A DNA stretch of 64,000 nt from Amycolatopsis thermophila (GTDB taxonomy: Bacteria > Actinomycetota > Actinomycetes > Mycobacteriales > Pseudonocardiaceae), in the NCBI RefSeq assembly GCF_030814215.1, contig NZ_JAUSUT010000001.1, forward strand, positions 4,960,001 through 5,024,000, in the 5' to 3' direction. Under the pieces are notes generated by a model. The model did not search any database and was not told where the DNA came from. It was given only the letters and a program-made list of their open reading frames with translations. The number at the start of each line of letters is the position of its first letter. Within the stretch, counting starts at the first letter, position 1. The translations under genes and the position numbers were made by a program. Positions 1 to 64,000 of the stretch are shown here, in pieces.

Positions 1-1415
1 TCGGCGTCGGCCTCGACGCGGCGCAGGAACTCGTCGGGCACCCAGTTGGCGGTGTTCATGTCGTGGGTGCGGCGCCGGTCGTCACCGGTGTTCTTGCGCA
101 GGTCGAGGAACTCCTCGACGTCGATGTGCCAGGTCTCCAGGTAGGCGCACGCGGCGCCCTTGCGCTTGCCGCCCTGGTTCACCGCGACCGCGGTGTCGTT
201 GGCGATCTTGAGGAACGGCACCACGCCCTGCGACTCGCCGTTGGTGCCCTTGATGTGGGCGCCGAGGCCGCGCACCGGCGTCCAGTCGTTGCCCAGGCCG
301 CCCGAGTACTTCGCGAGCAGGGCGTTGTTCTTGTAGGACTGGAAGATCGCGTCGAGGCTGTCCTCGACCGTGGTCAGGAAGCACGACGACAGCTGCGCGC
401 GGGTGGTGCCGGAGTTGAACAGCGTCGGCGTGGAGGCCATGAAGTCGAAGCTGGACAGCAGGTCGTAGAACTCCACAGCACGAGATTCCCTGTCGTCCTC
501 GCGCAGGGCCAGTCCCATCGCCACGCGCAGGAAGAACGCCTGCGGCAGCTCGAACCGGGTGCCGCGCTCGTGCAGGAAGTACCGGTCGTAGAGGGTCTGC
601 AGGCCGAGGAAGCCGAAGTCGAGGTCGCGTTCCGGGCGGATCGCGGCGGTGACCCGGTCGAGGTCGAACGTCGCCAGCTCGGGGTCGACCAGGTCGAGGT
701 CGATGGCGCGGGCCAGGTAGTCGCGGAAGTAGCCGGAGTAGTCCAGCTCGGCCTGCGACGCCTGGCGCGGCTGACCGGCCAGGTGGCTCAGCGCCTCGGC
801 GCGCAGCTTGTCCAGCAGCAGGCGGGCGGTGACCGCGGAGTAGTTCGGCTCGCGCTCGACGAGCGTGCGCGCGGCCATGATCAGGGCCAGGGCCAGTTCG
901 CCGGCGCTCATCCCGTCGTAGAGGTTGCGCTCGGCCTCGGCGAGCACCGGCCCGGCCTCGACGTCCTCGATCCCGGCGACGGCCTCGCCGATCACGTGGG
1001 CGATGCGCTCCCGGTCGAGCGGGCGCAGTTCGCCGTCGGGGTGCCGGACGTGGATCGCCGCCGGTGGCGGGGCGGTTTCCCGGGCCTTGGCGTGTTCCTC
1101 GCGGTAGAGCACGTAGGCGCGCGCGACCTGGTGGTGACCGCCGCGCATCAGGGCCAGTTCCACGAGGTCCTGGATCTGCTCCAGGTGCACCGCGTCGCCG
1201 GTCGCGTGGCGCCGCAGCGAGGTCTCGACCTGCTCGGTCAGCTCGGCGACGACGTGGTGGACCCGCGAGGACGTGGCGGCCTCGTCACCCTCGACGGCGA
1301 GGAAGGCCTTGGTGAGCGCGACGGAGATCCGGCCGGCGTCGAAGGGCGACACCTCGCCGTCCCGGCGGATGACCCGCAGCGTGGCTGCCGGCGCCGGGGA
1401 GGTTTCCACAGACAT
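1..1415 (-). CDS. nrdA: ribonucleoside-diphosphate reductase large subunit, 5' part
   Basis: Large (alpha) subunit of class I ribonucleotide reductase, which reduces ribonucleoside diphosphates to deoxyribonucleotides in the cytosol. The first 471 codons are visible and the gene runs off the left edge. An N-terminal ATP-cone (about residues 13-103) is followed by a second cone-like/lgN region containing LLLDKLRAEAL. The catalytic barrel then begins, with Cys345 in SSCFL (the redox-active cysteine that pairs with the active site) and the NQGGKRKGA stretch. The active-site radical cysteine and C-terminal cysteine tail lie outside the window. The ATG at 1415 is preceded by a GGAG-like site. Two N-terminal cones favour NrdA over NrdE. 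Confidence 0.9.
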   Translation of the reverse strand, partial: MSVETSPAPAATLRVIRRDGEVSPFDAGRISVALTKAFLAVEGDEAATSSRVHHVVAELTEQVETSLRRHATGDAVHLEQIQDLVELALMRGGHHQVARAYVLYREEHAKARETAPPPAAIHVRHPDGELRPLDRERIAHVIGEAVAGIEDVEAGPVLAEAERNLYDGMSAGELALALIMAARTLVEREPNYSAVTARLLLDKLRAEALSHLAGQPRQASQAELDYSGYFRDYLARAIDLDLVDPELATFDLDRVTAAIRPERDLDFGFLGLQTLYDRYFLHERGTRFELPQAFFLRVAMGLALREDDRESRAVEFYDLLSSFDFMASTPTLFNSGTTRAQLSSCFLTTVEDSLDAIFQSYKNNALLAKYSGGLGNDWTPVRGLGAHIKGTNGESQGVVPFLKIANDTAVAVNQGGKRKGAACAYLETWHIDVEEFLDLRKNTGDDRRRTHDMNTANWVPDEFLRRVEADA

Positions 1416-1546
1416 GCATCACTCCGTTTTCGGGCGCGTTTCATCGGCACACCGGCCTGGGCGCCGGTGTGCTGGGTGGGCACGGCTTCGTACCGGACGG
1501 GCCCGCGCTCGCTTCCCCAGGCGCCGGGCCCTGCCGGTGATCGAAG

Positions 1547-1590
1547 ACTACATCTTGGGGTCCGCCTGTCCAGTGACCCCAAGATGCGGG
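1547..1590. promoter_or_regulatory. candidate paired NrdR boxes upstream of nrdA
   Basis: Two related 15-mers, ACTACATCTTGGGGT (1547-1561) and ACCCCAAGATGCGGG (1576-1590), are roughly reverse complements of each other; their 11-bp cores match perfectly. They are centred about 29 bp apart in the nrdA promoter region. Paired imperfect palindromes about three helical turns apart are the usual layout for the ribonucleotide reductase repressor NrdR. Assignment to NrdR is inference from position and spacing. Confidence 0.4.
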
Positions 1591-1640
1591 CGTGTCCGTG
1601 TCGTGTGTTAGCCACCCGGTCGAGCTACCGGGACCAAAAC

Positions 1641-1658
1641 AATCAAGCGTGCTTGATT
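1641..1658. promoter_or_regulatory. palindromic operator of the AtuA/acyl-CoA carboxylase operon
   Basis: AATCAAGC-GT-GCTTGATT is a perfect palindrome with 8-bp arms and a 2-bp centre, 55 bp before the GTG of the first operon gene at 1714. Size and symmetry suit a TetR dimer, and the last gene of the same operon (10048-10662) encodes a TetR protein, so autoregulation is the simplest reading. It is followed by TTT and could in principle also work as a small hairpin. Confidence 0.55.
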
Positions 1659-1713
1659 TTTCTGACCGGTGGTGCCAGGCTCGGCGCGAAGCGTGCGCGA
1701 GGAGGCGGATGGC

Positions 1714-2496
1714 GTGGCGGACCCCGGACCGATCCTGCGGGACCTGGCCGACGAGAGCCGGGAATTGGACGACCTGGTGACGGAGGCGAGGTGGTCGACC
1801 CCGACCCCCGCCGAGGGCTGGACGATCGCGCACCAGGTCGCGCACCTGGCCTGGACCGACGCCAAGGCGCTGATCGCGGTCCGCACCCCGGACGAGTTCC
1901 CGGACGAGGTGCAGCGCGCCCTGGCCGCGGGCGACGACTTCGTCGACCAGGGCGCGCGGGAACTGGCCCGCAAGCCACGGGAGGAGCTGCTCGCCCAATG
2001 GCGTGCCGGGCGCGAAGAGCTGGCCCGCGAGCTGGCCGCCGTGCCGCCGGGGCGGAAGCTGCCCTGGTACGGCCCGCCGATGAGCGCGGCGTCGATGGCC
2101 ACGGCGCGCCTGATGGAGACCTGGGCCCACGCGCAGGACGTCTACGACGCGCTCGGGCTCCGCCGCGAACCGACGCGGCGGCTGTGGCAGATCGCGCGGT
2201 TCGGGGTGCGGACGCGGGACTTCGCGTTCGCCGTGCACGGACTCGCCGCGCCACCCGAGGAGTTCCGCGTCGAGCTGTCGGGTGTGGACGGTGCCGAGTG
2301 GACGTTCGGGCCGCCGGACGCCGCCCAGCGGGTCACCGGTTCCGCGCTCGGGTTCTGCCTGATCGTCACCCAGCGGCGACACCCGGCCGACACCGACGTC
2401 GTCGCCGCCGGGCCGGACGCCGAGAAGTGGCTGGAGATCGCGCAGGCCTTCGCCGGGCCGCCCGGGTCCGGCCGGAAGGCGGGGCAGTTCGCATGA
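1714..2496 (+). CDS. TIGR03084 family DinB/MDMPI-fold protein
   Basis: A 260-residue member of the TIGR03084 family, in the DinB/mycothiol-dependent maleylpyruvate isomerase (MDMPI) superfamily. The N-terminal four-helix bundle carries the histidines expected for metal binding (HQVAHLAWTD and a later WAHAQDVYDALG). The GTG at 1714 was chosen because GAGGAGG (1699-1705) sits 8 nt upstream; an in-frame GTG at 1669 lacks such a site. The stop overlaps the next ATG by four bases, so it is the translationally coupled first gene of the operon. Family members often travel with acyl-CoA catabolic genes. The reaction is unknown; a mycothiol or metal-dependent step is only an inference. Confidence 0.8.
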   Translation: MADPGPILRDLADESRELDDLVTEARWSTPTPAEGWTIAHQVAHLAWTDAKALIAVRTPDEFPDEVQRALAAGDDFVDQGARELARKPREELLAQWRAGREELARELAAVPPGRKLPWYGPPMSAASMATARLMETWAHAQDVYDALGLRREPTRRLWQIARFGVRTRDFAFAVHGLAAPPEEFRVELSGVDGAEWTFGPPDAAQRVTGSALGFCLIVTQRRHPADTDVVAAGPDAEKWLEIAQAFAGPPGSGRKAGQFA

Positions 2497-4187
2497 GCGA
2501 CGTGCTGCGCGTCGGCAACGCGTCCGGCTTCTACGGTGACCGGTTCTCCGCCGTGCGCGAGATGCTCACCGGCGGCCCGCTGGATGTGCTGACCGGCGAC
2601 TACCTCGCCGAGCTGACCATGCTCATCCTCGGCCGCGACCGGCTCAAGGACCCCTGCCGCGGGTACGCCAAGACGTTCCTGCGCCAGATGGAGGAGAACC
2701 TGGCGCTGGCCAAGGACAAGGGCGTCAAGATCGTCACCAACGCAGGCGGCCTCAACCCGGCCGGGCTGGCCGACGCGATCCGGGAGCTGGCGAAGCGCCT
2801 GGGCCTGGACATCGCCGTCGCCCACGTCGAGGGCGACGACCTGCTGTCCCGAGTGGACGAACTGGGCCTGGGGAAACCGTTGACCGCCAACGCCTACCTC
2901 GGCGGCTGGGGCATCGCCGCGTGCCTGGAGCGCGGCGCGGACGTGGTCGTGACCGGGCGCGTCACCGACGCGTCGCTGGTCGTCGGCCCGGCCGCCGCGC
3001 ACTTCGGCTGGGCCCGCGACGACTACGACGCCCTCGCCGGCGCCGTGGCCGCCGGGCACGTCATCGAGTGCGGCGCGCAGGCCACCGGCGGCAACTACGC
3101 GTTCTTCACCGAGCAGGACACCGGCACACCGGGCTTCCCCATCGCGGAGATCTCCGCCGACGGATCCAGCGTGATCACCAAGCACCCGGGCACCGGGGGT
3201 GCGGTGACCGCCGGCACCGTGATCGCCCAGCTGCTGTACGAGATCGCCGGCGCCCGGTACGCCGGACCGGACGTCACCGCCCGGTTCGACACCCTGACCC
3301 TGACCGAGGAGGGTCCGGACCGGGTGCGGATCTCCGGCACCCGCGGCGAGGCCCCGCCGTCCACGCTCAAGGTGTGCCTGAACACCCTGGGCGGCTTCCG
3401 CAACGAGACCACGTTCGTCCTCACCGGACTGGACGTCGACGCCAAGGCCGCGCTGGTGCGCGACCAGCTCGAGCAGGCGCTGAAGGACCGCCCGCCGGCC
3501 GAGATCCGCTGGACCCTGGCGCGCACCGACCACGAGGACGCCGACACCGAGCAGCGGGCCAGCGCCCTGCTGCACTGCGCCGTCAGGGACGCCGACCCCA
3601 AGGTGGCCGGGCGCGCGTTCAGCGGCGCGGCGATCGAACTGGCCCTGGCCAGCTACCCCGGCTTCCACGTCACCGCGCCACCCTCGGACGCCTCGCCCTA
3701 CGGCGTCTACACCGCGTCGTACGTGGACGCCGCCGAGGTTCCGCACGTGGCCGTCCTGCCCGACGGCTCGCGGGTGGACATCGCGCCCGCGGCTGACACC
3801 CTCTCGCTGTCCGAAGTGGATGAACCGGAACTGCCGGAACCCTTGCCGGCCGGGCCGGCCCGGCGCGCGCCGCTCGGCACGATCCTCGGCGCCCGCAGCG
3901 GGGACAAGGGCGGCGACGCCAACCTGGGCGTGTGGGTGCGGTCGGACGAGGCGTGGCGGTGGCTCGCGCACCACCTCACGGTCGGGGAGTTCCAGCGGCT
4001 GCTGCCGGAGACCGCCGACCTCACCGTCCGCCGGTACGTGCTGCCGAACCTGCGCGCGCTCAACTTCGTCGTCGAAGGCCTGCTGGGCCAGGGCGTCGCG
4101 TCGCAGGCCCGGTTCGACCCGCAGGCCAAGGCGTTCGGCGAGTGGCTGCGCTCCCGGCACGCCGACATCCCGGAGGTGCTGTTGTGA
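2493..4187 (+). CDS. acyclic terpene utilisation AtuA-like protein (DUF1446)
   Basis: A 564-residue protein with two parts: an AtuA/DUF1446 domain (about 1-440, starting VGNASGFYGDRF) and a C-terminal AtuA-like module (about 465-560, with GARSGDKGGDANLG). AtuA is part of the Pseudomonas acyclic terpene (citronellol/geraniol) gene cluster, but its biochemical role is not settled. Here it is fused in length and coupled by ATGA overlaps to TIGR03084 upstream and an acyl-CoA dehydrogenase downstream. That places it in a branched acyl-CoA carboxylation pathway. The first half of the long open frame to the left is antisense to nrdA and was excluded; the start is the ATG at 2493. Confidence 0.85.
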   Translation: MSDVLRVGNASGFYGDRFSAVREMLTGGPLDVLTGDYLAELTMLILGRDRLKDPCRGYAKTFLRQMEENLALAKDKGVKIVTNAGGLNPAGLADAIRELAKRLGLDIAVAHVEGDDLLSRVDELGLGKPLTANAYLGGWGIAACLERGADVVVTGRVTDASLVVGPAAAHFGWARDDYDALAGAVAAGHVIECGAQATGGNYAFFTEQDTGTPGFPIAEISADGSSVITKHPGTGGAVTAGTVIAQLLYEIAGARYAGPDVTARFDTLTLTEEGPDRVRISGTRGEAPPSTLKVCLNTLGGFRNETTFVLTGLDVDAKAALVRDQLEQALKDRPPAEIRWTLARTDHEDADTEQRASALLHCAVRDADPKVAGRAFSGAAIELALASYPGFHVTAPPSDASPYGVYTASYVDAAEVPHVAVLPDGSRVDIAPAADTLSLSEVDEPELPEPLPAGPARRAPLGTILGARSGDKGGDANLGVWVRSDEAWRWLAHHLTVGEFQRLLPETADLTVRRYVLPNLRALNFVVEGLLGQGVASQARFDPQAKAFGEWLRSRHADIPEVLL

Positions 4188-5328
4188 CCGACCCGTTCGC
4201 CACGCCGGAGCGGACCGCGCTGCGCAAGACCGTGCGCCGGTTCGTCGAGGCCGAGGTGCTGCCGCACCTGGACGAGTGGGAGCGCGCGGGTGAGCTGCCA
4301 CGCGACCTGCACCGCAAGGCCGGCGAGATCGGCCTGCTCGGCGTGTCCTTCCCGGAGGCCGTCGGCGGCGGTGGCGGGGACTTCCTCGACGCGATGACCG
4401 TCACCGAGGAGATCCTCCACGCCGGCGGGTCCGGCGGCCTGATCGCGTCGCTGTTCACCAACGGCATCGCGCTGCCGCACCTGGTCACGGCCGGTGACCC
4501 GGAGCAGGTCGAGCGCTGGGTGCGCCCGACCATCGAGGGCCGTCTCATCGGGTCGCTCGCGATCACCGAGCCCGACGGCGGGTCCGACGTCGCCGGCATC
4601 CGCACCACGGCCCGCCGTGAGGGCGACCACTACGTCGTCAACGGCGCCAAGACCTACATCACCTCCGGCACCCGCGCCGACTTCGTCACCACCGCGGTGC
4701 GCACCGGCGGCCCGGGCGCCCACGGTGTGTCGCTGCTCGTCATCGAGCGGGACACGCCCGGCTTCACCGTGAGCCGCAAGCTGGAGAAGATGGGCTGGCA
4801 CTGCTCGGACACCGCCGAGCTGTCCTTCGCCGACGCCCGCGTGCCCGTGTCCAACCTGGTGGGCGAGGAGAACACCGGGTTCATCCAGATCGCGACCCAC
4901 TTCGTCACCGAGCGGCTCTCGCTCGCGGTGCAGGGGTACGCGACCGCGCAACGCGCGCTGGACCTCACCCTGCAGTGGTGCCGGCTGCGTGAGACGTTCG
5001 GCCGTCCGCTGATCTCCCGCCAGCTCGTGCAGCACAAGCTCGTGGACATGGCCCGCCGGATCGACCTGGCCCGCGTCTACACGCGGCACGTCGCGCAGCG
5101 CTTCGTGGCGGGCGAGGAGGTCATCGCGGAGGCGTGCTTCGCGAAGAACACCGCGGTCGAGGCGGCCGAATGGGTGGTGAACGAGGCCGTCCAGCTGCAC
5201 GGTGGCCTGGGCTACCTGCGCGAGTCCGAAGTGGAACGGCACTACCGCGATGTCCGCATCCTCGGCATCGGTGGCGGCACCAACGAGATCCTGGCGGGTC
5301 TCGCGGCGAAGAGATTGGGGTACACGGC

Positions 5329-5332
<4 letters not shown>
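4184..5332 (+). CDS. acyl-CoA dehydrogenase (isovaleryl/citronellyl-type)
   Basis: A 382-residue FAD-dependent acyl-CoA dehydrogenase introducing the alpha,beta double bond into an acyl-CoA. It has the standard three-domain layout: [12 protein letters not shown] around 125-137, and [11 protein letters not shown] plus [20 protein letters not shown] in the C-terminal helical domain. The MCAD-type catalytic EGT is replaced by GGGTNEI. A glutamate is present in [10 protein letters not shown] instead, the position used by isovaleryl-CoA and long-chain dehydrogenases. A branched short or medium acyl-CoA substrate is therefore likely, in line with the carboxylase genes that follow. Start GTG at 4184 overlaps the previous stop by four bases. 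Confidence 0.88.
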
Positions 5333-8875
<3,543 letters not shown>

Positions 8876-8879
<4 letters not shown>

Positions 8880-10033
8880 ATTTCGTCGAATCGGACGAGC
8901 GGATCGCGCTGCGGAAGGCGGTCGGCGACCTGGCCCGCGGCTACGGGCACGAGTACTACACCAAGGTCGCCCGCAGCGGCGGCCACACCAGCGACCTGTG
9001 GAACGAGGCCGGGCGCCTGGGTTACCTCGGCGTCGCGGTGCCCGAAGAGTACGGCGGGGGCGGCGCCGGGATCGGCGACCTCGCCGCGGTGTGCGAGGAG
9101 TTCTGCGCCGCCGGCACGCCGATGCTGCTGATGGTCGTGTCACCGGCGATCTGCGCCACCGTCCTCGCCCGGTACGGCACCGACGAGCAGAAGAACTCGT
9201 GGCTGCCCCGGTTCGCCACCGGCGAGGTGCGGATGTCCTTCGCCATCACCGAACCCGACGCGGGGTCCAATTCGCACCGCATCACCACGACGGCCAAACG
9301 CGACGGTGGCGACTGGATCCTCAACGGGCGCAAGGTGTTCATCTCCGGTGTGGACGAAGCCGACGCGGTACTGGTCGTCGGCCGCACCGAGGACGCGAAG
9401 ACCGGCAAGCTCAAGCCGGCGCTGTTCATCGTGCCCACGAACACGCCCGGGTTCGAGTACCAGCAGATCGAGATGGACCTCGTCTCGGCCGACAAGCAGT
9501 TCGGCCTGTTCCTCGACGACGTCCGGCTGCCGGCCGAGGCGCTCGTCGGGTCCGAGGACGCGGCACTGGCGCAGCTGTTCGCGGGCCTGAACCCGGAGCG
9601 GATCATGGGCGCGTCGTTCTCCATCGGCATCGCCCGGTACGCGCTGGAGAAGGGCGTGGCCTACGCGAAACAGCGCAGTGTGTGGGGCGCGCCGATCGGC
9701 AGCCACCAGGGCATCGCGCACCCGCTGGCGCAGGTCAAGATCGAGCTCGAGCTGGCCAAGCTGATGACGCAGAAGGCCGCGGCGCTGTACGACTCGGGCG
9801 ACGACTTCGGTGCCGGCGAGGCCGCCAACATGGCCAAGTACGCCGGCGCGGAGGTCGCGATCAAGGCGGTCGACCAGGCGATCCAGACCCACGGCGGCAA
9901 CGGCATGGCCTCGGAGTACGGGCTCGGTACCCTGCTCGGGGCCGTCCGCGTCGGCCGGATCGCTCCCGTGAGCCGGGAAATGGTGCTCAACTTCGTCGCC
10001 CAGCACTCCCTGGGCCTGCCGAAGTCGTACTGA
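8876..10033 (+). CDS. acyl-CoA dehydrogenase
   Basis: The second acyl-CoA dehydrogenase of the operon, 385 residues. It has MSFAITEPDAGSNSHRI, TKLKPALFIVPTNTPGFE and the C-terminal QTHGGNGMASEYGL helix region. The MCAD-type catalytic glutamate near the C-terminus is absent (IAPVSREMVLN); a glutamate in NPERIMGASF is the candidate base. It shares little detail with the dehydrogenase at 4184 and probably acts at another step or chain length. Overlapping ATGA coupling to the carboxylase alpha gene makes it part of the same transcript. No enoyl-CoA hydratase or HMG-CoA-lyase-like gene is present, so the pathway is incomplete here. Confidence 0.87.
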
Positions 10034-10047
10034 GGAAGGAGGCCCCC

Positions 10048-10662
10048 GTGCCGGAGCCTCGCCAGGAGCGCAGCCGGACCACCCGCCGCAAACTCATCGA
10101 CGCAGCCGTGGACTGCATCGGCGAGGTCGGGTGGGCCGGCACCACGGTCGCGCTGATCGCCCAGCGCGCCGGCGTTTCGCGCGGGGCGGCCCAGCACCAC
10201 TTCCCGACGCGGGAGGACCTGGTGACCGCGGCGGTCGAGTACGTCGGCGAGGTGCAGATCGCCGAGATGCGCCGCGGCGCCGAGGGACTGCCCGCCGGGC
10301 GGTCGCGCATCGAGCCGGTCGTCGACCTGCTGCTCAACCTCTACACCGGGCCGATGTTCCGCGCGGCGCTGCACCTGTGGGTCGCGGCGTCCAGCGACGA
10401 GTCGCTGCGCCTGGTGCTGGTCCCGCTGCAGGCCAAGGTCGGCCGGGAGGCGCACCGGCTCGCGGTGGACCTGCTGGGCGTGGACGAGACGCAGCCCGGG
10501 GTGCGGGAACTCGTCCAGTCGACGCTCGACCTGGCCCGCGGCCTGGGGCTGGCGAACCTCCTCGCGGACGACACCCACCGCCGTCGCCGGATCATCCGCC
10601 ATTGGGCCCGGGTCCTCGGACCCGCCCTGCCCGAGCCGGAGGTCACCTCTGTGGGTCACTGA
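10048..10662 (+). CDS. TetR family repressor of the carboxylase operon
   Basis: A 204-residue TetR-type regulator: N-terminal HTH (about 10-57, TTRRKLIDAAVDCIGEVGWAGTTVALIAQRAGVSRG, shown here only as landmarks GWAGTT and GVSRGAAQHHF), followed by a helical ligand domain. GTG at 10048 follows AGGAAGGAGG (about 10033-10042), which itself begins at the stop of the dehydrogenase. As last gene of the seven-gene operon it is the obvious candidate to bind the palindrome at 1641-1658 and respond to an acyl-CoA. Ligand and target are inference. Confidence 0.85.
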   Translation: MPEPRQERSRTTRRKLIDAAVDCIGEVGWAGTTVALIAQRAGVSRGAAQHHFPTREDLVTAAVEYVGEVQIAEMRRGAEGLPAGRSRIEPVVDLLLNLYTGPMFRAALHLWVAASSDESLRLVLVPLQAKVGREAHRLAVDLLGVDETQPGVRELVQSTLDLARGLGLANLLADDTHRRRRIIRHWARVLGPALPEPEVTSVGH

Positions 10663-10684
10663 CGGCGTGTCGCGCCTCACATCG

Positions 10685-10713
10685 TTAACACTAATGGACC
10701 AGTGTGCGATAAC
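10685..10713 (+). promoter_or_regulatory. possible promoter of the small gene at 10755
   Basis: TTAACA (10685-10690) and GATAAC (10708-10713) are separated by 17 nt in an unusually AT-rich patch, about 40 nt before the small ORF. The spacing suits a sigma70-like promoter, though the -10 is a weak match. ACACT and AGTGT form a small inverted repeat within it. Confidence 0.35.
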
Positions 10714-10754
10714 TGAGTGACAACCACAGATGACGACGCAAGGGGGAGATCCCG

Positions 10755-11015
10755 GTGTCCGGTACAGGTGAAGAGCTGTCCCATCGAGCGATGGCGATGT
10801 TGCGAGCGGTGGCTCAGGGCCGCGCCGTGATGTCCGCCAGCTGCGAGCCGGACCTCTTCATCGACGGGGTCGCCTGCTGCGACCAGATGGCCGCGCACGC
10901 CCTCGCCCACGGCGGCTACATCCGCCCGGACGGCGAGGGGGAGCGCCTGGTGCCCGCCGTGCTGACCGACGCCGGCCGGGCCGTGCTCGCCCCGGCCGTC
11001 GCCCACGTGGCCTGA
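10755..11015 (+). CDS. small conserved-looking protein of unknown function
   Basis: An 86-residue cytosolic protein starting at GTG 10755, with AGGGGGAG (10741-10748) as ribosome binding site. It contains three cysteines (CEP and ACCDQ) and ends in a segment, VPAVLTDAGRAVL, that looks like the wing and last helix of a winged-helix protein. No membrane segment or signal peptide is visible. I recognise no named family. It stands alone between the TetR gene and the convergent MarR gene. The cysteines could indicate metal or redox sensing, but this is speculation. Confidence 0.6.
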   Translation: MSGTGEELSHRAMAMLRAVAQGRAVMSASCEPDLFIDGVACCDQMAAHALAHGGYIRPDGEGERLVPAVLTDAGRAVLAPAVAHVA

Positions 11016-11088
11016 CCCGATCCCGAACCACCCGCCGACCGCGCCGCGCCGCCCGCGCTGAACCGGTGGCCGGAGGAGCCCGCTCACC

Positions 11089-11105
11089 GGGCCCCTGCAG
11101 GGCCC
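11089..11105. terminator. possible bidirectional terminator hairpin
   Basis: GGGCCC-CTGCA-GGGCCC forms a 6-bp GC stem with a 5-nt loop, between the convergent small gene (stop 11015) and MarR gene (stop 11151). There is no U-tract, as is common in actinobacterial terminators. Confidence 0.35.
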
Positions 11106-11150
11106 CCGCCGGCGGCGGCCGTCCCCGCACCCGTTCGTCCCGGCCGCGGC

Positions 11151-11606
11151 TCAGTCCGCGGTGAGCAGCTTTCCGAGCAGTGCGGCCAGCTGGGCGCGTT
11201 CCCCGGCCGACAGCGCCGCGAAGGTGCGGTCCAGGAACGCCGGCGTCGCCTGCTCGGCCTTGTCCAGCGCCCGCCGCCCGGCGGGCGTGATCGTGACGGC
11301 GTACGCGCGGCGGTCCCGCGGGTCGCGTTCCCGGCGGACGTAGCCGGCCTTCTGCAGCTCGTCGGCGATGCCGACCATCACGCTGCGGTCGATCCGCAGC
11401 TCCTCGCTCAGCAGCTGCTGCGAGCACGGCCCCACGGCGGCCAGCATCTTCAGCACCAGGTGCCGGCCCACGCCCAGCCCCTGCTCGCCCGCGGCCCTCT
11501 CCGCCGCGCGGGCGACCGTGGCGGACGCCCGGCACAACGCGATGTCGAGACGTTCCGCCGCGAGCCGCGGGAAGTACGCCCCGGCCGCTTCCGATCTCAC
11601 CGCCAT
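11151..11606 (-). CDS. MarR family transcriptional regulator
   Basis: A 151-residue winged-helix MarR repressor. The recognition region reads CSQQLLSEELRIDRSVMVGIADELQKAGYV and is followed by the wing RRERDPRDRRAYAVTITPAGR (landmarks LRIDRS and DRRAYAV). The ATG at 11606 is chosen because a TAGCGT -10 box lies 7 nt upstream; the longer frame to 11693 adds residues with no family likeness. It is divergent from a broken nitroreductase-like gene. Adjacent MarR and nitroreductase genes are a common sensor/enzyme pair for quinones or nitro compounds, so this regulator has probably lost its main target. Confidence 0.82.
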   Translation of the reverse strand: MAVRSEAAGAYFPRLAAERLDIALCRASATVARAAERAAGEQGLGVGRHLVLKMLAAVGPCSQQLLSEELRIDRSVMVGIADELQKAGYVRRERDPRDRRAYAVTITPAGRRALDKAEQATPAFLDRTFAALSAGERAQLAALLGKLLTAD

Positions 11607-11613
11607 GCCCCGG

Positions 11614-11619
11614 ACGCTA
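11614..11619 (-). promoter_or_regulatory. -10 box of the MarR gene (leaderless)
   Basis: TAGCGT on the minus strand ends 7 nt before the ATG, so transcription would start at or next to the start codon. GCAGATC occurs twice upstream (11636-11642 and 11651-11657) and could be an operator half-site pair. Confidence 0.5.
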
Positions 11620-11661
11620 CCAGAATCGTCTTGATGCAGATCGTTTGACAGCAGATCATCT

Positions 11662-12133
11662 CGGGTCCGGTCCGCCACCCGCGCCGTGCGCAAGCGGCTC
11701 GACCTGACCCGGCCCGCGGCACCTCATCGAGGAGTGCGTCGACATCGCCACCCAGGCGCCCGCCGGCCGCGCTGGCACTTCCTCGTCGTCACGGGCAAGG
11801 CCCAGCGCGCCGCGGTGGCCGGCCTCTTCCGCCGCGCCGTGCAGCTCGCGAGCGGCCGGCCGGTGACCACCGGGACCTGCGGCGCATGGCCCACCCGGCG
11901 TCGTTCGTCATCCCCGCCATCGAAGGCCGCACCGACCACGCGCCGTGCTGGACCAGGCGATGACCTGGAGGTCGATCCTGCCCGCCGTCCGGAGCTTCAT
12001 GCTCGCGGCGCGCAATCGCGGCCTGGGCACGGTCTGGACCACCGCGCGCGCCGCTGGCCTTCACGCTCGGCACCACGTTCCGCCCCGCTCCGCGGATCGA
12101 TCGCCGCGAGGTCCGGCACTGGGACGGGGGTGA
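11662..12133 (+). pseudogene. decayed nitroreductase family gene
   Basis: Pieces of one nitroreductase (FMN-dependent NAD(P)H oxidoreductase) can be read in order, but only by changing frame: ATRAVRKRLDLTRP (frame of 11686), HLIEECVDIATQAPAGR (from 11720), RWHFLVVTGKAQRAAVAGL (back in the first frame), FVIPAIEGRTDHAP, then MTWRSILPAVRSFMLAARNR (from 11960) and a tail like FRPAPRIDRREVRHWDGG. At least four frameshifts and a central deletion are needed, so it cannot make the enzyme. It is divergent from the MarR gene. Sequencing error could explain one shift but not all of them. Confidence 0.75.
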
Positions 12134-12136
12134 GCG

Positions 12137-12595
12137 TCAGGGCGTCTCGACGCCGATGTCCTCGAACCACAGCTCCGGGCGCTGCTCGATGAACTCCGTC
12201 ATCAGCGCCACGCACCCGGGGTCGTCGACGATGGTGATGCCCACGCCGAGCCCGGCCAGCCAGTCGTGGCCGCCGGAGAAGGTGCGGGCCTCGCCGATCA
12301 CCACGTGCGCCATCCCGAACTGCCTGATCAAGCCGGAGCAGAACCAGCACGGCGACAGCGTCGTCACCATCACCGTGTCCCGGTAGTGCGGCCGCCGCCC
12401 GGCGTCGCGGAACGCCGCCGTCTCCGCGTGCATCGCCGGGTCGCCGTCCTGGACCCGGCGGTTGTGCCCCCGGCCGAGCAGCTCACCGTCCACAGTGAAC
12501 AGCGCCGCCCCGATCGGCACACCCCCCTCCGCCTTGCCGAGCAGGGCCTCTTCGCGGGCGACGGCGAGCAGCCGGCCGGGATCCGGTTTCAGCAT
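12137..12595 (-). CDS. cytosine/nucleoside deaminase, yeast Fcy1-like
   Basis: A 152-residue zinc deaminase of the cytidine deaminase fold. Zinc ligands are His56 in the HAE motif (Glu58 is the proton shuttle) and Cys83/Cys86 in SPCWFC. Similarity in layout to yeast cytosine deaminase runs throughout: EALLGKAEGGVPIGAALF near the start, GRGHNRRVQ, TTLSPC, VVIGE, and the end FIEQRPELWFEDIG. The likely reaction is cytosine to uracil plus ammonia (pyrimidine salvage); guanine or tRNA deaminases are less likely because the C-terminus is the Fcy1 type. It starts 9 nt after the epoxide hydrolase stop. Confidence 0.82.
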   Translation of the reverse strand: MLKPDPGRLLAVAREEALLGKAEGGVPIGAALFTVDGELLGRGHNRRVQDGDPAMHAETAAFRDAGRRPHYRDTVMVTTLSPCWFCSGLIRQFGMAHVVIGEARTFSGGHDWLAGLGVGITIVDDPGCVALMTEFIEQRPELWFEDIGVETP

Positions 12596-12601
12596 CGTCC
12601 C

Positions 12602-12607
12602 ACTCTA
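12602..12607 (-). promoter_or_regulatory. possible -10 box of the deaminase gene
   Basis: TAGAGT lies 6 nt before the ATG and overlaps the stop codon of the upstream epoxide hydrolase. It may provide a leaderless internal promoter; co-transcription with the hydrolase is equally possible. Confidence 0.35.
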
Positions 12608-13702
12608 GAGCGAGCCGAAGAACCGCAGCACGTCCGCGGCCAGCAGGTCCGGCTCCTCCATCGCGGCGAAGTGCCCGCCGCGGTCGAACTCCGACCAGTG
12701 CACGATGTTGTGGTCGCGCTCGGCCAGCCGCCGCACCGGCAGCACGATGTCGTGCGGGAACACCGCGACCCCGACGGGCACCTCGACCCGGACCGGGTTG
12801 CGCCACGTGCGGCCCGACTCGCGGTACAGCCGCGCCGACGAGCCCGCCGTGCCGGTGAGCCAGTAGATCATCACGTTGGTGAGCATCAGGTCGCGGTCGA
12901 CCGCGTCCTCGGGCGCGTCCGTGGAATCGGTCCAGTCCTTGAACCTCTCGACGATCCAGGCGAGCTGGCCGACGGGGGAGTCGTGCAGCGCGTACGCCAG
13001 CGTCTGCGGCCGCGTCGACTGCTGTTTCATGTAGCCGGACAGCTCGCGCTGGTACCGCTCCCCGTGGGCGAGCCGCTCGCGCTCCTCGCCGGTCAGCTCG
13101 TCGGTGTCCCGCGGCGCCGTGCCGAGCATGTTGACGTGCACGCCCACGACGTGCCCGGCATCCGACGCGCCCAGCTCGCGGGAGATCCCCGACCCCCAGT
13201 CGCCGCCCTGCGCGCCGTACCGCGAGTACCCGAGGCGGTGCATCAGCTCCGCGAAGGCGCGCGCGATCCGCGGCACGTCCCAGCCGGTCTCGGTCGTCGG
13301 GCCGGAGAAGCCGTAGCCGGGGATGGACGGGATGACCAGGTGGTGGCGCGCCGAGAGGGCCTCGACGACGGGCAGGAACTCCACCACCGAACCGGGCCAG
13401 CCGTGCGTGAGGATCAGCGGCAGCGCGTCCGGGTCGGCGGAGCGCACGTGCAGGAAGTGGATCCGCTGCCCGTCGATCTCGGTGGTGAACTGGCCCAGCT
13501 CGTTGAGCTGTCGCTCGTGGACGCGCCAGTCGTAGACCGTGCGCCAGTACCGCGTCAGCTCCTTGAGGTAGTCCAGCGGGATGCCGTAGTCCCAGCCCAC
13601 GCGGGGCAGCTCGTCGGGCCAGCGGGTCAGGTCGAGGCGGGCGTGCAGGTCGTCGAGCTGGGATCGCGGGATGTCGAGGTGGAACGGCTCGATGTCGCTC
13701 AT
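12605..13702 (-). CDS. epoxide hydrolase (EHN-type alpha/beta hydrolase)
   Basis: A 365-residue enzyme hydrolysing epoxides to vicinal diols. An N-terminal EHN region (about 3-110, beginning PFHLDIPRSQLDDL) precedes the alpha/beta hydrolase core. Visible catalytic features are the oxyanion motif H100GWPGSVVEF, nucleophile Asp168 in GGDWG, and the general-base histidine in RGGHFAAMEEP. Length and motifs match the microsomal-type family common in actinobacteria. It has a TACCGT -10 box 6 nt before the ATG and a degenerate copy of the TAAGCG operator just upstream, so the neighbouring TetR may control it. Its physiological substrate cannot be deduced. Confidence 0.88.
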   Translation of the reverse strand: MSDIEPFHLDIPRSQLDDLHARLDLTRWPDELPRVGWDYGIPLDYLKELTRYWRTVYDWRVHERQLNELGQFTTEIDGQRIHFLHVRSADPDALPLILTHGWPGSVVEFLPVVEALSARHHLVIPSIPGYGFSGPTTETGWDVPRIARAFAELMHRLGYSRYGAQGGDWGSGISRELGASDAGHVVGVHVNMLGTAPRDTDELTGEERERLAHGERYQRELSGYMKQQSTRPQTLAYALHDSPVGQLAWIVERFKDWTDSTDAPEDAVDRDLMLTNVMIYWLTGTAGSSARLYRESGRTWRNPVRVEVPVGVAVFPHDIVLPVRRLAERDHNIVHWSEFDRGGHFAAMEEPDLLAADVLRFFGSL

Positions 13703-13708
13703 GCTGCG

Positions 13709-13714
13709 ACGGTA
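13709..13714 (-). promoter_or_regulatory. -10 box of the epoxide hydrolase gene (leaderless)
   Basis: TACCGT on the minus strand lies 6 nt before the ATG at 13702. Confidence 0.45.
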
Positions 13715-13739
13715 GTGGTGACGGCCCTCACGCGAGGGG

Positions 13740-13753
13740 TGACCGACCGCTTA
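13740..13753. promoter_or_regulatory. degenerate TAAGCG-type operator
   Basis: TGACCG-AC-CGCTTA keeps one perfect arm (CGCTTA) and 4 of 6 bases of the other arm of the element seen at 14472-14485. It lies 38 bp upstream of the epoxide hydrolase start. Confidence 0.3.
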
Positions 13754-13791
13754 GTATGTGGTGTAGCGTGGGAGCCGTGGCACCGTCGCTG

Positions 13792-14403
13792 TCAGGGCTG
13801 CGCGCCGAGCATGCGCAGCGCCAGGTCCGCGTACTCGCGGCCGAGCATCTTGGGCGTCTTGCCGGCGCGCTCGGTGTACCAGCGCGCCACGTCGACCCCG
13901 AGCGACAGGACGGCCCGGGCGGCGATCTTGACGTCCTCGACGGTGAACTGCCCCTGCGCGACGCCCTCGCTGATCACGTCCCGCACGATCTGCTCGATGC
14001 GGCGCCGCAGGTCGGTCACGACCTGGTACTCCTTGTCCGGGAGCGCCTGCAGCTCGTACTGGACCACGCGGGCGATCGTGTGCCGGCGCGCGTGCCACGC
14101 CACGAAGTCGGCGACGATGCGGCGCATCCGCTCCCGGGGCTCGTCGTCGCGCTTGGCGACGTCCTCGACCAGGTCGAGCGTCTGCTGGTGCCCGCTCTTG
14201 CTGATGGCGAACAGCAGCGCGGCTTTCGACGGGAAGTGCACGTACAGCGCGGCGGGGCTCATGCCGGCCGCGCTCGCGATGTCGCGCGTGGTCGTGGCGT
14301 GGTAGCCGCGGCGCGCGAAGGACTCGACACCGGCCAGCATCAGCCGCCGCGCCGCGTCCGGCTGCACCTCCGGCCAGAGTTCGGCGGACAGCGAGGTCGT
14401 CAT
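13792..14403 (-). CDS. TetR family transcriptional regulator
   Basis: A 203-residue TetR protein. The HTH spans about residues 12-60 (AGVESFARRGYHATTTRDIA and GMSPAALYVHFPSK as landmarks), followed by a mostly helical ligand-binding domain. ATG at 14403 is used because GGAGG precedes it, whereas the longer frame begins inside the promoter. It is divergent from an SDR gene, and the 110-bp gap holds a 16-bp palindromic element repeated exactly in front of the FabG/MaoC operon at 23.2 kb. It is therefore the leading candidate to control both loci. The effector is probably an acyl-CoA or related lipid, by context only. Confidence 0.84.
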   Translation of the reverse strand: MTTSLSAELWPEVQPDAARRLMLAGVESFARRGYHATTTRDIASAAGMSPAALYVHFPSKAALLFAISKSGHQQTLDLVEDVAKRDDEPRERMRRIVADFVAWHARRHTIARVVQYELQALPDKEYQVVTDLRRRIEQIVRDVISEGVAQGQFTVEDVKIAARAVLSLGVDVARWYTERAGKTPKMLGREYADLALRMLGAQP

Positions 14404-14470
14404 GGCGGCATCCTCCCAGTAGGGAACCGCCTGGCGGGAGACTTGACACGGCGGTCCGGCCGTTCCCATT

Positions 14471-14486
14471 GTAAGCGAGCGCTTAG
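14471..14486. promoter_or_regulatory. TetR-type operator, copy 1
   Basis: GTAAGCGAGCGCTTAG contains perfect 6-bp arms TAAGCG/CGCTTA with a 2-bp centre. It lies between the divergent TetR (13792-14403) and SDR (14514) genes, and the same 16 bases recur at 23196-23211. Confidence 0.65.
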
Positions 14487-14513
14487 TCAAGGTGGACAGG
14501 AGACAGGAGTCCC

Positions 14514-15269
14514 ATGGTGAACTCGTTCAAGGATCGCGTCGCGATCGTCACCGGGGCGAGCCGTGGCATCGGCCTCGGCATCGCCCGCGAGCTGGTGGAG
14601 CGCGGTGCGCGGGTGTGCATCACCGCGCGCAAGCCGGAGCCGCTGGCCGAGGCCGTGAACGAGCTGGGCGGGCCCGGTGTCGCCATCGCCGTGCCCGGCA
14701 AGGCCGATGACGCGGCGCACCAGGAGGAGGCCGTCGCCACGACGATCGAGACGTTCGGGCGGCTGGACATGCTGGTCAACAACACCGGCATCAACCCGGT
14801 GTACGGGCCGATCCTGGACGTCGACCCGGCCGCCGCCGCCAAGATCCTCGCCGTCAACGTGCTCGCGCCGCTCGCCTGGCTGCGCCGGGCGCGGGACGCG
14901 TGGATGGGCGAGCACGGCGGCTCGGTCGTCAACGTCGCCTCGATCGCCGGCCTGCGCGCCTCGCCCGGCATCGGCATGTACGGCGTCAGCAAGGCCGCGG
15001 TGATCCGCATGACGCAGGAGCTGGCGGTCGAGCTGGGGCCGAAGATCCGGGTCAACGCCGTCGCGCCGGCCGTGGTGAAGACAAAGTTCGCCACCGCGCT
15101 CTACGAGGGCCGCGAGGAGGAGGTCTCCGCCGCGTACCCGATGAAGCGGCTCGGCGTGCCGGAGGACATCGCGGGCGCGGTCGCGTTCCTGCTGTCCGAC
15201 GAGGCCGGGTGGATCACCGGGCAGACCGTCGTCCTCGACGGCGGCGTGACGCTGGGAGGTGGGCTGTGA
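14514..15269 (+). CDS. SDR family oxidoreductase (FabG-like)
   Basis: A 251-residue classical short-chain dehydrogenase/reductase using NAD(P)H. It shows the cofactor motif TGASRGIG (13-20), the NNTG motif, and the catalytic serine and YGVSK tyrosine/lysine. The C-terminal IAGAVAFLLSDEAGWITGQ segment is usual for 3-ketoacyl reductases and 3-hydroxyacyl dehydrogenases. ATG at 14514 follows AGGAG. It lies just downstream of the palindrome at 14471 and is followed by a second SDR gene through a GTGA overlap, so the two form an operon with the TetR gene at 16100 possibly included. Confidence 0.85.
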   Translation: MVNSFKDRVAIVTGASRGIGLGIARELVERGARVCITARKPEPLAEAVNELGGPGVAIAVPGKADDAAHQEEAVATTIETFGRLDMLVNNTGINPVYGPILDVDPAAAAKILAVNVLAPLAWLRRARDAWMGEHGGSVVNVASIAGLRASPGIGMYGVSKAAVIRMTQELAVELGPKIRVNAVAPAVVKTKFATALYEGREEEVSAAYPMKRLGVPEDIAGAVAFLLSDEAGWITGQTVVLDGGVTLGGGL

Positions 15270-16051
15270 GCTTTGCGCTGAAGGACGCGGGCGTCGTCAT
15301 CACCGGTGGTGGCGGCGGGATCGGGGCGGCGCTGGCCCGGCGCTTCGCCGCCGAGGGCGCGCGGATCGTGCTGGCGGACCTCGACGCGGCGGCGGTGGAG
15401 GCGGTCGCGGCCGAGGTCGGCGCGGTCGCGGTGTCCGGTGACGCGGCGAGTGTGGACGGTGTCGCCTCGCTGATCTCGCGGGCGAACGACGAACTGGGCG
15501 GCATCGACCTGTACTGCGCCAACGCCGGCATCGCCCCGCACGGCGGACCGGAGGTGCCCGAGGAGGTGTGGGCGCGGGCGTGGGACGTCAACGTGATGGC
15601 CCACGTGCGGGCGGCGAACCTGCTGCTGCCGGCGTGGCTGGAGCGCGGTCACGGGCGGTTCCTGGCGACGGTGTCCGCGGCCGGGCTGCTGACCAGCCTC
15701 GGTTCGGCGCCGTACTCGGTGACCAAGCACGGTGCGCTGGCCTTCGCCGAGTGGCTGAGCGCGACCTACCGGCACCGCGGCATCACGGTGCAGGCGGTCT
15801 GCCCGCAGGGTGTGCGCACGAACATGCTGGCCCAGACCGGCACCAGCGGGCAGCTGATCATGGGCGCGTCGGCCATCGAACCGTCCCAGGTGGCCGATTC
15901 GGTGCTCGAAGCCTTCGGCGACGACCGGTTCCTGATCCTGCCGCACCCCGAGGTCGCCGGCTACTACGCGACGCGCGCGACGCAGACCGACCGGTGGCTC
16001 GGCGGGATGAACAAGCTGCAGCGCAAGGTGGAGGCCGCGCAGGGCGGGTGA
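15266..16051 (+). CDS. SDR family oxidoreductase
   Basis: A 261-residue short-chain dehydrogenase. The glycine motif is TGGGGGIG, NAG becomes ANAG (CANAGIAP), and the active site has YSVTK. The C-terminal part (IEPSQVADSVLEAFGDDRFLIL) resembles SDRs of lipid and steroid metabolism rather than FabG. GTG at 15266 overlaps the previous stop. Substrate unknown; pairing with another SDR suggests two successive steps or two chain-length variants in one pathway. Confidence 0.83.
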   Translation: MSFALKDAGVVITGGGGGIGAALARRFAAEGARIVLADLDAAAVEAVAAEVGAVAVSGDAASVDGVASLISRANDELGGIDLYCANAGIAPHGGPEVPEEVWARAWDVNVMAHVRAANLLLPAWLERGHGRFLATVSAAGLLTSLGSAPYSVTKHGALAFAEWLSATYRHRGITVQAVCPQGVRTNMLAQTGTSGQLIMGASAIEPSQVADSVLEAFGDDRFLILPHPEVAGYYATRATQTDRWLGGMNKLQRKVEAAQGG

Positions 16052-16099
16052 GCTGCTTGTCGTGGCTATGCTGTCGGCGGTTCGAGGAAGGACGGGCGG

Positions 16100-16675
16100 A
16101 TGACCGAGGAGCCGGTGCCGGCGAGGTTGTTGGCGGTGGCGACGCGGTTGTTCGCCGAGCGGGGGTTCGACCGCACGTCGGTGCAGGAGATCGTCGCGGC
16201 GGCCGGCGTCACCAAGGGCGCGATGTACCACTACTTCGGCTCGAAGGACGACCTGCTGCACGAGATCTACAGCCGCGTGCTGCGCCTGCAGACCGAGCAG
16301 CTGGAGAAGGTCGTGGCCGCCGGCGAGCCGGTGCGCGAGCGTCTGCACGCGGCGGCCTGTGACGTCGTGGTGAGCAGCATCGAAAACCTGGACGACACGA
16401 CGATCTTCTTCCAGTCCATGCACCAGCTCAGCCCCGACAAGCGGAGAACGGTGCGCGCCGATCGCCGGCGGTACCACGTGCTGTTCCGGTCGCTGATCGA
16501 GGAAGGGCAGCGGGACGGGGTGTTCCGGGCGGACAAGCCGGCGGACATCGTCGTGGACTTCTTCTTCGGCTCGGTGCACCACCTGGGAGTCTGGTACCGC
16601 AGCGACGGGCAGCTGAGCGCACAGGAAGTGGGCGCGCACTACGCCGACCTGCTCGTGGACTCCCTGCGTCCCTGA
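16100..16675 (+). CDS. TetR family transcriptional regulator
   Basis: A 191-residue TetR protein with HTH landmarks LFAERGFDRTSVQEI and GVTKGAMYHYFGSKDDLL, and a ligand domain typical of regulators of fatty acid or steroid catabolism. It starts at ATG 16100 after GAGGAAGGA and lies 48 bp behind the second SDR, so it may be the operon's last gene or have its own promoter (TATGCT about 25 nt upstream of the ribosome site). It is convergent, across a repeat-rich gap, with an acyl-CoA dehydrogenase operon. A palindrome it might bind is found at 21892. Confidence 0.83.
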   Translation: MTEEPVPARLLAVATRLFAERGFDRTSVQEIVAAAGVTKGAMYHYFGSKDDLLHEIYSRVLRLQTEQLEKVVAAGEPVRERLHAAACDVVVSSIENLDDTTIFFQSMHQLSPDKRRTVRADRRRYHVLFRSLIEEGQRDGVFRADKPADIVVDFFFGSVHHLGVWYRSDGQLSAQEVGAHYADLLVDSLRP

Positions 16676-16705
16676 CGGCGCGAAGCGCGCGTGCCCCAAA
16701 AAGGA

Positions 16706-16853
16706 GCTGGGTGGTCATCCCGTCGCCTGAGGCCGTCACATCACTGTGAGCCAGGCCCGCACCCTGCGCCGGGTCCGGCGGCCGAAAGACCAAAGCGTGC
16801 GGGCCTGGCTCACAGTGATAGGCCTCAATCAGGCGACGGGATGACCACCCAGC
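16706..16853. repeat. 148-bp near-palindrome (long inverted repeat)
   Basis: The outer arms (16706-16730 and 16829-16853) are perfect 25-nt reverse complements, starting GCTGGGTGGTCATCCC. The inner arms (16740-16762 and 16797-16819) are perfect 23-nt reverse complements, starting ATCACTGTGAGCC, and GGCC pairs in between. The transcript could fold into a stem of about 50 bp with a 34-nt apical loop. It sits between convergent operons and contains no gene. Confidence 0.85.
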
Positions 16854-17024
16854 GACCACCCACCCAAGGCGAGCCGACAACGCTCCCCGGTCATCCCGGA
16901 GCCTGCCCGTCCGGCGAGGACATCTTTTGATCTTTTTCTTTGGCCTTCGGCCAGGGGCGCCTCACGGCGCTGGGTGGTTGCCTTGGGTGCCGACCTCCCC
17001 CGCCCCCTCCGGTTGGAGGGTTTC

Positions 17025-17084
17025 GGTCGCCGAGCAGGCGTGTCAAGGCGGGAAAGAGTACCTTGACACGCCTGGTCGGCGACC
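17025..17084. repeat. second long hairpin in the same gap
   Basis: Arms 17025-17048 and 17061-17084 are 24-nt reverse complements with one mismatch (GGTCGCCGA and GTGTCAAGG as landmarks), enclosing a 12-nt loop. It may work as a bidirectional terminator for the convergent TetR and acyl-CoA dehydrogenase operons, but is longer than usual. Confidence 0.75.
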
Positions 17085-17109
17085 AAATGCGGGCTGGGGA
17101 TCGGGGGCG

Positions 17110-17280
17110 GGGGAGGTCTGGTGACGTCGCACTTCCCCTTGCGTTGCCGGGCGCCTGGGGGGGCGGGGAGGTCTGGGGACGTCGCACCTCCCCTTGCGTT
17201 GCCGGGTGCCCGGGGGGTGCGGGGAGGCCTGGCGAGGCCGCACCGCGCCTGGCGTTGCCGGGCGCCGGCCGGCGGCGCAC
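17110..17280. repeat. three tandem copies of a 55-56 bp unit
   Basis: The units begin near 17110, 17165 and 17221, with landmarks GAGGTCTGG, CTTGCGTTGCCGGG and a G-run. Copies 1 and 2 differ at a few bases; copy 3 is more diverged (GAGGCCTGG, GGCGTTGCCGGG). No reading frame with a recognisable protein covers them. The rest of the 16676-17344 gap has a T-rich run at 16921-16941 and no gene that I can support. Confidence 0.75.
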
Positions 17281-17344
17281 GGGGGCACGGAGAAGGGGAG
17301 GCCGGCGCCCAGCGGACGCCGGCCTCCCCCGGAGACGAATCCGC

Positions 17345-18445
17345 TTACGCGGGCGGCAGGTTCACCAATCCCGCCAGGGCGGCCCGGTGCCGCCCGGGTG
17401 TGCCGAGCGCCAGTTCGTCGCTCTTGGCGCGCTTGAGGTACAGGTGCGCGGGGTGCTCCCACGTCATCCCGATGCCACCGTGCAGCTGCACCGTCTCCTC
17501 GGCCGCGTGCAGGGCGACCGCGGAGCAGGTGGACGCCGCCACGGCGACCGCCACCGGCACGTCCTCGATGTCGTTCGCCAGCGCGTCCGCGGCGTACCGG
17601 GCCGTCGCGCGGGCCGACACGATCTCCAGGTACAGGTCCGCCAGCCGGTGCTTGAGCGCCTGGAACGAACCCACCGGACGGCCGAACTGGTAGCGCTGCT
17701 TCAGGTACGCCACGGTCTCGTCCAGGCACCACTGTGCGAGCCCGACCTGCTCCGACGCCAGCAACCCGGCGCCGGCCAGCAAAGCCCGCCGCACGGCGGC
17801 CGCCGCGCGATCGGGTCCGGCCAGCAGCCGCGAGGAAGCGTTGTCCAGGGTGACGTCCGCCAGACGGCGCGTGAGGTCCAGCGACACGACCTCGGTGATC
17901 GTCGCCGCCGTCTTCTCCACCGCGTACAGCCCCGGCCCGTCCGGGCCGGCCGCGGGCACGATCAGCACGTCCGCCACCGGCGCGTCGGCCACCGTGCGGA
18001 TCGTCCCGCTCAGCGCGCCCTCGGTGTTGGCCTCCACGCCGCCCGGGAACCCGGCGTCCGGCGCGAGGGTCAGCGGCACGGCCAGCGCGCCGATCAGCTC
18101 GCCGCCCGCCAGCCGCGGCAGCAATTCCTCGTCACCGGCCGCCTGCAGGGCCGCCGTCGCCAGCACCGCGCTGCCCAGGAACGGTACCGGCGCCACCGAC
18201 CGGCCCAGCTCCTCCAGCACGACCGCCACCTCGCGGTAGGACGCGCCCTGCCCGCCCAGCGACTCCGGCACCGCGAGCCCGGCCAGGCCGAGGTCCGCGG
18301 CCAGCGTGCGCCACAGCTTCAGGTCGTACGGCTCGGCGCTCTCCGTCCGCGCCAGCACGGCGGAAAACCCGGCCTGGTCGGCCAGCAGGTCCCGGACACT
18401 CGCCCGGAGGTCCTCCTCGACCTCGGAGTAGAGAAGATCACTCAC
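17345..18445 (-). CDS. acyl-CoA dehydrogenase, FadE beta-type partner
   Basis: A 366-residue acyl-CoA dehydrogenase-family protein. It keeps the fold and the QFGRPVGSFQALKH and QLHGGIGMTWEH segments but lacks the catalytic EGT glutamate near the C-terminus (region ELALGTPGRHR). In actinobacteria such chains usually pair with an adjacent active chain to form alpha2beta2 FadE heterotetramers, and the upstream gene at 18442 has the catalytic sequence. GTG at 18445 overlaps that gene's stop. It is the last gene of a minus-strand operon starting with the phosphotransferase at 21869. Substrate is unknown. Confidence 0.82.
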   Translation of the reverse strand: MSDLLYSEVEEDLRASVRDLLADQAGFSAVLARTESAEPYDLKLWRTLAADLGLAGLAVPESLGGQGASYREVAVVLEELGRSVAPVPFLGSAVLATAALQAAGDEELLPRLAGGELIGALAVPLTLAPDAGFPGGVEANTEGALSGTIRTVADAPVADVLIVPAAGPDGPGLYAVEKTAATITEVVSLDLTRRLADVTLDNASSRLLAGPDRAAAAVRRALLAGAGLLASEQVGLAQWCLDETVAYLKQRYQFGRPVGSFQALKHRLADLYLEIVSARATARYAADALANDIEDVPVAVAVAASTCSAVALHAAEETVQLHGGIGMTWEHPAHLYLKRAKSDELALGTPGRHRAALAGLVNLPPA

Positions 18446-19629
18446 CGCGGCAGGTCCTTCCACGCGACGTCCTTGTCGACCCGCGGCTCGGACGGCAGCC
18501 CGAGCACGCGTTCGGAGATGATGTTGCGCAGCACCTCGGAGGTGCCGCCTTCGATGGAGTTGCCCTTGGCCCGCAGGTACCGGTAGCCGGGCCCGCGCCC
18601 GAGCATGTCGACCTTCTCCGGACGGCGCAACGTCCAGTCGTCGTACCGCAGACCGTCCTCACCGGACAGTTCGATCTCCAGCCCGGTCAGGGCCTGCTGC
18701 AGGTTCGCGAACGCCAGCTTCATCGCCGAGCCCTCCGGCCCGGGCGCGCCGACCGCCAGCTGCTGGCGCAACCGCTGCCCGGCCAGGCGCGCCGCCTCCG
18801 CCTGGACCCACAGCTTCAGCAACCTGTCGTGCAGCTCGGGCGTGCGCAGCTCCGGCCGGTCCCGCCAGGTCCGGGCGACCATCCCGATCAGCCCGCCCTC
18901 ACGCGGGATCGCGTTGCCGCCGATCGCCACGCGCTCGTTCATCAGCGTGGTCTGCGCGACCTTCCAGCCCTCGCCGACCGCGCCGAGACGGTTCGCGTCC
19001 GGGATCCGCACCCCGGACAGGAACACCTCGTTGAACTCGGCCTCACCGGTGAGCTGCCGCAGCGGCCGCACCTCGACACCGGGGTCGGTCATGTCGCAGA
19101 TGAAGTACGTCATGCCCTGGTGCTTGGGCACGTCCGGGTCGGTGCGGGTGACCAGGATGGCGAAGCGGGCGATGTGCGCGACCGAGGTCCACACCTTCTG
19201 CCCGGTGACCACCCACTCGTCGCCGTCCCGCACCGCGCGGGTGCCGAGCGCGGCGAGGTCGGAGCCGGCGCCGGGCTCGCTGAACAGCTGGCACCACACC
19301 TCCTCGCCGGTCCACAGTGGACGCAGGTAGCGCTTCTTCTGCTCGTCGGTGCCGAACCGCAGGATCGTCGGCGCGGCCATGCCCAGCCCGATGCCGATCC
19401 GGCGCGGGTTGTTGTCCGGGGCGCCGGCCTCGGCCAGCTCGGCTTCGACGACGTTCTGCAGCTCGCGCGGCGCGTCCAGGCCGCCCAGGCCTTGCGGGTA
19501 GTGCACCCAGGCCAGGCCGGCGTCGAACCGCGCCCGCAGGAACTCCAGCCGGTCGGTGCTCTGCGGCGGGTGGGCGGCCAGCAGGTCGGCCACCCGTGCC
19601 CGCAGGTCGTCGGCGGTCAGCGTGCTCAT
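18442..19629 (-). CDS. acyl-CoA dehydrogenase, FadE alpha-type catalytic chain
   Basis: A 395-residue acyl-CoA dehydrogenase with CQLFSEPGAGSDLAALGT in the FAD domain and the catalytic glutamate in SIEGGTSEVLRNIISERVLGLP. Sequence style (long N-terminal part, RNIISERVLGLP end) is that of mycobacterial-type FadE alpha chains acting on large CoA esters such as steroid side chains. It is translationally coupled (overlaps of four bases) to genes on both sides, most tellingly to the catalytically dead partner at 17345. A heterotetramer is therefore likely; this is inference from gene order and missing residues. Confidence 0.85.
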   Translation of the reverse strand: MSTLTADDLRARVADLLAAHPPQSTDRLEFLRARFDAGLAWVHYPQGLGGLDAPRELQNVVEAELAEAGAPDNNPRRIGIGLGMAAPTILRFGTDEQKKRYLRPLWTGEEVWCQLFSEPGAGSDLAALGTRAVRDGDEWVVTGQKVWTSVAHIARFAILVTRTDPDVPKHQGMTYFICDMTDPGVEVRPLRQLTGEAEFNEVFLSGVRIPDANRLGAVGEGWKVAQTTLMNERVAIGGNAIPREGGLIGMVARTWRDRPELRTPELHDRLLKLWVQAEAARLAGQRLRQQLAVGAPGPEGSAMKLAFANLQQALTGLEIELSGEDGLRYDDWTLRRPEKVDMLGRGPGYRYLRAKGNSIEGGTSEVLRNIISERVLGLPSEPRVDKDVAWKDLPR

Positions 19630-20846
19630 CGAGCCTCCGATCGGTACTTCTTGAGCTCGCGGTGGGCGAGCGAGCGCTTGTGGACCTCGTCCGGTCCGTC
19701 GGCGAACCGCAGCGTGCGGATTCCGGCCCACATCTGCGCCAGCGGGAAGTCCTGCGACAGCCCGCCCGCGCCGTGCGCCTGGATCGCCTTGTCCAGGATC
19801 CACTCGACGGTCTTCGGGGTGGCGATCTTGATCGCCTGGATCTCGGTGTGGGCGCCGCGGTTGCCGACGGTGTCCATCAGCCACGCGGTCTTGAGCACCA
19901 GCAGCCGCAGCTGTTCGACCTTCACGCGCGACTCGGCGATCCAGTCCTGCACCACGCCCTGCTCGGCGATGGGCTTGCCGAAGGTGGACCGGCCCAGGGT
20001 GCGGCGGCACATCATCTCGATGGCCCGCTCGGCGATGCCGATCGAGCGCATGCAGTGGTGGATCCGGCCCGGGCCCAGGCGGGCCTGCGCGATGGCGAAC
20101 CCGTCGCCCTCCTCGCCGATCAGGTTGTCGGCGGGCACCCGCACCTCGTCGAAGATGACCTCGGCGTGCCCGCCGTGCGAGCCGTCGTCGTACCCGAACA
20201 CCTGCATCCCGCGCTTGACGGTCACACCGGGCGTGTCCCGCGGCACCAGGATCTGGCTCTGCTGCCGGTGCGGTTCGGCGTCCGGGTCGGTCTTGCCCAT
20301 GACGATGAAGACCTTGCAGTTCGGGTTCATCGCGCCGGTGATGTACCACTTGCGGCCGGTGATGACGTAGGAGTCGCCGTCCCGGCGGATGCGGGTGGCG
20401 ATGTTGCGCGCGTCCGAGGACGCCACGTCCGGCTCGGTCATCGCGAACGCCGAGCGGATCTCGCCGTCCAGCAGCGGCTGCAGCCACTGCTTGCGCTGCT
20501 GCTCGGTGCCGAACATCGCCAGCACTTCCATGTTTCCGGTGTCCGGTGCGGAGCAGTTCAGCGCGACCGGCGCGAGGTGCGGGCTGCGGCCGGTGATCTC
20601 GGCCAGCGGCGCGTACTGCAGGTTGGTCAGCCCGCCGCCGTGCTCACCCGGCAGGAAGAAGTTCCACAGGCCGCGCTTGCGCGCCTCGGCCTTGAGGTCC
20701 TCGACCACGGGCGGGAACGTCCACGGGTTCGCGCGCTCGGCGAGCTGCTCCTCGTAGACCGGCTCGGCGGGGTAGATGTGGGAGTCCATGAACTCGAGGA
20801 GCCGCTCGCGCAGTTCCTCGGTGTGCGCGTCGAAGGCGAAGTCCAT
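19626..20846 (-). CDS. ACAD10/11-type acyl-CoA dehydrogenase
   Basis: A 406-residue dehydrogenase of the subgroup corresponding to the dehydrogenase half of eukaryotic ACAD10/ACAD11. It has SAFAMTEPDVASSDARNI, WYITGAMNPNCKVFIVMGKTD, and the subgroup's C-terminal LRFADGPDEVHKRSLA. In eukaryotes this domain is fused behind a kinase-like phosphotransferase domain; here the matching phosphotransferase is the next upstream gene, only 3 bp away. Together they suggest removal of a 4-hydroxyl (through phosphorylation) from 4-hydroxyacyl-CoAs, as known for ACAD11 and bacterial levulinate (Lva) enzymes. Function is inference from family and pairing. Confidence 0.86.
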   Translation of the reverse strand: MDFAFDAHTEELRERLLEFMDSHIYPAEPVYEEQLAERANPWTFPPVVEDLKAEARKRGLWNFFLPGEHGGGLTNLQYAPLAEITGRSPHLAPVALNCSAPDTGNMEVLAMFGTEQQRKQWLQPLLDGEIRSAFAMTEPDVASSDARNIATRIRRDGDSYVITGRKWYITGAMNPNCKVFIVMGKTDPDAEPHRQQSQILVPRDTPGVTVKRGMQVFGYDDGSHGGHAEVIFDEVRVPADNLIGEEGDGFAIAQARLGPGRIHHCMRSIGIAERAIEMMCRRTLGRSTFGKPIAEQGVVQDWIAESRVKVEQLRLLVLKTAWLMDTVGNRGAHTEIQAIKIATPKTVEWILDKAIQAHGAGGLSQDFPLAQMWAGIRTLRFADGPDEVHKRSLAHRELKKYRSEAR

Positions 20847-20849
20847 TGA

Positions 20850-21869
20850 TCAGTCCTTCAGGGTGTCGAGGCCGAGCGAAACGAGCGGGACCACCGCGGC
20901 GCCGATCTGGTCGAAGCCTTCACCGACGGTCTGGCCCTGGCTGAACCGGTAGTAGATGCCCTCCAGGATCACGGCGAGCTTGAAGAAGGCGAACCCCACG
21001 TACCAGTCCAGCGCCGAGACGTCCCGGCCGGAGCGGGCGGCGTAGCGCGCGATCATCTCGTCGGTGCCCGGGTAACCGGGGGCGGTGCTGACGTTGGACA
21101 CGATCTCCAGGTTGACCTTGCCGCGCTCGGCGTAGGCGACGAGCAGGGCCAGGTCGGTGAGCGGATCGCCGAGCGTGGACATCTCCCAGTCCAGCACGGC
21201 GGTGATGCGGTCGTCGGCGTCGACCAGGACGTTGTCCAGCCGGTAGTCGCCGTGCACGATCGCCGCCGGCCCGGACGCGGGGATGGCGCGGGCCAGCTGG
21301 TCGTGCAGGTCGTCGATGCCCGGCAGGTCCCGGCTCCGCGAGGCGTCCAGCTGCTTCTTCCAGCGCCGCACCTGGCGTTCCAGGAAGCCCTCCGGGCGGC
21401 CGAAGTCGCCGAGGCCGACCGCGGCCGGGTCGACGCCGTGCAGGTCGACGAGGGTGTCCGTCAGGGACTCGGCGATCGCCCTGGTGCGCTGCGGCCCGAG
21501 CACCTCCAGCTCGCTCGCCGCGCGGTAGGGCGTGCCCTCGACGAACTCCATCACGTAGAACGGCGCGCCGATCACGTCGGTGTCCTGGCACAGCGTGATC
21601 GTGCGCGGCACCGGCACGGCGGTGTCGCCGAGCGCGCTGATCACCCGGTGCTCGCGGGACATGTCGTGCGCGGTGGGCAGGACGTGCCCGAGCGGCGGCC
21701 GGCGGACGACCCAGCGGGCGGTGCCGTCGCCGACGATGTAGGTCAGGTTCGAGCGGCCGCCCTGCACCACCTGGCCGGTCAACGGCCCGCGCACCAGCCC
21801 GGGGGAGTGCTCGTCGAGATACCGGCGCAGGCGCTCGAGATCGAGTCCGGGCAGTGCCTCCTGGCTCAC
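20850..21869 (-). CDS. APH-like phosphotransferase (ACAD10/11 kinase-domain type)
   Basis: A 339-residue protein of the aminoglycoside phosphotransferase/choline kinase fold. It has an N-lobe with GGRSNLTYIV and VVRRPPLGHVLPTAHDM, the Brenner motif IVHGDYRLDNVLVD, and the metal motif VLDWEMSTLGDPLTDL. RRPP and SAHDM-like segments are typical of the kinase domain of ACAD10/11, not of antibiotic kinases. GTG at 21869 follows AAGGAGGACC. It is the first gene of the operon down to 17345 and lies behind the palindrome at 21892-21909. Probable substrate: hydroxyacyl-CoA. Antibiotic resistance is unlikely. Confidence 0.85.
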   Translation of the reverse strand: MSQEALPGLDLERLRRYLDEHSPGLVRGPLTGQVVQGGRSNLTYIVGDGTARWVVRRPPLGHVLPTAHDMSREHRVISALGDTAVPVPRTITLCQDTDVIGAPFYVMEFVEGTPYRAASELEVLGPQRTRAIAESLTDTLVDLHGVDPAAVGLGDFGRPEGFLERQVRRWKKQLDASRSRDLPGIDDLHDQLARAIPASGPAAIVHGDYRLDNVLVDADDRITAVLDWEMSTLGDPLTDLALLVAYAERGKVNLEIVSNVSTAPGYPGTDEMIARYAARSGRDVSALDWYVGFAFFKLAVILEGIYYRFSQGQTVGEGFDQIGAAVVPLVSLGLDTLKD

Positions 21870-21891
21870 TGGTCCTCCTTGCCTCGTTGCT

Positions 21892-21909
21892 ATACCGACC
21901 AGTCGGTAT
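21892..21909. promoter_or_regulatory. palindromic operator of the phosphotransferase/ACAD operon
   Basis: ATACCGAC-CA-GTCGGTAT has perfect 8-bp arms and a 2-bp centre, 22 bp upstream of the GTG at 21869. Its size suits a TetR dimer. The sequence differs from the other two palindrome types in the window, so another regulator is expected. Confidence 0.6.
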
Positions 21910-21926
21910 GTCCCACCGTAGCGGAA

Positions 21927-21944
21927 ACCCGCCCGGAGGCGGGT
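21927..21944 (-). terminator. terminator of the FabG-MaoC operon
   Basis: ACCCGCC-loop-GGCGGGT gives a 7-bp GC stem with a 4-nt loop, followed on the minus strand by TTT. It lies 8 bp behind the MaoC stop at 21952. Confidence 0.6.
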
Positions 21945-21951
21945 CTTCGCG

Positions 21952-22404
21952 TCAGGCGATGAGCCGCGTGACCCACTCGGCCACGCACGCCGGCTTGGAC
22001 TCACCGTCGATCTCGATGGTCCAGCGCGTCACCACCTGCTTGCCGCCCGGCACGTCGGTGACCTCGGCCAGTTCGGCGACGCCGCGGATCTTCGAACCGA
22101 CCTTGACCGGCTGCGGGAACCGGACCTTGTTCAGGCCGTAGTTGATCCCCATCTTCAGCCCGTCGACGCGGTAGGTGGCCGCCGAGAGCAGCGGCAGCAC
22201 CGACAGCGTCAGGAAGCCGTGCGCGATCGGGCCACCGAAGGGGCCCTGCTTGGCCTTCTCGACGTCGACGTGGATCCACTGGTGGTCGCCGGTCGCATCG
22301 GCGAAGGTGTTGACCTGCTCCTGCGTGACGGTGTGCCAGTCGCTCGTGCCCAGCTGCTGGCCCACGGCCGCGGTGAACTCGTCCAGTCCGGAAAACACGC
22401 GCAT
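21952..22404 (-). CDS. MaoC family dehydratase / (R)-specific enoyl-CoA hydratase
   Basis: A 150-residue hot-dog protein of the MaoC/NodN type that hydrates enoyl-CoA or dehydrates (R)-3-hydroxyacyl-CoA. The catalytic Asp and His are in FADATGDHQWIHVD, followed by GPFGGPIAHGFLTLSVLP. It starts at ATG 22404, 2 bp after the FabG-like gene stop, so the two form an operon: a ketoacyl reductase and a hydratase acting on (R)-3-hydroxyacyl-CoA, as in polyhydroxyalkanoate precursor supply or fatty-acid interconversion. No PHA synthase lies nearby. Confidence 0.87.
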   Translation of the reverse strand: MRVFSGLDEFTAAVGQQLGTSDWHTVTQEQVNTFADATGDHQWIHVDVEKAKQGPFGGPIAHGFLTLSVLPLLSAATYRVDGLKMGINYGLNKVRFPQPVKVGSKIRGVAELAEVTDVPGGKQVVTRWTIEIDGESKPACVAEWVTRLIA

Positions 22405-22406
22405 GA

Positions 22407-23168
22407 TCAGTCCTTCGGTCCGCCGGCGACGTAGATGACCTGGCCGGACACGAAGCCCGCGCCCTCGCTGACCAGGAACGACACCGTGTTGGCGATGTCC
22501 TCGGGCTTGCCGACGCGCTGCACCGGGATCTCCTTGGCCGCGAAGGCCTTGAAGTCCTCGAACGGCACGCCCAGCCGCTCCGCGGTGGCCGCGGTCATGT
22601 CGGTCTCGATGAAGCCCGGCGCGATCGCGTTCGCGGTGATGCCGAACTTGCCCAGCTCGATGGCCAGGGTCTTGGTGAAGCCCTGCATCCCGGCTTTGGC
22701 CGCCGAGTAGTTGACCTGACCGCGGTTGCCCAGCGCGGAGGTGCTGGACAGGTTGACGATCCGGCCCCAGCGCTGCTCGGTCATGTGCTTCTGGACCGCG
22801 CGGGTCATCAGGAACGAGCCCTTGAGGTGCACGTTCATGACCGAGTCCCAGTCCTCGTCGGTCATCTTGAAGATCAGGTTGTCCCGGGTGATGCCGGCGT
22901 TGTTGACCAGCACGGCCGGCGCACCGAGCTCCGCGGCGACCCGGGCGACGGCGGCCTCGACCTGCTCGGTGTTGCTGACGTCCAGCGCGACGCCGATCGC
23001 CTTGCCGCCGGCCGCGGTGATGTCCTCGGCGCCCTGCTTCACGGACTCCTCGTTGAGGTCCAGCAGGGCGACGGCGAAACCGTCCGAGGCCAGCTTGCGC
23101 GCGACGGCGGCGCCGATGCCTCGGCCGGCGCCGGTCACGATGGCGACCCGGGAGTGGGACTCGGTCAC
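22407..23168 (-). CDS. 3-oxoacyl reductase (FabG-like SDR)
   Basis: A 253-residue SDR reducing 3-ketoacyl thioesters with NADPH. Motifs are TGAGRGIG, NNAGITRDNLIFKM, the active-site serine in LSSTSALGNRGQ, and YSAAK. The NNAGITRDN segment is characteristic of FabG/PhaB. GTG at 23168 follows GGAGG. It is the first gene of a two-gene operon with MaoC, and the palindrome at 23196-23211, identical to the one beside the TetR gene at 13.8 kb, lies 28 bp upstream. Repression by that TetR is likely. Confidence 0.88.
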   Translation of the reverse strand: MTESHSRVAIVTGAGRGIGAAVARKLASDGFAVALLDLNEESVKQGAEDITAAGGKAIGVALDVSNTEQVEAAVARVAAELGAPAVLVNNAGITRDNLIFKMTDEDWDSVMNVHLKGSFLMTRAVQKHMTEQRWGRIVNLSSTSALGNRGQVNYSAAKAGMQGFTKTLAIELGKFGITANAIAPGFIETDMTAATAERLGVPFEDFKAFAAKEIPVQRVGKPEDIANTVSFLVSEGAGFVSGQVIYVAGGPKD

Positions 23169-23195
23169 GGGAAATCCTCCTCGTCGTTGAGCGCG

Positions 23196-23211
23196 GTAAG
23201 CGAGCGCTTAG
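23196..23211. promoter_or_regulatory. TetR-type operator, copy 2
   Basis: The 16 bases GTAAGCGAGCGCTTAG are identical to 14471-14486, including one flanking base on each side of the TAAGCG/CGCTTA palindrome. It lies just upstream of the FabG-like gene. Confidence 0.65.
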
Positions 23212-23238
23212 AAAGTTACTCGCCTCCGCGCGTGGCGC

Positions 23239-23916
23239 CTAAGTGACCTGGGTCACCCGCGTCCGGTTCGATCGTAGTAACGGCACAGCCAGCGTGGCGA
23301 GCGCGAGCAGTTCGGTGGCCGCGAGCAGGCGTTCGACCAGGCCTAGCGGAATCGTCTGCCACCACGGGCCGCCACCGGCGAGCGTGTAGGCGATCGCGCC
23401 GAGGATGAGCCCGAACCAGGCGAGCGAGACGATCGCCAGCGCGCGGGCCGCCCACCGCCAGCGCGGCGAGTCCGGGAAGATGCGGCGCGCCGCCAGCAGC
23501 AGCCCGATCGGCAGGCACACGAACCCGACGACGCTGGAATAGCGGTGCACGACCCCGCCCAGGCTCGGGCCCACCGACCAGTCGGTCTTGGGGAACGCGA
23601 CGACCACCAGCAGGCTCACCGTCCACAGTGCACCGAGGACGACCGCGGCCGAGCGTGCCGGCAGCGCGCGCATCAGCACGTGCGCGGCGAACAGCACCGC
23701 CGAGCCGACGGCGATCAGCAGCACGGCGATGTCGAAGATCCACTTGTTGGTGCTCAGCGCGTACTCGCTGATCGTGCGGCGGACCGGGCTGATCCGGTCG
23801 GTCGGCGGGAGGAACTGCAGGAGCAGCACGAGAGCGGCGCCCCCGGCCAGTGCGGCCAGGCAGGCCAGGGCCAGGACCCGCAGTGAGCGGGAGGGGATCG
23901 GGGCGGTGGCGGTCAC
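23239..23916 (-). CDS. DUF998 family membrane protein
   Basis: A 225-residue integral membrane protein with about six hydrophobic segments. Between the first two is the DUF998-type stretch RISPVRRTISEYALSTNKWIFD, and a conserved-looking FPKTDWSVGPS lies in a loop. No catalytic motif or transporter signature is visible. The GTG at 23916 is chosen because the start of similarity to the family is there and a TAGACT -10 lies 7 nt upstream; the open frame continues far beyond but is antisense to the aldo-keto reductase. Role unknown. Confidence 0.75.
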   Translation of the reverse strand: MTATAPIPSRSLRVLALACLAALAGGAALVLLLQFLPPTDRISPVRRTISEYALSTNKWIFDIAVLLIAVGSAVLFAAHVLMRALPARSAAVVLGALWTVSLLVVVAFPKTDWSVGPSLGGVVHRYSSVVGFVCLPIGLLLAARRIFPDSPRWRWAARALAIVSLAWFGLILGAIAYTLAGGGPWWQTIPLGLVERLLAATELLALATLAVPLLRSNRTRVTQVT

Positions 23917-23923
23917 CTGCCCG

Positions 23924-23929
23924 AGTCTA
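23924..23929 (-). promoter_or_regulatory. -10 box of the DUF998 gene (leaderless)
   Basis: TAGACT on the minus strand lies 7 nt before the GTG at 23916; no ribosome binding site is visible. Confidence 0.5.
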
Positions 23930-24002
23930 GGGACGGCGCTGTGGGGGTTTTGTGATCTTCCGGGCGGTTTCGGCTGGTCCGCGCGGCGCTGGTGGTGCCG
24001 CC

Positions 24003-24008
24003 TAGGAT
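24003..24008 (+). promoter_or_regulatory. -10 box of the aldo-keto reductase gene (leaderless)
   Basis: TAGGAT lies 7 nt before the ATG at 24016 and no Shine-Dalgarno sequence is present. It is back to back with the DUF998 promoter. Confidence 0.5.
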
Positions 24009-24015
24009 CATCGGT

Positions 24016-24993
24016 ATGGAGCAACGGGTTCTCGGCCGCACCGGCCGGCCGGTGTCGGTGGTCGGACTCGGCACGTGGCAGCTGGGCGCCGACTGGGGCG
24101 AGGTCGCCGAGGCCGACGCGCTCGCGGTGCTGACGGCCGCGGCCGAGGCGGGCGTCACCTTCTTCGACACCGCCGACGTCTACGGCGACGGGCGCAGCGA
24201 GCGGATCGTGGGACGGTTCCTGCGCGAGCGCCCGGGGATCTTCGTGGCGACCAAGATGGGCCGACGCGCGCCGCTCGACCCGGCCCAGTACACGCTCGAC
24301 AACTTCCGGGCGTGGACCGACCGGTCGCGGGCTAACCTCGGCGTGGACCGGCTCGACCTGGTGCAGCTGCACTGCCCGCCCACGGCGGTCTATTCGAGCG
24401 ACGCGGTGTTCGACGCGCTCGACACGCTGGTCGCCGAGGAGCGGATCGCCGCGTACGGGGTGAGCGTCGAGACGTGCGACGAGGCGCTGACCGCGATCGC
24501 CCGCCCGGGCACGGCGAGCGTGCAGATCATCCTCAACCCGTTCCGGCTCAAGCCGCTCGACCGGGTGCTGCCCGCCGCGGCCGAGGCCGGGGTCGGGATC
24601 ATCGCGCGGGTGCCGCTGGCGTCCGGCCTGCTGTCCGGCCGCTACACGAAGGACACGGTGTTCGCGGCGGACGACCACCGCACGTTCAACCGCCACGGCG
24701 AGGCGTTCGACCAGGGCGAGACGTTCTCCGGGGTGGACTTCGCGACCGGGGTGGAGGCGGCGGAGGAGTTCGCCGCGCTCGCGCCTCCCGGGGCCACGCC
24801 GGCACAGACCGCCCTGCGGTGGATCATCCAGCAGCCGGGGGTGACGTCGGTGATCCCGGGGGCGCGTTCGGCGGAGCAGGCGCGGGCCAACGCGGCGGCG
24901 GCTTCGGTGCCGCCGCTGCCGCGGTCCACCCTGGACGCGGTGCGTGACCTGTACGACCGGCGCATCCGCGCGCAGGTGCACCACCGCTGGTAG
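24016..24993 (+). CDS. aldo/keto reductase
   Basis: A 325-residue NADPH-dependent AKR with a TIM-barrel fold. It shows FFDTADVYGDGRSERIVG (catalytic Asp and Tyr), VATKMG (catalytic Lys), DLVQLHCPP (catalytic His) and the cofactor region TSVIPGARSAEQARANAAA. The family reduces aldehydes and ketones; the group with ATKMGRR is the general YghZ/PdxI-like class of AKRs, and no substrate can be assigned. It is convergent with the single-chain carboxylase gene, whose stop is 5 bp from its own. Confidence 0.86.
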   Translation: MEQRVLGRTGRPVSVVGLGTWQLGADWGEVAEADALAVLTAAAEAGVTFFDTADVYGDGRSERIVGRFLRERPGIFVATKMGRRAPLDPAQYTLDNFRAWTDRSRANLGVDRLDLVQLHCPPTAVYSSDAVFDALDTLVAEERIAAYGVSVETCDEALTAIARPGTASVQIILNPFRLKPLDRVLPAAAEAGVGIIARVPLASGLLSGRYTKDTVFAADDHRTFNRHGEAFDQGETFSGVDFATGVEAAEEFAALAPPGATPAQTALRWIIQQPGVTSVIPGARSAEQARANAAAASVPPLPRSTLDAVRDLYDRRIRAQVHHRW

Positions 24994-24998
24994 TCCCG

Positions 24999-27900
24999 TC
25001 ACTCGCCACCGGCGCGGTGACGGCCGAGTGGTTCACCGCCGGCACCGGCCGTCGCGGCGAGGGTGCGGATGATCGCGGCCCGGGTGCCGGCGGGGTCGAT
25101 CACGTCGTCGATCTCGAAAACCGTCGCGGTGCTCAGCGCCTTGCCGCGCTCGTAGTACTCGGCCACCAGTTCGGTGTAGCGGGCGTGCCGGGCCTCGGGG
25201 TCGGCGATCGACTCCAGCTCCTTGCGGAAGCCCAGCCGCACCGCGCCCTCCAGGCCCATGCCGCCGAACTCGCCGGTCGGCCAGGCCACGGTCAGCGCCG
25301 GCGCGTGCAGCGAGCCGCCGGTCATCGCCATCGCGCCCAGACCGTAGGCCTTGCGCAGCACCACCGCGACCAGCGGCGAGGTGACCCGGGCCCCGGCGAC
25401 GAACAGGTCGCCGAACCGCCGCACCGTCGCGGTCTTCTCCGCCTCCGGCCCCACCATGAACCCCGGGGTGTCCACGAAGGACACCACCGGCAGCCGGTGG
25501 GCCCGGCACAGGTTCAGGAACCGCGCGGCCTTGTCGGCGGCGTCACCGTCGATCGCGCCGCCCAGGTGGCCCGGGTTGTTCGCCAGCACACCGACCGGGA
25601 TGCCGCCGATGCGCGCCAGCGCGGTGATCACGCCGGTACCGAACCCGGCCCGCAGCTCCAGCAGGCTGTCCCGGTCGGCCACTGTGGACAGCACCGGGCG
25701 CACGTCGTAGACCCGGACGCGGTTCTCCGGCACGAGGTGCCGCAGCCGCCGCTGGTCGTGCGGCTCGCCGGCCTCGCGTGGCCCGGCGAAGTACGACAGG
25801 TACCGCCGGGCCACCGCCACGGCCTCGGCCTCGTCGGCGGCCAGCACGTCCACGACCCCGTTGGCGTACTGCACGGGCATCGGCCCGACGTCGCCGGGCG
25901 CGACCACGCCCAGCCCGCCGCCCTCGATCATCGCCGGGCCGCCCATGCCCAGCGAGCTGTCCTCGGTCGCGATGACGACGTCGCACACGCCGGCCAGTGC
26001 CGCGTTGCCGGCGAAGCAGTAGCCGGACACGATCGCGATCGTCGGGACCTCGCCGGCCAGCAGCGCGGCCATGCGGAACGTCGGCACGTCCAGCTGGGCG
26101 ACCGCCGAGGTGTCCGTGTCACCCGGCCGTCCGCCGCCGCCCTCGGCGAACAGCACCACCGGCAGCCGCCGGTCTCGCGCGAGCCGCAGCATGCGGTCGG
26201 TCTTGCGGTGGTTGTGCACGCCCTGCGTGCCGGCGAGCACGGTGTAGTCGTAGGCCAGCACGACCGCCGGCTGCCCGCCGATCGTCGCGGTGCCGGTGAC
26301 CATTCCGTCGGCCGGGGTGCGGCGGATCAGGTCGTCGACGTCCCGGCGGCGCCGCTGCGCCGCGATCGCCAGCGCGCCGTACTCGGTGAAGCTCCCCGGG
26401 TCGCAGAGGTCCTCGACGTTCTCCCGCGCGGTCCGGTGGCCGGACTCGTGACGGCGGGCGACCGCGTCCGGCCGCGCGGAGTCGAGGCCGATTTCGTGCC
26501 GCGCGAGCGTCTCGGCCAGGTCGGGGCGGACGCGGTCGAGGTCGGCCTCGCTCACCTCGCCGGCGCCCGCGGTGTCCCCGTTCTCCCGCAGCGACACCAG
26601 CGGCGCCCCGGCCGTCACGGTGTCGCCCGCCTTGACCGCGACCCCGAGCACCACCCCGCCGCGATCGGCCGTGATCACGTGCTCCATCTTCATCGCCTCG
26701 AGCACGACCAGCTCCGCCCCGGCAGGCACCGTCTCGCCCTCGGCGACGCACACCTGCACGACCACACCGTGTTGCGGAGCGGCCACCGTCCCCGGCGTGG
26801 CGGCCGGTCCGGCGATGTCCTCGGCGAGGTCCGGCAGACGGCGGTCGACGAACGTCGTGTCCACGGTGCCGACTGGCTCGGCCAGCAGGGCCCGCAGCAG
26901 CGCGATGTTGGTCGGCGGCCCGGCGATCGCGAACTCGCCGAGCGCCCGGCGCGCGCGGGCGGCGGCTCGCCCGGGGTCGGCCCCGGTGACGATCACCTTG
27001 GCCAGCAGCGAGTCGTAGCGCGGGTTGCCGGCGTAACCGGGGTAGCCGTGGGTGTCCACCCGGATGCCGTGCCCGGTGGGCGGCTGGAACACCGTCAGCG
27101 GGCCGCTGCCGGCCAGCACCGTGCCGTCCGGGCGGACGGTCTCGGTGTTCACCCGCGCCTGGATCGCGATCCCGCGGGGTTGCGGCGTGCCGGGGTCCAG
27201 CGACTCGCCGGCGGCCAGCCGCAGACCCAGCTCGACCAGGTCGAGACCGGTCACCTCCTCGGTCACCGTGTGCTCGACCTGCAGCCGCGGGTTGACCTCC
27301 AGGAACACGAACTCCTCGCCCGTCACCAGGAACTCCGCAGTGGCCAGTCCGCGGTACACAGTGGACCCGACGAGCCGGACGGCGGCCTCGTGCAGACGCG
27401 CCCGGACGCCGGCGGGCAGAGCTGCCGGGGCGATCTCGATCAGTTTCTGGCGCCGCCGTTGCAGGCTGCAGTCCCGGTCGCCCAGCGCCACCGTGGTGCC
27501 CCCGTCGCCGGCGACCTGCACCTCGATGTGCCGGGCACGGGGGAGGAGCTGCTCGAGGTAGACCGACCCGTTGCCGAACGCGGCCAGCGCCTCCGAGGAG
27601 CACCGGCGCAGGGCCGCGGGCAGCTCGGTGGGGTCGGTCACCGGCAGCACCCCGCGCCCGCCGCCCCCGGCCACCGCCTTCACCATGACTGCGCCGTGCT
27701 CGGCGAGGAACGCCTCGGCCGTGGCCGGATCGGCCGGCCCCTCGGTGCCGGCGAGCACCGGGATGCCCAGTTCGCGGGCCCGCGCCCGGGCGCTGGTCTT
27801 GTCGCCGAACAGCGTCAGCGCTTCCGCGGAGGGCCCGGCGAACCGGATGCCGGCCGCCGCGCACAGCCGGGCCAGCAGTGGGCTCTCGGACAGGAATCCG

Positions 27901-28139
27901 TAGCCGGGGTGCAGGAAGTCGCATCCGGCGCGCCGGGCGGTGCCCACGATCGAGGCCGCGTCGAGATAGGCGGCCGGGCCGGTGCCGGGGATCCGCTCGG
28001 CGTGGTCGGCGCGGGTGACGTGGGCGCAGTCGGCGTCGTCCTCGGGGTACACGGCGACGGTGCGGAAGCCGAGCCCGGCGGCGGTGGCGATGATCCGGAC
28101 GGCGATCTCGCCCCGGTTCGCGACGAGCAGGGACGGCAC
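24999..28139 (-). CDS. single-chain acyl-CoA carboxylase (BC-BCCP-CT fusion)
   Basis: A 1046-residue protein combining all three parts of a biotin carboxylase system. Biotin carboxylase spans about 1-450 (ANRGEIAVRI, AVAGGGGRGV, EVNPRLQVEHTVTEE). The BCCP module carries biotinyl Lys484 in EAMKMEH. A carboxyltransferase spans about 540-1040 with AEGGGGRPGDTD, GYCFAGNAALAG and GFMVGPEAEKTATVRRFGDL. Separate alpha and beta chains are the rule in actinobacteria (and are seen at 5.3-8.9 kb); single-chain forms are known for some long-chain acyl-CoA carboxylases. The substrate is therefore uncertain. GTG at 28139 follows GTGAGG. Confidence 0.88.
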   Translation of the reverse strand: MPSLLVANRGEIAVRIIATAAGLGFRTVAVYPEDDADCAHVTRADHAERIPGTGPAAYLDAASIVGTARRAGCDFLHPGYGFLSESPLLARLCAAAGIRFAGPSAEALTLFGDKTSARARARELGIPVLAGTEGPADPATAEAFLAEHGAVMVKAVAGGGGRGVLPVTDPTELPAALRRCSSEALAAFGNGSVYLEQLLPRARHIEVQVAGDGGTTVALGDRDCSLQRRRQKLIEIAPAALPAGVRARLHEAAVRLVGSTVYRGLATAEFLVTGEEFVFLEVNPRLQVEHTVTEEVTGLDLVELGLRLAAGESLDPGTPQPRGIAIQARVNTETVRPDGTVLAGSGPLTVFQPPTGHGIRVDTHGYPGYAGNPRYDSLLAKVIVTGADPGRAAARARRALGEFAIAGPPTNIALLRALLAEPVGTVDTTFVDRRLPDLAEDIAGPAATPGTVAAPQHGVVVQVCVAEGETVPAGAELVVLEAMKMEHVITADRGGVVLGVAVKAGDTVTAGAPLVSLRENGDTAGAGEVSEADLDRVRPDLAETLARHEIGLDSARPDAVARRHESGHRTARENVEDLCDPGSFTEYGALAIAAQRRRRDVDDLIRRTPADGMVTGTATIGGQPAVVLAYDYTVLAGTQGVHNHRKTDRMLRLARDRRLPVVLFAEGGGGRPGDTDTSAVAQLDVPTFRMAALLAGEVPTIAIVSGYCFAGNAALAGVCDVVIATEDSSLGMGGPAMIEGGGLGVVAPGDVGPMPVQYANGVVDVLAADEAEAVAVARRYLSYFAGPREAGEPHDQRRLRHLVPENRVRVYDVRPVLSTVADRDSLLELRAGFGTGVITALARIGGIPVGVLANNPGHLGGAIDGDAADKAARFLNLCRAHRLPVVSFVDTPGFMVGPEAEKTATVRRFGDLFVAGARVTSPLVAVVLRKAYGLGAMAMTGGSLHAPALTVAWPTGEFGGMGLEGAVRLGFRKELESIADPEARHARYTELVAEYYERGKALSTATVFEIDDVIDPAGTRAAIIRTLAATAGAGGEPLGRHRAGGE

Positions 28140-28143
28140 CGCC

Positions 28144-29379
28144 TCACCTCACCGTGTCGATCACGTCCTCCGTCTCCCCGGACGCTACCGCGCCGGCGGG
28201 GGCGGGACCAGGGCCGCCCGCCGTCCTTCCGTATAACGCCCTATACGGCGCGGCCTTGACCGCCAGGACGGCGAGCGTGGTCACCGAAACCAGCACGTAG
28301 GACGAACCGAGCAGGTGCTGCCACCACGTCCAGCGCAGCTCGAGATCGTGCGTCTGGGGCAGCCACGAGTGCGGCCCGACGGCGAAGACGGCGAGCACCG
28401 GGCTGTAACGCGGGGCGCGGACCAGCAGCGCGACGGCGGCCGGCACGACCCACACCCAGTGGTGCGACCAGCTCACCGGGGAAGCCAGCAGGCCGCCGGT
28501 GGCGATCGCGAGCAGGGCGGTGACCTCGTCGCGGGCGCGGTGCGCGGCCAGCGTCGCCAGCGCCATGACGGCCGCGACCAGGACCGCCCACAGCAGGGTG
28601 CGGCCCGTGCCCGCCGGGAGCAGGCGCACGAGGACGGCCTGGATGTTCTGGTTGAAGGCGTAGGCGAGACCGCCGATGCGTTCCGGGTCGAAGAGCGTCT
28701 TCGTCCAGTACTCCGCGGTGTCGGCCGGAGCGAGGGCCAGCCCGGCGAGCGCGCAGGCGGCGAAGGCGGCGACCGCGGTGGCGGCGGCGCGGTACTGGCG
28801 GCGCACGAGGAACAGCAGCACGAAGACGGCCGGGGTGAGCTTGATCGCCGCGGCGAGGCCGACCAGCACACCGTGCGGCCAGCGGGTGCGGGGCAGCAGG
28901 CAGTCGGCCGCGACCAGGGCCATCAGCAGGATGTTGATCTGCCCGAAGCCGATGGTCTGGCGGACCGGCTCGAAGACGAACCACAGGGCGGCGACCCCCA
29001 TGCCGAGCGCGTTCGCCGCGGCGCGGCCGGGCAGGAGGCGCCGGGCGGTGATCGTCGTGGTGAGGGCCAGCGCCGCGGCGGAGGCCAGCGTGACCGCGAA
29101 CTTCGCGACGTGCCACGGCAGCAGTTGCACCGGCGTGAACACGATCGCGGCGAACGGGGGATAGGTGAACGGCAGCGGCATGCCCGGCACCATCGCGGCG
29201 AACTGCGGCGAGTACAGGCCGGTGCCGGTGCGCCAGGCCAGCGCGCCGGTGCGGTAGACGTGCAGGTCCAAGAACCCCTGGAACGCCAGGACCCAGCCGG
29301 TCACGGACACCAGGAGGAGCGCCGCGGCACCCCGGGCGACCCACCGCGGACGGGTGGGCGTGCGGACAGCGCCGCTCAT
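28144..29379 (-). CDS. GT87 family (DUF2029) membrane glycosyltransferase
   Basis: A 411-residue polytopic membrane protein with about nine or ten hydrophobic helices. The first extracytoplasmic loop has the GT87 signature FQGFLDLHVYRTGALAW (Asp38 is the expected catalytic residue of polyprenyl-phosphate-mannose dependent alpha-mannosyltransferases), and GQINILLMALVAADCLL lies in the middle. Such enzymes add mannose to cell-envelope lipids or arabinomannans (PimE-like). ATG at 29379 follows GGGGGA. The stop lies 4 bp before the carboxylase start, so the two genes are in one transcript, an odd functional pairing. Confidence 0.8.
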   Translation of the reverse strand: MSGAVRTPTRPRWVARGAAALLLVSVTGWVLAFQGFLDLHVYRTGALAWRTGTGLYSPQFAAMVPGMPLPFTYPPFAAIVFTPVQLLPWHVAKFAVTLASAAALALTTTITARRLLPGRAAANALGMGVAALWFVFEPVRQTIGFGQINILLMALVAADCLLPRTRWPHGVLVGLAAAIKLTPAVFVLLFLVRRQYRAAATAVAAFAACALAGLALAPADTAEYWTKTLFDPERIGGLAYAFNQNIQAVLVRLLPAGTGRTLLWAVLVAAVMALATLAAHRARDEVTALLAIATGGLLASPVSWSHHWVWVVPAAVALLVRAPRYSPVLAVFAVGPHSWLPQTHDLELRWTWWQHLLGSSYVLVSVTTLAVLAVKAAPYRALYGRTAGGPGPAPAGAVASGETEDVIDTVR

Positions 29380-29512
29380 CGAGTCCCCCAGTCACGACGC
29401 GGCCCCCTGCCGCGCCCCCAGGATCGCCATTCTGGCAGGGGCCGGGTGTCCGGGTCGTGGCGGGACTAAGGGCGGGGGTGACCGTCAGGCGGGCGGCCTG
29501 CCCGCGGGTGGC

Positions 29513-29701
29513 TCAGGAACCGTCGCCAGAGGGGCTGTCCTCCTCGGTGCTCGTCGGGCGCGTGCGGGACGTGCCGCCGAAACCGGGCGCGAGGTCGGCC
29601 GGGTTCGGGGTTTCGTCGTCGGCGTTGGGCCCGCCGCGCGGGGGATCGGGCTCGGGGATGCCGGCGGCGGAGTCCGGCTGGTTGTTCTCCTTGCCGTTCA
29701 T
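29513..29701 (-). CDS. small acidic, proline-rich, disordered protein
   Basis: A 62-residue protein starting at ATG 29701 after AAAGGAG, a good ribosome binding site. It is rich in Pro, Asp, Glu and Gly (e.g. GIPEPDPPRGGPN and STEEDSPSGDGS), has no hydrophobic segment and is predicted disordered by eye. No family recognised. It stands alone between the glycosyltransferase and thioesterase genes on the same strand. Confidence 0.5.
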   Translation of the reverse strand: MNGKENNQPDSAAGIPEPDPPRGGPNADDETPNPADLAPGFGGTSRTRPTSTEEDSPSGDGS

Positions 29702-29759
29702 GGGTGGCTCCTTTCGCGATCCGCATCGGATTCCCGGCCGCGCGACACCCAAACGGACC

Positions 29760-30545
29760 TCAGCGACGCGGGTTGGCCAGCGCCGTGGTGTGGCAGAACC
29801 CGATCGGCCCGGCGGTGTCGTGCAGCGTGCAGTGCCCTACCGCGATGCCGTCCTCGCTCAGGTGCCCCGTCGACTCCACGCCGATCGCGTCGGACAGCGG
29901 GAGCCGGCTCAGCGACAGGGTGTAGTCGGCGTTGATGAAGTCCAGGCTGTGCTCGCTCGCGTGCGCCAGCGGGCTCGCGGTGTCGGCGGCCAGCGCGGCC
30001 CGCACGAACGGCGACAGCGCCTCACCGGCCACCAGTTCCCGCGACTCGCGCAGCCACGCCCGCCGCCGTCCCGCCCCACGGCTCTCGGTGAGCGGCCGGT
30101 TGCGCTCGTCGAACCGCCAGATCGCCCAGCCGTGCTCACGCGGCTCCCACAGCTCCTCCGGAGGCGGGGCGTCCCAGGCCGGGGTGGACGGCACGGCCGC
30201 GGACGGTTGCTCACCACTGCGCAACAACACCGCGGTCGCCCGCGCCACGAGACCGTTCGCGCCGTGCACCAGCGCGTCGGCGACGCGGATCCGGCGCCCG
30301 TCGCGCACCCGGACCGTCTCGACCGAGACCGGCGCGAGCGGTGCGTTGCGGAACAGGTCCACGGTCAGGCGGCTGAAGTGCAGTCCCGGTGCCGCCTGCG
30401 CGCGCTCCAGGGCCCGCGCGGCGAGCCCGCCGAGGAGGCGGCCGTGGATCATCTGGGGGTTCCACCAGCTGCGCGACACCGCGTCGGGCACCAGCTGGTC
30501 GCCGTCGGCCGTGAAGAACGCCTGCTGTTGTTCGGTCTGGGCCAC
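29760..30545 (-). CDS. acyl-CoA thioesterase family protein (double hot-dog)
   Basis: A 261-residue protein of the thioesterase-like superfamily made of two hot-dog repeats. N-terminal landmarks are SWWNPQMIHGRLLGGLAARALE and FSRLTVDLFRNAPLAPV; the second repeat ends HLSEDGIAVGHCTLHDTAGPIGFCHTTALA. These match actinobacterial TesB-like proteins that hydrolyse acyl-CoA to free acid and CoA. Catalytic residues cannot be fixed by eye. GTG at 30545 has a TAAGAT -10 box 6 nt upstream and no ribosome site, so translation is probably leaderless. Confidence 0.8.
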   Translation of the reverse strand: MAQTEQQQAFFTADGDQLVPDAVSRSWWNPQMIHGRLLGGLAARALERAQAAPGLHFSRLTVDLFRNAPLAPVSVETVRVRDGRRIRVADALVHGANGLVARATAVLLRSGEQPSAAVPSTPAWDAPPPEELWEPREHGWAIWRFDERNRPLTESRGAGRRRAWLRESRELVAGEALSPFVRAALAADTASPLAHASEHSLDFINADYTLSLSRLPLSDAIGVESTGHLSEDGIAVGHCTLHDTAGPIGFCHTTALANPRR

Positions 30546-30551
30546 CGGACG

Positions 30552-30557
30552 ATCTTA
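30552..30557 (-). promoter_or_regulatory. -10 box of the thioesterase gene (leaderless)
   Basis: TAAGAT on the minus strand lies 6 nt before the GTG start codon at 30545. Confidence 0.5.
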
Positions 30558-30652
30558 CGGGCGAACTTCAGGTCGCGGATCGGTCACTTTGCTCACGGCG
30601 AGTGGAGTTGTCTGCTTGGATCACGCCGGTTCATTGCGATCGGAAGGTTCCC

Positions 30653-31231
30653 ATGATGTACCCGCCTCCGCCCGGCCAGTACCCGGCCGCGCCCCCGCCC
30701 CACCCGGGCCAGCAGTGTCCCGTCCAGCAGCCGCCCAGCGGCGGAACCGCCATCACCGCCGGGGTGCTCGCCGTCCTCGGCGGGCTGTGGGGCGTCGTCA
30801 TCGGGGTGCTCAACTTCGGTGTCCTCGACCGCGTCACCGACGACCTGAAGTGGCTGGTGATCCTGCAGGCCACCGTCTACATCGTCGAGTTCGTCACCCT
30901 GCTGCCCGGCGCGATCCTGCTGTTCCTGCGCAAGTCGGCGGGCCGCTGGCTGGTGGCGACCGGCAGCGCGCTGCACATCCTCCAGGGCATCGTCGCGCTG
31001 GTCGTGCTGTCCTCGGACGACCGGCTCAGCCGCGACCTCGACGGCCCCGCGGCGATCGGCAGCGGCGCCGGCGGCCTGCTGGTCGTGCTGTCGCCCGCGA
31101 TCGCCACCCTGGTCCTGGCGCTGGTGCCGCTCACCGGCCGCTGGTGCGAGTGGGGCAAGCGGACGCCACCCCAGCAGGGCCAGTACCAGGGCCCGCCGCC
31201 CGGGTACGGGCAGCCGCCGCAGCAGTGGTGA
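30653..31231 (+). CDS. proline-rich four-helix membrane protein of unknown function
   Basis: A 192-residue protein with a proline-rich cytoplasmic-type head (MMYPPPPGQYPAAPPP), four hydrophobic helices (about 35-55, 70-95, 108-125 and 145-170) and a Pro/Gln-rich tail (QQGQYQGPPPGYGQPPQQW). Such PPxY-like ends are common in actinobacterial membrane proteins. ATG 30653 or 30656 follows GGAAGG at 6 or 9 nt; a longer frame from 30602 has no ribosome site. No family identified. It is followed by DoxX on the same strand with a 93-bp gap. Confidence 0.65.
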   Translation: MMYPPPPGQYPAAPPPHPGQQCPVQQPPSGGTAITAGVLAVLGGLWGVVIGVLNFGVLDRVTDDLKWLVILQATVYIVEFVTLLPGAILLFLRKSAGRWLVATGSALHILQGIVALVVLSSDDRLSRDLDGPAAIGSGAGGLLVVLSPAIATLVLALVPLTGRWCEWGKRTPPQQGQYQGPPPGYGQPPQQW

Positions 31232-31324
31232 CGGCGCCGGGAAAACAGATCCGCTCGGGTTGTCGATCCGCGCCACGCTCCCTCGACGTGTCCATGACAG
31301 CGAACTTCGAGGGAAGGAACGATC

Positions 31325-31771
31325 ATGGCGCGCATTCCGGTTTCGCAGACGACGCTCACCCCCATCGTGCTCGGCCTGGTGCGGATCGTGGTGGGCCTGT
31401 TGTTCGCCTGCCACGGCCTGCAGGGGTTCGGGGCGTTCGGCGGCATCGACGGTCAGGGCGGCGCGGTGCCCTTCGGGTTGTGGCCCGGGTGGTGGGCCGG
31501 CGTGATCGAGACGGCCGGCGGGGCGCTGGTGCTGCTCGGGTTCGGCACGCGGGCGGCGGCTGTGGTCTGCTCCGGGACGATGGCCTACGCCTACTTCACC
31601 GTCCACGCGCCGCTGGCACTGCTGCCGCTGCAGAACATGGGTGAGCCCGCCGCGATCTACGCGTGGGTGTTCCTGCTGATCGCGGTCCTCGGCCCGGGGC
31701 GGTTCGCGGTGAGCGGCCTGCTGCGGCGGCGCCCGGTCGCGCGGGAGGAGCGCGTCCCGGCGGGGGTGTGA
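31325..31771 (+). CDS. DoxX family membrane protein
   Basis: A 148-residue protein with four transmembrane helices. It has the DoxX pattern LGLVRIVVGLLFACHGLQGFG in helix 1, a WAGVIETAGGALVLLGFGTRAAA loop/helix, and the FTVHAPLALLPLQNMGEPAAIYAWVFLLIAVLG end. DoxX proteins are subunit-like membrane proteins linked to quinone or thiosulfate redox chemistry and oxidative stress; the exact role is unknown. ATG at 31325 follows GAAGGAACG. Its stop is 1 bp from that of the convergent DMT transporter gene. Confidence 0.84.
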   Translation: MARIPVSQTTLTPIVLGLVRIVVGLLFACHGLQGFGAFGGIDGQGGAVPFGLWPGWWAGVIETAGGALVLLGFGTRAAAVVCSGTMAYAYFTVHAPLALLPLQNMGEPAAIYAWVFLLIAVLGPGRFAVSGLLRRRPVAREERVPAGV

Positions 31772-31772
31772 G

Positions 31773-32645
31773 TCAGGCGGGCTGCCTGGCGGGGTCCTCG
31801 TCGCGGAGGAGCGGGGACCCGGCCAGCAGCACGGTGCACCCCGCGAGCGCCGCGGCCGCGACGAGCTCGACCGCGATCCACGGTCCGCCGCGGACGTGCT
31901 CGCCGAACACGACGAGGCCCCAGCCCAGCGCGACCAGCGGGTTGGCCAGGACGAGCCCGGGCTGGGCGGCGACGAGCCGCCCGGCCCGCAGTGCCGTCTG
32001 GAGCAGGAAGAACCCGGTCGGCCCGGCGACGACCATGGCGTAGGTCTGCCAGGCCTTGAACAGGGCGGGCACGCCACCCGCGGTGAGCGCCGCGGTGACG
32101 CCGGCCATGAGGACGGCGGTGAAGCCGAACCACAGCCCCGCGGCGGTGCCGAGGAAAGCCGCGTGGTGGGCGTGGCTGTTCCGCCGTCCCGCGACGACGA
32201 GCAGCGCGACACAGGCGACGGTGACGGTGCAGCCGAGGAGCCACACGAGGGCGGGCACCCGCCGCGGATCACCCCCGCCCGGCGCGAGCGCGAAGAGCAG
32301 AACACCGACCGAGGCCGCCATCCCGACGGCCGCGACCCAGTCCCGTCCCCGCAGGCGGGTGTGGAAGACCGGCCCGGACAGCACGAGCGTGAACGCCAGC
32401 TCGGCGACCATGATGGGCTGGACGAGGACGATCGGCCCGGTCGCCAGGGCAGCGGCCTGCAAGACGAAGCCGGCCAGCATGGTCGCCACGCCCAGAACCC
32501 ACACCGGGGTCGTCACGAGGGCCCTGAGGACACCGACGCTGAGCCCGTCACCGCGCGGCTGCTTCCGGGCGCCCGCCCGCTGCAACACGGACCCCGCGGC
32601 GTTCGCGAACGCGGCCAGCACCGCCAGGACCACCGTCAGCACCAT
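31773..32645 (-). CDS. DMT superfamily (EamA-like) transporter
   Basis: A 290-residue membrane protein with about nine or ten hydrophobic helices and the two-repeat layout of the drug/metabolite transporter superfamily, e.g. LQRAGARK in helix 1 and ANPLVALGWGLVVFGEHVRGG near the end. Substrate unknown. The ATG at 32645 is placed at the start of helix 1 with GAGGAG upstream. Upstream DNA is a long low-complexity stretch. Confidence 0.8.
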   Translation of the reverse strand: MVLTVVLAVLAAFANAAGSVLQRAGARKQPRGDGLSVGVLRALVTTPVWVLGVATMLAGFVLQAAALATGPIVLVQPIMVAELAFTLVLSGPVFHTRLRGRDWVAAVGMAASVGVLLFALAPGGGDPRRVPALVWLLGCTVTVACVALLVVAGRRNSHAHHAAFLGTAAGLWFGFTAVLMAGVTAALTAGGVPALFKAWQTYAMVVAGPTGFFLLQTALRAGRLVAAQPGLVLANPLVALGWGLVVFGEHVRGGPWIAVELVAAAALAGCTVLLAGSPLLRDEDPARQPA

Positions 32646-32779
32646 GCACTCCTCGCCACGTTCCCCCTGTTCACGGTGACACGGGTGCTCGTGGTGCGCA
32701 TGGTGTAGCGGTGCGGGGAGAGGGGGCAGTGCGGCGGGGGTTCGGGGTGTCCGGCTGTGCTGGCCGTGCTGGCTGTCGA

Positions 32780-33384
32780 ACTGCCGTGCCACTTCCGGCT
32801 GTGTCCGGGTTGGCCGCGCCGGGTTGCGGTCGCCCGCCTCCCGTCGGGCTGCGCCTCCCGCGGCTCCGCCTCCGGCGGCTGCGCCGGGCCGCCCGGTCCC
32901 GCCCGGCTGCGCCGGCCTCCACCGGGCTGCGCCGGGATGCGCCCGGCTCCCGCCCGGGCTCCGCCGCCTCCGCCGCCTCCCGCGGCTCCGCCGCTCCGCC
33001 GCGTCCGCCGCCTCCCGCGGCTGCGCCGCTCCGCCGGCTGCGCCAGCCCTCCGGCCTCCGCAGGCTCTCGCCCGGCTCCACTGGCCTCCGCTGGGCTCTC
33101 CCCAGCTCCACCGGCCTCCACCGGCCTCTGGCCGGCTACGCCCGCCTCCCGCGGGTCCGCCTCCGGCGGCCGGGCCGGCCTCCACCGGCCTCCGCCCGGC
33201 TGCGCCGGCCTCCGGCCGGGCTGCGCCCGCCTCCCGCGGGTCCGCCTCCGCCGGCCTCCGCCCGGCTCCCGCCCGGCTCCCGCCGGCTCTACCGGCTCCC
33301 GCCGGCTCCGCTGGCCTCCGCCCGGCTCCGCCGGCCTCCGGCGGCTGGGCCTCCGGCGGCTCCGCCCACCCGGCGGCACCCGCC
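32780..33384. repeat. low-complexity GC-rich repeat tract
   Basis: About 600 bp built from short words such as CCGGCCTCC, GGCTGCGCC and CTCCGCC, with a longer word GCCCGCCTCCCGCGGG(T) occurring at about 33139 and 33224. All frames stay open by composition alone, but predicted proteins are monotonous Pro/Arg/Ala/Gly and match no family. It separates the PHP-gene stop (33385) from the promoter of the DMT transporter. I treat it as non-coding. Confidence 0.6.
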
Positions 33385-34371
33385 TCAACCGCCCAGCTGA
33401 TCGGCCCCCAGGGTGTTCAGCACCCGTTCCGGGCCGATGCCGGCGGCTTCCGCGCGCACCGTCCCGTTGCTCAGCCAGTCCAGCTGGCCGGGGGCGTGTG
33501 CATCGGTGTCGATGGTGAACACGCAGCCGATCTCGGCGGCCATCGTGAGCAGGTCGTCGGGCGGGTCCATGCGTTCCGGGCGGCAGTTGATCTCGACCGC
33601 GGTCCCGTTCTCGCGGCAGGCGGTGAACACGGCTTCGGCGTCGAAGGCCGACTGCGGGCGCCCGCGGCCCATGACCATGCGGCCGGTGCAGTGGCCGAGG
33701 ACGTCCACCAGCGGGTTCCGCACCGCCGCCACCATGCGCGCCGTCATCAGCTCGGACGGCATCCGCAGCTGCGAGTGCACGCTGGCGACCACGACGTCGA
33801 GCCGTTCCAGGAGGTCGTCGCGCTGGTCGAGGGAGCCGTCCTCGAGGATGTCGACCTCGATGCCGGTCAGGATGCGGAACGGCGCGAGTTTCTCGTTCAG
33901 CTCGGCGACGACGTCGAGTTGCCGGAGCAGCCGCTCGGCGGACAGCCCGCGCGCCACCGTCAGCCGCGGCGAGTGGTCGGTCAGCGCGATCCACTCGTGC
34001 CCCAGTGCGCGCGCCGCTTCGGCCATCTCCTCGGGCGGGCTGCCGCCGTCGGACCAGTCCGAATGGGTGTGGCAGTCGCCCTTCAGCGCGCCCCGCAGCC
34101 CGGAGCGGTCCGGCTCGGGGGCCTCGTCGAGCAGTTTCGCCAGGTAGCCGGGCTGCTCGCCGGCCGAGGCCTGCTCGATGACCTGCGCGGTCGCCTGCCC
34201 GATGCCCGGCAGCGCCCGCAGCGTGCCCTGCCGGATGCGGTCGGCGAGCTCCCCGTCGGGCAGTCCGGCCACCACCGCGGCGGCGCGCCGGAACGCCCGC
34301 ACCCGGTAGGTCGGGGCGCCGGAGCGCTCCAGCTCGAACGCGATCTGCCGCAGTGCCTGTGCCGGGTCCAC
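33385..34371 (-). CDS. PHP-domain phosphoesterase with helix-hairpin-helix head
   Basis: A 328-residue protein resembling the C-terminal half of PolX. A helix-hairpin-helix DNA-binding stretch lies near residues 20-90 (LRALPGIGQATAQVIEQ), and a PHP phosphoesterase domain starts at about 100 with GDCHTHSDWSDGGSPPEEM and continues with ALTDHS, GIEVDIL, ASVHSQ, LGHCTGR and TIDTDAHAP, the metal-binding histidines and aspartates. No polymerase domain is present. A role in DNA repair end-cleaning or nucleotide phosphate removal is plausible. The start is GTG 34371; the -10-like TAGGTC 7 nt upstream is imperfect. Confidence 0.83.
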   Translation of the reverse strand: MDPAQALRQIAFELERSGAPTYRVRAFRRAAAVVAGLPDGELADRIRQGTLRALPGIGQATAQVIEQASAGEQPGYLAKLLDEAPEPDRSGLRGALKGDCHTHSDWSDGGSPPEEMAEAARALGHEWIALTDHSPRLTVARGLSAERLLRQLDVVAELNEKLAPFRILTGIEVDILEDGSLDQRDDLLERLDVVVASVHSQLRMPSELMTARMVAAVRNPLVDVLGHCTGRMVMGRGRPQSAFDAEAVFTACRENGTAVEINCRPERMDPPDDLLTMAAEIGCVFTIDTDAHAPGQLDWLSNGTVRAEAAGIGPERVLNTLGADQLGG

Positions 34372-34409
34372 GACACCAGACCTACCGCGCCGCGGCGGGT
34401 TCCGCACGT

Positions 34410-34913
34410 TCAGACACCGGTGACCCCGTCGATGCCCTCGCGCAGGAAGTCGGCGTGCCCGTTGTGCCGGGCGTACTCGTGGATCATGTGCAGCATCACC
34501 GCGCGCAGCGAGATGTCGGTGTTCCAGCGCGGCGCGAACACGGTCACGTCGAGGGACTCGGCCGCCCGCTCGATGCGCCGCGCGTGGTCGACCTCCTCCT
34601 GCCACGCCGCGAACGCCTCGGCGCGCGTCGAGGTGCTCGCGTCGTAGGCGACCTGGAAGTCCTTGTCCGACCACACCAGCGGCACCTGTTCGCCGTTGAG
34701 GGTGCGCCGGAACCACGCGCGCTCCACCTCCGCCATGTGCCGCACGAGACCGAGCAGCGACAGGGTCGAGGGTGGCATCGACTGCCTGCGCAGGTCCTCA
34801 TCGGACAGTCCGTCGCACTTCCAGGCGAGGGTGGCGCGGTGGAAGTCGAGGTAGGCGCGCAACATCTCGCGCTCGCCCGCGACGGTGGGCGGTTCGGGAC
34901 GTTCGGTGACCAT
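34410..34913 (-). CDS. DinB family protein (DUF664)
   Basis: A 167-residue four-helix bundle protein. Three metal-binding histidines are visible: LVRHMAEVERAW in helix 2 and HMIHEYARHNGHADFLRE in helix 4. It belongs to the DinB/YfiT fold, whose members use metal with thiols such as bacillithiol or mycothiol; substrate unknown. TAGTCT lies 6 nt before the ATG with no ribosome site (leaderless). It is upstream of the PHP gene on the same strand with a 38-bp gap. Confidence 0.83.
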   Translation of the reverse strand: MVTERPEPPTVAGEREMLRAYLDFHRATLAWKCDGLSDEDLRRQSMPPSTLSLLGLVRHMAEVERAWFRRTLNGEQVPLVWSDKDFQVAYDASTSTRAEAFAAWQEEVDHARRIERAAESLDVTVFAPRWNTDISLRAVMLHMIHEYARHNGHADFLREGIDGVTGV

Positions 34914-34919
34914 GCCCGG

Positions 34920-34925
34920 AGACTA
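34920..34925 (-). promoter_or_regulatory. -10 box of the DinB gene (leaderless)
   Basis: TAGTCT on the minus strand lies 6 nt before the ATG at 34913. Confidence 0.5.
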
Positions 34926-35030
34926 GCTGTTGTGCCCATGCCCGGTTGACGGAGCATGGTGGGGTTGCCGGCCGAGCGTGTTGCGAGGTGGTGCGGGAGG
35001 TCCGGCGGTTGCGGCAGGACCGCCGCCGCG

Positions 35031-35181
35031 CACGTGCACTGCGCCGTCGACGATCACTCCCGGCCGGCCTACGCCGAGATCCACCCCGACGAAACCGCCG
35101 CCACCTGCGCCGACTGCCTCCACCACGACAACCACCACCGAGCCCCCACCGCACTCGACGCCCAACCACCCGTCAGCCGGC
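35031..35181 (+). pseudogene. IS481-type transposase remnant with internal deletion
   Basis: One frame reads HVHCAVDDHSRPAYAEIHPDE, matching the catalytic-core strand of IS481 transposases (the DDHSR aspartate region), followed by TAATC. It then jumps directly to NHHRAPTALDAQPPVSR, the C-terminal NHHRPHTALGGQPP-type signature. The middle of the core and the N-terminal half are missing, so no transposase can be made. It fills the gap between DinB and the Fis-type regulator; no inverted repeats were found. Confidence 0.65.
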
Positions 35182-35195
35182 GACAACCGGCACCG

Positions 35196-36608
35196 TCAGC
35201 GTCGGGGCACCTTGATCCCGTACTGCGCGATCTTGCGGTAGACCGTCGCGCGGCTCATGCCGAGCATCGACGCCACCTGCGCGGCCGTCGTGCCCGGTCT
35301 GGTCAGGCAGCGCACGATCTCGTCGCGCTCCACGGCCTCCATGCGCGTCAGCCGCCGTCCGGGGCTGGTGAACACCTCGCCCGGCAGGTGGCGGGTGTCC
35401 ACGACGTCGGCGCGCCACACCGCCTCCCGTACCACCTGGCGCAGCTGGCGGACGTTGCCGGGCCACGGGTAGGCGGTCAGCGCGCGTGACGCCGCCGGCG
35501 TGAACGTCACCGCGCGCCCACGGCTTTCGTGCGCGAAGTGCCCCGCCAGGGGGAGGACGTCGTCAGGCCGGTACCGCAGCGCCGGAACCTCGACGACGGT
35601 GTCGATCAACGTGCGCAGCGCCTCCGGGATGCCGGCGTGGTCGGCGGCCGTCAGGACGAACGAACCGCGCGCGGAGGTGAACAACTGCGCGAGCTGCTCG
35701 GCCGCGTAGGCCGGCAACGCGTCGGTACCCGACACGATCACGCAGGTGTCGTCCTTGCCGACCTCCGGGGTCCACAGGGCGAGCCACGACTCCGCGTCCG
35801 CGGGCGCGGGCGGTCGCGCGTTGAGGATGCGTTCCCGCGGCCGCAGCGCCCGCCGCGCCGTGGACGCCAGCACCGCTTTGCCCGAACCGGGTTCGCCGGT
35901 CACGCACACCACCCGCCCGCGCTCCATCGCTTCGCGGGCCTCGGCGAGCGCGTCGGCCCAGCCGCGGGAGAGGCCGGCCGAGACGTCGGGGAGCCGCTCG
36001 GCGTAGACGTGGTACACCTCGCCGCGCGGCACCGGCGTGGTGGGGTGGCCGTGGGAGCGGGCGAGCATGAGCGCCGCGGTGTTGCCCGCGGCGGACTGGG
36101 CGAGCGCGAGCAGCAGTTCCTTCGACGATTTCGACCACGTGGTCAGGTTGACGCTGCCGACGAGCCGGTTCGTGCCCGGTTCGACCACCGGCGCGGCGGC
36201 GCAGGTGTAGCCCCACAGGCCGGTGCAGTAGTGCTCCTCGGCGCTCACCAGCGACGGTGCGCGGTCGGCGAGCGCGAGACCGAGGCCGTTGGTGCCGGCG
36301 TCACGCTCGGCGTAGGAGAAGCCGGGAGCGAGGTGGACGCGGTCGAGCGACCGGGTGATGCCGGTGTCGTCGCACAGCCGGCTCAGCACGAGACCGTCAC
36401 TGTCGGTCAGCATCAGGCTGATCGGCTCGTTGGCCAGGGTGGTGTGCAGGCCGCGCAGGACCTCCTGGCCGCATTCGAAGAACAGCGAGTCGTGGTCGAC
36501 GGTCCCGGTGAACGCCGGCCGGACCGTCTCCGGGGACACGCCGTACTGCCGGCTGCGCTGCCAGGACGCGGCCAGCCGGGGCGGCAGGACCGCGCGCTCG
36601 TCCACCAT
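35196..36608 (-). CDS. AcoR/MimR-type enhancer-binding activator (GAF-AAA-Fis)
   Basis: A 470-residue regulator with a GAF-like sensor domain (about 60-180), a AAA+ region (about 215-385; Walker A GEPGSGK, and YPWPGNVRQLRQVV), and a C-terminal Fis-type HTH (TTAAQVASMLGMSRATVYRKI). The GAFTGA loop that contacts sigma54 is missing and the AAA core is degenerate, fitting actinobacterial AcoR/MimR proteins that work without sigma54. ATG 36608 follows GGGAGG. It is divergent from the amidohydrolase-DUF59-ADH operon, and the palindrome at 36685-36699 lies between; activation of that operon is the probable function. Confidence 0.84.
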   Translation of the reverse strand: MVDERAVLPPRLAASWQRSRQYGVSPETVRPAFTGTVDHDSLFFECGQEVLRGLHTTLANEPISLMLTDSDGLVLSRLCDDTGITRSLDRVHLAPGFSYAERDAGTNGLGLALADRAPSLVSAEEHYCTGLWGYTCAAAPVVEPGTNRLVGSVNLTTWSKSSKELLLALAQSAAGNTAALMLARSHGHPTTPVPRGEVYHVYAERLPDVSAGLSRGWADALAEAREAMERGRVVCVTGEPGSGKAVLASTARRALRPRERILNARPPAPADAESWLALWTPEVGKDDTCVIVSGTDALPAYAAEQLAQLFTSARGSFVLTAADHAGIPEALRTLIDTVVEVPALRYRPDDVLPLAGHFAHESRGRAVTFTPAASRALTAYPWPGNVRQLRQVVREAVWRADVVDTRHLPGEVFTSPGRRLTRMEAVERDEIVRCLTRPGTTAAQVASMLGMSRATVYRKIAQYGIKVPRR

Positions 36609-36684
36609 GGCGACCTCCCGTCCGCGTCGTCGCGTGGTCCCGGCGACGTTACCCCGCGCACGCCGCCGGACCGGTTCTCCGACT

Positions 36685-36699
36685 GTCTCATATTGAGAC
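36685..36699. promoter_or_regulatory. palindromic upstream activating site
   Basis: GTCTCA-TAT-TGAGAC is a perfect 6-3-6 palindrome in the 176-bp gap between the regulator (start 36608) and the amidohydrolase gene (start 36785). TGTCTCA/TGAGACA-like inverted repeats are the type bound by AcoR-family activators. Confidence 0.6.
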
Positions 36700-36784
36700 T
36701 CGCCGCGGCCCCGTCCAGGCGTGCGGCTACCTACCGTCACCGGTGCACGTGCCACGGTCGCCACGTCGGAAGGAACCCGGACTG

Positions 36785-37801
36785 ATGTACACCAAGGACG
36801 GCGAAAGCTACTTCATCGTCGACGCCCACATCGCCCTGTGGGACGCGCGCCCGGAGAACCAGCGCAACATCCACGGCAAGCAGTTCATCGACTGCTTCTA
36901 CGACTACCACCGCAACCTCAGCCCCGAATCCGAGGTCTGGCCCTACGAGGACTACCTCTACCAGGGCGGCGCGCGCCTGATGAAGGACCTCTTCGAGGAC
37001 GGCTACGTCGACCACGCCATCTTCCAGCCCGCGCACCTGGGCGCCTTCTACCACAACGGTTTCGGTCAGACCGAGGAGGCGTTCGCGCTCGCGCGGGCCA
37101 ACCCGGACAAGCTGACCTACAACCACTGCTGGGACCCGCGCCTGGAACAGGCCGGGCTGGACCAGCTGCGCCGCGACGCGGAACGGTTCGGGCTCAAGGG
37201 CGCCAAGCTCTACACCGCCGAATGGCACGGCGACTCGCGAGGGTACAAACTGGACGATCCGTGGTCCTACCGGTACCTGGAAGCCGCACAGGAACTGGGT
37301 ATCCGCAACATCCACATCCACAAGGGACCGACGATCCGGCCGCTGGACCGCGACGCCTTCGACGTCGCCGACGTGGACAAGGTCGCCACCGACTTCCCCG
37401 AGATGAACTTCGTCGTGGAGCACTGCGGTCTGCCGCGCCTGGAGGACTTCTGCTGGATCGCCACGCAGGAGCCCAACGTGCACGCCGGGCTCGCCGTCGC
37501 GATCCCGTTCATCCACACCCGGCCGCGGTACTTCGCGCAGATCATCGGCGAGCTGCTGTACTGGCTCGACGAGAACCGGATCCAGTTCTCCAGCGACTAC
37601 GCCCTGTGGACGCCGCGCTGGCTGATCGAGCGGTTCGTCGACTTCCAGATCCCCGAGGACATGACCGAGTACGCGCCGCTGACCACCGCGCAGAAGAAGA
37701 AGATCCTCGGACTGAACACGGCCGCGATGTACGACATCGAAGTCCCGGCGGAGCTGCGGCTGCCGCGCGAGGAACCGCAGGCCGCGGCGGTGGCGCGATG
37801 A
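36785..37801 (+). CDS. amidohydrolase family protein (ACMSD-like), mim/prm-accessory type
   Basis: A 338-residue TIM-barrel amidohydrolase, first gene of a three-gene operon. Metal-site strands are recognisable: FIVDAHIALWD at the start, NIHIHKGPTI, FVVEHCGL and FSSDYALWT. The canonical HxH of strand 1 is reduced to His15-x-Ala17, so the metal site may be altered. Homologous genes accompany propane/acetone monooxygenase operons (mim, prm) next to a DUF59 protein and an alcohol dehydrogenase, the same order as here. A role in maturing the monooxygenase or in processing its product has been proposed only by context. ATG follows GGAAGGA. Confidence 0.8.
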   Translation: MYTKDGESYFIVDAHIALWDARPENQRNIHGKQFIDCFYDYHRNLSPESEVWPYEDYLYQGGARLMKDLFEDGYVDHAIFQPAHLGAFYHNGFGQTEEAFALARANPDKLTYNHCWDPRLEQAGLDQLRRDAERFGLKGAKLYTAEWHGDSRGYKLDDPWSYRYLEAAQELGIRNIHIHKGPTIRPLDRDAFDVADVDKVATDFPEMNFVVEHCGLPRLEDFCWIATQEPNVHAGLAVAIPFIHTRPRYFAQIIGELLYWLDENRIQFSSDYALWTPRWLIERFVDFQIPEDMTEYAPLTTAQKKKILGLNTAAMYDIEVPAELRLPREEPQAAAVAR

Positions 37802-38511
37802 TCACCGAAGCACAGGCTCGGTCGGCGCTGGACGCGGTGATCGACCCCGAACTGGACGAGCCCATCACCGATCTCGGGTTCGTGCGGTCGCTGGAGGTGT
37901 CCGGCGCCTCGGTGACGGTGCACCTGCGGCTGCCGACGTCGTTCTGCTCGCCCAACTTCGCCTACCTGATGGCCTCCGACGCGAAGGACGCCCTGTCGGC
38001 GCTGCCCGGCGCGGGCGAGGTGGCGGTGTTCCTCGACGACCACCACGACTCGGACCTCATCAACCGCGGCCTGGCCGCCGACGCCGGGTACCGCGGCACG
38101 TTCGGCGACGAGGCGGAGGACAGCCTGGCGGACCTGCGCGCGATCTTCCGCCGCAAGGCCCACACCGCGGCGATGGAACGCGTGCTCACCGCGTTGCTGC
38201 GGGCGAACCGCGAACTGCGCGAGGAGGACCTGCACGACGTCGTCCTCGGCGACCTGCCGCCCGGTGCGGCCACCGCCGCGCTGCTGCGGCGGCGCGAGGC
38301 GCTCGGGCTGGACACCGCGCCGTCCGCGTTCGTGCTCGTCGACGACGACGGGAACCGGTATCCGCGCTCGGAGGTCCCGCTGCGGTTGCGGTTCGCGCGG
38401 TCCATCCGCATCTCGATCGACGGCAATTCCCACTTCTGCCGCGGCCTGCTCCGGACGCGCTACCCGGAGTCCGCGGCCGACCAGTCACCCGTGAAGGAGA
38501 AGGTGTCGTGA
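37798..38511 (+). CDS. DUF59/MIP18-type metal-sulfur cluster assembly protein with C-terminal extension
   Basis: A 237-residue protein. The N-terminal 90 residues are a DUF59 domain (VIDPELDEPITDLGFVRSLEV, conserved Cys in LPTSFCSPNFAYLMASDA), the fold that delivers iron or Fe-S clusters in SufT and MIP18. About 140 further residues contain FVLVDDDGNRYPRSEVPLRLRFARSIRISIDG and have no family I recognise. It is coupled by ATGA and GTGA overlaps to the amidohydrolase and alcohol dehydrogenase genes. In mim/prm loci this gene is a candidate factor for loading the diiron monooxygenase. Confidence 0.8.
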   Translation: MITEAQARSALDAVIDPELDEPITDLGFVRSLEVSGASVTVHLRLPTSFCSPNFAYLMASDAKDALSALPGAGEVAVFLDDHHDSDLINRGLAADAGYRGTFGDEAEDSLADLRAIFRRKAHTAAMERVLTALLRANRELREEDLHDVVLGDLPPGAATAALLRRREALGLDTAPSAFVLVDDDGNRYPRSEVPLRLRFARSIRISIDGNSHFCRGLLRTRYPESAADQSPVKEKVS

Positions 38512-39533
38512 AGGCAGTCCAGGTCGTGGGGTACCACGAGAACCTGCGCATGACCGAGGTGCCGCAGCCGCAGGTCACCGGCCCGTTCGACGTGATCGTG
38601 CGGATCGGCGGCGCCGGGGTGTGCCGCACCGACATCCACATCCTGGAAGGGCAGTGGGCGCAGAAGTCCGGTGTCACCCTGCCGTACACGATCGGTCACG
38701 AGAACGCCGGATGGGTGCACGCCGTCGGCAGCGCCGTCACCAACGTGGCCGAGGGCGACAAGGTGATCGTGCACCCGCTGATCACCTGCGGCCTGTGCCG
38801 GGCCTGCCGGTCGGGTGACGACGTGCACTGCTCGGCGAGCCAGTTCCCGGGCATCGACACCCACGGCGGCTACGCGGAGTACCTGAAGACGTCGGCCCGC
38901 AGCGTGGTGCGGATCGACGACGCGCTGGAACCGGCGGACGTCGCGGCCCTGGCCGACGCGGGGCTGACCGCCTACCACGCGGCGGCGAAGGCGGCGCGCC
39001 GGCTGCGGCCGGGGGACCGGTGCGTGGTGATCGGCGCGGGCGGGCTCGGGCACATCGGCATCCAGGTGCTGAAGGCGCTGACGGCGGCCGAGCTGGTGGT
39101 GGTGGACCGCAACCCGGACGCGGTCGAGCTGGCCGTGTCGATCGGCGCCGACCACGGGGTCGTCGCCCAGGGGCGGCACGTCGAGGAGGTGCTGGACCTG
39201 ACCGGCGGCGCCGGGGCCGAGGTCGTGCTGGACTTCGTCGGCGAGGGCGGCGCCACCCGCGACGGCGTCGCGATGCTGCGCCGGGCTGGCGACTACCACG
39301 TGGTCGGGTACGGGGAGAACATCGACGTGCCGACCATCGACATCATCTCCACGGAGATCAACTTCATCGGCAACCTGGTCGGGTCGTACACGGACCTGTG
39401 CGAGCTGATGGTGCTGGCGGCGCAGGGCAGGGTGCGGCTGCACACGACGAAGTACCCGCTGGAGGGGTTCCAGGACGCGCTCGACGACCTCGGCGCCGGG
39501 CGGATCCGGGGGCGGGCGATCCTCACGCCGTGA
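38508..39533 (+). CDS. zinc-dependent alcohol dehydrogenase
   Basis: A 341-residue MDR-family alcohol dehydrogenase. Catalytic zinc ligands are in GVCRTDIH and GHENAGWV; structural zinc Cys residues are in CGLCRACRSGDDVHC. NAD(P) binding is at VVIGAGGLGHIGIQ. In propane/acetone loci the equivalent enzyme oxidises 2-propanol or similar secondary alcohols; that substrate is inferred here. GTG at 38508 overlaps the previous stop, making it the last gene of the amidohydrolase operon. The hairpin at 39541-39586 follows. Confidence 0.88.
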   Translation: MKAVQVVGYHENLRMTEVPQPQVTGPFDVIVRIGGAGVCRTDIHILEGQWAQKSGVTLPYTIGHENAGWVHAVGSAVTNVAEGDKVIVHPLITCGLCRACRSGDDVHCSASQFPGIDTHGGYAEYLKTSARSVVRIDDALEPADVAALADAGLTAYHAAAKAARRLRPGDRCVVIGAGGLGHIGIQVLKALTAAELVVVDRNPDAVELAVSIGADHGVVAQGRHVEEVLDLTGGAGAEVVLDFVGEGGATRDGVAMLRRAGDYHVVGYGENIDVPTIDIISTEINFIGNLVGSYTDLCELMVLAAQGRVRLHTTKYPLEGFQDALDDLGAGRIRGRAILTP

Positions 39534-39540
39534 CGCGGAC

Positions 39541-39586
39541 GCTCCCGTTCGTGGCATGCTCTGCTCAGGTTTGCACGAACGGGAGC
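39541..39586. repeat. inverted repeat covering the DUF5709 ribosome binding site
   Basis: GCTCCCGTTCGTG (39541-39553) and CACGAACGGGAGC (39574-39586) are perfect 13-bp complements with a 20-nt loop. The right arm contains GGGAGC, the only ribosome-binding-like site for the ATG at 39592. It could terminate the dehydrogenase operon or sequester the site. Confidence 0.75.
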
Positions 39587-39591
39587 GCACC

Positions 39592-40008
39592 ATGGACCGC
39601 GACGAGATCGACGACGACGTCTACGAGCAGCTGGACGCCTCGGACACCTTGGACACCACCGGCCCGGCCGACCCGCTGGACGAGGGCTACTCGGCGGCGG
39701 AACGCCCGTGGGGGGCGTCCGGCTGGGGCACGACCGCCCGCGAGGAGGTGACGGGCGAGGGGCTCGACGCCCGGCTGGCGCGCGAACTGGCCGAGGGGGA
39801 CGACCCGGAGGGCGACGGCCTGGGCGACGCGTACGACACCGACGGCGAACTGGTGGACGACGAGGTCGGCGACGCGCGCTCCGGACGGCTGATCGCCCTC
39901 GCCGACGGCGGGGACGAGGACCTCTACGCGCGCGACATCGGCATCGACGGGGCCGGCGCCTCGGCCGAGGAAGCCGCGATGCACACCATCCCCGTCGAGG
40001 AGCGCTGA
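39592..40008 (+). CDS. DUF5709 family protein
   Basis: A 138-residue, strongly acidic protein with the DUF5709 features DEIDDDVYEQLDASDTLD, PLDEGYSAAERPWG, VTGEGLDARLARELAEGD and a C-terminal AAMHTIPVEER. It has no membrane segment or signal peptide; function unknown, restricted to actinobacteria. Expression may depend on the overlapping hairpin. Start at ATG 39592 as the first residues match the family; the frame upstream is open only because of composition. Confidence 0.8.
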   Translation: MDRDEIDDDVYEQLDASDTLDTTGPADPLDEGYSAAERPWGASGWGTTAREEVTGEGLDARLARELAEGDDPEGDGLGDAYDTDGELVDDEVGDARSGRLIALADGGDEDLYARDIGIDGAGASAEEAAMHTIPVEER

Positions 40009-40052
40009 GCGACGTTCCGCGCCGGGCGGCGCGGGACCGCCGTCGGCGGGCC

Positions 40053-40067
40053 GGCCCGAACCGGGCC
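40053..40067 (+). terminator. weak hairpin behind the DUF5709 gene
   Basis: GGCCCG-AAC-CGGGCC, a 6-bp stem with a 3-nt loop, 45 bp behind the stop. No U-tract. Confidence 0.3.
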
Positions 40068-40169
40068 ACCGGGGTCGCGAGAAGGGACTCCTCGACCCGG
40101 GCCTGATCGCCGGGAGCGAACTCCGCACGCTGAGGGCGAACACGGCTGTTCCGGATCTCTCGCGCCGCT

Positions 40170-40175
40170 TAGGTT
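40170..40175 (+). promoter_or_regulatory. -10 box of the clpP-like gene (leaderless)
   Basis: TAGGTT lies 6 nt before the ATG at 40182; no ribosome binding site is present. Confidence 0.5.
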
Positions 40176-40181
40176 CGGGGT

Positions 40182-40778
40182 ATGACTCTGCGATTGCTCC
40201 CCTCCGCGAGTGCGGGATCCACTTTGGACGACTCGGTGTACGAACAGCTGCTGCGTGACCGGATCGTGTTCCTCGGCTCCGAGGTGACCGACGCGGTCGC
40301 CAACCGGATCACGGCGCAGTTGCTGCTGCTGGCCGCCGAGGATCCGCGCAAGGACATCACGTTCTACATCAACTCGCCCGGCGGTTCGGTGACGGCGGGG
40401 ATGGCGATCTACGACACGATGCGGCTGATCGAGCCCGACGTGTCGACGTGGGGCCTGGGGTTCGTGGCGTCGATGGGGCAGTTCCTGCTGTCGTCCGGCA
40501 CGCCCGGAAAGCGCTATCTGCTGCCGAACACGCGGATCGTGATGCACCAGCCCTCGGCGGGCATCAGCGGCGCGGCCACCGACATCGCGATCCAGGCGGA
40601 GGTCTTCGGCAAGATGAAGCGCCGCATCGCGGAGATCACGGCGCGCCAGACGGGCCAGCCGGTGGAGCGCATCACGGCCGACGCCGACCGCGACCGCTGG
40701 TTCGACGCCGACGAGGCGCTGGCGTACGGGTTCGTGGACCACATCGTCGGCGCGGGGGAGGACGCCGTCAGCGCATAG
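40182..40778 (+). CDS. ATP-dependent Clp protease proteolytic subunit paralogue
   Basis: A 198-residue ClpP-family serine protease. The triad is Ser97 (GFVASMGQ), His122 (VMHQPSAG) and Asp171 (DADRDRW). INSPGGSVTAGMAIYDTM and the RQTGQPVERI helix are present. In contrast to the housekeeping clpP1P2 operon, it stands alone without a ClpX, trigger factor or partner ClpP gene nearby, so it is probably one of the additional ClpP paralogues (ClpP3-5 type) of filamentous actinobacteria. It needs a Clp ATPase and likely a partner ring. Start at ATG 40182 with leaderless promoter. Confidence 0.88.
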   Translation: MTLRLLPSASAGSTLDDSVYEQLLRDRIVFLGSEVTDAVANRITAQLLLLAAEDPRKDITFYINSPGGSVTAGMAIYDTMRLIEPDVSTWGLGFVASMGQFLLSSGTPGKRYLLPNTRIVMHQPSAGISGAATDIAIQAEVFGKMKRRIAEITARQTGQPVERITADADRDRWFDADEALAYGFVDHIVGAGEDAVSA

Positions 40779-41214
40779 GCCGGCGCGCTTTCAGGTCCTG
40801 ACGGCCGTGCGTGCCGGATCTCGCGAGCCGTGGCGGGCAGTGGCGGGCGGCCGGGGGATGACGGCTGTGCCGTGGCGGCAGCCGGGCTCGGCTGGGGGCG
40901 TGGGGCGCGGGCGGCCGTGGGGTGGCGAGGCGGTGGTGGCCCGAGTGGCTGGGTGGCCTCGGGGCGGCGCGCCGTGCTGTGGCGGATGCGCCCCGGGCCG
41001 GGGCGCGGGCGGCCGGGGGCGGAGGGCTGCGGTCCGGGTGCGCCGTCGGGCGGGGCGGCTGGCCCAGGCGCGCCGCCCGACGCCGGCGGCGCGTCACGTG
41101 CCGGTGGTGCCCGAACAGCCCCCGCGCCCCAACACCGCGTCAGGATTCGCCCCGTCGCGTCCGGGAAACGGCAACGCGCGGCCCAGCCCGGCGAGACCGG
41201 GATCCGCTGGGGGC
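40779..41214. other. GC-rich non-coding stretch
   Basis: 436 bp between the ClpP-like gene and the membrane-protein remnant. All frames remain open because of composition, but the predicted chains are Arg/Pro/Gly/Ala-rich without any recognisable domain. No promoter or hairpin stands out. Confidence 0.4.
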
Positions 41215-41541
41215 ATGCGCAGCGTTCCCCCGCTCAGTGGCGCGCTCGGGTTCCCGCTCGGGTGCGGGGCCACCGTGGTGGCCGTGACCGTCGCCGGCCT
41301 GGCGGGCGCCACCCGCCGGCCCGTGGCGTCCCTCGCCGCGCTGCTGCTGACGGCCTTGCCCCACCGCGCTCGCGACCGGCCTCGTCGGCTGGGCGCTACC
41401 CGCCGGGTTCGTGCTCGCGGTGCTCGTGGGCGCGGTTCTCGCGGTGGCGCTGCCCGTGCGGGCGAGGGCCCGCGCTCGGCGCTACCGGCGGGTAGGGTGG
41501 TCGTCATGGGTGTCGCCGCCGAGGAACGACTTGCGCTGAGC
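41215..41541 (+). pseudogene. probable frameshifted small membrane protein
   Basis: From ATG 41215 one frame gives a hydrophobic MRSVPPLSGALGFPLG then ATVVAVTVAGLAGATRRPVASLAALLLTALP, then turns hydrophilic at about 41365. From there another frame continues hydrophobic (ATGLVGWALPAGFVLAVLVG), ending at a stop overlapping the TIGR03085 gene. A single small insertion or deletion would join them into a four-helix protein just upstream of TIGR03085. It could also be a sequencing error; no family is recognised. Confidence 0.4.
41493..41498 (+). promoter_or_regulatory. -10 box of the TIGR03085 gene (leaderless)
   Basis: TAGGGT lies 7 nt before the ATG at 41506; no ribosome binding site is visible. 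Confidence 0.5.
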
Positions 41542-42132
41542 CGCCTGCTGGACGAGACGGGCCCGGACGCGCCCACCCTGTGCGAAGGGTGGCTGACCAG
41601 GGACCTCGCCGCGCACCTCGTCGTGCGTGAGAGCCGTCCGGACGCCGCGCTGGGCATCCTCCTGCCGCCCCTGGCCGGGCACACCCGGCGGGTGCAGGAC
41701 GGCGTCGCGGCGCAGCCGTGGCCCGAGCTGGTCGACCGGATCCGCCGGGGCCCGGCCTGGTACTGGCCGACCTCGATCGGGAAGCTGGACGAGCTCACCA
41801 ACAGCGCCGAATTCCTCGTCCACCACGAGGACGTGCGCCGCGGCCGCCCCGGCTGGGAACCGCGCCCGGCCGACCCCGCCCGGGACGCCGCCGCCTGGCG
41901 CGCCGCCCGCACGGCCGCCAAGGTGAACCTGCGCAAGGTCCCCGTGGGGGTCGTCCTGCGCACCTGCGACGGCCGCGAGGCCAAGGTGAAGAACGGCGCC
42001 CAGACCGTCACGGTCACCGGCGACCCGGTCGAGCTGCTGCTGTTCGTCTTCGGCCGCGACGCCGCGCACGTCTCCTTCGAGGGCGACTCCGCCGCCGTGG
42101 ACCGGCTCAAGGCCTCCGGCCGGGGTATCTGA
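41506..42132 (+). CDS. TIGR03085 family DinB/MDMPI-fold protein
   Basis: A 208-residue member of the TIGR03085 family, in the same DinB/MDMPI superfamily as the proteins at 1714 and 34410. Landmarks are LLDETGPDAPTLCEGWLTRDLAAHLVVRE, a metal-site histidine in AAHLVVRE and HHEDVRRGRPGW, and a C-terminal SCP2-like piece (VTVTGDPVELLLFVFGRDAA). Members are metal-binding, function unknown, likely mycothiol-linked. ATG at 41506 begins exactly where the family starts; the long upstream open frame is a composition artefact. Confidence 0.84.
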   Translation: MGVAAEERLALSRLLDETGPDAPTLCEGWLTRDLAAHLVVRESRPDAALGILLPPLAGHTRRVQDGVAAQPWPELVDRIRRGPAWYWPTSIGKLDELTNSAEFLVHHEDVRRGRPGWEPRPADPARDAAAWRAARTAAKVNLRKVPVGVVLRTCDGREAKVKNGAQTVTVTGDPVELLLFVFGRDAAHVSFEGDSAAVDRLKASGRGI

Positions 42133-42254
42133 GCCCCGGCGCGCACAGCACCTCCGCGAGCGTCCACATCGGAAGCGAGCCGGCCGCGGGCTCGCCCGGT
42201 GCTCCGATCCGGTTCCCCGCAGCTACTTTCCGCTACCGGCGGGCGGACCGGCGC

Positions 42255-42310
42255 GGTCTTTCGGCCCTAGGCACGGCGCCCGGACAGGACCACGCTGGGA
42301 CTTTCCGGGC
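42255..42310 (+). promoter_or_regulatory. two DevR/DosR-like boxes
   Basis: GGTCTTTCGGCCCTA (42255-42269) and GGGACTTTCCGGGC (42297-42310) resemble GGGACTTTCGGCCCT-type sites of actinobacterial DevR (DosR) regulators, 28-83 bp upstream of the ATG at 42338. No devRS genes are in the window; assignment is tentative. The rest of 42133-42337 shows nothing else. Confidence 0.35.
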
Positions 42311-42337
42311 ACCACCAGTACGTCAAGGGAGCCACCT

Positions 42338-43366
42338 ATGCACGCCCGAATGAACACGCTCATCGGCGACCCCGCCCGGAACGACGAGGTCACGAAGTAC
42401 ATCGAAAACACCGTGCGCCCCCACGTGGAGGCGCAGGCCGGCAGCCGCGGACTGGCGCTGCTGACCAACGACGAGCTGGGCATCACCGTCATCGGGTCCT
42501 ACTGGGACTCCGCCGAATCCATGACGCTGTCCGAACACGCCGTCGAGACCTCCCGCAAGGAGGCGGCCGAGCTGGCGCAGGGCATGGTCACCGTCGACCA
42601 CTTCGAGGTCCCGGTGTTCGTGCGCCGCAGCCGCCCGGGCCCCGGCGCCGGCATCCGGATGACGACCATCGAGTGCCCGCCCCCCGAGGTCGGGCGGGCG
42701 ATCCAGGCGTTCCGCGAGACCGCGCTGCCCGGCATCCTGAAGATGGAGGGCCTGTGCAGCATCCAGCTGCTCGCCGACCGCGAAGCCGGGCGCTGCCAGG
42801 TGATCGCCGCCTACGAGACCAGCGAGCAGCTGGTCGCCTCGCGCGCCATGGTCGCCCGCATGCGCGCCGACACGCTCGCGCGGGTCCACGCGCAGGTGCG
42901 CTCGGTGGGGGAGTACCGCCTGGTGTTCACCACCGTCCGCGAGGGCGACACCAACAGCATCACGCAGCGGTGGGCGGACCTGTGGAACGCCGGTGACCGC
43001 GAGGGCTGGCAGGGCATGACCGACCAGACCGCGTTCGAGGCCCGCGGGCCCGGCGGGTTCCGGCTCGCCGGACGGGAGGCGCTCGACGTCGTGTGGAGCA
43101 TGTGGCACGAGGCGTTCCCGGACAACCGGATCGTGCCGACGCGGTGGTACGGCGACGAGAACGGCGGCTGCATGGAGGCCCGGTTCCAGGGCACGCACAC
43201 CGGCACCCTGCGCACCCCGAAGGGCGAGCTGCCGGCCACGGACCGTGCGGTGGACGTCTCGTTCTGCGAAGTGCACCGCGTGGCCGAGGGCAAGGTCGCG
43301 GACTTCCACCTCTACTTCGACCAGGTGGAGCTGCTGACCCAGCTGGGCCAGCTCGAGGGGAGCTGA
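42338..43366 (+). CDS. three-domain ABM-ABM-SnoaL-like protein
   Basis: A 342-residue soluble protein that appears to be a fusion. Two ferredoxin-like dimeric alpha/beta-barrel (ABM or stress-responsive type) modules lie at about 1-95 and 108-195 (RGLALLTNDELGITVIGSYWDS, and GLCSIQLLADREAGRCQVIAAYETSEQLVAS). A C-terminal SnoaL-like/NTF2 domain spans about 205-340 (RWADLWNAGDREGWQGMTD, FHLYFDQVELLTQLGQL). ABM domains act as heme-degrading or ring-forming monooxygenases; SnoaL folds as cyclases or isomerases. The combination is unusual; no residue set proves enzymatic activity. ATG follows AGGGAG. Confidence 0.72.
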   Translation: MHARMNTLIGDPARNDEVTKYIENTVRPHVEAQAGSRGLALLTNDELGITVIGSYWDSAESMTLSEHAVETSRKEAAELAQGMVTVDHFEVPVFVRRSRPGPGAGIRMTTIECPPPEVGRAIQAFRETALPGILKMEGLCSIQLLADREAGRCQVIAAYETSEQLVASRAMVARMRADTLARVHAQVRSVGEYRLVFTTVREGDTNSITQRWADLWNAGDREGWQGMTDQTAFEARGPGGFRLAGREALDVVWSMWHEAFPDNRIVPTRWYGDENGGCMEARFQGTHTGTLRTPKGELPATDRAVDVSFCEVHRVAEGKVADFHLYFDQVELLTQLGQLEGS

Positions 43367-43373
43367 GCACGGG

Positions 43374-43410
43374 CGGGGAGGGCGCGCCGGGTGGCGGTGC
43401 GCCCTCCCCG
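43374..43410. terminator. bidirectional terminator hairpin
   Basis: CGGGGAGGGCGC and GCGCCCTCCCCG form a perfect 12-bp stem with a 13-nt loop in the 61-bp gap between convergent genes (stops at 43366 and 43428). Confidence 0.7.
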
Positions 43411-43427
43411 TCACCTGGAAGCGGCGG

Positions 43428-44954
43428 TCAGCGTGGCACCCGCAGTTCCCCGTTCACGCGGCGGGGGAGCGGGCACACCGGCTCGTCGCTCAGCTCGTCC
43501 GGCAGCAGGTGCACCGGAGCGTTCTGCCACGCCAGCGGCCGCAGGAAACGGCGGATCGCGGTGGCACCCACGGAGGTGTGCAGGCTGTTGGTCGACGGCC
43601 AGGGACCGCCGTGGTGCTGCGCCCAGCCCACCGACACCCCGGTCGGATAGCCGTTGAACACCAGCCGGCCCGCGCGCCGGCCCAGCGCCGCCACCAGCTC
43701 GTCCGCCTTCTCGTCCGCGCCCAGGTGCACCGTGGCGGTGAGCGACGCGGGCAACCGGTCCACCACCGCCCGCAGCTCGGCCTGCGTCGAGTACCGGGCG
43801 ACGACCGCCGCGGGGCCGAAGTACTCGGCGAACGCCTCGTCCGGCATGTCCGCGGCGTCCACCGAGGCCAGCCACGGCGCCACCCAGAACCCGCCGCCGG
43901 CCGAGGGCACGCCCCGGGCGACCGTCGACACACCCGGCACACCGGTCAGACGGGCGGTGCCGTCCAGATAGGACTGGTGGATCCGCTGGTTGAGCAGCGG
44001 GATCACCGGCGCGTCCCCGAGCGCCGACCTGGCCGCCTCCACCACCGCGTCGCCGTCCGCCCCGGCGGGAACGAGGACGAGCCCCGGCTTGGTGCACAGC
44101 TGGCCGGAGGAAGCGGTGACCGACCCGATGAGGCCGGTCCCGATCTCGCCCGGCCGTTCCCGCGCCGCCGCCGCCGTGACGACCAGGGCGTTGAGGCTCG
44201 ACAGCTCACCGTAGAACGGGATCGGCTCCGGCCGGGTGCCGATGATGTCCAGCAACGCCCGCCCCCCGGACAGCGACCCGGTGAACCCGACCGCCTTGAT
44301 CGCCGGGTGGGCGACGAGCCGTTCCCCGGCCGTGCGCCCGAACACCAGACCGAGGGTCCCGGCCGGGAGCCCGGCCGCGGTCAAGGCCTTCTGCAGGAGC
44401 TCGTGCACGAGCCGGGACGTCCCCGGATGGGAACCGTGCGCCTTGACCACGACGGGGTTGCCCGCCGCCAGCGCGGACGCCGTGTCGCCACCCGGGACCG
44501 AGAACGCCAGCGGGAAGTTGCTCGCGCCGAACACCGCCACGGGCCCGATCGGGACGAGCATCCGGCGCAGGTCCGGCCGCGGCCCCATCGGCGTCTCCCC
44601 GGCGAGGTCGATGGTCGCCTCGACGTAACCGCCGTCGTCGAGGACCCCGGCGAAGAACTCCAGCTGGTAGACCGTCCGCGTGAGTTCGCCGCCGAGCCGG
44701 GCCGGGCCGAGCGCGGTCTCCGCGTCCGCGGCCGCGACGATCTCCTCGCGCGCTCGGTCCAGGGCGCGGGCCAGGGCACGCAGGAGGCGGGCGCGGCCGG
44801 CGCGCCCCAGCGCCTCGAGCGCCGGTGCGGCGTCCGCGGCGGCCGCCACGATCTCGTCGAGGCCGTCGGGGGTGGTCTCCACCGCGCCGGGCGCGAGCGG
44901 GGAGCCGGTGCGGGGATCGGTCCCGGCGACGGGGCGGCTTTCCCGGGTGGTCAC
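43428..44954 (-). CDS. aldehyde dehydrogenase (NADP+), 2-oxoglutarate-semialdehyde dehydrogenase type
   Basis: A 508-residue ALDH of the group that includes alpha-ketoglutaric semialdehyde dehydrogenase: VFGASNFPLAFSVPGGDTASALAAG, FTGSLSGGRALLD, catalytic Glu in ELSSLNALV, catalytic Cys in SSGQLCTKPG, C-terminal HTSVGATAIRRFLRP. It oxidises semialdehydes to acids with NADP+. GTG at 44954 is chosen since GGAGGAG precedes it (ATG 44972 lacks one). Last gene of an operon with LigB, reductase and ferredoxin genes; it may process a cleavage product. A fossil of a close homologue lies at 60.9 kb. Confidence 0.84.
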   Translation of the reverse strand: MTTRESRPVAGTDPRTGSPLAPGAVETTPDGLDEIVAAAADAAPALEALGRAGRARLLRALARALDRAREEIVAAADAETALGPARLGGELTRTVYQLEFFAGVLDDGGYVEATIDLAGETPMGPRPDLRRMLVPIGPVAVFGASNFPLAFSVPGGDTASALAAGNPVVVKAHGSHPGTSRLVHELLQKALTAAGLPAGTLGLVFGRTAGERLVAHPAIKAVGFTGSLSGGRALLDIIGTRPEPIPFYGELSSLNALVVTAAAARERPGEIGTGLIGSVTASSGQLCTKPGLVLVPAGADGDAVVEAARSALGDAPVIPLLNQRIHQSYLDGTARLTGVPGVSTVARGVPSAGGGFWVAPWLASVDAADMPDEAFAEYFGPAAVVARYSTQAELRAVVDRLPASLTATVHLGADEKADELVAALGRRAGRLVFNGYPTGVSVGWAQHHGGPWPSTNSLHTSVGATAIRRFLRPLAWQNAPVHLLPDELSDEPVCPLPRRVNGELRVPR

Positions 44955-44968
44955 GAAACTCCTCCGTG

Positions 44969-45310
44969 TCATCGGCGGGGCAGGGCGGCGACGGTCTCGG
45001 TGTCGACACCGAGGGGACCCAGGTGCGAGGCGCCACCGGGGGTCCCGAGTGGAGCGTCGCGGCCGGGCAGGGGTTCGCTGAAGAACGCGGCGTTGTCGGC
45101 GACGGCCCACGCGCCGTCGGTGCCCGCGAGCGTCCGGTCCGACACGGCCGCGGACATCGGGCAGGCCTGTTCGCAGGCGCCGCAGTCGATGCACTCGACG
45201 GGGTTGATGTACATCTTGCGGTCGCCCTCGTAGATGCAGTCGACCGGGCACTCCTCGGTGCACGACCGGTCGAGGACGTCCAGGCAGGCGTCCGTGATGA
45301 CGTAGGGCAT
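44969..45310 (-). CDS. 7Fe ferredoxin
   Basis: A 113-residue ferredoxin with the [3Fe-4S][4Fe-4S] pattern: Cys9-x7-Cys17-x3-Cys21-Pro, and Cys40-x2-Cys43-x2-Cys46-x3-Cys50-Pro, plus a further Cys25. This matches FdxA-type ferredoxins with a longer C-terminal tail (about residues 60-113) of low complexity. It sits 15 bp behind the ferredoxin reductase gene and probably passes electrons from it to the Rieske dioxygenase. Some actinobacterial ring-hydroxylating oxygenases are known to use such ferredoxins instead of Rieske-type ones. Confidence 0.86.
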   Translation of the reverse strand: MPYVITDACLDVLDRSCTEECPVDCIYEGDRKMYINPVECIDCGACEQACPMSAAVSDRTLAGTDGAWAVADNAAFFSEPLPGRDAPLGTPGGASHLGPLGVDTETVAALPRR

Positions 45311-45325
45311 GGTCTCCCTTTCGAA

Positions 45326-46330
45326 TCAGGCCGGGACCCGGACCGGCCCGGCGCCGAGCGCCGGACCGTCCGTCGAGTGTCCCGGGAAGGTGGACGCGGC
45401 CGGGTCCAGCCAGACCGCCGCGTGGTTCACCGCCGTGGCGGCCTCGCCGAACCCGACGGCGATGAGCGGCACCCGGCCGTCGTAGGTGCAGATGTCGCCC
45501 GCCGCGAACACGCCCGGGCGGGAGGTCCGCATCGCCGGGTCGACCACGATCTTGCGGTCGCGCACGGCGAGGTCCCACTGGAGCAACGGGCCCGGGTTGG
45601 CGACGAACCCGAGTGCCGCCACGACGTGGTCGCACTCCACCTCGGCGGTCTCGCCGTTCGCGACGTTGCGGAGCACGGCGCCGGTCACCCGGGTGTCGCC
45701 GTGCAGCCGTTCGACGACCGTGTTGGTGTGCACCTTCGCGGGGCCGGTGAGCACCTGGTCGACGGTGTGCCGGTGGGCCCGGAACACGTCGCGGCGGTGC
45801 ACGAGCGTGACGTCCGCGATGTGCTGCATCGTCTCGGCCCAGTCCAGCGCCGAGTCGCCACCACCGACGACGAGGACCCGGCTGCCGGACAGTTCCGCGG
45901 GGTCGTGGACGAAGTACCGGAGCCCCCGGCCGAGGAACTCCTCACCGCACGGCAGCTTGCGCGGGGTGAAGGTGCCGATCCCGCCGGTGATCACCACGGC
46001 GCCGGCGTCGAGCGCGGACCCGTCGGCGAACCCGATCCGGAACCGCCGGCCGGGCGCCTCGTGCAGTTCGGTGGCGCGGTGGTCCAGCAGCATCTCGGGC
46101 GAGAACGGCCGGATCTGGTCCACCAGCGCCTGCACCAGCTCACGGCCCTTGATCGCGGGGAACCCCGCGACATCGCGGATGAGCTTTTCCGGGTACAGGG
46201 CGCTCATCTGCCCGCCGGGCTCCGGGAGGGCGTCGACCAGGCCGACCGACAGCCCGCGCATCCCGGCGTAGAACGCGGCGAACAGTCCCGCCGGGCCGGC
46301 GCCGACGACCGCGATGTCGCAGCGCGTCAC
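45326..46330 (-). CDS. ferredoxin-NADP+ reductase, thioredoxin-reductase-like
   Basis: A 334-residue FAD/NADPH oxidoreductase of the thioredoxin-reductase-like FNR class. The FAD motif is VVGAGPAGLFAAFYAG, NADPH motif VVGGGDSALDWAETM, and FAAGDICTYDGRVPLIAVGFGEAA ends the second FAD contact. No CxxC redox pair is present, so it is not a thioredoxin reductase; it reduces ferredoxin, presumably the 7Fe protein encoded next. GTG at 46330 overlaps the LigB stop by four bases (translational coupling). Confidence 0.87.
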   Translation of the reverse strand: MTRCDIAVVGAGPAGLFAAFYAGMRGLSVGLVDALPEPGGQMSALYPEKLIRDVAGFPAIKGRELVQALVDQIRPFSPEMLLDHRATELHEAPGRRFRIGFADGSALDAGAVVITGGIGTFTPRKLPCGEEFLGRGLRYFVHDPAELSGSRVLVVGGGDSALDWAETMQHIADVTLVHRRDVFRAHRHTVDQVLTGPAKVHTNTVVERLHGDTRVTGAVLRNVANGETAEVECDHVVAALGFVANPGPLLQWDLAVRDRKIVVDPAMRTSRPGVFAAGDICTYDGRVPLIAVGFGEAATAVNHAAVWLDPAASTFPGHSTDGPALGAGPVRVPA

Positions 46331-47400
46331 CGCTTCGCCCCGTCGTAGATGGCGAACACCTTGTTGGAGACGAAGATGTTCGAGGCCGCGAAGCTGGTCC
46401 AGGCCGGTTTCATGTCCAGCTCACGCATCGCGCCGAGCAGCGCCCACCAGTTCAGCAGCTCCTGCTGGCCGGCCTTCTCCGCGTCCTCCAGGGTGGTGTT
46501 CTCCCACACCCGGTAGTCGCAGTCGACGAGCGCGGCGTACATGCGCTCGTCGGCGGCGGAGTCGGGGAACAGGCGGAAGGTGGAGTCCACCAGGAAGCTG
46601 TGCGACCAGCTGGAACTGGCGACCAGCGCGACCCGGTACGGGCTCTCCGCGCAGATGCGGGCGACGGCCGCGCCGACCTCCATGATCCGCGACGGCGACG
46701 GCGACGGCGGGTCGAGCTCACGCTCCACACCCAGCGGGCTGATGTTGCCCTGGAAGCTGATCACCCGGCGGCCGTAGCAGTTCAGCGGGAACGCCACGAT
46801 CGGGTAGTCGAAGCCCTCGCGGTCGTAGTCCAGGTAGAGGATGGTGTTGAGGAAGGCGTGCGCGAACCCGGGGTGGTGCAGCGACTCGTAGGCGTAGGGC
46901 ACGTCGATCCCGCGGTTCATCAGGTTCTCGATCAGGTGCCGCGCGAACGGCCGGTGGCCGCGGATCAGCAGCGAGGTGTTCTCGTCCTCGCCCCACACGT
47001 TGGGCTTGCCCTTCATGTTCGACGACTCTTCGGCGTGCTTCCACGGGTGCACGACCTTGTCCTCGTAGGCCAGGACGGCGTACGGCGGGACGATGTCCTC
47101 GCGGAAGTTCTCGTACTGGTCGTCACCCCAGATCAGCACGACGTCGGGCTGGAACGCGTCGAGAGCGGCCCGGGTCCGCCGGAACCCCTCGCGCAGCTTG
47201 GCGCGGTGGGCCTTGCCCGCGGCGACACCCTCGTCGTCGGACCATTCCTGCCGGGCCCGCTCCGGCCAGTTCGCGGGGTCCCGCAGTTCGGCGGGCAGTT
47301 TCGGGTCGGCCAGCGCGCCGCGGAAGACGCGCGTCAGGTTGTCGTCGGTCCCGCTCAGCGGAGGGTAGTGCGTGACCCCGAGACCCAGTACCTCGGCCAT
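46327..47400 (-). CDS. LigB-type extradiol ring-cleavage dioxygenase
   Basis: A 357-residue type II (LigB family) extradiol dioxygenase. Ligand-type residues are GVTHYPPLSG at the start, ESLHHPGFAHAF in the middle and SSSWSHSF later. Fe(II)-dependent O2 cleavage of a catechol or aminophenol ring next to the diol (meta cleavage) is expected. Substrate is open; family members act on protocatechuate, gallate, aminophenol or hydroxylated aromatic acids. ATG 47400 follows GAGGAGGAA. It is the first gene of a minus-strand operon and divergent from a hydratase gene; a 17-bp box at 47471 lies in between. Confidence 0.86.
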   Translation of the reverse strand: MAEVLGLGVTHYPPLSGTDDNLTRVFRGALADPKLPAELRDPANWPERARQEWSDDEGVAAGKAHRAKLREGFRRTRAALDAFQPDVVLIWGDDQYENFREDIVPPYAVLAYEDKVVHPWKHAEESSNMKGKPNVWGEDENTSLLIRGHRPFARHLIENLMNRGIDVPYAYESLHHPGFAHAFLNTILYLDYDREGFDYPIVAFPLNCYGRRVISFQGNISPLGVERELDPPSPSPSRIMEVGAAVARICAESPYRVALVASSSWSHSFLVDSTFRLFPDSAADERMYAALVDCDYRVWENTTLEDAEKAGQQELLNWWALLGAMRELDMKPAWTSFAASNIFVSNKVFAIYDGAKR

Positions 47401-47432
47401 GTGTTCCTCCTCGACATCGAGTGGTGGTGGTC

Positions 47433-47487
47433 CCGAGTCTCGGAACCGCCACGCCCCGCGGCCATGCGTTGGACCGGCGAGTGGACC
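47433..47487. promoter_or_regulatory. divergent promoter region with IclR-like box
   Basis: GGACCGGCGAGTGGACC (47471-47487) matches the two boxes at 54.5-54.6 kb at 13-14 of 17 positions. CCGAGTCTCGG (47433-47443) is an 11-bp palindrome, and TGGTGGTCC/GGACCACCA (47425-47433 and 47483-47491) form an inverted pair. It lies between the LigB operon and the hydratase gene. Confidence 0.55.
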
Positions 47488-47520
47488 ACCAGCGGACGTC
47501 GGGAGCTCCCGCGGACGACC

Positions 47521-48372
47521 ATGGCCGGTGTGACCGACATGATCGAAGCTCCGCGAGCGGAGCGAGCGGACCTGCTGGCAGAACGACTGCACCGCGCCCG
47601 CCGTGACCGCAGGTTGCTGGACGCGCGCCGGGACGCGACGGCGCTGTCACCGGAGGGCGCCTACGCCGTCCAGGACCACCTCACCCGGCTGCGGCTGGCG
47701 GAGGGACGGTGTCACGCGGGCTACAAGCTCGGCTACACCTCCGCGGTGATGCGCCGCCAGATGGGGGTGCCGGCCCCGAACTACGGCCCGCTGCTGGACG
47801 ACATGGTGCTGCACGACCCGGCCACGGCGGCCGGCTTCCTGCACCCCCGGGTCGAACCGGAGATCGGGATCGTCCTCGCGCGCGACCTGGCCGGCGCCGG
47901 CCTCATGCTGCACGAGGTCGCCGACGCCGTCGGGGAGGTGCGCGCCTGCCTGGAGATCGTCGACTCGATCTGGGACGGGTACCGCTTCACCGCCGAGCAG
48001 AACACGGCCGACGGCTCGTCCGCGGCGGGCGTCGTCGTGGGCGGTGTCCTCGATGTCGACCCGCTGCGCTGCCACCGGGTGAGCGTCGAGCTGGCCGTGG
48101 ACGGCGTGGCGCTGGCGAGCGCGACGTCGGCCGCGGCGGCCGGACACCCGCTGCACGGCGTCGCCTGGCTCGCGGCCGAGCTCGCCGCGCGCGGGCGGGG
48201 CCTGGAAAAGGGTGAGCTCGTCATCACCGGCGGCCTGACGGCCGCGGTCGCGCTGCGCCCCGGCGGGACGATCTCGGCGCGGTTCGGCGGGACGACGACG
48301 GTCAGCGTGCAGCGCCCGGCGGGGGAGACCGACGCGGACACCGGGGACGCGGGTCAGCGCGACAGCGGGTAG
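47521..48372 (+). CDS. 2-keto-4-pentenoate hydratase family protein
   Basis: A 283-residue member of the FAH-like hydratase/decarboxylase superfamily, which hydrates 2-hydroxypenta-2,4-dienoates. It shows CHAGYKLGYTSAVMRRQMGV, PRVEPEIGIVLARDL (metal-binding glutamates), ACLEIVDSIWDGYRFTAEQN and LITGG-like ELVITGGLTAAV. Its N-terminus differs from the copies at 53.0 and 53.7 kb, so it may use another substrate, e.g. a longer side chain. Start is uncertain: ATG 47521, GTG 47530 and ATG 47539 are all in frame. Its 3' end overlaps the convergent IclR gene by 19 bp. Confidence 0.8.
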   Translation: MAGVTDMIEAPRAERADLLAERLHRARRDRRLLDARRDATALSPEGAYAVQDHLTRLRLAEGRCHAGYKLGYTSAVMRRQMGVPAPNYGPLLDDMVLHDPATAAGFLHPRVEPEIGIVLARDLAGAGLMLHEVADAVGEVRACLEIVDSIWDGYRFTAEQNTADGSSAAGVVVGGVLDVDPLRCHRVSVELAVDGVALASATSAAAAGHPLHGVAWLAAELAARGRGLEKGELVITGGLTAAVALRPGGTISARFGGTTTVSVQRPAGETDADTGDAGQRDSG

Positions 48373-49142
48373 CCCAGCAGACGGCTGATGCTGAGGGCGG
48401 CGGTGCGCACCGCCGCCCCCAGCCTGGCCGGCTGCATCCGCCGGGCGGGCCCGGTGATGGAAAGACCGGCGACCGCGCGGTTGCCGTCCCGGCCCACGTA
48501 GCTCTCCACCACGATGGGCGCGGCCACGCAGACGATGCCGTGCGTGCCTTCCTCGCGGTCGTAGGCGATGCCGGTGTCCCTGATCTTGGCCAGCTCGCGG
48601 TGGAAGCGCCGGGGATCGGTGATCGTGGTCCCGGTGCGGGACGGCATCCCCGCCGACGTCACCCGTTCGACGGCGGTGTCGTCGCTGAACGCGAGGATCG
48701 CCTTGCCCAGGCCGGTGCAGTAGGCGGGCAGCCGGGAGCCCACCGACGACGGCACGGTGACGCTGTTGCGTCCGGTGAGCTTCTCGATGTAGACGATGTC
48801 GGTGTCGTCGAGGACACCGAGCTGGACGATCTCGCCCGTGGCGGTGAGCAGGTCCGACATGAACGGCAGGGCGGTGGCCCGCAGCCGGCGTGAGGCGGGC
48901 ACGTGCTGACCGAGCTCGAACAGGTGCAGCCCGAGCCGGTAGCCGTACCCGCCGCGCTCCAGCATGCGGTGGGCCACCAGGTCCGTGGCGAGCCGGTGGA
49001 CCGTGGCCTTCTTCAGCCCGGTCCGCCGGGCCAGTTCGCTCAGACCCACCTCGCCGGGCGAGGTGGCGACCGTGTCGAGGATGAGGAGCATGCGGTCCCC
49101 GACGGACCGCTGCTCCCCGGCCTCCTCCGCGCTGATGCGCAT
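48354..49142 (-). CDS. IclR family transcriptional regulator
   Basis: A 262-residue IclR protein: N-terminal winged HTH (about 15-75, SVGDRMLLILDTV and VGLSELARRTGLKKATVHRLATDL) and a C-terminal effector-binding domain (VQLGVLDDTDIVYIEKLTG, GSRLPAYCTGLGKAILA, GIAYDREEGTHGIVCVAAPI). IclR regulators typically govern aromatic catabolism operons in response to the substrate. It is flanked by such operons, and three related 17-bp sites lie in the promoter regions at 47.5 and 54.6 kb. A TACCCT -10 precedes the ATG by 6 nt. Confidence 0.87.
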   Translation of the reverse strand: MRISAEEAGEQRSVGDRMLLILDTVATSPGEVGLSELARRTGLKKATVHRLATDLVAHRMLERGGYGYRLGLHLFELGQHVPASRRLRATALPFMSDLLTATGEIVQLGVLDDTDIVYIEKLTGRNSVTVPSSVGSRLPAYCTGLGKAILAFSDDTAVERVTSAGMPSRTGTTITDPRRFHRELAKIRDTGIAYDREEGTHGIVCVAAPIVVESYVGRDGNRAVAGLSITGPARRMQPARLGAAVRTAALSISRLLGYPLSR

Positions 49143-49148
49143 CTGCGC

Positions 49149-49154
49149 AGGGTA
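49149..49154 (-). promoter_or_regulatory. -10 box of the iclR gene (leaderless)
   Basis: TACCCT on the minus strand lies 6 nt before the ATG at 49142, in the 35-bp gap behind the Rieske dioxygenase stop. Confidence 0.45.
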
Positions 49155-49177
49155 TCCCTTCCTCGCCGGCGATCGGC

Positions 49178-50488
49178 TCAGCCGTGTTCCGGGCCTCGCG
49201 CGGCGAGCAGGTCGCGCCAGTGGCGCCAGAACGCGCGCTGCTGGATCTCGTCGGCGGCGGTGAAGGGACCACCGCCGGCTTCCTTGTGGATGCCGCGCGA
49301 GATGTCCGACCACGGGGACTCGGCCGCGGTGGCGAAGCCCTCCTGGCAGGACTCGCAGGCCTCCATGTCGTCCGGGGTCGCCAGACCGCCGGGCCCCTGG
49401 AAGGTCACGTACGAGTCGAGCCTGCGGGCCCGCACCGACTCGGGTTCGCCCTTGGTGGCCAAGGTCCACTGGGACACAACGGTCCGCCCGGCCGAGACCG
49501 GGGTGATCGTGCGGACCGCGATGCCCATGATGTCGTTGATGATCAGGTTCGGGAAGATGAGCAGGTTGCGGTCGGTCATCGAGATGCGCCGCGCCCGCTC
49601 GGCGCCGTAGCGCCGCTCCAGCTCGGCCCGCCGCCCCTCGATGTACTCCCGGTTCTCCTCACCCATCGACGGCGTCCAGCGGGCCACCGGACGGGCCCAG
49701 GGGCCCTCGACGGTGATGACCGCGTGCCCGTTGCCCAGATCCCGCGCGTCGGTGGGTTTGCGCGGATCGAGGTAGGAGTCCTCAGTGGACTTGAGGTAGT
49801 CGAAATAGGTCCGGTGCAGGGGGATCAGGTGGTAGCCGTCGAGGCTGTTCTCCACGAACAGCTTCCAGTTCGCCTCCATCGAGTACTCGTGCAGGCCCTC
49901 GACCACCTCCATCTCGTCGGACTGGTCGGCGACCAGGTCCAGGTACTCCCGGGCGCCGCCAAGGTACTCGGGCAGCCCGGTCGCCTCGGGGTCGAAGCAG
50001 CAGAAGACGAAGCCGCGGTACTCGTCGACCAGGGGCGGGCGGTTCAGGCTGAACCGGTCGCGGTCGAAGCCGGGCCCGTACCCGTCGGCGTCGGGCAGCG
50101 CGGTCAGGCGCCCGTCGTTGGAGTAGGTCCACGCGTGGTAGAAGCACGACATCCCACGCGCGGTGCCTTCGGGGACGCGGCACAGTTGTGCCCCGCGGTG
50201 ACGGCAGGCGTTGAGGAACACGCGAACCCGGCCGTCGCTGCCGCGCCAGAGGACCACGGGGCGTCCGGCCACCGTCCGGGCACGGAAGTCGCCGGGGCCG
50301 GGCACCTCCGAGGTGTGCCCGACGTAGAGCCAGCACTTGTCGAAGATCGCCTTCCGTTCCTCGGCGAACACCTCCTCGTCGACCAGGGCGGTGCGGTTGA
50401 CGCGGAAGAATCCCTCGCCGGGGCGGTCGTCGACCATCGCGGCCGGGCCGGTGCGCGCCGTGGTGGGGGTGAGCAGTTCGGAGGTCAT
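49178..50488 (-). CDS. Rieske aromatic-ring-hydroxylating dioxygenase alpha subunit
   Basis: A 436-residue catalytic subunit that adds O2 to an aromatic ring. The Rieske [2Fe-2S] ligands are Cys95-x-His97 and Cys115-x2-His118 with the standard 17-residue spacing. The mononuclear iron is held by His220 and His225 in ENSLDGYHLIPLH, with the bridging Asp217 before it. Substrate specificity resembles benzoate/anthranilate or phthalate-type oxygenases but cannot be fixed. ATG 50488 overlaps the upstream amidohydrolase stop. Its beta subunit is separated by that amidohydrolase gene, an unusual order. Last gene of the operon from 54510. Confidence 0.87.
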   Translation of the reverse strand: MTSELLTPTTARTGPAAMVDDRPGEGFFRVNRTALVDEEVFAEERKAIFDKCWLYVGHTSEVPGPGDFRARTVAGRPVVLWRGSDGRVRVFLNACRHRGAQLCRVPEGTARGMSCFYHAWTYSNDGRLTALPDADGYGPGFDRDRFSLNRPPLVDEYRGFVFCCFDPEATGLPEYLGGAREYLDLVADQSDEMEVVEGLHEYSMEANWKLFVENSLDGYHLIPLHRTYFDYLKSTEDSYLDPRKPTDARDLGNGHAVITVEGPWARPVARWTPSMGEENREYIEGRRAELERRYGAERARRISMTDRNLLIFPNLIINDIMGIAVRTITPVSAGRTVVSQWTLATKGEPESVRARRLDSYVTFQGPGGLATPDDMEACESCQEGFATAAESPWSDISRGIHKEAGGGPFTAADEIQQRAFWRHWRDLLAARGPEHG

Positions 50489-51495
50489 CGTGGTCCAGCT
50501 CCCTTGCCAGAAGAACGGGTGAGCAGGTCGAGCAGCGCCGCGGGGTTGGTCGTCCGGACCGCGGTCGCGAACCCGGCGGGCAGGATCTCCTCGTCGAGGA
50601 ACCCGAGGCGGTCTACGGGCATGAACGGGTGGTCGGTGCCGAGGACGATCCGGTCGGCCCCGACCACGTCCACGAGGTGGCGGAGCAGGCCGGCGTCGAA
50701 CAGCAGGGGGTCGTACCAGAGCCGGCGCGCCGACTCCACCGCGCTCTCCGGCATCAGCTCGGCCACGGCCGGGGTGATGCTCCGCAGGAAGTCGATCCGG
50801 GGCAGCTCCGTCATCAGCGCCCCGCCGCCGTGGCTGGCCAGGACACGCAGGCCGGGCCGCACCGCCAGCGCACCGGTGGCGATGAGACCGCCGATCGCCA
50901 TGCCGATGGTCGCCGGGAACACCACACCGTTGGCGGCCATCGGGTGCGGGTAGCTCTCGACCGCCGGGCCACCGGTGGCGTGGACGAACACGAGCAGACC
51001 CAGCCGCTGCGCCTCGTCCAGGAACCCGGCCCAGTCCGGCGCGTGCAGCGGTGCCGTGGGCGGGCTGGCCGGCACCTCCACGCCGATCAGGCCGGCGTCG
51101 GCGATCTCGGTCAGCAGGCCCGCGGCCCCGTCCGGGTCCCGCAGCGGCACGACTCCGAGACCGCGGTAGAAGTCCCGGCGGCCCCGGATCTCGCCGGCGA
51201 GCCAGTCGTTGAACGCCCGCGCGTAGGCCAGGCCCTGGTCCGGCGGTGCCCACGGGGCGAGCAGTTCCGGCATGGCCGACAGGAGCTGGCCGGTGCCGCC
51301 CGCCGACTCGGCGGCCGCGCGCCGGGCGTCGAGGTCCCAGGCCACGCGCGCGACGGTCCGGAACACCTCGCCGGCGACCAGCACGTCGCCGGTCGCACCC
51401 TCCTGCCGGAGCCGGGCCCACCTGGCGTCGGCCTCGGTCAGCCGGTCCAGGAACGGTGTGCGGGCGGGCACCACGTGGGTGTGCAGGTCGAGCAC
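50485..51495 (-). CDS. ACMSD-like amidohydrolase/decarboxylase
   Basis: A 336-residue metal-dependent amidohydrolase of the ACMSD/hydroxybenzoate decarboxylase type. Metal ligands are HTH (residues about 5-7, LDLHTHVVP), HATGG, ASHGGG and GTDHPFM. This family removes CO2 from aromatic or muconate semialdehyde acids. Placed between the two dioxygenase subunit genes and with overlap on the alpha-subunit gene, it probably decarboxylates the dioxygenase product or a ring-cleavage product. GTG at 51495 follows GGAGGTG. Unlike the family member at 36785, the HxH motif is complete. Confidence 0.84.
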   Translation of the reverse strand: MLDLHTHVVPARTPFLDRLTEADARWARLRQEGATGDVLVAGEVFRTVARVAWDLDARRAAAESAGGTGQLLSAMPELLAPWAPPDQGLAYARAFNDWLAGEIRGRRDFYRGLGVVPLRDPDGAAGLLTEIADAGLIGVEVPASPPTAPLHAPDWAGFLDEAQRLGLLVFVHATGGPAVESYPHPMAANGVVFPATIGMAIGGLIATGALAVRPGLRVLASHGGGALMTELPRIDFLRSITPAVAELMPESAVESARRLWYDPLLFDAGLLRHLVDVVGADRIVLGTDHPFMPVDRLGFLDEEILPAGFATAVRTTNPAALLDLLTRSSGKGAGPR

Positions 51496-51507
51496 GGCGC
51501 ACCTCCG

Positions 51508-52008
51508 TCACAGGATGATCGACACGGTGCCGCCGGCTTCGACGATCCCGTGGTCGAGGGTCGCGACCCGCTCCCGGACGAGGAAACCCTCGGCGCCCGG
51601 CACCAGGACGTAGCGGTAGGCGCCGAGGAAGTGGTCGAGCTGGCCCAGCCGCGTGCGCATGACGTGGAAGTTGGCGTGCGCGACGACCGCACCGCCCTCC
51701 TGCGCCTCGGCGCGGACGTTGGTGACGAACCGCCGGGTCCGCGAGTGCGGGCTCTCGGCGTGGGCGTGTTTGCTCTTCAGCCGGGTCACCCGCCCGCTCA
51801 GCCGCGTGTGGTTGTCGTGGATCACCTGCAGGGTGTGCCGCGGGTCGAGGTGGTCGGAGCCCGGTGCGGGCACGCGGTACTCCACCTCCGGGTGCATCAG
51901 CGCGAACCACTCGTCCAGCCGCCACTCGTCGAGCAACGAGGCTTCCCGGTACAGGAACTGCTCCACGTCGTGCTGCAGCGTGGCGGGTGCGGCGGCGATG
52001 CCGGTCAT
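51508..52008 (-). CDS. aromatic-ring-hydroxylating dioxygenase beta subunit
   Basis: A 166-residue small subunit of the Rieske dioxygenase, of the NTF2-like fold: EQFLYREASLLDEWRLDEWFALM, HTRLSGRVTRLKSKHAHAESPHSRTRRFVTNV (landmarks LSGRVTRL and SRTRRFVTNV) and FLGAYRYVLVPGAEGFLVRERVATLD. It supports the alpha3beta3 hexamer and has no catalytic metal. ATG 52008 overlaps the preceding esterase stop by four bases. Confidence 0.88.
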   Translation of the reverse strand: MTGIAAAPATLQHDVEQFLYREASLLDEWRLDEWFALMHPEVEYRVPAPGSDHLDPRHTLQVIHDNHTRLSGRVTRLKSKHAHAESPHSRTRRFVTNVRAEAQEGGAVVAHANFHVMRTRLGQLDHFLGAYRYVLVPGAEGFLVRERVATLDHGIVEAGGTVSIIL

Positions 52009-52721
52009 CGGTCCTCCGGAGGGGGAGTGAGGGAGATGAGGAGGTCGGCCAGCCCCGCGGGGTCGGCCAGGAACGGGCTGTGCGAGCCGTCGATCCACGT
52101 CACCTCCACGCGGAGCCGCTCGCGGGCGGTGCGCCGCGCCCACTCGCCGGACACGGCCCGGTCGCCGCGGCAGGCGACGTAGTGCATCGGGACGCGGGGG
52201 AAGGCGGCCAACGGGGTCGGTTCGGCGATCGGCGCCGGGGACTGGGGACGTAGCCGCCGGGCGGCCGTTTCCGCGACCGGCCGGGGGCAGTCGTGGTAGA
52301 ACAGCTCGGCCGCGATGTCCGGGGGCCACGTCGAGCGGCCCTGGTCGTCCCGGCCCTGTTCGGGCATAGCCTCGGCGTAGAACCAGTCGGCCATCGGGCG
52401 GCCGGCGGCGAGCTGCTCGCGCCAGGAGCGTCCCGGTTCGGGCAGCAACGCGGCGAGGAACACCAGCGCACCGACCTCGGTCAGGTCGGGCACCAGGGGG
52501 ATCGCCAGTCCGGCGAGCGAGTGCCCGACCACGACGTCGCGGCCCGGCTCGCGCACGGCAGCGGCGATGACCTCGGCGTAGCGCGCGGCGCCCGCGGTCA
52601 CGTCGTCGGAGGGCAGGTCGACGGCCGTGGCCTCATGGCCCCGTGCCCGCAGCTCGCGGACCTGGTCCTCCCAGCACCAGGCCCCGTGCCAGCCGCCGTG
52701 CACGAGCACGAAGTGCGTCAT
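52005..52721 (-). CDS. alpha/beta hydrolase, methylesterase-like
   Basis: A 238-residue small alpha/beta hydrolase of the SABP2/hydroxynitrile-lyase group. The oxyanion segment is LVHGGWHGAWCW, nucleophile serine in VVGHSLAG, and the catalytic histidine in DGSHSPFLADPAGL. In plants and bacteria this group hydrolyses methyl esters such as methyl salicylate, or splits cyanohydrins. Located between dioxygenase and tautomerase genes, it may release an aromatic acid from an ester or hydrolyse a cleavage product. It is coupled by ATGA overlaps on both sides. Confidence 0.8.
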   Translation of the reverse strand: MTHFVLVHGGWHGAWCWEDQVRELRARGHEATAVDLPSDDVTAGAARYAEVIAAAVREPGRDVVVGHSLAGLAIPLVPDLTEVGALVFLAALLPEPGRSWREQLAAGRPMADWFYAEAMPEQGRDDQGRSTWPPDIAAELFYHDCPRPVAETAARRLRPQSPAPIAEPTPLAAFPRVPMHYVACRGDRAVSGEWARRTARERLRVEVTWIDGSHSPFLADPAGLADLLISLTPPPEDR

Positions 52722-52918
52722 GACCGGCCCGCCTGCCGCTCGGCGAGCGTCTGGCCCCCGACGAGGATCTCGGTGGCCGGAACCTCGACGAGCCACACGC
52801 GCACCGAGGCCTCCGGCACCGAGATCGCGTCGGCGGCCGCCGCGGAGACGGCGCGGATCAGCTTGTCCTTCTGCTCGGCGGTGCGGCCTTCCCCGAGGTT
52901 GATCTGGATGAACGGCAT
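52718..52918 (-). CDS. 4-oxalocrotonate tautomerase family protein
   Basis: A 66-residue tautomerase. After Met removal, Pro1 (PFIQINLGEGRT) is the catalytic base, and the conserved Arg in EGRT fits 4-OT Arg11. It converts 2-hydroxymuconate to 2-oxo-3-hexenedioate, the step between the semialdehyde dehydrogenase and the decarboxylase encoded next. The C-terminal TEILVGGQTLAERQAG is family-typical. Confidence 0.88.
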   Translation of the reverse strand: MPFIQINLGEGRTAEQKDKLIRAVSAAAADAISVPEASVRVWLVEVPATEILVGGQTLAERQAGRS

Positions 52919-52930
52919 GGTGTTTCCTCC

Positions 52931-53701
52931 CTATTCGGCGCCGAGGGTGACGCTGCCCAGACCACTGACCGTGGCGGTGACCGTGGACCCGGGCTGCAGC
53001 GGCACGGGCGCGGTGAGCCCGCCCGACAACACCACCCAGCCCTCCTCCAGCCGCCCGCCCGCGGCCACGAGCTGGTTGGCCATGAACGCGACCGCGGCGG
53101 CGGGGTGTCCCATGACCGCGGCACCGGCGGCCGACTGGACCACCTGCCCGTCGACCTCCAGGACGCAGCCGGTGAGCGCGAGGTCGCCCTGCGGTTCGAC
53201 CAGGTCGTCACCGAGCGCGAACGCGGCGGACGAGGCGTTGTCGGCGATCGCGTCGAGGTGCTTGAAGGAGAACCCCTCGTAGCGGCTGTCGATCACGTCG
53301 AGCGCGGGGCACAGGTAGCGGGTGGCCGCGAGGACGTCGGCCACCGTCACCCCGGGGCCTTCCAACGGCGCGCCCAGCACGAACGCGATCTCGGGCTCGA
53401 CCCGGGGGTGGATCAGCTCCTTCAGCGGCAGGCGGGTGCCGGAGGCGCGCACCATCCCGCTGGTGACCACGCCGTAGAGCGGCTTGTCCACGCCCATCGC
53501 GATCTGCTTGGCCTTGCTGGTCAGGCCGAGCTTGCCGCCGACGATCCGCTCCCCGCGTCCCTGGCGGAGTTTGATCAGGGCGTTCTGGACCTGGTAGGCG
53601 GTGGTGAGATCGGCGAGTCCGTCACCCGTCAGCGGCGCCACGGTGGTGCCGCTGACCGCGGCGTCGTCCAGGCGGGCCGCCCAGGTCCGCACGTCGCTCA
53701 T
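52931..53701 (-). CDS. 2-oxo-3-hexenedioate decarboxylase (4-oxalocrotonate decarboxylase)
   Basis: A 256-residue FAH-superfamily enzyme of the DmpH/NahK type. It has GGKLGLTSKAKQIAMGVDKPLYGVV, HPRVEPEIAFVLG (metal-binding glutamates), PALDVIDSRYEGFSFKHLDAIADNASSA and a terminal VVLSGGLTAPVPLQPG. It decarboxylates 2-oxo-3-hexenedioate to 2-hydroxypenta-2,4-dienoate. It is overlapped by four bases with the hydratase gene, matching their known physical complex. ATG 53701. Confidence 0.87.
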   Translation of the reverse strand: MSDVRTWAARLDDAAVSGTTVAPLTGDGLADLTTAYQVQNALIKLRQGRGERIVGGKLGLTSKAKQIAMGVDKPLYGVVTSGMVRASGTRLPLKELIHPRVEPEIAFVLGAPLEGPGVTVADVLAATRYLCPALDVIDSRYEGFSFKHLDAIADNASSAAFALGDDLVEPQGDLALTGCVLEVDGQVVQSAAGAAVMGHPAAAVAFMANQLVAAGGRLEEGWVVLSGGLTAPVPLQPGSTVTATVSGLGSVTLGAE

Positions 53702-54510
53702 GCCGCCACCCCCTCGGCGGCGGCGCTGAACGAGACGCCGACGTGGCCCAGGTGCTCGAAGTCCGCGCGCACCGTGTCGCCCGGCTGCATGTCCACCGCG
53801 CGGGTGCACGTGCCGGGCATGATCAGGTCGCCGGCCCGCAGCACCCCACCGTGGCCGGCGATGGTGTTGGCGAGCCACGCCACGGCCTGCGCCGGGTTGC
53901 CCAGCACGGCGCCGCTCGCGCCGGTCTCGACGATCTCCCCGTTGCGGCGCAGCACGACCCCGATCAGGCGCGGATCGAGGCCGGTCAGGGGTGTGCGCGT
54001 GCCGCCGAGGACCACCTTGGCCGAGGACGCGTTGTCGGCCACCGTGTCGACGATGCCGATCCGCCAGTCCTGGATGCGGGAGTCGATGATCTCCAGCGCG
54101 GGCAGCACGAACGCGGTGGCCGCCAGCACGTCGGCCACCGTCACCCCCGGGCCCTCCAGCGGCGTGTGCAGCACGAACGCGAGTTCCGGCTCGACCCGCG
54201 GCGCGATCAGCGAGCCGACCGGCAGGGGCTCGCCCTCGGGGTGGAACATCGAGCCGAGCAGGTGACCGAAGTCGGGGCGGTTCACGCCGAACTGCTGCTG
54301 CATGACCCGGGCGGTCAGCCCGACCTTGTGGCCGCGCACCACGTCCCCCGCCGCGGTCCGGATCCGGATGCCCTCCAGCTGGATGCGGTAGGCGTCGTCG
54401 ATGTCGGCGCCGGGGTGCCGGTCGCTGATGGGCGTGACCGGGGCCGAACGCCGCTCCGCGTCCCACAGTTCGTCGGCGAGCCGCCGGACGTCGTCTTCAG
54501 TGAGTGCCAT
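53698..54510 (-). CDS. 2-keto-4-pentenoate hydratase (2-oxopent-4-enoate hydratase)
   Basis: A 270-residue hydratase of the DmpE/MhpD type that hydrates 2-hydroxypenta-2,4-dienoate to 4-hydroxy-2-oxovalerate. It shows RGHKVGLTARVMQQQFGVNRPDFGHLL, PRVEPELAFVLHTPL, PALEIIDSRIQDWRIGIVDTVADNASSA and DLIMPGTCTRAVDMQPGD. It works with the decarboxylase coded by the overlapping next gene. It is the first gene of the large minus-strand operon; the aldolase and acetaldehyde dehydrogenase that would normally follow are not in the window. Confidence 0.88.
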   Translation of the reverse strand: MALTEDDVRRLADELWDAERRSAPVTPISDRHPGADIDDAYRIQLEGIRIRTAAGDVVRGHKVGLTARVMQQQFGVNRPDFGHLLGSMFHPEGEPLPVGSLIAPRVEPELAFVLHTPLEGPGVTVADVLAATAFVLPALEIIDSRIQDWRIGIVDTVADNASSAKVVLGGTRTPLTGLDPRLIGVVLRRNGEIVETGASGAVLGNPAQAVAWLANTIAGHGGVLRAGDLIMPGTCTRAVDMQPGDTVRADFEHLGHVGVSFSAAAEGVAA

Positions 54511-54551
54511 GCGGTCAGCGTCGGCGGCGTCGTGGCCGCGATCAGCACAAC

Positions 54552-54621
54552 GGTCCGCTCAGTGGACCTGTGGGGCGCGGTCGTGAGTGGAGGTTCCGCG
54601 CGCCGGACCGCCCAGTGGACC
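54552..54621. promoter_or_regulatory. two IclR-like boxes in a divergent promoter region
   Basis: GGTCCGCTCAGTGGACC (54552-54568) and GGACCGCCCAGTGGACC (54605-54621) differ at two positions and lie 53 bp apart (five helical turns), between the hydratase (54510) and the ALDH (54693). Each is an imperfect palindrome GGwCC...GGACC. A 12-bp palindrome GAAGCATGCTTC lies at 54648-54659. Confidence 0.6.
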
Positions 54622-54692
54622 GGTGTCTGGAGAGTGCCCGGCCGGGTGAAGCATGCTTCCGCCCACGATCGCTTCTCTTGGGAGAGTGGGCA

Positions 54693-56138
54693 ATGACGAC
54701 CAGCGAATCCCTGTTCATCGGTGGCGAATGGACGGACTCGGCCGCAACGGCGACCATTTCCGTCCTCTCGGCGAGCACCGGGCAACCGATCGGCACCGCG
54801 GTGTCCGCGGATCGCGCCGACGTCGACCGGGCGGTGGGGGCGGCCCGTGCCGCCTTCGACGATCCGGCCGGCTGGTCGGTGTGGCCGCCCGACGAACGCG
54901 CGGACGTCCTGGAGCGGATGGCCGCGGAGCTGGAGGCGGTCAGTGAGTCCACCGCCCGCACGGTGAGCGAGCAGAACGGCATGCCGATCACGGTCTCCAC
55001 GCAGATCGAGGCGGTATTCCCGGTGGCGATGATCCGCTACTACGCCGGGCTGCTGCGGTCGGAGGCGGTGGAGACCAGCCGTCCCGGCATGTTCGGCGGC
55101 ACCACGCACGTGCGACGCGAGCCCGCCGGCGTCGTGGCCGCCGTGGCCCCGTGGAACTTCCCCCAGGCGCTGGCCGCGCAGAAGTACGCACCGGCGCTGG
55201 CCGCCGGCTGCACCGTGGTGCTCAAACCGTCGCCGCAGACGGTGCTGGACACCCGCGCGGTGGCTGAGGCGGCGATGAAGGCGGGGGTGCCGGCGGGTGT
55301 GCTCAACGTGCTGCCCGCCGAGGCCGACGCGAGTGCCTACCTGGTCGGTCATCCCGGGGTGGACATGGTGGCGTTCACCGGCTCCACCGCGATCGGCAGG
55401 CAGATCGCGGGGATCTGCGGCCCGTTGATCCGGCCGGTGATCCTCGAGCTGGGCGGCCGGTCGGCGGCGGTCATCCTCGACGACGCCGACCTCGACCTCG
55501 GCCGCGCCGGGGAGGCGCTGTTCGGGTCCATGTTGATCAACAACGGGCAGACCTGCTTCCTGTCCACCCGCGTCCTGGCGCCGCGCAGCCGCTACGCGGA
55601 GGTCGTGGAGACGCTGGCCGCGTTCGCCGGTTCCCTGACCGTGGGTGACGCGCTGGAGCCGGACACCCAGATCGGGCCGCTGGTGTCCGAGCGGCAACGG
55701 CACAACGTGGAGCGGGCCATCCCCCAGGGCATCAGCGACGGCGCCCGCCTGGTCACCGGTGGCGCCCGGCCCGAGGGGCTGGGCGGCGGCTGGTTCCTGC
55801 AGCCCACCGTTCTGGCCGATGTGGACAACCGGTGGCCCATCGCCCGTGAGGAGATTTTCGGGCCGGTGCTCACGATCACCCCGTACGACGGCGACGAGGA
55901 GGCGGTGGCGCTGGCCAACGACTCCGACTACGGGCTGGCGGGCACGGTCTGGACCAGCGACGTCGAGCGCGGGCTGGACGTGGCCAGGCGGATCCGCACC
56001 GGCACCGTCGGCATCAACGGCTACCTGCCCGACCTGAGCGCCCCCTTCGGCGGCGTGAAGCAGAGCGGGCTCGGCCGCGAACTCGGACCGGACGGGCTCG
56101 CCTCCTACTACCGGACCAAGTCGATCTACCAGAGGTGA
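54693..56138 (+). CDS. aldehyde dehydrogenase (2-hydroxymuconate-semialdehyde type candidate)
   Basis: A 481-residue NAD(P)+-dependent ALDH. Landmarks are PWNFPQALAAQKYAPALAAG, FTGSTAIGRQIAG, the catalytic Glu in ILELGGRSAAVILDDAD, catalytic Cys in NNGQTCFLSTR, and EEIFGPVLTI. It is divergent from the meta-cleavage operon and shares a promoter region with two IclR-like boxes. Oxidation of the ring-cleavage semialdehyde to 2-hydroxymuconate is the missing step of that operon, and this enzyme is the best candidate. ATG at 54693 follows GGGAGAG. The sequence alone does not fix specificity. Confidence 0.82.
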   Translation: MTTSESLFIGGEWTDSAATATISVLSASTGQPIGTAVSADRADVDRAVGAARAAFDDPAGWSVWPPDERADVLERMAAELEAVSESTARTVSEQNGMPITVSTQIEAVFPVAMIRYYAGLLRSEAVETSRPGMFGGTTHVRREPAGVVAAVAPWNFPQALAAQKYAPALAAGCTVVLKPSPQTVLDTRAVAEAAMKAGVPAGVLNVLPAEADASAYLVGHPGVDMVAFTGSTAIGRQIAGICGPLIRPVILELGGRSAAVILDDADLDLGRAGEALFGSMLINNGQTCFLSTRVLAPRSRYAEVVETLAAFAGSLTVGDALEPDTQIGPLVSERQRHNVERAIPQGISDGARLVTGGARPEGLGGGWFLQPTVLADVDNRWPIAREEIFGPVLTITPYDGDEEAVALANDSDYGLAGTVWTSDVERGLDVARRIRTGTVGINGYLPDLSAPFGGVKQSGLGRELGPDGLASYYRTKSIYQR

Positions 56139-56166
56139 TCCGCCCGGGCCGACGACGCCGGAGGCG

Positions 56167-56256
56167 GTGACCGGCCCGTGCCACCAGCTGATCCGGCGCG
56201 ACGGCCCGCGGCACATCACCGTGCCGTGGCCCGTCGCCAACCCGCTGGACGAGTAA
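56167..56256 (+). pseudogene. unidentified coding fragment cut by the IS982-like element
   Basis: One frame gives TGPCHQLIRRDGPRHITVPWP and stops in TAA 8 bp inside the left end of the broken element at 56249. The phrase looks like the C-terminal part of a small HicA-like protein, but no start codon or full domain is present. Identity is uncertain. Confidence 0.2.
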
Positions 56257-56957
56257 GTCCTAACCCTGGGTGGTGTGTGGAGATGGGCGACTGCACTGTA
56301 CGTCAAGATCGATGACCATCTGGGTAGGTCCGTTCGTGTGGGGAGGCCGCCGCGGCTGTCGGATGCCGAATCGCTGACACCGGAATGCGCACGCTCCCGC
56401 CCCACGGTGCAACGCTCGAACCTGGCCGGCTGGGCAGGCTACGGCTACTGCGCCAGCCACTCCCGCTTCTTCTGGGGCCTGCGCCTGCACCTGATCTGCA
56501 CCCCGGCCGGGTTACCGGTCACCTGAGCCCTGGCCGACCCTGAACTCGACGAGCGTCCGGTGCTGATGGCCGTGCTGGACGCCGATCGGGCGCTGCTCCA
56601 CGACCGGCCGGGACTGCTGATCCTCGCCGACAAGGGCTACGTCTCCCAAGACCTGGACCGCTATCTCGCCGACCGCGGGGTGCGGCTGCTGCGCCCCGCC
56701 TACCGCAACCGCACCCCACACCCGGCCCAACACCTGCTCAAACCGGTCCGCCAACTCATCGAGTCGGTCAACGCCACCCTCAAAAGCCAACTCGACCTCG
56801 AGTTACACGGCGGCCGCACCATCGAGGGCGTCGCCGCCCGCGCCGCCCAACGACTCCTCGCGCTCACCGCCGCCATCTGGCACCACCGCGCCACCGGCCA
56901 ATCCACCACCCGATCCCTGATCGCCTACGACCACTAACCGAGATCGGAATTACTCAT
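56249..56957. mobile_element. broken IS982-type insertion sequence
   Basis: A 709-bp copy with the same ends as the intact element at 58699-59674 (left ACGAGTAAGTCC, right complement ATGAGTAATTCC). Compared with the intact copy it lacks about 48 bp over the transposase start and about 219 bp internally. The right end abuts the TAG stop codon of the peptidase gene. No clear target duplication. Confidence 0.8.
56290..56937 (+). pseudogene. IS982-type transposase, truncated and interrupted
   Basis: It reads ATALYVKIDDHL and then skips from SDAESLT directly to PECARSRPTVQRSNLAGW, so the first catalytic aspartate region (VDSTPVE) is gone. A tryptophan codon is replaced by TGA at 56524-56526 (LPVT-stop-ALADP). 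The remainder (LADKGYVSQDLDRYLADRGV, HLLKPVRQLIES) matches the intact transposase closely. It lacks a proper start and cannot be active. Confidence 0.85.
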
Positions 56958-58481
56958 CTACGACGTGGTCGTCCAGTCCGGGTGGCCCGGCATCGGCGGC
57001 GTCTCGGCCCCGTAGAGCCACGCCGTCAGCATCGGCGTGAGGTCCTGCCCGGAAACCCTGTTCGCCGTCGCGATGTAGTCGGCGGTGGTCGCCGAGCGGC
57101 CCCGGTAGGTCAGGTAGAAATCGCGCTCGATCCGCTCGAACGTCTGCTGCCCGACCGTTTCGTGCAGGGCGAACAGCGCGAGCGCGCCGGGCACGTCGGT
57201 GCCGAGCAGGATGCCGCCCGCGTTCCTCAGGTGTGCGGGCGGACCGTCGCTGTCCCGGACTCCCTGGTCGTTGCCGTAGTCCTGGCGCAGCGCGTCCAGG
57301 AGGTTCGCATAGCCCTGGTCGGACGAGTAGAGCCGCTCGTAGTACACCGCGTGCCCCTCGTTGAGCCACATGTCGTCCCACATGGCGGGCGAGACCGCGT
57401 CACCGAAGTACTGGTGGACCAGTTCGTGCACCATGGTGGGGGACTCAGCCTCGGGCGGCAAGGCCAGGAACGGCGCGCCGAACGTGGACAGCGTCGGGGT
57501 TTCCAGTGCGACGTTGTTGTAGAGGCTGGTGATGCCGAGCACACCGTACTTCTCGAACGGGAACGGCAGGCCCAGGGCGTCCTCGAGCCAGCGGACCTGC
57601 TCCGGCGTCCGCTGGGCCGCTTCGGTGACGCGGCTGATGATGTTGGCGTCGGTGATGCCGTACCGCTGGGTCACCGCCTCGGGGACGTGGTAGTCACCCA
57701 TGCTCACGGGCACCTGGCTGACGATCGGCAGGCCGTGCGGTCCGGTCTGCCGCAACGTCGTGAAGTGACCCACCGCGACCTGCACCACGTTGGTGGGGAT
57801 CTCCTCGGCTGTTCCGTACACATAGGACTTCGCCCCGGCGCGCGTCGTGACCGAACGCAGGGTTCCGTTCGCCGCCACCTGCCGGTCCTCCGGGACGGTG
57901 ACGCGGAAGGTGAACCGCGCCTTGTCGCCAGGGGTGTCGTTGCTCGGGACGAACAGGTGTGCCCGGTCCGGCTGCCCGAACAACGCGAAACCGGCGTCGT
58001 TCTTCGCCCAGTACACGAACGGTGACGGCTCGTCCGGGGGCAGGCCGTAATAGGCCGGCGCCGGGTTGACGCCCCGGTCCACCGTGTAGTCGATCCGCAC
58101 CCGGAACTCCCGTCCCCGGTGCAGCGTCCTCGACGGGGTCACGAGCAGCTTTTCGTGGCCGGGGTCGAGGCGGAACGCGGCCGGCGCGCCGTTCACGGTC
58201 ACCGAGCCGATCCGCTGACCGACCGAGTCGAGGCTGAACGACGACAGGTTCTGCGTCGCCGACGCCGTCATCTCCACCGAGGAGCGCATCGTGGTGGTCC
58301 CGGGCTCGTAGTCGAAGCTGACGTCGTAGTCCCGCGCGTCGTAACCTCCGTTGCCCAGGGTGGGGATCAACCGGTCGCCCGCCGTGGCCGCTCCCGGTGA
58401 GCCGGTGGCGGCGCCCGCGGCGACCGGGCTCGCCGTGGCGACCAGCAACACGGTCACCGCAGCCCACGTTCTCCCTCGCAT
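56958..58481 (-). CDS. secreted M1 family metallopeptidase
   Basis: A 507-residue protein with an N-terminal signal peptide (RGRTWAAVTVLLVATASPVAAGA; cleavage near residue 30). It has the M1 beta-sandwich N-domain and the zinc motif MVHELVHQYFGD with the second glutamate 18 residues on in WLNEGHA. Zinc aminopeptidase activity outside the membrane is expected. The usual GxMEN motif appears only as a variant (NNVALETPT). ATG 58481 follows AAAGGAC; GTG 58502 lacks spacing for a ribosome site. The stop TAG abuts a broken insertion sequence, and an intact copy is on the other side, so the gene is framed by mobile DNA. Confidence 0.85.
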   Translation of the reverse strand: MRGRTWAAVTVLLVATASPVAAGAATGSPGAATAGDRLIPTLGNGGYDARDYDVSFDYEPGTTTMRSSVEMTASATQNLSSFSLDSVGQRIGSVTVNGAPAAFRLDPGHEKLLVTPSRTLHRGREFRVRIDYTVDRGVNPAPAYYGLPPDEPSPFVYWAKNDAGFALFGQPDRAHLFVPSNDTPGDKARFTFRVTVPEDRQVAANGTLRSVTTRAGAKSYVYGTAEEIPTNVVQVAVGHFTTLRQTGPHGLPIVSQVPVSMGDYHVPEAVTQRYGITDANIISRVTEAAQRTPEQVRWLEDALGLPFPFEKYGVLGITSLYNNVALETPTLSTFGAPFLALPPEAESPTMVHELVHQYFGDAVSPAMWDDMWLNEGHAVYYERLYSSDQGYANLLDALRQDYGNDQGVRDSDGPPAHLRNAGGILLGTDVPGALALFALHETVGQQTFERIERDFYLTYRGRSATTADYIATANRVSGQDLTPMLTAWLYGAETPPMPGHPDWTTTS

Positions 58482-58522
58482 GGCAGCACTGTCCTTTCGC
58501 ACCCCGACAACGGACAGTTCCC

Positions 58523-58552
58523 ATTAGAGCCAGCCGGCGCCCGCCCTGTCAT
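58523..58552 (-). promoter_or_regulatory. promoter of the M1 peptidase gene
   Basis: On the minus strand: -35 ATGACA (58547-58552), 18-nt spacer, -10 TCTAAT (58523-58528). Predicted start near 58516 gives a 35-nt leader with the AAAGGAC site. Confidence 0.55.
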
Positions 58553-58607
58553 GCCGGGCGGGCAAAGATCGTTCTTTCGGTCGGTGTCCCCTACGACCTG
58601 AGGCGGA

Positions 58608-58629
58608 TTTCCCGCGACGTCGCGGGAAA
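58608..58629. repeat. perfect 22-bp palindrome
   Basis: Arms TTTCCCGCGAC and GTCGCGGGAAA are perfect complements without spacer, 127 bp upstream of the peptidase start and 70 bp from the intact IS. It may be an operator for a dimeric regulator. Confidence 0.6.
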
Positions 58630-58698
58630 CCGGCAGCCGGGCTCGAGTCGTCGCCGAAAAACGGCGCCCGCCGTCCCCCGGGGCTCCGCCGGGGCTAG

Positions 58699-59674
58699 AC
58701 GAGTAATGCGTAAGTCTGGGTGGTGACCGGAGATGGACGAAGGGTGTTCAAGATCCGTTTGTGAGGACAGACCTGAACACCCTTCTCACCGCACTCTACG
58801 TCAAGATCGACGACCACCTCGCGGGCCGGCGCCGAACGGGCAGACCGCCGAAGTTGACCGACGCCGAGTTGGTCACCCTCGCCGTGGCCCAGGCACTGCT
58901 GGGGTTCACCTCCGAGGCCCGCTGGCTGCGGTTCCTGCCCGCCCGGATGCCCGGCGCGTTCCGCTACCTGCCCGGCCAGTCCGGCTACAACCGGCGGCTG
59001 CGTGCCGCGTTGCCGCTGATCAAGCACGTGATGCGCTGGCTCGCAGCCGATACCGACCTGTGGACCGACACCACCTGGATCGTCGACTCCACCCCGGTCG
59101 AAAGCGGCCGCTCCCGGCCGACGGTCAAGCGTTCGGAGTTGGCTGGCTGGGCCAAATACGGCTACTACCGCTCACACTCCCGCTGGTTCTGGGGCCGGCG
59201 ACTACACCTGATCTGCACCCCGGCCGGGCTGCCCATTGCCTGGGCTCTGGCCGACCCGAAGATCGACGAGCGGCAGGTACTCATGGCCATCCGCGACCAC
59301 GAACCCCACCTGCTCACCGACCGCCCGGGCCTGCTGATCATCGCCGACAAGGGCTACGTCTCCCGCGAACTCGACCACTACCTCACCGAGCGCGGCGTCC
59401 GGCTGATCCGACCCGCCTACCGCAACCGCCAGCCCCATCCCGGTGAGCCGCTGCTCAAGTCCATCCGCCAACTCATCGAGCCGGTCAACAACACCCTCAA
59501 AGGCCAACCGAACCTCGAACAACACGGCGGACGCACCATCGAAGGCGTCGGCGTCCGCACCGCCCAACGCCCCCTGGCCCTCACCACCGCCATCCGGCAC
59601 AACCGCGCCACCAGCCAACCCACCACCCAATCCCTGACCCCCTACGACCACTGACCGAGATACGCATCAGTCGT
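58699..59674. mobile_element. intact IS982-type insertion sequence
   Basis: A 976-bp element. The left end (58699-58716, ACGAGTAATGCGTAAGTC) and the complement of the right end (59657-59674, ACGACTGATGCGTATCTC) match at 14 of 18 positions. CTAG occurs directly outside both ends (58695-58698 and 59675-59678), either a 4-bp target duplication or extra end bases. It carries one transposase gene on the plus strand. Confidence 0.85.
58761..59654 (+). CDS. IS982-type transposase
   Basis: A 297-residue DDE transposase. Landmarks are the acidic residues in WIVDSTPVESGR, LIIADKGYVS and RQLIEPVNN, giving the DDE triad. It starts with a GTG reading RTDLNTLLTALYVKIDDHL and has a second-domain HLICTPAGLPIAWALADPK. 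All frames are intact and the terminal repeats are present, so the element may be active. Codon use is like its neighbours. Confidence 0.85.
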   Translation: MRTDLNTLLTALYVKIDDHLAGRRRTGRPPKLTDAELVTLAVAQALLGFTSEARWLRFLPARMPGAFRYLPGQSGYNRRLRAALPLIKHVMRWLAADTDLWTDTTWIVDSTPVESGRSRPTVKRSELAGWAKYGYYRSHSRWFWGRRLHLICTPAGLPIAWALADPKIDERQVLMAIRDHEPHLLTDRPGLLIIADKGYVSRELDHYLTERGVRLIRPAYRNRQPHPGEPLLKSIRQLIEPVNNTLKGQPNLEQHGGRTIEGVGVRTAQRPLALTTAIRHNRATSQPTTQSLTPYDH

Positions 59675-59680
59675 CTAGGC

Positions 59681-59792
59681 GTAGTGCCCGGGGCACTACA
59701 CCTGGTGGCGATGCCGGCGAACACGGGCTGTCCTGCCCGTTCCTCCCGTCGGGAATATATGGACCCGGCGTACACTTACGCTAGATATGGAC
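59681..59792. promoter_or_regulatory. palindrome and direct repeats upstream of the SDR gene
   Basis: GTAGTGCC-CGG-GGCACTAC (59681-59699) is a perfect 8-3-8 palindrome 2 bp beyond the CTAG at the IS edge. ATATGGACCCGGCGTACA (from 59757) and ATATGGACGCACCGTGCA (from 59785) are related direct repeats 28 bp apart in an AT-rich patch including TAGATAT. They precede the SDR start at 59838 and look like its control region. Confidence 0.45.
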
Positions 59793-59837
59793 GCACCGTG
59801 CATAAACAGGGTGCGCATGACGAAAGGGTGAACTCCC

Positions 59838-60737
59838 ATGTCAGCTGTCGTTCTGATCACCGGCGCCGCAACCGGGATCGGCAACCTCACCGCCCGCGCT
59901 CTCGCCGCGGCGGGTCACACCGTGTACGCCAGCATGCGCAACATCGAAGGCCGCAACTCGGTTCACGCGACCGAACTGCTGGAGCTGGGGCGCCGGGAGG
60001 GCTACGACCTCCGGGTGGTGGAGCTCGACGTGCAGTCCCAGGACTCGGCCGACGCCGCCGTGGCCACCATCCTCCGCGACGCGGGCCGGCTCGACACCGT
60101 CGTGCACAACGCGGGACACCTCTACCTCGGCTACGCCGAGGCGTTCACCGCGGAGGACATCCAGCACCTGTTCGACGTCAACGCCATCGGCATCCAGCGG
60201 GTCAACCGGGCGGCGCTGCCGTCGATGCGGGAACGCCGCTCCGGCACGCTGATCTACGTCGGCAGCACCACGTCGGTGGTCGTGCCGCCCTTCCTCGGCC
60301 CGTACGTGGCGTCGAAGTTCGCCGCCGACGCGCTCGCACAGGTGACCGCCTACGAGGTCAACCACCTGGGCATCGAGACGACGATCGTGATGCCCGGCCC
60401 GTTCACGCGGGGGACCGAGCACTTCCCCAACGCCAGCCGGGCCGGCGACGAGGGGCGGACCCGCGCCTACGCCGAGCTGGACCCGCTGCTGGAGCGCAAC
60501 GAGGCCGCGACCGAGTCCCTGTTCCCGCCCGATGTGGACGCTCACCCGCGGGCCGTCGCCGAGGAGATCACCCGGATCCTGGCGCTGCCCGCGGGCACCC
60601 GGCCGTTCCGCAGTGTCGTCGACTTCAGCAACGCCGGGGTGGAGAAGGTCAACGAGCTGGCGCGCGAGGTCCAGGAGGAGTTCGTCAACCGCATGGGCTT
60701 CGGTGAGCTGCTGCGGGTCAAGACGGGCCGGAACTGA
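59838..60737 (+). CDS. SDR family oxidoreductase
   Basis: A 299-residue short-chain dehydrogenase with an extended C-terminal part. The cofactor motif is TGAATGIG; a VVHNAGHLY (NNAG variant) and active-site YVASK are present, with the serine in VGSTTSVVV. The tail FGELLRVKTGRN and the long loop between residues 195 and 240 separate it from FabG-like SDRs. ATG follows AAAGGGTG. It stands alone downstream of the insertion element; the substrate is unknown. Confidence 0.83.
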   Translation: MSAVVLITGAATGIGNLTARALAAAGHTVYASMRNIEGRNSVHATELLELGRREGYDLRVVELDVQSQDSADAAVATILRDAGRLDTVVHNAGHLYLGYAEAFTAEDIQHLFDVNAIGIQRVNRAALPSMRERRSGTLIYVGSTTSVVVPPFLGPYVASKFAADALAQVTAYEVNHLGIETTIVMPGPFTRGTEHFPNASRAGDEGRTRAYAELDPLLERNEAATESLFPPDVDAHPRAVAEEITRILALPAGTRPFRSVVDFSNAGVEKVNELAREVQEEFVNRMGFGELLRVKTGRN

Positions 60738-60867
60738 CGCGATCGAGACCGCCGAGGCCGTCCGGCAGCGGACGAGCCCTCGGCGGTGTTCCGCGCCGCG
60801 CCGGATCGCGTCGTGAGGCGGCCGGTCCATTGGCCGGTCCGGCATGTGGCCGGGTGAGGGCCGGCAT

Positions 60868-60966
60868 CCGAGACTCGGCACTGCACCACTTACGGCTGGG
60901 CCGGCGACCGGCAGGCCGCACACCTCGGTCAGCGCGACTGCCATCCGGCGCTTCCCGACGAGCTGG
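60868..60966 (+). pseudogene. fossil of an aldehyde dehydrogenase C-terminus
   Basis: The frame of 60844 contains TAGPATGRPHTSVSATAIRRF followed by PTSW, corresponding to the C-terminal HGGPWPSTNSLHTSVGATAIRRFLRPLAW of the ALDH at 43428; HTSVSATAIRRF (60919-60954) has one difference in twelve. Nothing else of the gene remains. It lies in the 238-bp gap before the alcohol dehydrogenase gene. Confidence 0.5.
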
Positions 60967-60975
60967 AGGAACGCG

Positions 60976-62085
60976 ATGAAGACGACAGCGGCGATCCTGT
61001 GGGAGCGCGGCGCCCCGTGGAGTGTCGAGGAGATCGACCTGGACCCGCCGAAGGCCGGTGAGGTCCTGGTCGAGCTGGGCGGCAGCGGGCTGTGCCATTC
61101 GGACGAGCACGTGGTGACCGGCGACCTGCCGTGGCCGATGCCGATCGTCGGCGGCCACGAAGGCGCCGGCACCGTGGTGGAGACCGGTCCCGGGGTGAGC
61201 GACCTGAAACCCGGCGACCGGGTCGTCTTCGGTTTCATCCCGGCCTGCGGGCGGTGCACGGCGTGCTCGTCGGGAATGCAGAACCTGTGCGAGCTGGGCG
61301 CCTGTCTCGCGGAGGGGCGGCAGCTGTCCGACCACACCGCCCGCCACCATGCGCGCGGCCGGGACCTCGGTGTGATGCTCCTGCTCGGCACGTTCGCCCG
61401 GCACACCGTGGTGCACGAGGCGAACTGCATCAAGCTCGAGGACGACGTGCCCCTCGACCGGGCCTGCCTGCTGGGGTGCGGGGTGGTGACCGGGTGGGGC
61501 TCGGCGGTCTACGCCGGTGGCGTGCAGGCGGGTGACACCGTGGTCGTCGTCGGTATCGGCGGCATCGGCGTCAACGCCCTGCAGGGTGCGGCACTGGCGG
61601 GCGCGGCGCAGCTCGTCGCCGTGGACCCCGTGGGGTTCAAGCGGCAGCAGGCGGTCGAGTTCGGTGCGACCCACGCGGTGGCCACCCATGAGGAGGCGCT
61701 GGAGCTGGTCGCGGATCTCACCCGCGGCCGCGGCGCCCAAGTCGTGATCAACACGATGGGGGTCGGGTCCGGCGATCAGATCGCGAAAAGCCTGGCCCTG
61801 ACCGGCAAACGGGGCACGGTCGTGGTGACCAACCTGCACCGCGCGGCGGAGACCACCGTCTCGATGAGCGCGCTGGACCTCGTGCTGTACGAGAAGCGGG
61901 TCGTCGGCTCGACGTTCGGCAGCGCGAACCCGCGCCGCGACATCCCCCGGTTGCTGCAGCTTTACCGCAGTGGGCGGCTGAAGCTGGACGAAGTGGTCAC
62001 GCGCACCTACAAGCTCGAGGACATCAACACCGGTTACGCGGACATGCGGGAGGGGCGAAACCTCCGCGGCGTGCTGTCGTTCTGA
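60976..62085 (+). CDS. NDMA-type zinc alcohol dehydrogenase
   Basis: A 369-residue MDR alcohol dehydrogenase of the NDMA-dependent/class III-like group. Catalytic zinc ligands are in GLCHSDEH and GGHEGAG; structural zinc cysteines in CGRCTACSSGMQNLC; GTFARHTVVHEANCIKL and GCGVVTGWGSAVY follow; the NAD motif is VVGIGGIGVNALQG. In actinobacteria such enzymes oxidise primary alcohols with bound NAD(H) and may use mycofactocin as electron acceptor. No mycofactocin genes are in the window. ATG 60976 follows GGAGGAA. Confidence 0.86.
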   Translation: MKTTAAILWERGAPWSVEEIDLDPPKAGEVLVELGGSGLCHSDEHVVTGDLPWPMPIVGGHEGAGTVVETGPGVSDLKPGDRVVFGFIPACGRCTACSSGMQNLCELGACLAEGRQLSDHTARHHARGRDLGVMLLLGTFARHTVVHEANCIKLEDDVPLDRACLLGCGVVTGWGSAVYAGGVQAGDTVVVVGIGGIGVNALQGAALAGAAQLVAVDPVGFKRQQAVEFGATHAVATHEEALELVADLTRGRGAQVVINTMGVGSGDQIAKSLALTGKRGTVVVTNLHRAAETTVSMSALDLVLYEKRVVGSTFGSANPRRDIPRLLQLYRSGRLKLDEVVTRTYKLEDINTGYADMREGRNLRGVLSF

Positions 62086-62127
62086 GTGCCCGGAGCCCGG
62101 CGCGTCATCCGGCACCCGCCGGGGTGC

Positions 62128-62166
62128 GGCTGCCGCCGGCCCCGGGGGCAGGGGCCGGCGGCAGCC
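62128..62166. terminator. bidirectional terminator hairpin
   Basis: GGCTGCCGCCGGCCCC and its exact complement form a 16-bp stem with a 7-nt loop, between the convergent alcohol dehydrogenase (stop 62085) and lipoyl-domain gene (stop 62173). Confidence 0.8.
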
Positions 62167-62172
62167 GGGTCC

Positions 62173-62406
62173 CTACTCGATCCGGGCGATCAGCTCGCCC
62201 TGCTTGACCACGTCCCCTTCCTGCACGAGCAGCCGCAGCACGCCCGCGGCCGGGGCGGGCACCTCCACGTCCACCTTGTCGACCGCGACCTCCGCGATCA
62301 GGTCGCCCTCACCGACCTGATCGCCGTCGGCGGCGAACCAGGTCGCGAGCACGCCTTCGGCGTCGGGCTCGTTCTCCGAGATGTGGGGGAAGGCGATGTC
62401 GGTCAT
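62173..62406 (-). CDS. free-standing lipoyl-domain protein
   Basis: A 77-residue protein that is a single lipoyl (E2-type) domain: ADGDQVGEGDLIAEVAVDKVDVEVPAPAAG carries the lipoyl-lysine in VDKVDVEV, followed by LVQEGDVVKQGELIARI. No peripheral-subunit-binding or acyltransferase domain is attached. It overlaps the E1-beta gene by four bases. It either shuttles acyl groups between E1 and a separate E2 core, or the E2 has been split. Unusual for a dehydrogenase operon. Confidence 0.85.
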   Translation of the reverse strand: MTDIAFPHISENEPDAEGVLATWFAADGDQVGEGDLIAEVAVDKVDVEVPAPAAGVLRLLVQEGDVVKQGELIARIE

Positions 62407-63449
62407 GCGTTCACCAGGTCGAGGACGGCCCGGCGGATCCGGTCCGGGGTCGGCAGGACGGCGTACTCCAGCGGGCGGGCGTAGGGGATCGGGACGTCCG
62501 GCACCGCGACCCGCGCGGCGGGCGCGCGGAGCAGGCCGGGGTCGCGCTCGGCGACGCGGGCGATGATCTCCCCGGACAGGCCGAAGGAGAGGTAGTCCTC
62601 GTCGACGACGAGGAGCCGCCCGGTGCGGCCCACCGACTCGAGGATCGTGTCGGTGTCCAGCGGAACCACGCTGCGCAGGTCCACGACCTCGCAGTCGATG
62701 CCCTGCTGCGCGAGCTCCTCGGCCACGTCGAGGGAGTGGTGCACCGACAGCGACAGCGTGACGACGGTGACGTCGCTGCCCGGCCGCACGATGTTCGCCT
62801 TCCCGATCGGCACCACGTGGTCCCCGTCGGGCACCGGCCCGATGGACCGGCGGTTCTTGGCCATCCAGGGCAGGCCCATGACTCCCTTGTGGAACAGGTA
62901 CACCACGGGGTTGTCGTCGCGGATCGCGGCGGTCATCAGGCCCTTGGCGTCGGCCGGGTTGCTGGGCGCGACCACCTTCATCCCGGGCAGGTGCGCGAAC
63001 GTGCCCCACAGGCACTGCGAGTGCTGCGCGCCGTCGGAGTACCCGCCGCCCACCGCGGCGGTCAGGACCATCGGTACCTTGACGTTGCCGCCGGACTCGA
63101 AGTGGATCTTCGCCATGTGGTTGTAGATCTGGTCCATGCACACGCCGAAGAAGTCGACGAACATCAGCTCGACGATCGGCCGCAGGCCTTCCACCGCGGC
63201 GCCGATGGCCGCGCCGATGAACGCGGTTTCCGAGATGGGCGTGTCCAGGACGCGCCGCGGGCCGAACTTCTCGAGCAGCCCGGTGGTGGAGCTGAAGATG
63301 CCGCCGTAGGCGCCGACGTCCTCGCCGAGCACGAAGACGTCCTCGTCTCGCTCCATCTCCTGCGCGATGGCCTCGACCATGGCCTTGGCGGTGCTGAGCT
63401 TCCGTTGTGCGGGTGCGGAGGACGATGCCGAGGCATCCGTGAGCGTCAT
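62403..63449 (-). CDS. 2-oxoacid/acetoin dehydrogenase E1 beta subunit
   Basis: A 348-residue thiamine-diphosphate-dependent E1 beta chain. Landmarks are FVLGEDVGAYGGIF, DTPISETAFIGAAIGAA, ELMFVDFFGVCMDQIYNHMAK and LGLSGEIIARV-like FGLSGEIIARVAE. Together with E1 alpha it forms the decarboxylase of an acetoin, branched-chain or pyruvate dehydrogenase complex; AcoB-like features suggest acetoin. Start ATG 63449, 28 bp after the E1 alpha stop. The E3 gene is not visible. Confidence 0.86.
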   Translation of the reverse strand: MTLTDASASSSAPAQRKLSTAKAMVEAIAQEMERDEDVFVLGEDVGAYGGIFSSTTGLLEKFGPRRVLDTPISETAFIGAAIGAAVEGLRPIVELMFVDFFGVCMDQIYNHMAKIHFESGGNVKVPMVLTAAVGGGYSDGAQHSQCLWGTFAHLPGMKVVAPSNPADAKGLMTAAIRDDNPVVYLFHKGVMGLPWMAKNRRSIGPVPDGDHVVPIGKANIVRPGSDVTVVTLSLSVHHSLDVAEELAQQGIDCEVVDLRSVVPLDTDTILESVGRTGRLLVVDEDYLSFGLSGEIIARVAERDPGLLRAPAARVAVPDVPIPYARPLEYAVLPTPDRIRRAVLDLVNA

Positions 63450-63477
63450 TGCTGCGTCTCCTCGTCGGGTGGTGGGA

Positions 63478-64000
63478 TCAGGCCTGCGCGAACACGAAGT
63501 CGAGAGCGGTGGCCGGGTCGGGTTCCGGGCTGCGCTTGGCGAACGCGATCGCCGCCTCGACGCGGTCGCGGGCCTGCTCGGCGATCGACGACACCGCGGC
63601 GTCGTCGAGGACGCCGGCGGCACGCAACTCCTTCTCGTAGGTGGGCAGCGGGTCCCGGCCCGGCACGCCCTCGAGGTCGGACCGGTAGCCCTGCGCGTCG
63701 CCCTCGAAGTGCCCCCACAGGCGCAGTGTGTGGACTTCGATGAGGCTCGGCCCCTCGCCCGCGCGGGCGCGCGCGATCGCCTCGCCCGCGACCGCGTGCA
63801 CCGCCTCGACCGAGTTGTCCTCGACCCGCTGGCCGGGGATGCCGTACCCGGCGGCCCGGAGCGCGTTCGACGTGACGCAGGTCGACGCGCTGCGCGGGAC
63901 CGAGATGCCCCAGTCGTTGTCCTCCACCACGAACACCACCGGCAGCTTCCACAGCGACGCCAGGTTGAGCGCCTCGTGGAAGGCTCCCTGGTTGGCCGCG
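63478..64000 (-). CDS. 2-oxoacid/acetoin dehydrogenase E1 alpha subunit, 3' part
   Basis: The last 173 residues of a thiamine-dependent E1 alpha chain. NQGAFHEALNLASLWKLPVVFVVEDNDWGIS is the end of the ThDP-binding fold, and RLWGHFEGDAQGYRSDLEG and LIEVHTLR follow. The gene starts beyond the right edge. It precedes the E1 beta gene in a minus-strand operon that ends with the lipoyl domain. Confidence 0.85.
   Translation of the reverse strand, partial: AANQGAFHEALNLASLWKLPVVFVVEDNDWGISVPRSASTCVTSNALRAAGYGIPGQRVEDNSVEAVHAVAGEAIARARAGEGPSLIEVHTLRLWGHFEGDAQGYRSDLEGVPGRDPLPTYEKELRAAGVLDDAAVSSIAEQARDRVEAAIAFAKRSPEPDPATALDFVFAQA

Follow-up and report, generated by a model that had tools for sequence, protein, structure and literature searches.

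The closest described systems are the mimABCD/prmABCD gene clusters of Mycobacterium, Gordonia and Rhodococcus, which encode group 5 soluble di-iron monooxygenases. According to the available parts of two reports, the oxygenase genes are followed by genes for a metal-dependent hydrolase, a 'metal-sulfur cluster biosynthetic enzyme' and an alcohol dehydrogenase, with a Fis-family regulator encoded divergently, and an ABM gene has also been described for these clusters (PMC4428276, PMC6849523). The available part of the latter report further describes Mycobacterium sp. AT1, in which the first three of four downstream genes are found apart from the oxygenase (PMC6849523). Proteomic data in the accessible part of another study list the alcohol dehydrogenase (ADH) and the amidohydrolase-like protein of a Mim cluster whose induction on acetone and 2-hydroxyisobutyrate was strong (PMC7176365). 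A literature search, with most subscription journals outside its scope, brought up no account of these three genes as a stand-alone family, nor any role assigned to the DUF59 protein or the amidohydrolase-like protein encoded in propane/acetone monooxygenase clusters.

We analysed a 64,000-nucleotide stretch of the Amycolatopsis thermophila genome (hereafter the window; coordinates count from its first letter). At 35196-39533, an ORF list and a profile search revealed a GAF/Fis activator gene divergent from genes for an amidohydrolase-like protein, a DUF59 protein and a Zn-alcohol dehydrogenase. The features are as follows.

35196..36608, minus strand: MimR-type activator with GAF, a P-loop domain without GAFTGA, AAA lid and Fis-type HTH
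36685..36699, no strand: palindrome GTCTCATATTGAGAC, putative operator, between the divergent genes, some 100 bp before the amidohydrolase gene begins
36785..37801, plus strand: amidohydrolase-like protein (PF04909, 163 bits), HxA instead of HxH
37798..38511, plus strand: DUF59 protein (PF01883, 64 bits), N-terminal domain and helical C-terminal extension
38508..39533, plus strand: Zn-dependent medium-chain alcohol dehydrogenase (PF08240/PF00107)

An earlier note on this DNA had described a Fis-type activator divergent from three coupled genes, and all four are present. Both junctions within the triad are 4-base overlaps (ATGA and GTGA), the start codon of the dehydrogenase gene overlapping the stop codon of the DUF59 gene, so that the label 'coupled operon' is correct. 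The regulator ORF (35196-36764, minus strand) extends upstream to a GTG at 36764. We consider the ATG at 36608 the most likely start, because it leaves the palindrome outside the gene. The cassette has the triad order and the divergent Fis-family regulator in common with the mim/prm clusters, as far as the available parts of their descriptions go, but lacks the oxygenase subunits, the reductase, the coupling protein and GroEL. No oxygenase or GroEL/chaperonin gene adjoins it in the window, which confirms the local absence of both that had been claimed. The cassette is a real, stand-alone unit, as observed earlier. The proposed comparison of synteny in relatives showed the same four-gene unit in 13 of the 19 genomes of the genus (its own included), a recurrence that places the arrangement beyond chance.

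The absence does not extend to the genome, which contains four PF02332 matches, representing two alpha/beta pairs, and four Cpn60 genes. The genome-wide search suggested in the earlier note, for the oxygenase and a second GroEL, led to two complete mim/prm-type clusters that flank the cassette at distances of about 0.3 Mb (at 4.69 Mb and 5.32 Mb). The label of the two clusters (L005 and L006) is based on PF02332, reductase and MmoB matches together with the published gene order. Each has its own triad, activator and GroEL; two of the Cpn60 genes lie in these clusters and none at the cassette, and the nearest PF02332 match is likewise about 0.3 Mb off. In this single-contig genome, no oxygenase is linked to the cassette. 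Its amidohydrolase, DUF59 protein and ADH are 74/60/79% identical to those of the 5.32-Mb cluster and 53/46/68% identical to those of the 4.69-Mb cluster, so that the supposed kinship with mim/prm proteins is clear when measured against the genome's own oxygenase-linked triads. The activator displays 35-40% identity over its parts to the regulators of these clusters and is of the same GAF/Fis type, in keeping with a MimR-type label.

Two possibilities had been raised, that the cassette serves a monooxygenase elsewhere or that it is an independent system. The latter is favoured, because both oxygenase clusters already have a triad and GroEL of their own and because many carriers have no PF02332 match. 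PF02332 was found in 58 of 94 family carriers and not in 36; among the genomes reached through the named loci (80 of 577 matching stretches were kept as such), it was not found in 36 of 44, or in 32 of the 39 that remain when five genomes also among the 94 are set aside, all of these counts including drafts, in which absence is no proof. The triad therefore does not need the oxygenase. Since the stand-alone unit often occurs where an oxygenase was not found, the helper genes probably have a job of their own, apart from the oxygenase. We thus consider, with a probability of roughly 0.53, that the cassette is an autonomous, oxygenase-independent and dehydrogenase-centred unit for small alcohols, ketones or acyloins under a MimR-type activator.

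A third, differently tuned accessory copy might instead support the two oxygenases in trans, for example by clearing their alcohol/ketone products. The 58 carriers that do have the oxygenase and the separated triad of Mycobacterium sp. AT1 (PMC6849523, in the part available) are consistent with this. In AT1, however, which is known by description from that part, the oxygenase cluster itself lacks the triad, whereas the A. thermophila clusters keep theirs and the cassette is an extra copy. The palindrome GTCTCANNNTGAGAC is found upstream of the cassette and of both oxygenase clusters. It has five exact copies in the 7.3-Mb genome, all five at the three mim/prm-type loci, and a reversed-pattern control gave none. 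Because the three loci share this one palindrome, service to two oxygenases in the host genome keeps some weight, but the complete equipment of both clusters and the carriers with no PF02332 match make it unlikely.

Neighbouring genes were surveyed at 90 loci, a set that leaves out L086, L109, L118 and L119 as duplicates of genus loci among the 80 named. Apart from the four cassette genes, the most frequent families were the ABM gene, which follows the cassette at 28 loci, an artefact read antisense to the DUF59 gene (19 loci) and the SDR (11 loci). Among these neighbours no family of oxygenases was prominent, and a dedicated neighbouring oxygenase was rejected. Some cassettes adjoin another oxygenase cluster (L099, L164, L200 and L201).

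We also considered whether the cassette is a remnant in decay, left after a mim/prm cluster was duplicated and the copy lost its oxygenase and chaperonin genes. Of 87 stand-alone copies with the cassette's gene order, 84 group in a single clade of the dehydrogenase tree (SH-aLRT 89), whose sister group is made up of the triads of 5.32-Mb-type clusters. This position beside oxygenase-linked triads would suit a remnant, as would the loss of one metal-motif histidine from the amidohydrolase-like protein and the absence of about 53 internal residues (around 178-230) from the amidohydrolase of one relative (G015). Both pieces of the G015 protein lie in the same 310-codon open frame, which rejects a frameshift; the copy is an in-frame deletion or an assembly fault. 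On the other hand, all three triad genes are under purifying selection (dN/dS 0.09-0.24), the dehydrogenase clade spans several actinobacterial families, and the palindrome is retained with the activator, whose own dN/dS is 0.16-0.23 against four relatives in the genus. Purifying selection and the presence of the unit in 13 of 19 genus genomes led us to reject a remnant, for which we see hardly any likelihood.

The amidohydrolase-like protein shares PF04909 and a TIM-barrel-type fold with catalytic Amidohydro_2 (ACMSD-like) enzymes, but not their HxH motif. On strand 1, HxA replaces this metal motif (DAHIALWD), as it does in all 80 named loci. Among oxygenase-linked amidohydrolases (with L213 treated as oxygenase-linked in trees and motif counts), HxH is present in 18 of 23 and HxA in 5. 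These five copies indicate that HxA is no sign of decay. HxA was also rejected as a hallmark of the stand-alone state, since HxH occurs in all eight stand-alone copies with the gene order ADH-amidohydrolase-DUF59 and in L056. The AlphaFold2 model (pLDDT 90) was most similar to 3irs, an uncharacterised TIM barrel, followed by 5-carboxyvanillate decarboxylases, LigJ hydratase and dihydroxybenzoate decarboxylases. The amidohydrolases of two Nocardia oxygenase clusters fall inside the cassette clade, and cassette and oxygenase settings therefore exchange genes.

In the DUF59 protein, the PF01883 domain with its conserved cysteine is that of DUF59/MIP18 proteins (SufT, PaaD and CIAO2B), and is followed by some 125 residues that form a helical C-terminal extension. 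The protein scored far below the cut-offs of the equivalog models SUF_assoc and PaaD. Its N-terminal domain adopts a CIAO2B-like fold, with structural matches to other DUF59 proteins and to CIAO2B itself, a member of the cytosolic Fe-S assembly complex. Across 25 aligned sequences, C50 and C214 do not vary. These properties raise the question of whether the DUF59 and amidohydrolase-like proteins put metal into another client enzyme elsewhere, the dehydrogenase being incidental. Three sites (L105, L142 and L146) do carry both genes with no dehydrogenase nearby although the sequence continues, and the unit can thus do without the dehydrogenase. The full triad is nevertheless seen at 118 of the 123 sites examined, in either of two gene orders and whether or not an oxygenase is there (the 123 leave out the four duplicates named above and L092, a near-copy of L091), and two of the other five sites, L125 and L154, run into a contig end. 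Taking into account this near-constant presence of the dehydrogenase, we regard a maturation system for another client as quite improbable; the maturation role named in the earlier note is otherwise neither favoured nor contradicted by these data.

The solved structure nearest to the cassette dehydrogenase is 1h2b; next come ADH-A, a secondary-alcohol dehydrogenase from Rhodococcus ruber, and variants of that enzyme. Under our preferred reading of an autonomous alcohol, ketone or acyloin unit, the cassette would be paralogous to the accessory part of a mim/prm cluster while working independently of the oxygenase. Its GAF/Fis activator, encoded divergently, may sense a small alcohol, ketone or acyloin, bind GTCTCANNNTGAGAC about 100 bp upstream and thereby switch on the coupled operon. 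The constant company of the three triad proteins suggests that they act together. The dehydrogenase would be the catalytic core, oxidising a C3-C4 secondary alcohol or alpha-hydroxyketone, with 2-propanol, acetol and acetoin/2,3-butanediol as candidate substrates, and the DUF59 and amidohydrolase-like proteins would serve this pathway, not an oxygenase, by loading metal or by handling a dicarbonyl product.

Binding of the palindrome by the activator is suggested by their co-variation: with up to one mismatch, the palindrome was present at all 73 loci with the activator and at 2 of 17 without it (n=90 loci). Within the window alone it is unremarkable, with one match at up to one mismatch, and 11 of 100 shuffles also have one. 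In the available part of one report, conserved palindromes lie over the -35 boxes of prmA and smoA, that of prmA being compared with an E. coli Fis site (PMC4428276); the prmA element described there may be the same as GTCTCANNNTGAGAC. The literature searched, again with most subscription journals outside its scope, did not describe GTCTCANNNTGAGAC as the operator of a stand-alone triad.

The profile search assigned GAF, AAA-lid and Fis-HTH domains to the activator, all shared with GAF-Fis activators of the AcoR/DhaR type. The best NCBIfam match was DhaR at 115 bits, far below its cut-off of 551. Unlike AcoR/DhaR-type activators, the protein has no PF00158 match. The string GAFTG was found in none of 90 upstream regions, nor in the regulators of L005 and L006, and a strict sigma-54 element (TGGCA-N6/7-TTGC) in none of 67 operator regions. 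Dependence on sigma-54 is unsupported.

Concerning the substrate, an SDR of the acetoin reductase/2,3-butanediol dehydrogenase type (TIGR02415) is tied to the cassette in other genera, by neighbourhood or by the same palindrome. At 14 named loci it lies close to the cassette, and the palindrome is found 89-90 bp upstream of the SDR gene in five genomes with no PF02332 match (G105, G116, G124, G156 and G161). The SDR of G156 exceeds the curated acetoin reductase cut-off (310.3 versus 304.35 bits). At E<=1e-80, 6 of 17 genomes yielded a match to the SDR, but none of the nine from the window's genus did, A. thermophila included, and the window has no ABM match; the substrate clue thus comes from other genera, and a universal acetoin role of the cassette is unsupported in the window's genus.

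Tentatively, and with somewhat less than an even chance in our estimate, it may be that in mim/prm clusters neither the amidohydrolase-like protein nor the DUF59 protein is an oxygenase factor at all. Together with the ADH, they may constitute an ancient alcohol/acyloin/dicarbonyl system. Oxygenase clusters would have acquired it along with their chaperonin, and many actinobacteria would use it by itself, controlled by the same operator, with the metal site of the amidohydrolase mostly rebuilt for a non-hydrolytic task. The occurrence of the triad without an oxygenase in a widespread natural setting makes the role of both proteins directly testable. Likewise, the shared palindrome suggests a regulon open to testing, which would take in oxygenase clusters, triads that stand alone, the SDR and ABM genes and, in a single genome, a YaaH-type transporter, with relevance to the actinobacterial metabolism of gaseous alkanes, acetone and possibly acetoin.

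As for the surroundings of the cassette in the window, ORF translations named by eye point to PHP/polymerase-X-like and DinB-like genes upstream and DUF5709-like and ClpP-like genes downstream.

The host genome is a single contig of 7,315,124 bp, in which the window occupies positions 4,960,001-5,024,000. The gene content claimed in the earlier note, a Fis-type activator divergent from coupled amidohydrolase, DUF59 and alcohol dehydrogenase (ADH) genes, was found in full, and the unit is listed here together with a putative operator.

35196-39533, the stand-alone four-gene cassette
minus strand, activator with GAF, AAA-lid and Fis-HTH domains
plus strand, genes of an Amidohydro_2 protein, a DUF59 protein and a Zn-dependent ADH (the triad), with a 4-base overlap at each junction
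36685-36699, palindrome GTCTCATATTGAGAC, between the divergent activator and amidohydrolase genes

The predicted structure of the amidohydrolase-like protein (pLDDT 90) best matched the fold of an uncharacterised TIM barrel (3irs), followed by decarboxylases of the amidohydrolase superfamily and the LigJ hydratase; a sequence search of solved chains gave no match. The cassette protein carries an HxA motif, and 18 of 23 oxygenase-linked copies carry HxH. As some decarboxylases of the superfamily also lack the second histidine, HxA does not necessarily indicate a dead enzyme. Residues H15, H179, H213 and D271 are invariant among 25 sequences. In the DUF59 model (pLDDT 90), the N-terminal part matched DUF59 and CIAO2B structures, and a search with the predicted model gave no convincing match for the helical C-terminal part. 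Relatives of the ADH are 1h2b and ADH-A of Rhodococcus ruber.

A genome-wide search with PF02332, the profile of the oxygenase alpha/beta subunits, identified two alpha/beta pairs, about 0.3 Mb from the cassette and one on each side. The absence of oxygenase and chaperonin noted earlier thus holds at the cassette but not for the genome, which harbours two full oxygenase clusters, each with GroEL, at 4.69 Mb (L005) and 5.32 Mb (L006). Each consists of the following.

a divergent activator
large subunit, reductase, small subunit and MmoB-type coupling protein (a Pfam match in L006, judged by eye in L005)
amidohydrolase, DUF59 protein, ADH and GroEL

The order of oxygenase genes, amidohydrolase, DUF59, ADH and GroEL equals that of published mim/prm clusters (PMC4428276, PMC6849523). 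The presumed relationship of the triad to those of mim/prm-type clusters was confirmed, with identities (amidohydrolase/DUF59/ADH) of 74/60/79% (5.32-Mb cluster) and 53/46/68% (4.69-Mb cluster). Between the activators, identity over parts of the sequence is 35-40%, and neither a PF00158 match nor a GAFTG string was found in the activator of the cassette or of either cluster. Since both clusters possess a full triad and GroEL of their own and the orphan triad is paralogous to theirs, the cassette is a third paralogous set rather than the piece that a split cluster has lost.

The palindrome is unremarkable in the window alone (one match at no more than one mismatch; 11 of 100 shuffles also have one). 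Genome-wide, there are five exact occurrences of GTCTCANNNTGAGAC and none of the reversed control pattern.

two sites before the 4.69-Mb cluster
one site before the cassette
one site before the 5.32-Mb cluster
one site 1.2 kb beyond the GroEL gene of the latter

Across 15 genomes the pattern was found at 36 places versus one for the control. Thirty of these belong to cassettes or oxygenase clusters, being no more than 1.2 kb away (counted from coordinates); the other six comprise one before a short-chain dehydrogenase (SDR) gene, one before a GPR1/FUN34/YaaH transporter gene and four that are unexplained. In G007 and G015, two genomes giving no PF02332 match, the sites are found only at the cassette, and at the G161 cassette the copy differs at one position. 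Among 90 loci, drawn in part from the best 80 of at least 577 stretches in named genomes, 67 have an exact copy. A copy within 250 bp, at no more than one mismatch, was present at 73 of 73 loci with the activator versus 2 of 17 without it (Fisher p = 3e-15, a value that ignores relatedness). Nine Streptomyces loci with an SDR gene in front and mostly an ABM gene behind (L114, L115, L127, L131, L135, L151, L158, L162 and L163) have neither a window-type activator nor the palindrome. Palindrome and activator therefore go together. Clustering of neighbours revealed another type of regulator, about 607 residues long, in nine loci, which we take to be these same nine; the regulator has apparently been replaced there. 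PMC4428276 describes a conserved palindromic element across the -35 box of prmA, possibly the same one, and compares it with the E. coli Fis site.

Several sites stand apart. Roughly 28 kb separate the transporter gene (L225:5898-6590, genome G003) from an oxygenase cluster, and a relative of this gene is found directly 3' of GroEL in L005 (15339-16031). In three related genomes of a wider set, G105, G129 and G156 (L218:6687, L222:6353, L224:6344), the palindrome occurs in one common, apparently unrelated neighbourhood adjoining an rRNA methyltransferase-like gene, either as a coding-sequence coincidence or as a candidate target. Another palindrome site in G105, whose genome gave no PF02332 match, separates a further GAF-Fis-type activator gene from a VOC-like gene, behind which stands a gene for a luciferase-like monooxygenase (L217:4600-8389), possibly an additional branch of the regulon. 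Four other Streptomyces loci (L121, L122, L123 and L137) have no full activator (L121 retains a 48-residue match), and L121-L123 have the palindrome with one or two mismatches, which would fit a gradual loss of the switch.

Within the genus, the amidohydrolase was found at 88% identity or more in 13 of 19 genomes, including that of the window, and all four genes were together in all 12 other carriers fetched. The comparison of synteny proposed earlier revealed the unit in two genomic settings, with at least one searched flanking gene common to seven genomes (the window's included) and none in six. Values of dN/dS, calculated with a Nei-Gojobori script, were 0.11-0.18 (amidohydrolase), 0.17-0.24 (DUF59), 0.09-0.13 (ADH) and 0.16-0.23 (activator), compared with 0.07-0.16 for the triad of 5.32-Mb-type clusters, indicating that the cassette genes are under purifying selection. 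The G015 amidohydrolase (L055:9080-9922) has an in-frame gap of about 53 internal residues, two conserved histidines among them, through either a true deletion or an assembly fault; the ADH match in this genome extends to the end of the fetched stretch.

Among 390 family genomes, 94 have an amidohydrolase match at 84% identity or more (92 in which the match spans 325 residues or more, together with G321, a partial match, and G015, the copy with the internal gap; for most, the class rests on identity). A genome-wide PF02332 search gave no match in 36 of the 94, including genomes in one contig with a stated completeness of 99-100% (G105, G116, G129, G331, G373). Scanning named genomes yielded at least 577 stretches encoding an amidohydrolase relative of any class, and the best 80 came from Amycolatopsis, Prauserella, Lentzea, Pseudonocardia, Saccharopolyspora, Streptomyces, Nocardia, Nocardioides, Kribbella, Geodermatophilus, Agreia and others. 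Forty-five of these 80 loci were put to the whole-genome search, which covered 44 genomes and gave no PF02332 match in 36 of the 44, or in 32 of 39 without five genomes that by coordinates are also among the 94 (L100, L117, L143, L145, L147). Two of the eight positive genomes have true oxygenase clusters with a cassette-type amidohydrolase (Nocardia L129 and L136). A separate oxygenase cluster adjoins the cassette at L099, L164, L200 and L201, and G350 has a second copy whose spacing to PF02332, judged from coordinates, is that of a cluster. Of the two alternatives raised in the earlier note, the numbers of carriers without a PF02332 match favour an independent system over one that serves a monooxygenase elsewhere.

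All three triad genes are present at 118 of 123 triad sites, which were drawn in part from the best 80 of at least 577 stretches and were picked via the amidohydrolase, the counts being silent on lone DUF59 or ADH genes. The three genes are therefore the unit, with few exceptions, and oxygenase and GroEL come and go. Two of the five incomplete sites (L125, L154) stop at a contig end; at L105, L142 and L146, activator, amidohydrolase and DUF59 genes are followed by sequence with no dehydrogenase. In the cassette, the accessory and regulatory portion of a mim/prm cluster stands by itself, in many genomes and under the same palindrome as L005 and L006. The best reading is an autonomous, oxygenase-independent unit under a MimR-type activator. 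We place this reading at a probability of about 0.53 and regard a metal-centre maturation system for another enzyme as unlikely; because the three dehydrogenase-free sites are not contig ends, the former has become slightly less probable and the latter slightly more so.

A second stand-alone class, in the order ADH-amidohydrolase-DUF59, occurs at eight family places (L202-L209; e.g. L202:7894-10603), with an intact HxH motif; the 18 kb read there contain no oxygenase gene. Three of its genomes were searched for the palindrome, which was absent in G058 and G370 and present at one site elsewhere in G263.

In a tree of the ADH (118 rows, quick search, midpoint root), stand-alone copies with the cassette gene order group together in 84 of 87 cases, in a clade that contains no oxygenase-linked member (SH-aLRT 89). 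This clade adjoins the 11 triads of the 5.32-Mb type (SH-aLRT 99), and other oxygenase-linked lineages lie outside. The three exceptions are L056, L153 and L165. The amidohydrolase and DUF59 trees require three and two changes, respectively, between stand-alone and oxygenase-linked labels, and in the former the cassette clade also takes in the two oxygenase-linked copies from Nocardia (82). These Nocardia clusters (L129:4505-13409, L136:4484-13261) appear chimaeric, their DUF59 and ADH lying outside the stand-alone clade. In Geodermatophilus/Kineococcus (L165:10851-11873, L153:6266-7285), amidohydrolase and DUF59 group with the cassettes and the dehydrogenase has probably been replaced.

Clues to function came from neighbouring genes. 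In five genomes without a PF02332 match (G105, G116, G124, G156, G161), a palindrome lies 89-90 bp before the start codon of an SDR gene. The G156 SDR scored 310.3 bits against TIGR02415 (acetoin reductase; cut-off 304.35). Among proteins of solved structure, its best relatives are a diacetyl reductase, butanediol dehydrogenases and an acetoin reductase. Fourteen named loci among the best 80 of at least 577 (L088, L114-L117, L126, L127, L131, L135, L138, L151, L158, L162, L163) encode this SDR, at 68-92% identity, in the neighbourhood of the cassette. By clustering, an ABM gene (PF03992 in G156) lies just beyond the ADH in 28 of the 90 loci, which were drawn in part from the best 80 of at least 577 stretches. 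It is also near the GroEL end in five of eight 5.32-Mb-type clusters read in the genus (L057, L058, L060, L062, L063; not found in L006, L059, L061), and is a known neighbour of prm clusters (PMC4428276). Neither SDR nor ABM was found for the window. A proteomic study (PMC7176365) reports strong induction of a Mim cluster on acetone and 2-hydroxyisobutyrate and lists its ADH and amidohydrolase-like protein, with a proposed route from acetone to acetol and methylglyoxal. Together, the SDR, the ABM gene and this published induction point to a role of the cassette in small alcohols, ketones and acyloins, which we infer for the window as well.
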